Shown: one piece after another, positions 1 through 9,386 of the stretch
Numbering within the stretch: position 1 is the stretch's first letter
How the letters are laid out: every line of letters begins with the position of its first letter
Origin: Calditrichia bacterium
GTDB taxonomy: Bacteria > Calditrichota > Calditrichia > RBG-13-44-9
Direction: 5' to 3'
DNA: 9,386 nucleotides
Assembly: GCA_026991005.1 (NCBI GenBank)
Contig: JALXCH010000013.1
Location: forward strand, 1-9,386
Notes under the pieces: model-generated
Told to the model about the DNA's origin: nothing
Seen by the model: only the letters and a program-made list of their open reading frames with translations
Databases searched by the model: none
Translations under genes and position numbers: made by a program

Positions 1-540
1 ATACATGCTTAAATATAAGCATAATAATCCATTAAGTCAAGCACAAAATGAAATTGGTATAGGTCACTACACTGTCATTTTAAAGAAACGAATAAAAAAA
101 ATCAACAGGTTACGGAGTCTTTGGAATAAAAAAAGCTCAATTTTGAGGAAATTTTGTTCAAGATGGGTTAAAATTTTGGATTTACATAACCATAATTTTG
201 ATTTAAAAGGAACATGATGTACTCAAATTCCGGAAGAGCCAGAATTTTATTTTAAGCTGGGTTTGGGATTACTCCTTTTTGAATATCAATTTAAGTTTTC
301 ACAGCAATTTTTCTCCAAGCTCAAAGATTACAGAACAAAGTTCCTGAAAAAGAAATCATTCAATATTCTCACCTATCCGTTTTTAATTCAAATTTTATTG
401 GTTTTTCACCTTCCCACAAGATACTCTCCATTCAAAGGTTGCTTTGGAAATATTTTCTGAAATGCGTTCTGCGAATAAGAATGGATAAGTGGGGAATAAA
501 TCGATTTACGGAAATTGGTAGAAAAAATCCGAGTACCAGT
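1..540. other. AT-rich stretch without a convincing gene
   Basis: No reading frame here looks like a protein gene. The longest plus-strand frame (5-217) starts at the window edge, has no ribosome binding site and is lysine/asparagine-rich as expected of AT-rich non-coding DNA. A perfect hairpin lies at 5-22 (ATGCTTA-AATA-TAAGCAT), with no U-tract, so it is not a clear terminator. The stretch may be the decayed end of an accessory region, but nothing in it identifies its origin. Confidence 0.5.
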
Positions 541-551
541 ATAAGACTAAT

Positions 552-670
552 CGAAAGCCCGAGCACCAGGATGAAATCCCGATACGTCGGGATGAAATCC
601 CGATTCGTCGGGATGAAATCCCGATTCGTCGGGATGGTTTAAACAGGGGGCTTGAATCCAAGGATGTGTG
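552..670. repeat. Degenerate copy of the composite repeat seen at 1131-1210
   Basis: Bases 552-571 (CGAAAGCCCGAGCACCAGGA) match 1149-1168 apart from two substitutions. Bases 645-670, with GGGGGCTTGA and then AAGGATGTGTG, are a decayed version of 1178-1200 (GGGGGCTTGAGCACAGGGAT). The 21-bp tandem cluster sits between these two parts. This shows that the segments are mixed and reused as modules across the repeat island. Confidence 0.6.
569..636. repeat. Tandem 21-bp palindromic repeat, cluster 1 (3 copies)
   Basis: Three head-to-tail 21-bp units occupy 569-589, 590-610 and 611-631, followed by a partial fourth. Each junction forms a perfect 7-bp hairpin: ATCCCGA-TACG-TCGGGAT at 576-593, and ATCCCGA-TTCG-TCGGGAT at 597-614 and 618-635. 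On the plus strand the loops are TACG, TTCG and TTCG, all fitting UNCG. A second cluster of the same family is at 979-1029. The frame crossing it only yields a seven-residue repeat, so this is not coding. Confidence 0.85.
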
Positions 671-750
671 ACATTTCTTTTCACCGAAAATGCCCTGATT
701 TCTCAGGAATATCCCAGTCATCTGATAGTAACAAGAGAATATTCAACCAC

Positions 751-777
751 CACGAATAACACGAATAAGCACGAATT
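751..777. repeat. Short tandem CACGAAT repeat
   Basis: Three units in a row: CACGAATAA (751-759), CACGAATAAG (760-769) and CACGAATT (770-777). Motifs of this kind recur in intergenic DNA of many environmental bacterial genomes (from memory, not checked). It has no coding potential and no known role that I can name. Confidence 0.6.
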
Positions 778-849
778 GGAGAAATCACAATCCTGCCTTA
801 ACCACAGAAACGCGCAAAATCTTGATGCTTCAAATTTAACATACGGTAG

Positions 850-880
850 CCGCAGGCTTTCGCCTGCGTTATAGCCTGCG
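850..880. repeat. Extragenic palindrome CGCAGGC/GCCTGCG
   Basis: A perfect 7-bp hairpin, CGCAGGC (851-857), loop TTTC, GCCTGCG (862-868), is followed by a second GCCTGCG at 874-880 that could compete for the same partner. No U-tract follows in either direction, so an intrinsic terminator is unlikely. It resembles repetitive extragenic palindromes and lies within the repeat island. Confidence 0.6.
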
Positions 881-978
881 CTCAATAATTGATGCAATCC
901 CGAACTGTCAAGTTAAATTAAAAGCTATACAGATAATTAATCGTTGCGCTCTCTGCGTGCGCTGCGGTTTTTTTAATA

Positions 979-1029
979 CGTCGGGAAGCAATCCCGATCC
1001 GTCGGGAAGTAATCCCGATCCGTCGGGAT
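979..1029. repeat. Tandem 21-bp palindromic repeat, cluster 2 (2+ copies)
   Basis: Units at 979-999 and 1000-1020 plus a partial third at 1021-1030 belong to the same 21-bp family as 569-636. The hairpins are ATCCCGA-TCCG-TCGGGA at 991-1007 and ATCCCGA-TCCG-TCGGGAT at 1012-1029. The loop TCCG again fits UNCG. The cluster runs directly into the 67-bp duplicated block that begins at 1024. Just upstream, around 940-975, is a CTCTGCG/GCTGCGG motif followed by a T-tract, a type of sequence also common in intergenic DNA. Confidence 0.85.
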
Positions 1030-1090
1030 GATTTGCGGTCCCGACTATCGGCCTTCCCAGGCCTCTCGGGATTCCAGCCATCCCTGGCTG
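1024..1090. repeat. 67-bp composite palindromic block, copy 1
   Basis: It is identical to 1216-1282. It holds nested inverted repeats: CGGGA (1024-1028) with TCCCG (1039-1043); CCCGA (1040-1044) with TCGGG (1066-1070), enclosing GGCCT-TCCC-AGGCC (1050-1063); and CCAGCCA-TCCC-TGGCTGG (1074-1091). Two of the hairpin loops are TCCC. The minus-strand frame through both copies (908-1297) encodes the same peptide block twice and is judged non-coding. Confidence 0.85.
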
Positions 1091-1130
1091 GAAGGCTACC
1101 TTCATCTCATTATTTCGTCTCAATCCACTC

Positions 1131-1157
1131 TTGAGCACAGGGATGTGCGAAAGCCCG
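1131..1157. repeat. 27-bp dispersed repeat, copy A
   Basis: The unit begins TTGAGCACAGGGATGTGCGA and ends AAGCCCG. Closely related copies follow at 1184-1210 (B) and 1324-1350 (C). Copy A is preceded by GTCTCAATCCACTCTTGA (1117-1134), which resembles the first half of the CRISPR repeat with two substitutions and one extra T. Confidence 0.75.
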
Positions 1158-1183
1158 AGCGCCTGGAAGGGTAAAGCGGGGGC

Positions 1184-1210
1184 TTGAGCACAGGGATGTA
1201 CGAAAGCCCG
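1184..1210. repeat. 27-bp dispersed repeat, copy B
   Basis: It differs from copy A at one base. It is followed by TTTGACGGGA and then TGATTTGCGG (1221-1230), a 10-mer shared with the second half of the CRISPR repeat, and then leads into the second 67-bp block. The CCCGT/ACGGG arms form a hairpin. Confidence 0.75.
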
Positions 1211-1215
1211 TTTGA

Positions 1216-1282
1216 CGGGATGATTTGCGGTCCCGACTATCGGCCTTCCCAGGCCTCTCGGGATTCCAGCCATCCCTGGCTG
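1216..1282. repeat. 67-bp composite palindromic block, copy 2
   Basis: It is identical to copy 1 (1024-1090) at an offset of 192 bp, with the same nested hairpins. The following ~40 bp are diverged but alignable (CTTCATCTCA versus CTTCAACTCA), so the duplicated unit was originally longer and reached the 27-bp repeats. Confidence 0.85.
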
Positions 1283-1309
1283 AAAGGCCATCTTCAACTC
1301 AGCATCTCA

Positions 1310-1382
1310 TCACAAATCCCCTCTTGAGTACAGGGATGTACGAAATCCCGTTTTACGGGATGATTTGCGGGGCTATTCAGAC
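1310..1382 (-). repeat. Split terminal CRISPR repeat with palindromic insert
   Basis: TCACAAATCCCCTCT (1310-1324) matches the left part of the CRISPR repeat with one extra A. The right 22 bases of the repeat, TGATTTGCGG to TTCAGAC, are intact at 1361-1382. Between them, 1328-1360 is copy C of the dispersed repeat, with an ATCCCGT-TTT-ACGGGAT hairpin at 1345-1361. A TGA lies on each side of the insert (1325-1327 and 1361-1363), as a short target duplication would. Alternatively the two repeat families share ancestry. This end is the likely distal (oldest) end of the array. Confidence 0.6.
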
Positions 1383-2537
1383 TTATTATATTGAGTCAGC
1401 AACATGACTTAAGGGGCATAAAATGTCACAATCCCCTCTGATTTGCGGGGCTATTCAGACTAAATTACCACCAGAAAAATTATCACCCTTCTAAAAATCC
1501 CTCGTCACAATCCCCTCTGATTTGCGGGGCTATTCAGACCAAAACCATTCTGGGTATTACCTTCCTGAAATATCTGGCGGTCACAATCCCCTCTGATTTG
1601 CGGGGCTATTCAGACTTCAGACAGAAGACAACTAATCTTACACCCCATTGGCATAAGCTGTCACAATCCCCTCTGATTTGCGGGGCTATTCAGACTACAG
1701 AACGTTGCCTTTCGTGCAACGCCATCATTCATGAGTCACAATCCCCTCTGATTTGCGGGGCTATTCAGACAAGAGATGCTGCTTTTTCGCAAACGGTTGC
1801 GTAAAATTAAAAAGTCACAATCCCCTCTGATTTGCGGGGCTATTCAGACCCAATCTTGAACCTTATACAATCATCTTAATCGATGAGATACAGTCACAAT
1901 CCCCTCTGATTTGCGGGGCTATTCAGACAAGTAGAAAAGCCCAAAAAGAAAGAAATCAAATCTCTTGAGTCACAATCCCCTCTGATTTGCGGGGCTATTC
2001 AGACTGGTCATGGATGTTGGTATGGTGCTTTGATATTACCAAAAAAGTCACAATCCCCTCTGATTTGCGGGGCTATTCAGACAATGTGGAAATTCGCAGT
2101 TGGAGAACAGGTTTCAGTACCGTCACAATCCCCTCTGATTTGCGGGGCTATTCAGACCATGGAAGCGCATCGGAAGATTTCGTTACGGCGGGGGAAGTCA
2201 CAATCCCCTCTGATTTGCGGGGCTATTCAGACAAAGCCATCTGGTTAGGAGAACCGGAATCACCTATTTTTTCTGTCACAATCCCCTCTGATTTGCGGGG
2301 CTATTCAGACAGAGAGAACGGGCACGTAGAAGTTTTGAAAGAAAATCCAGTCACAATCCCCTCTGATTTGCGGGGCTATTCAGACTCTTTATAAGTTAAG
2401 CAGGAAGATATTGGGGTATACGAGGTCACAATCCCCTCTGATTTGCGGGGCTATTCAGACTTCGCGGAATGTGATGTAGTAGAATCTGTTGACAAAGTTT
2501 TGTCACAATCCCCTCTGATTTGCGGGGCTATTCAGAC
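1361..2537 (-). CRISPR. CRISPR array, 15 intact 36-bp repeats plus a partial terminal one, 15 spacers
   Basis: Intact repeats start at 1425, 1504, 1580, 1660, 1735, 1814, 1893, 1969, 2047, 2122, 2197, 2275, 2350, 2425 and 2502, and all read identically. On the plus strand the repeat begins GTCACAATCCCC and ends GGGGCTATTCAGAC. It has CCCC/GGGG arms and a GTC/GAC palindrome at its ends. Spacers are 42, 43, 40, 44, 39, 43, 43, 40, 42, 39, 39, 42, 39, 39 and 41 bp, all different. Variable ~40-bp spacers with 36-bp repeats fit type III or some type I systems better than type II, V or VI; this is inference, as no cas gene is in the window. The left repeat is broken and an AT-rich leader with a promoter lies on the right, so transcription probably runs leftwards, the repeat then starting GTCTGAATAGCCCC. 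Confidence 0.97.
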
Positions 2538-2761
2538 AGTCCCCCTGTAGATTACGTTATTTCATAAGCTACAAGGGCATTTGCGAAATTAACCCAATTT
2601 TGACCCATTTTTACCGTCTCAAAATGAGAAAATCGTACGTAAGTTATTGTTTTTATATGTGCGTAGAGAAAATTTTCGTAACTCATTGTTTTTCCTAAAC
2701 TTTTTCTTCAGCGCCCTTCTTCGCCCGATTAATTTCGCAAACACCTCATCTATCCTGTTGT
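2538..2761 (-). promoter_or_regulatory. Putative CRISPR leader
   Basis: About 220 bp of AT-rich, gene-free DNA adjoins the last intact repeat. Beside that repeat is an imperfect inverted repeat: CCCCTGTAG (2542-2550) with CTACAAGGG (2569-2577), one mismatch, 18-base loop. Further out, TTTGCGAAATTAA (2580-2592) recurs inverted at 2729-2741. A near-repeat GTAAGTTATTGTTTT / GTAACTCATTGTTTT lies at 2639-2692. Such motifs are plausible sites for the adaptation machinery or for transcription control, but that role is inferred only from position. Confidence 0.6.
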
Positions 2762-2790
2762 ATTATAAGAAATTAAATCATTTAACGCAA
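2762..2790 (-). promoter_or_regulatory. Candidate promoter for the CRISPR array
   Basis: On the minus strand TTGCGT (2785-2790) is followed, after exactly 17 bp, by a perfect TATAAT (2762-2767). The -35 matches the sigma-70 consensus in only three positions; the -10 is complete. Transcription would start near 2755, giving a leader of about 218 nt before the first repeat. A 9-bp inverted repeat (TAAGAAATT 2766-2774, AATTTCTTA 2805-2813) brackets the -35 region and could be an operator. Confidence 0.5.
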
Positions 2791-3100
2791 GTAAAACATC
2801 GAAAAATTTCTTACATCATTACCTAAAACTTTGGGTAAATTTTAAACACTCTCCTGAACCGCAAAAGGTACTCTATTCATTAAAACGCTCCTTACAAAGC
2901 CGTTTTCACAGCTATATAGATAGGGTACCCAATTTCCCCCTTGCTTTTTAAACCAAAATTTTTTATTATCAAGCAAAGTAAACTTAAAGGAAGTTTGATC
3001 GAGCCCATCTGCTACCATAATTTTTCTTGAGTAAAAAAACAAGGAGTGGAGTTTCGAGTTCATTGGTACCACGCAAAGGGAATTTGTACAACCTTTAAAG
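2791..3100. other. Gene-free stretch between CRISPR leader and small HTH-like gene
   Basis: A minus-strand open frame (2842-3168) runs through here and overlaps the start of the plus-strand gene at 3113. It has no ribosome binding site, and I judge it chance. A weak plus-strand promoter for the next gene may be TTGATC (2995-3000) with CATAAT (3016-3021, 15-bp spacing) or TAATTT (3018-3023, 17-bp spacing). No RNA gene or mobile element is seen. Confidence 0.4.
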
Positions 3101-3112
3101 AAGGAGGGCATC

Positions 3113-3358
3113 ATGCGTGGTAACCCGTTGCGGGAGTTTATTCCCGATGAACTCTTTTTCGAACTCAAAGAAAAGGGATTTTTAAACGAACGCGCCGTTC
3201 GCGATTATTACATGAAAAAACAATTCGAACAACTGCGGCGGCATTACCAACCCAAACAGATTTTTCAGATGCTGCAACGCGAATTTCCCTATCTCTCTGT
3301 GGATACGGTACGTAAAATCATTTACAGCCGGGATGTGTTTCCTTTTTGGGGAGATTAA
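3113..3358 (+). CDS. Small helical, HTH-like protein of unknown function (81 aa)
   Basis: I do not recognise the family. The gene is supported by a perfect AAGGAGG (3101-3107) five bases before the ATG, and by a protein-like sequence. An in-frame stop near 3028 and the absence of another good start upstream fix the start. Residues 1-30 are charged and helical (PDELFFELKEKGFLNERAVRDY). Residues ~37-70 look like a helix-turn-helix: a helix with QPKQIFQML, a turn around EFPYLS, then VDTVRKIIYS as the possible recognition helix. There is no signal peptide or membrane segment. It is convergent with lpxB and divergent from the CRISPR leader. A DNA-binding or small regulatory role is a guess from the fold impression; nothing links it to CRISPR beyond position. 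Confidence 0.7.
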   Translation: MRGNPLREFIPDELFFELKEKGFLNERAVRDYYMKKQFEQLRRHYQPKQIFQMLQREFPYLSVDTVRKIIYSRDVFPFWGD

Positions 3359-3386
3359 TTCCGCTGCAGTAAAAGGAAAAGCAGAG

Positions 3387-3428
3387 CTGAGTGAAGGAGG
3401 GGGGTAGGCGGTACTTTGCCCCACTCAG
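3387..3428 (-). terminator. Stem-loop between convergent genes, possible lpxB terminator
   Basis: CTGAGTG (3387-3393) pairs perfectly with CACTCAG (3422-3428), with a possible inner GGGG/CCCC pairing. The right arm overlaps the lpxB stop codon (3425-3427). On the minus strand the hairpin is followed by CTCTGCTTTTCCTTTTA, which is T-rich but not a clean U-tract. It could serve both converging transcripts. The terminator role is uncertain. Confidence 0.4.
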
Positions 3429-4576
3429 ATGCGTTCCAAAAAATGAACGATTTTCTCGGCGGCACGCTGGGAGGCGCCTGGTGCTCCCAATAATTCCGGA
3501 ACAGCCGCTAACTCCTGTTTCACCTGCTGGTAATAGGATTCATCTATTAAAAAGCGGTTTAGCCAACGAACCACATTCGCTACGCTGGCCTCTCGCTGGA
3601 TTAATTCCGGTACTACCTTTTTACCCAGTACAATGTTAGCCAGGGCAATCCGGTCTATTTTTACCAGATGGCGTGCAATATGGTAGGTTAAGGGAGCAAC
3701 TTTGTAGAGCACGATCATGGGTGTACCCAGAAATGCCGTCTCCAGCGTGGCGGTTCCACTGGCCACCAGCGCCAGATGGGCGTGTTTCATCAAGGAGTGC
3801 GTCTCTCCGGAAAGGAGCGTTACCCCTCTCCCCTGCCCTACGAATTTGCGATACACGTCCTCCGGTACCGTGTCGGATTTTCCTATAACCCAGTGATATT
3901 CCTCCCAGCGGGGAAACTGTACTTTGGCTCCGAGCATAATGGGAAGCAGCGCCTGCACTTCGTTCAACCGGGAACCGGGCAGAAGCGCAATTATCGGTTT
4001 ATCGGAAGAAAGCCCCTGCCGCGCGAGAAACTCCTGGCGATGGTTAATCCCTCGCAGCTGATCCACCAGCGGATGTCCCACAAAGTGCGCGGTGATGCCT
4101 CGTTGGGCATAAAATTCTTCTTCAAACCGAAACAGGACCAACAACAGATCCACATACCGGCGCATTTTTTCTACCCGTCTCTCGCCCCAGGCCCAGAGTT
4201 GGGGAGAGATGTAATAAATAACCGGAATCCCCAATTCGTGTGCTATTTTCGCCATCTTTAAATTAAATCCCGGATAATCCACCAGAATCACCGCCAGGGG
4301 TTTGTGGGAGGTAAGCCACTGCCGGAGATGACGCAAAACCCGTCGAATAAAAGGCAGATGCCGAATCACCTCTGCCAGCCCCAAGAAAGCCATCTGGCGA
4401 ATATGGTACAACAGCGTCACTCCGGCTTCCTGCATGCGATCGCCCCCGATTCCGAAGAAACGAACCGTGGGCATCCGTTCCTGCAGAGCAATCACCAGAT
4501 CCGCCGCATGGCGGTCTCCCGAAGGTTCACCGGCAATAATGAGAATTTCTCTTTGTGGTTCGCTACTTTTCATCAC
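3425..4576 (-). CDS. lpxB: Lipid-A-disaccharide synthase
   Basis: LpxB is the GT19-family glycosyltransferase that joins UDP-2,3-diacylglucosamine and lipid X (2,3-diacylglucosamine 1-phosphate) into lipid A disaccharide at the inner face of the cytoplasmic membrane. The 383-residue length is normal. Family motifs are in order: GEPSGD at 16-21, GIGGDRM at 42-48, DYPGFNLKMAK at 100-110, YISPQLWAWGERR at 122-134, VGHPLVD at 166-172, LLPGSRLNEV at 198-207 (UDP-sugar side) and ASGTATLETA near 272-281. The first in-frame start is GTG (4574-4576) followed at once by ATG (4571-4573); neither has a clear ribosome binding site, so the start could be either. It follows frr on the same strand after 128 bp of AT-rich DNA and is probably expressed separately. 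The other early lipid A genes are not here. It shows that the organism makes LPS-type lipid A. Confidence 0.97.
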   Translation of the reverse strand: MMKSSEPQREILIIAGEPSGDRHAADLVIALQERMPTVRFFGIGGDRMQEAGVTLLYHIRQMAFLGLAEVIRHLPFIRRVLRHLRQWLTSHKPLAVILVDYPGFNLKMAKIAHELGIPVIYYISPQLWAWGERRVEKMRRYVDLLLVLFRFEEEFYAQRGITAHFVGHPLVDQLRGINHRQEFLARQGLSSDKPIIALLPGSRLNEVQALLPIMLGAKVQFPRWEEYHWVIGKSDTVPEDVYRKFVGQGRGVTLLSGETHSLMKHAHLALVASGTATLETAFLGTPMIVLYKVAPLTYHIARHLVKIDRIALANIVLGKKVVPELIQREASVANVVRWLNRFLIDESYYQQVKQELAAVPELLGAPGASQRAAEKIVHFLERI

Positions 4577-4704
4577 GCCAGATTTTTAAAAAGAAATAGC
4601 GAGCCGCAGCCCGCTAATTCGGTTTTTAGGGGAAGAACCCATAATATTATCAAATTGTCTCTAACTTCTTTTTTATAAATTATGCCAGGAAGCCCGTTCT
4701 TCGG
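4577..4704 (-). other. frr-lpxB intergenic spacer
   Basis: This 128-bp gap separates the frr stop from the lpxB start. Just after frr, on the minus strand, GCCGAAG ... CTTCCTGGC can fold into a short bulged hairpin, followed by ATAATTTATAAAAAAG, which is not a real U-tract. The AT-rich middle, with TTGATAATATTAT on the minus strand, could supply a promoter -10 for lpxB, but no convincing -35 is seen. Confidence 0.35.
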
Positions 4705-5265
4705 CTAATCTTCCAGAATCTCTTTTTCTTTCTTTTTGTATAATTCATCCACTTCTTCGATAAACTTATCGGTCAGTTTCTGAATCTCATCCAGTTGATG
4801 ATGACTTTCATCTTCAGAAATTTCGTGGGCTTTTTCCAGTTTTTTCACGTGTTCGTTGGCATCGCGTCGAATATTGCGGATGGCAATTCGGGTTTCTTCG
4901 CAGAATTTTTTAACCAATTTCAACAAATCCTGGCGCCGTTCTTCGCTCAGTTCGGGGATGGGAATTCGGACCACGTTACCATCGTTGGTGGGATTCAAGC
5001 CCAGATCGCTTTGCATAATGGCCTTTTCAATTTCGGCAATCATTCGTTTTTCCCAGGGCTGCACCACCAGCAACCGCGGCTCGGGTGCCGTAACGGTAGC
5101 CACCTGATTGATGGGCACCGTCTGTCCATAGTATTCCACCTTCACCACATCCAGCAAAGCCGGTGTGGCACGCCCGGTACGAATCCGTGCCAGCTCGTGC
5201 TGTAAATGCTCGATGGACTTCTGCATGCGATGCTTGGCATCCTGATAGATTTCTTGCGTGGTCAT
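4705..5265 (-). CDS. frr: Ribosome recycling factor
   Basis: RRF works with EF-G to split the 70S post-termination complex so that ribosomes can be reused. The 186-residue protein has the standard family length and is collinear with it. The N-terminal helix carries [14 protein letters not shown] (26-39), followed by [12 protein letters not shown] (45-56) of the beta domain, [11 protein letters not shown] (101-111) and RNIRRDAN (130-137), which starts the long C-terminal helix of domain I. The highly charged C-terminus ([14 protein letters not shown]) is typical. The ATG has GAGAGG at 5272-5277, six bases upstream, within the end of pyrH. The start is two bases after the pyrH stop, so the two are co-transcribed and probably translationally linked. 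This is the usual pyrH-frr gene order. Confidence 0.98.
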
Positions 5266-5267
5266 CT

Positions 5268-6582
<1,315 letters not shown>

Positions 6583-6641
6583 TCTTTCTTCTCCTGTTCA
6601 ATTTTACCAATCACTTCCGCAATTGATGCTGAATTAATTTC

Positions 6642-6660
6642 GCCGGTTTTACTCTCCGGC
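6642..6660 (-). promoter_or_regulatory. Small hairpin over the rpsB stop codon
   Basis: On the minus strand GCCGG (6656-6660) can pair with CCGGC (6642-6646) around a nine-base loop containing the rpsB stop TAA (6649-6651). No U-tract follows, so it is not an intrinsic terminator. A hairpin in the rpsB-tsf gap could affect RNA processing or coupling between the two genes; this is only a suggestion. Confidence 0.3.
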
Positions 6661-7398
6661 CATTTCTGCTTTTTGTTTGGCTTCCATTTCCACCTCTTCT
6701 GCCTTGCGAGCCTGGAGCAATTCCTGCCCCTCAATCACCGCATCGGCCACCACTCGGGAAATCAGAGCAATGGATTTGGTGGAATCATCATTTCCGGGAA
6801 TGGGAAAATCGACCTCATCGGGATCGCAATTGGTATCCACAATTGCCACGATGGGAATACCCAATTTCCGGGCTTCTTTTACGGCAATATCTTCTTTCTT
6901 GATATCCACCACGAAAAGCATTCCCGGCAACCGCTTCATTTCCTGGATACCGGCAAAAACTTTCTTCATTTTGGCGATTTCGCGTTCGATGCGCAACCGC
7001 TCCTTTTTGGTGTACTTTTCGATGGTGCCATCCAGAACCATTTTTTCCAGAGCTTCCAGATGCCGGATGCTTTTTTTAATGGTAGCAAAGTTGGTGAGGG
7101 TTCCGCCGAGCCAGCGTTCGACCACGTAAGGTTGTCCGCAACGTATGGCTTCGTCCCGCACCACATCTTTAGCCTGATTTTTGGTTCCCACAAACAGGAT
7201 GGGTTCACCCTGCATGGCCATCTCTTTTACCGCTTCGTATGCCTTCTGTAAATTTTTTAGCGTTTTCTGGAGATCGATGATATGAATCCCGTTGCGCTCC
7301 ATAAAGATGTAGGGTTTCATTTTGGGATTCCAGCGGCGGGTCAGATGGCCGAAATGGACACCGGCCTTGAGTAAATCTTCCAGAGTAACTTTGAACAT
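6649..7398 (-). CDS. rpsB: 30S ribosomal protein S2
   Basis: S2 binds late to the back of the 30S subunit, near S1 and the mRNA exit region. The 249-residue length fits. The N-terminal signature [19 protein letters not shown] (9-27) is followed by [11 protein letters not shown] (36-46), [12 protein letters not shown] (69-80), [13 protein letters not shown] (92-104) and the second signature region with [20 protein letters not shown] (163-182) and [19 protein letters not shown] (188-206). The coiled coil inserted at ~115-155 is charged and helical as in other S2 proteins. The C-terminal ~20 residues are an acidic/lysine tail. AAGGAG (7405-7410) sits six bases before the ATG. It heads rpsB-tsf-pyrH-frr and is preceded by a structured leader. 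Confidence 0.98.
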
Positions 7399-7500
7399 AA
7401 CATGCTCCTTTTGTTTGGGTTAAGCCTCCACCGCCCGGACGCTTTTACCATCCGAGGCTACTCTCCCCGGACACCCCGTAAAAGCCAGGACGATGTGTGT
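7399..7500 (-). promoter_or_regulatory. Structured rpsB 5' leader with competing stems
   Basis: Read on the minus strand, GCTTTTAC (7478-7485) pairs with GTAAAAGC (7441-7448), a perfect 8-bp stem. Inside it TCCGGGG (7465-7471) pairs with CCTCGGA (7451-7457) over a seven-base loop. The CCTCGGA side has two alternative partners nearer the start codon: AGCCTC (7454-7459) with GAGGCT (7423-7428), and CTCGGA with the second TCCGGG (7434-7439). rpsB leaders are known targets of S2 autoregulation in other bacteria, so autogenous control of rpsB-tsf is the likely role; this is inferred from structure and position. No convincing promoter is seen between the rpsI terminator and this leader. Confidence 0.55.
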
Positions 7501-7511
7501 GATTTTTTGAA

Positions 7512-7544
7512 CAAAAAACCCTTCCATCGCCATGCGGGAAGGGT
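7512..7544 (-). terminator. Intrinsic terminator after rplM-rpsI
   Basis: On the minus strand ACCCTTCC (7537-7544) pairs perfectly with GGAAGGGT (7518-7525) around an 11-base loop, followed directly by a run of T (7513-7518 as A on the plus strand). It begins 16 bases after the rpsI stop codon. This is a textbook rho-independent terminator, so rpsB needs either its own promoter or partial read-through. Confidence 0.85.
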
Positions 7545-7560
7545 CGCGTAAATCCAGAAA

Positions 7561-7947
7561 TTAGCGTTTGGAGAACTGGAAACGTTTGCGTGCTTTGGGA
7601 CGACCGTATTTTTTGCGCTCCACTTCGCGGGGATCACGGGTCAGGAAACCACCCGCTCGCAGTTCGGGACGCAATTCTTCGTTCCACTTCAGCAGTGCAC
7701 GAGCAATGCCGTGCCGTAGCGCCTCGGCCTGCCCTGTAAGCCCACCACCGACAATGGTCGCCTTCACATCAAACTTCCCTAACGTTTCCGTTGCCTGAAA
7801 CGGTTGTTCAATTACCATCTTCAGAATGGGTCGCTTGAAGTATTCTTCTACAGTTCGGCCATTAACAATAATCTCACCTTTTCCCGGATACAGACGAACA
7901 CGAGCTGTAGCTGTTTTTCTTCGACCGGTTGCGTAATAAACTTCCAT
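7561..7947 (-). CDS. rpsI: 30S ribosomal protein S9
   Basis: S9 sits in the head of the 30S subunit, and its C-terminal tail reaches the P-site tRNA anticodon stem. The 128-residue protein starts with [16 protein letters not shown] (4-19), carries the family signature [20 protein letters not shown] (67-86), and ends in the basic tail [19 protein letters not shown] followed by the invariant SKR (126-128). The ATG has GAGGA (7955-7959) seven bases upstream. It starts 15 bp after the rplM stop, the standard bacterial rplM-rpsI pairing, and is followed by a strong terminator. Confidence 0.98.
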
Positions 7948-7962
7948 TTAATATTCCTCTAT

Positions 7963-8397
7963 TTAAAACTTTAACGGTTCCGGTTGTTGTGCTTGATGCG
8001 GATGATTGGGTCCGGCGTACACTTTCAGTTTTTTAAACATACGGCGTCCCAGTGCATTTTTGGGAAGCATCAGACGTACTGCATGTTCAATAATCCGCTC
8101 GGGATGCTTTTCCAGCATGCGCCGGTAAGGGATGTGTTTTTCTCCACCAGGATAACCGGAATGCGTGAAGTAGGTCTTCTGCTCGGCTTTCCGCCCGGTG
8201 ACCTTCACCTTCTCGGCATTGATGACAATGACAAAATCGCCCACATCCTGATGCGGAGCAAAATTGGGTTTATGTTTTCCCCGTAAAATGCTGGCTACTT
8301 GCGATGCCAGACGTCCCAGTACATAATCCTGGGCATCAATCACGTACCATTTTCGGTTCCGCATAATCTCTTCAGGTTTCGAATAATCCGTTCTCAA
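7963..8397 (-). CDS. rplM: 50S ribosomal protein L13, TTG start
   Basis: L13 is an early-assembly 23S rRNA-binding protein of the 50S subunit. The 144 residues contain [18 protein letters not shown] (15-32), the [18 protein letters not shown] block (53-70), the [12 protein letters not shown] region (74-85) and the signature [22 protein letters not shown] (108-129). TTG (8395-8397) is chosen as the start: AGGAGG (8406-8411) lies eight bases upstream, and the resulting N-terminus [10 protein letters not shown] matches the usual L13 start with a KPEE-like segment. The in-frame ATG at residue 12 has no ribosome binding site. It leads the rplM-rpsI operon behind a sigma-70-type promoter. Confidence 0.98.
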
Positions 8398-8430
8398 AAC
8401 AATATCCTCCTAAAAATTTTATAGCTCGCA

Positions 8431-8475
8431 AATTTACTGTGATTGCATAGAGCTGTCAAGTCCATTTATTTTTTT
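8431..8475 (-). promoter_or_regulatory. Promoter of rplM-rpsI
   Basis: On the minus strand a perfect TTGACA (8454-8459) is followed after 17 bp by TAAATT (8431-8436), four of six matches to the -10 consensus. A run of A and T just upstream of the -35 (8464-8477) resembles an UP element, common at ribosomal promoters. Transcription would start near 8424, leaving a short leader with the rplM ribosome binding site. Confidence 0.75.
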
Positions 8476-8477
8476 TC

Positions 8478-8847
8478 ATTACCATGAACGTATCGATTTA
8501 CCCACACCTCTCCTCCCGCTCGGGGGTAAAAAAATCGGGCGATAATGTAAAAAATATTCCGGCAAAATCCAACGCTGGATTGGAAAAATTTTTCCATTTT
8601 TGCTTTAATTAGGAGAAACGAATGTGTGCACATCATGTTTATTTTTCCTCAAATTGAAATGAACAGTTTCATAGCCCGGCTCCATTGGCACCGTTGCCGG
8701 AAGTTCTGTAAATCATGGTTTTTCAGAGGCAAGTGTGGTTTTTTGCGGAAAACCCGGAAGAGGGATTTGAACACGGAAAATAAAATTGGGTTACCGTTCG
8801 CCTACCCTTTTTCTCTCATCCCCTTCCCTTAAAACCTTCGATTTTAA
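8478..8847. other. Intergenic DNA between rplM promoter and etfB promoter candidate
   Basis: No convincing gene is present. Visible structures are a hairpin AATCCA-ACGC-TGGATT (8566-8581), a perfect 16-bp palindrome TGGAAAAATTTTTCCA (8581-8596) next to it, and a hairpin GGTTTT-TTGCGG-AAAACC downstream near 8734. A GTG-started frame (8626-8832) gives an unconvincing arginine/cysteine/phenylalanine-rich peptide with no family resemblance. Confidence 0.4.
8622..8657 (+). CDS. Possible 11-residue peptide with strong ribosome binding site
   Basis: AGGAG (8611-8615) stands six bases before an ATG that opens a frame of only 11 codons (MCAHHVYFSSN). It lies just downstream of a hairpin and a perfect palindrome. 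A leader peptide or small protein is possible, but no promoter of confidence precedes it, and the same AGGAG could instead serve the GTG at 8626. Weakly supported. Confidence 0.2.
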   Translation: MCAHHVYFSSN

Positions 8848-8876
8848 TTGACAATGCATATGGCAAATTGTATTTT
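8848..8876 (+). promoter_or_regulatory. Sigma-70-type promoter facing etfB
   Basis: A perfect TTGACA (8848-8853) is followed after 17 bp by TATTTT (8871-8876), four of six matches to the -10. The expected start is around 8882-8884. The transcript would cross a small open frame and the heptanucleotide array before reaching the etfB ribosome binding site about 390 nt later. It is the best plus-strand promoter seen upstream of etfB. Confidence 0.55.
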
Positions 8877-8881
8877 TAAAT

Positions 8882-8998
8882 ATGAAAAAAGCTCAGAAAA
8901 TTTTTGCCCATCACCACGCATTAAAAAATTGCGGGAATAGCGTTCAAAGAATGGAAACGGAATGGCATATTCAGAACCGACTGTTCTCCGGATTCTAA
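8882..8998 (+). CDS. Possible leaderless 38-residue ORF
   Basis: This ATG frame encodes a 38-residue peptide beginning MKKAQKIFAHHHALKN and ending NRLFSGF. It has no ribosome binding site, but its ATG falls almost exactly at the start expected for the promoter at 8848-8876, so it could be read from a leaderless message. The composition (three adjacent histidines, one cysteine) does not point to a family. It may be a coincidence. Confidence 0.2.
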   Translation: MKKAQKIFAHHHALKNCGNSVQRMETEWHIQNRLFSGF

Positions 8999-9003
8999 AA
9001 TTC

Positions 9004-9241
9004 GGAATTTGTGAATGGAAATTCGAGATTTGGAATTTGTTAGTGTAAATTTGGAAAATAAAATTTAAAGCGTGTTATTTGGAATTTTGAGTTTGTTAAT
9101 TGTGATTTGAAGTTTGAGTTTTAGAATTTAAAGTTTGTTATTTGGTGTTTGAAATTTGGATTTTGCTATTTGTTATCTGGAATTTGGAAATTGGTACTTG
9201 ATATTTAAAACTTGTGATTTGGGATTTGCTATTTGGAATTT
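9004..9241. repeat. Heptanucleotide array, 34 units in unbroken phase
   Basis: The 238 bp divide into exactly 34 consecutive 7-base units without an insertion or deletion, with consensus G-N-N-A-T-T-T. I count G at position 1 in 27 of 34 units and T at position 7 in 31. Two weaker units may extend it back to 8990. Individual units vary at positions 2-3, for example GGAATTT, GTGATTT, GAAATTT, GCTATTT and GTTATTT. The plus strand is nearly free of C (seven in 238). Three units make seven codons, so the minus-strand frame gives a fake seven-residue peptide repeat. It lies between the promoter candidate and etfB, so it would be transcribed as a 5' UTR. Confidence 0.9.
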
Positions 9242-9285
9242 TATCAATTAAGGTCAACTTTTTAAATGAATAAGGAGGAATGGCA

Positions 9286-9386
9286 GTGAATATTGCAGTA
9301 TGTATCAAACAGGTACCCGATACGGAAACCCGCCCCAAGATTGCTGAAAACGGCAAGGAGATGGAGCGGAGCGGAGTAAAATGGAT
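9286..9386 (+). CDS. etfB: Electron transfer flavoprotein beta subunit, N-terminal fragment
   Basis: ETF beta, with the alpha subunit, carries electrons from acyl-CoA and other dehydrogenases to the membrane quinone pool, or takes part in electron bifurcation. Only about 33 residues are in the window. They start NIAVCIKQVPDTETRPKI, the characteristic N-terminal strand and KQVPDTE motif of the family. Two in-frame starts are possible: ATG (9280-9282), only one base after AGGAGG (9273-9278), and GTG (9286-9288), seven bases after it. The GTG is preferred for spacing and because the family usually begins M-K/N-I-A-V. The gene continues past the window; etfA would be expected downstream. The 5' region holds the heptanucleotide array. 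Confidence 0.88.
   Translation, partial: MNIAVCIKQVPDTETRPKIAENGKEMERSGVKW

Follow-up and report, generated by a model that had tools for sequence, protein, structure and literature searches.

Introduction

Leader-distal ends of CRISPR arrays are known to accumulate repeat mutations, insertions and deletions, as described in the available part of PMC4869251. A small mobile element within an array has also been documented, with the MITE HqIRS37 sitting in a CRISPR spacer of Haloquadratum walsbyi HBSQ001 (available excerpt of PMC3119063), and REPIN-like elements have been named as a possible source of CRISPRs (available excerpt of PMC3116915). In the titles and abstract openings retrieved, which represent part of the literature and are not proof of absence, nothing concerned a REP inside a CRISPR repeat; the portion of PMC3718332 available to us likewise holds nothing on this subject.

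Here we describe a 9,386-nucleotide stretch of DNA, hereafter denoted the window, in which palindromic DNA lies between the two halves of the terminal repeat of a CRISPR array. As far as the excerpts portray the known systems, the locus resembles leader-distal decay in its position, in the intact leader-side repeats and in the altered terminal repeat, but differs in having its altered half tied to a tandem of palindromic units that bears the same motif. With HqIRS37 it shares a small repeat element within a degraded CRISPR array; there, however, a MITE occupies a spacer, whereas here a truncated palindromic fragment occupies the terminal repeat, lacks a clean duplication and has a tandem counterpart upstream. 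It is also like the REP/BIME/REPIN elements portrayed in those sources in its short intergenic palindromes and mosaic clusters, a likeness of organisation seen within this window and not one of sequence to named REP families. The locus fits as a further case both of leader-distal decay and of a small element in an array, and looks like the decay of an array end, not the clean jump of a mobile element.

The contig and its CRISPR array

The window is probably part of a Calditrichota-like contig, to judge from its ribosomal protein S2, which shares 80% identity with its counterpart in candidate division KSB1 bacterium 4484_188, and from the names of its LpxB relatives, several of which are Calditrichia or Calditrichaeota among the 120 matches listed; the nearest LpxB (P0001) is 97% identical. 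The closest genome relative by S2 is L001 (80%, among the best 80 of 590). Its DNA identity to the window is 70–72%, confined to positions 4068–8436 (four loci displayed), and its contig of 5536 nt ends before reaching the array. Twelve open reading frames, chosen from 40 listed in the 9.4 kb window, were scanned against Pfam; seven were named (LpxB, RRF, an amino-acid kinase at the pyrH position, EF-Ts, S2, S9 and L13), five gave no match, and no cas genes were found among the 12. An 81-residue frame at 3113–3358, lying between lpxB and the flanking region of the array, has no Pfam match. Degenerate, A-T-rich repeats in tandem (similar to ATTTGGAATTTG, with several periods of 7 to 42) occupy 8998–9241; downstream of them an open frame begins at 9280, and its 35-residue piece has no Pfam match.

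The CRISPR array (1425–2537, minus strand) contains 15 perfect 36-nt repeats, reading GTCACAATCCCCTCTGATTTGCGGGGCTATTCAGAC on the plus strand, and 15 spacers of 39–44 nt when the 42-nt spacer at 1383–1424 is included; it thus shows the identical direct repeats and unique spacers of similar length that define a CRISPR array. Transcription is probably from the right, the minus strand reading ...GGGGATTGTGAC, which we take to resemble the usual ...ATTGAAAC repeat end. Because the right-hand repeats are intact, the right flank is AT-rich and the minus strand ends like the common repeat, we place a putative leader at 2538–2737 (minus strand; 64% AT versus 44% in 1100–1299), and the split repeat probably represents the old, leader-distal end of the array. 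The stretch 1361–2537 has no match in phages or plasmids, and 20–21-nt pieces of two of the 15 spacers have no exact match in IMG/VR.

The terminal repeat is present in two halves

The first-pass annotation had placed both halves of the CRISPR repeat at the distal end of the array, and this is borne out. The right half (1361–1382, plus strand) is a perfect copy of repeat positions 15–36 (22 nt), reading TGATTTGCGGGGCTATTCAGAC, and lies exactly one 42-nt spacer (1383–1424) before the first perfect repeat at 1425. As this spacer falls within the 39–44 nt range of the array, 1361–1382 is the remnant of a genuine terminal repeat. The left half, hereafter denoted L2 (1310–1324, plus strand), reads TCACAAATCCCCTCT and corresponds to repeat positions 2–15 with one extra A; the equivalent of repeat position 1, at 1309, is an A instead of a G. 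The distance between the halves is 36 nt (1325–1360), slightly more than the approximately 33 bp given previously.

Owing to the extra A, L2 is missed by an ungapped search allowing up to three mismatches. Its gapped alignment to repeat positions 1–15 scores 12, a value reached by one of 2000 dinucleotide shuffles of 1–1360, two of 2000 of 540–1360 and one of 2000 of 1301–1360. The left-half match is better than chance. We considered whether L2 is a mere palindrome arm (CAAATC with GATTTG in the fold), which is possible for 6 nt and leaves CCCCTCT and a second left-half match upstream (L1, below) unexplained.

On the minus strand the split repeat has a predicted folding energy of -22.2 kcal/mol (z -2.87; 2/200 shuffles as good), and the intact repeat folds with a z of -1.06 (33/200 shuffles as good). 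The last crRNA may still be processed, the terminal repeat having retained the part that borders the last spacer. A hairpin at 1345–1361 was rejected as a terminator of the array transcript; a terminator scan of 900–2900 lists no site there.

The DNA between the halves is a truncated palindromic fragment

The 36 nt between the repeat halves (1325–1360, plus strand) belong to the local palindromic family, as had been recognised at first pass. Their hairpin, ATCCCG-TTTTA-CGGGAT, spans 1345–1361 and includes the first T of the right half. The closest copy, at 1183–1230 (plus strand), is identical to 1323–1370 in 45 of 48 positions; it is flanked on the left by GGGGG and ends on the right in TGATTTGCGG, followed by a palindromic unit (REP-A) and no array. 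Repeat finder and alignment place a further copy of the core at 1130–1157 (plus strand), directly to the right of L1, and reading by eye adds another member of the cluster at 551–671 (plus strand; GAAAGCCCGAGCACCAGGATG, 21-nt CGTCGGGATGAAATCCCGAT units and GGGGGCTTGAATCCAAGGATG), which has GGGGG to the left of CTTGA, away from the array.

The first-pass annotation interpreted the TGA on either side of the fragment as a duplication made on insertion, and here the closer comparison points the other way. The left junction reads CTC-T-TGAG, such that an extra T separates CTC from TGA. CTTGAG opens each of the three core copies in the repeat finder's alignment (1130, 1183 and 1323); a scan of 1–1400 for CTTGA also finds it at 651, in a related copy, and at 821, an unrelated site. 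GGGATGA, which contains the right TGA, recurs at 589, 610, 1025 and 1217, none of which adjoins the array; the palindrome end at 631 differs, reading GGGATGG. The GGGGG that precedes CTTGA at 651 and 1183, and which at 1183 can pair with the following AAGCCC, is absent at 1130 and 1323. Since this flank is missing, the DNA between the halves is, on comparison with its local copies, a truncated piece and not a complete element.

Taken as terminal inverted repeats plus a target-site duplication, the features of a MITE are not found here, there being neither a clean TGA duplication nor the GGGGG flank. Intergenic palindromes in several copies, as characterise REP and REPIN elements, are found within this window in the form of repeated hairpin units at 551–1370. 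The predicted REP-A fold has a z of -3.59, with none of 200 shuffles as good. Rfam gave no match at gathering threshold over the window, nor at E up to 1 over 950–2560. Tandem 21-nt palindromic units like CGTCGGGATGAAATCCCGAT occur at 561–640 and 976–1030 in the same mosaic, and a different palindrome, GCAGGCTTTCGCCTGC, is seen by eye at 839–880 in the same intergenic stretch.

These observations bear on the simplest reading of the locus, namely that a mobile REP/MITE-like element inserted cleanly into the terminal repeat and duplicated a TGA target. The two halves keep the order and orientation of the repeat, the fragment is a member of a repeated local family, and HqIRS37, as described in the excerpt of PMC3119063, provides a precedent for a MITE inside an array. 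However, the TGA on both sides is found in other copies of the family, the junction carries the extra T, the piece lacks its GGGGG flank, and L1 lies in a unit without an array; we regard a clean insertion as very unlikely. What stands of the proposal is palindromic DNA between the halves and a left half beyond chance; what falls is a single TGA-flanked insertion, given the TGAs of the other copies, the missing GGGGG and the presence of both the left-half motif and TGATTTGCGG in an array-less unit. The proposal was to be given up if every copy of the family carried the same flanks at sites without arrays. In the window this is partly so: of the three other core copies (651, 1130 and 1183), that at 1130 is flanked on its left by a TCACAATCCCCTCT-like sequence and that at 1183 by TGATTTGCGG on its right.

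Paralogous tandem units adjoin the array

Repeat finder and alignment resolve the DNA to the left of the array into two units. The second, u2 (1216–1370, plus strand), consists of REP-A, a linker, L2, the core and TGATTTGCGG; the first, u1 (1024–1230, plus strand), contains the same parts in the same order, plus an extra 53-nt copy of the core, and has no array attached. The two are 89.6% identical over the first 135 nt, after which comes a 53-nt gap before the core aligns again, and the alignment runs straight through the supposed left junction. By this alignment 1216–1370 is a paralogue of 1024–1230, and the two form a palindromic tandem to the left of the array.

At the place in u1 that matches L2 in u2 lies L1 (1117–1131, plus strand; GTCTCAATCCACTCT), identical to CRISPR repeat positions 1–15 in 13 of 15 positions. 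With its two mismatches, L1 is the only ungapped match (up to three mismatches) outside the array in the window, against 0.29 expected. The left end of u1 also carries, at 1029–1038 (plus strand), the 10-mer TGATTTGCGG, which is identical to repeat positions 15–24 and with which the right half therefore begins; a second copy is at 1221–1230. At 1029 as at 1221, the 10-mer lies between a CGGGA palindrome arm on its left and REP-A on its right, with no array. In u2 this 10-mer pairs into the REP-A hairpin (GGGATG with CATCCC), and u1 is identical there; its participation in the fold suggests that TGATTTGCGG is native to the palindromic family. It is the longest word common to u1 and the CRISPR repeat, and a common word of at least 10 nt is found in 21 of 5000 shuffles of u1.

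Should TGATTTGCGG be native, a simple joining of the array end to the tandem at this word could suffice, with the left half as the remaining puzzle; if it is not, both stretches would be derived from the array and spread by tandem duplication. The former possibility leads to an end-to-end fusion, in which a deletion removing the old array end would have joined the tandem, with its units ending in CGGGATGATTTGCGG, to the CRISPR repeat at the shared 10-mer; nothing would have been inserted, and the likeness of the left half would be native to the linker and largely due to chance. Such a fusion is a serious but less likely possibility than the history that we prefer (below). It accounts well for the right side of the locus: 1216–1370 is fully explained by paralogy with u1 (1024–1131 plus 1183–1230), the right end of u2 is the same CGGGATGATTTGCGG that precedes REP-A at 1024 and 1216, TGATTTGCGG forms part of the REP-A fold, and the shuffles of u1 yield a shared word of this length at the rate given above. 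It leaves the left half unexplained, as the shuffle tests for L2, L1 and the two jointly (1/2000, 2/2000 and 0/3000, respectively) indicate.

The same junction bears on a possible artefact. A chimera formed between repeats during assembly might be suspected in a single metagenome contig with a repeat-rich region, but the array and the ends of u1 and u2 have in common only the 10 nt of TGATTTGCGG at the junction, which is short for an assembler's overlap, and the spacing to the first spacer is normal. We consider a chimera the least likely of the explanations.

The left-half matches considered jointly

The score of L1 is reached by two of 2000 shuffles of 1024–1215, and that of L2 by one of 2000 shuffles of 1216–1360. 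The linkers of u1 and u2 are identical in 36 of 47 columns; over this 47-column alignment the joint score of L1 and L2 against repeat positions 1–15 is 26, which none of 3000 column shuffles reaches (maximum 23), a result to be read with the left-half query having been picked after the match was seen and with u1 and u2 being related, not independent. The first of the repeat's 22 15-mers has the highest score, followed by its overlapping neighbour with 25. The 9-mer TCACAATCC is found twice more in the window, at 785 and 5597.

By manual count, two changes separate L1 from the CRISPR repeat, two separate L2 from it and four separate L1 from L2, which places the CRISPR sequence at the node, or midpoint, between them. 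This comparison favours either the descent of both L1 and L2 from the CRISPR repeat or a descent shared with it.

In the converse direction, the CRISPR repeat may itself descend from the palindromic family, since loss of the core between the two TGA-containing words of an L-core-TGATTTGCGG unit would yield most of the repeat. The unit does hold, in order, stretches like positions 1–15 and equal to positions 15–24, and REPIN-like origins of CRISPRs have been entertained in print (PMC3116915, in the excerpt available). Against this, the longest word shared by u1 and the repeat is TGATTTGCGG, a simple deletion gives one T too many, and the 15 repeats of the array are identical with no intermediate. 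A search for the last 12 nt of the repeat surviving in the linker gave a match that 360 of 1000 shuffles reach; as these final 12 nt leave no trace there, the locus speaks weakly for REPIN descent, which we think very unlikely. Equally unlikely in our estimation is the broader proposition of a common descent of the CRISPR repeat and the REP-like unit beside it, whether the repeat originated in a palindromic interspersed element or exchanged sequence with one; were it true, it would give the published speculation on a REPIN origin of CRISPR repeats a concrete locus.

A proposed recombination and tandem duplication at the array end

We tentatively prefer a history, somewhat short of an even chance in our judgement, in which the leader-distal end of the array recombined with the palindromic cluster and the resulting hybrid was then tandemly duplicated. 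A truncated palindromic-repeat piece would have lodged after position 15, within the loop of the former terminal repeat, presumably through illegitimate recombination between minimal shared sequences, CT at the left junction and TGA or TGATTTGCGG at the right one, and not by transposition with target duplication. The hybrid segment, comprising the left half and TGATTTGCGG, would then have been duplicated in tandem with a period of approximately 192 nt, so that the left half also persists upstream, in u1, as a second and decayed copy. The right 22 nt may have been retained owing to their bordering the last spacer.

This history is preferred because u1 and u2 align through the left junction, with L1 and L2 both resembling positions 1–15, scoring jointly above all column shuffles and placing the CRISPR sequence at their node, because the fragment lacks the GGGGG flank of 651 and 1183, and because changes to leader-distal repeats are known (PMC4869251, available part). 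Counting against it, TGATTTGCGG at 1221 may have originated in the palindromic family and not in the array, in which case one of the shared stretches would be coincidence; the post hoc left-half query, the non-independence of u1 and u2 and the extra copies of TCACAATCC also weigh against it. Our confidence in the recombination and duplication history is tentative, and the fusion is kept as a lesser possibility, because neither history accounts for everything.

If the hybrid is real, the locus would provide a worked example of palindromic repeats dismantling an old CRISPR array end, and a site at which the relatedness of CRISPR repeats and REP-like elements can be tested; if the fusion is right, it would represent ordinary end decay at a shared 10-nt word.

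Searches for relatives of the repeat and the palindromic unit

The CRISPR repeat has no match in sets of 40, 82, 22 and 395 genomes (the last two of which overlap), nor in IMG/VR, phages or plasmids, the DNA searches having scored few candidates per genome and lacked a positive control. A looser pattern of the repeat gave five matches in four of the 82 genomes versus two for the control; as they number one or two per genome, they are not arrays.

For the palindromic DNA, positions 500–1430 gave no match in L001–L081 at E up to 0.1. The unit has no match in G001 or in 40 genomes of the phylum of G001 with a 253-nt query, few candidates having been scored per genome and without a positive control; nor was one found in 82 genomes of the phylum of G004 with an 843-nt query, a search that scored at most six candidates per genome without a positive control, so that its emptiness shows nothing. 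The core pattern with up to two mismatches gave three single matches in three of the 40 genomes, versus one for the reversed control; by eye, their flanks show nothing of the cluster, and we rejected them as relatives. Also rejected were a match to the 21-nt-unit pattern in one of six genomes, a palindrome whose flanks hold none of the other words of the cluster, and a match to the core pattern in one of four genomes, which reads as a coding region.

Three palindromic-unit patterns have no match in IMG/VR. A 15-mer pattern matched 42 stretches there, 12 of which have 22 of 23 nt in common with REP-A (on contigs L084, L092, L097, L099, L107, L109, L111, L112, L115, L116, L117 and L122); these REP-A-like stretches are probably due to chance or to one virus.
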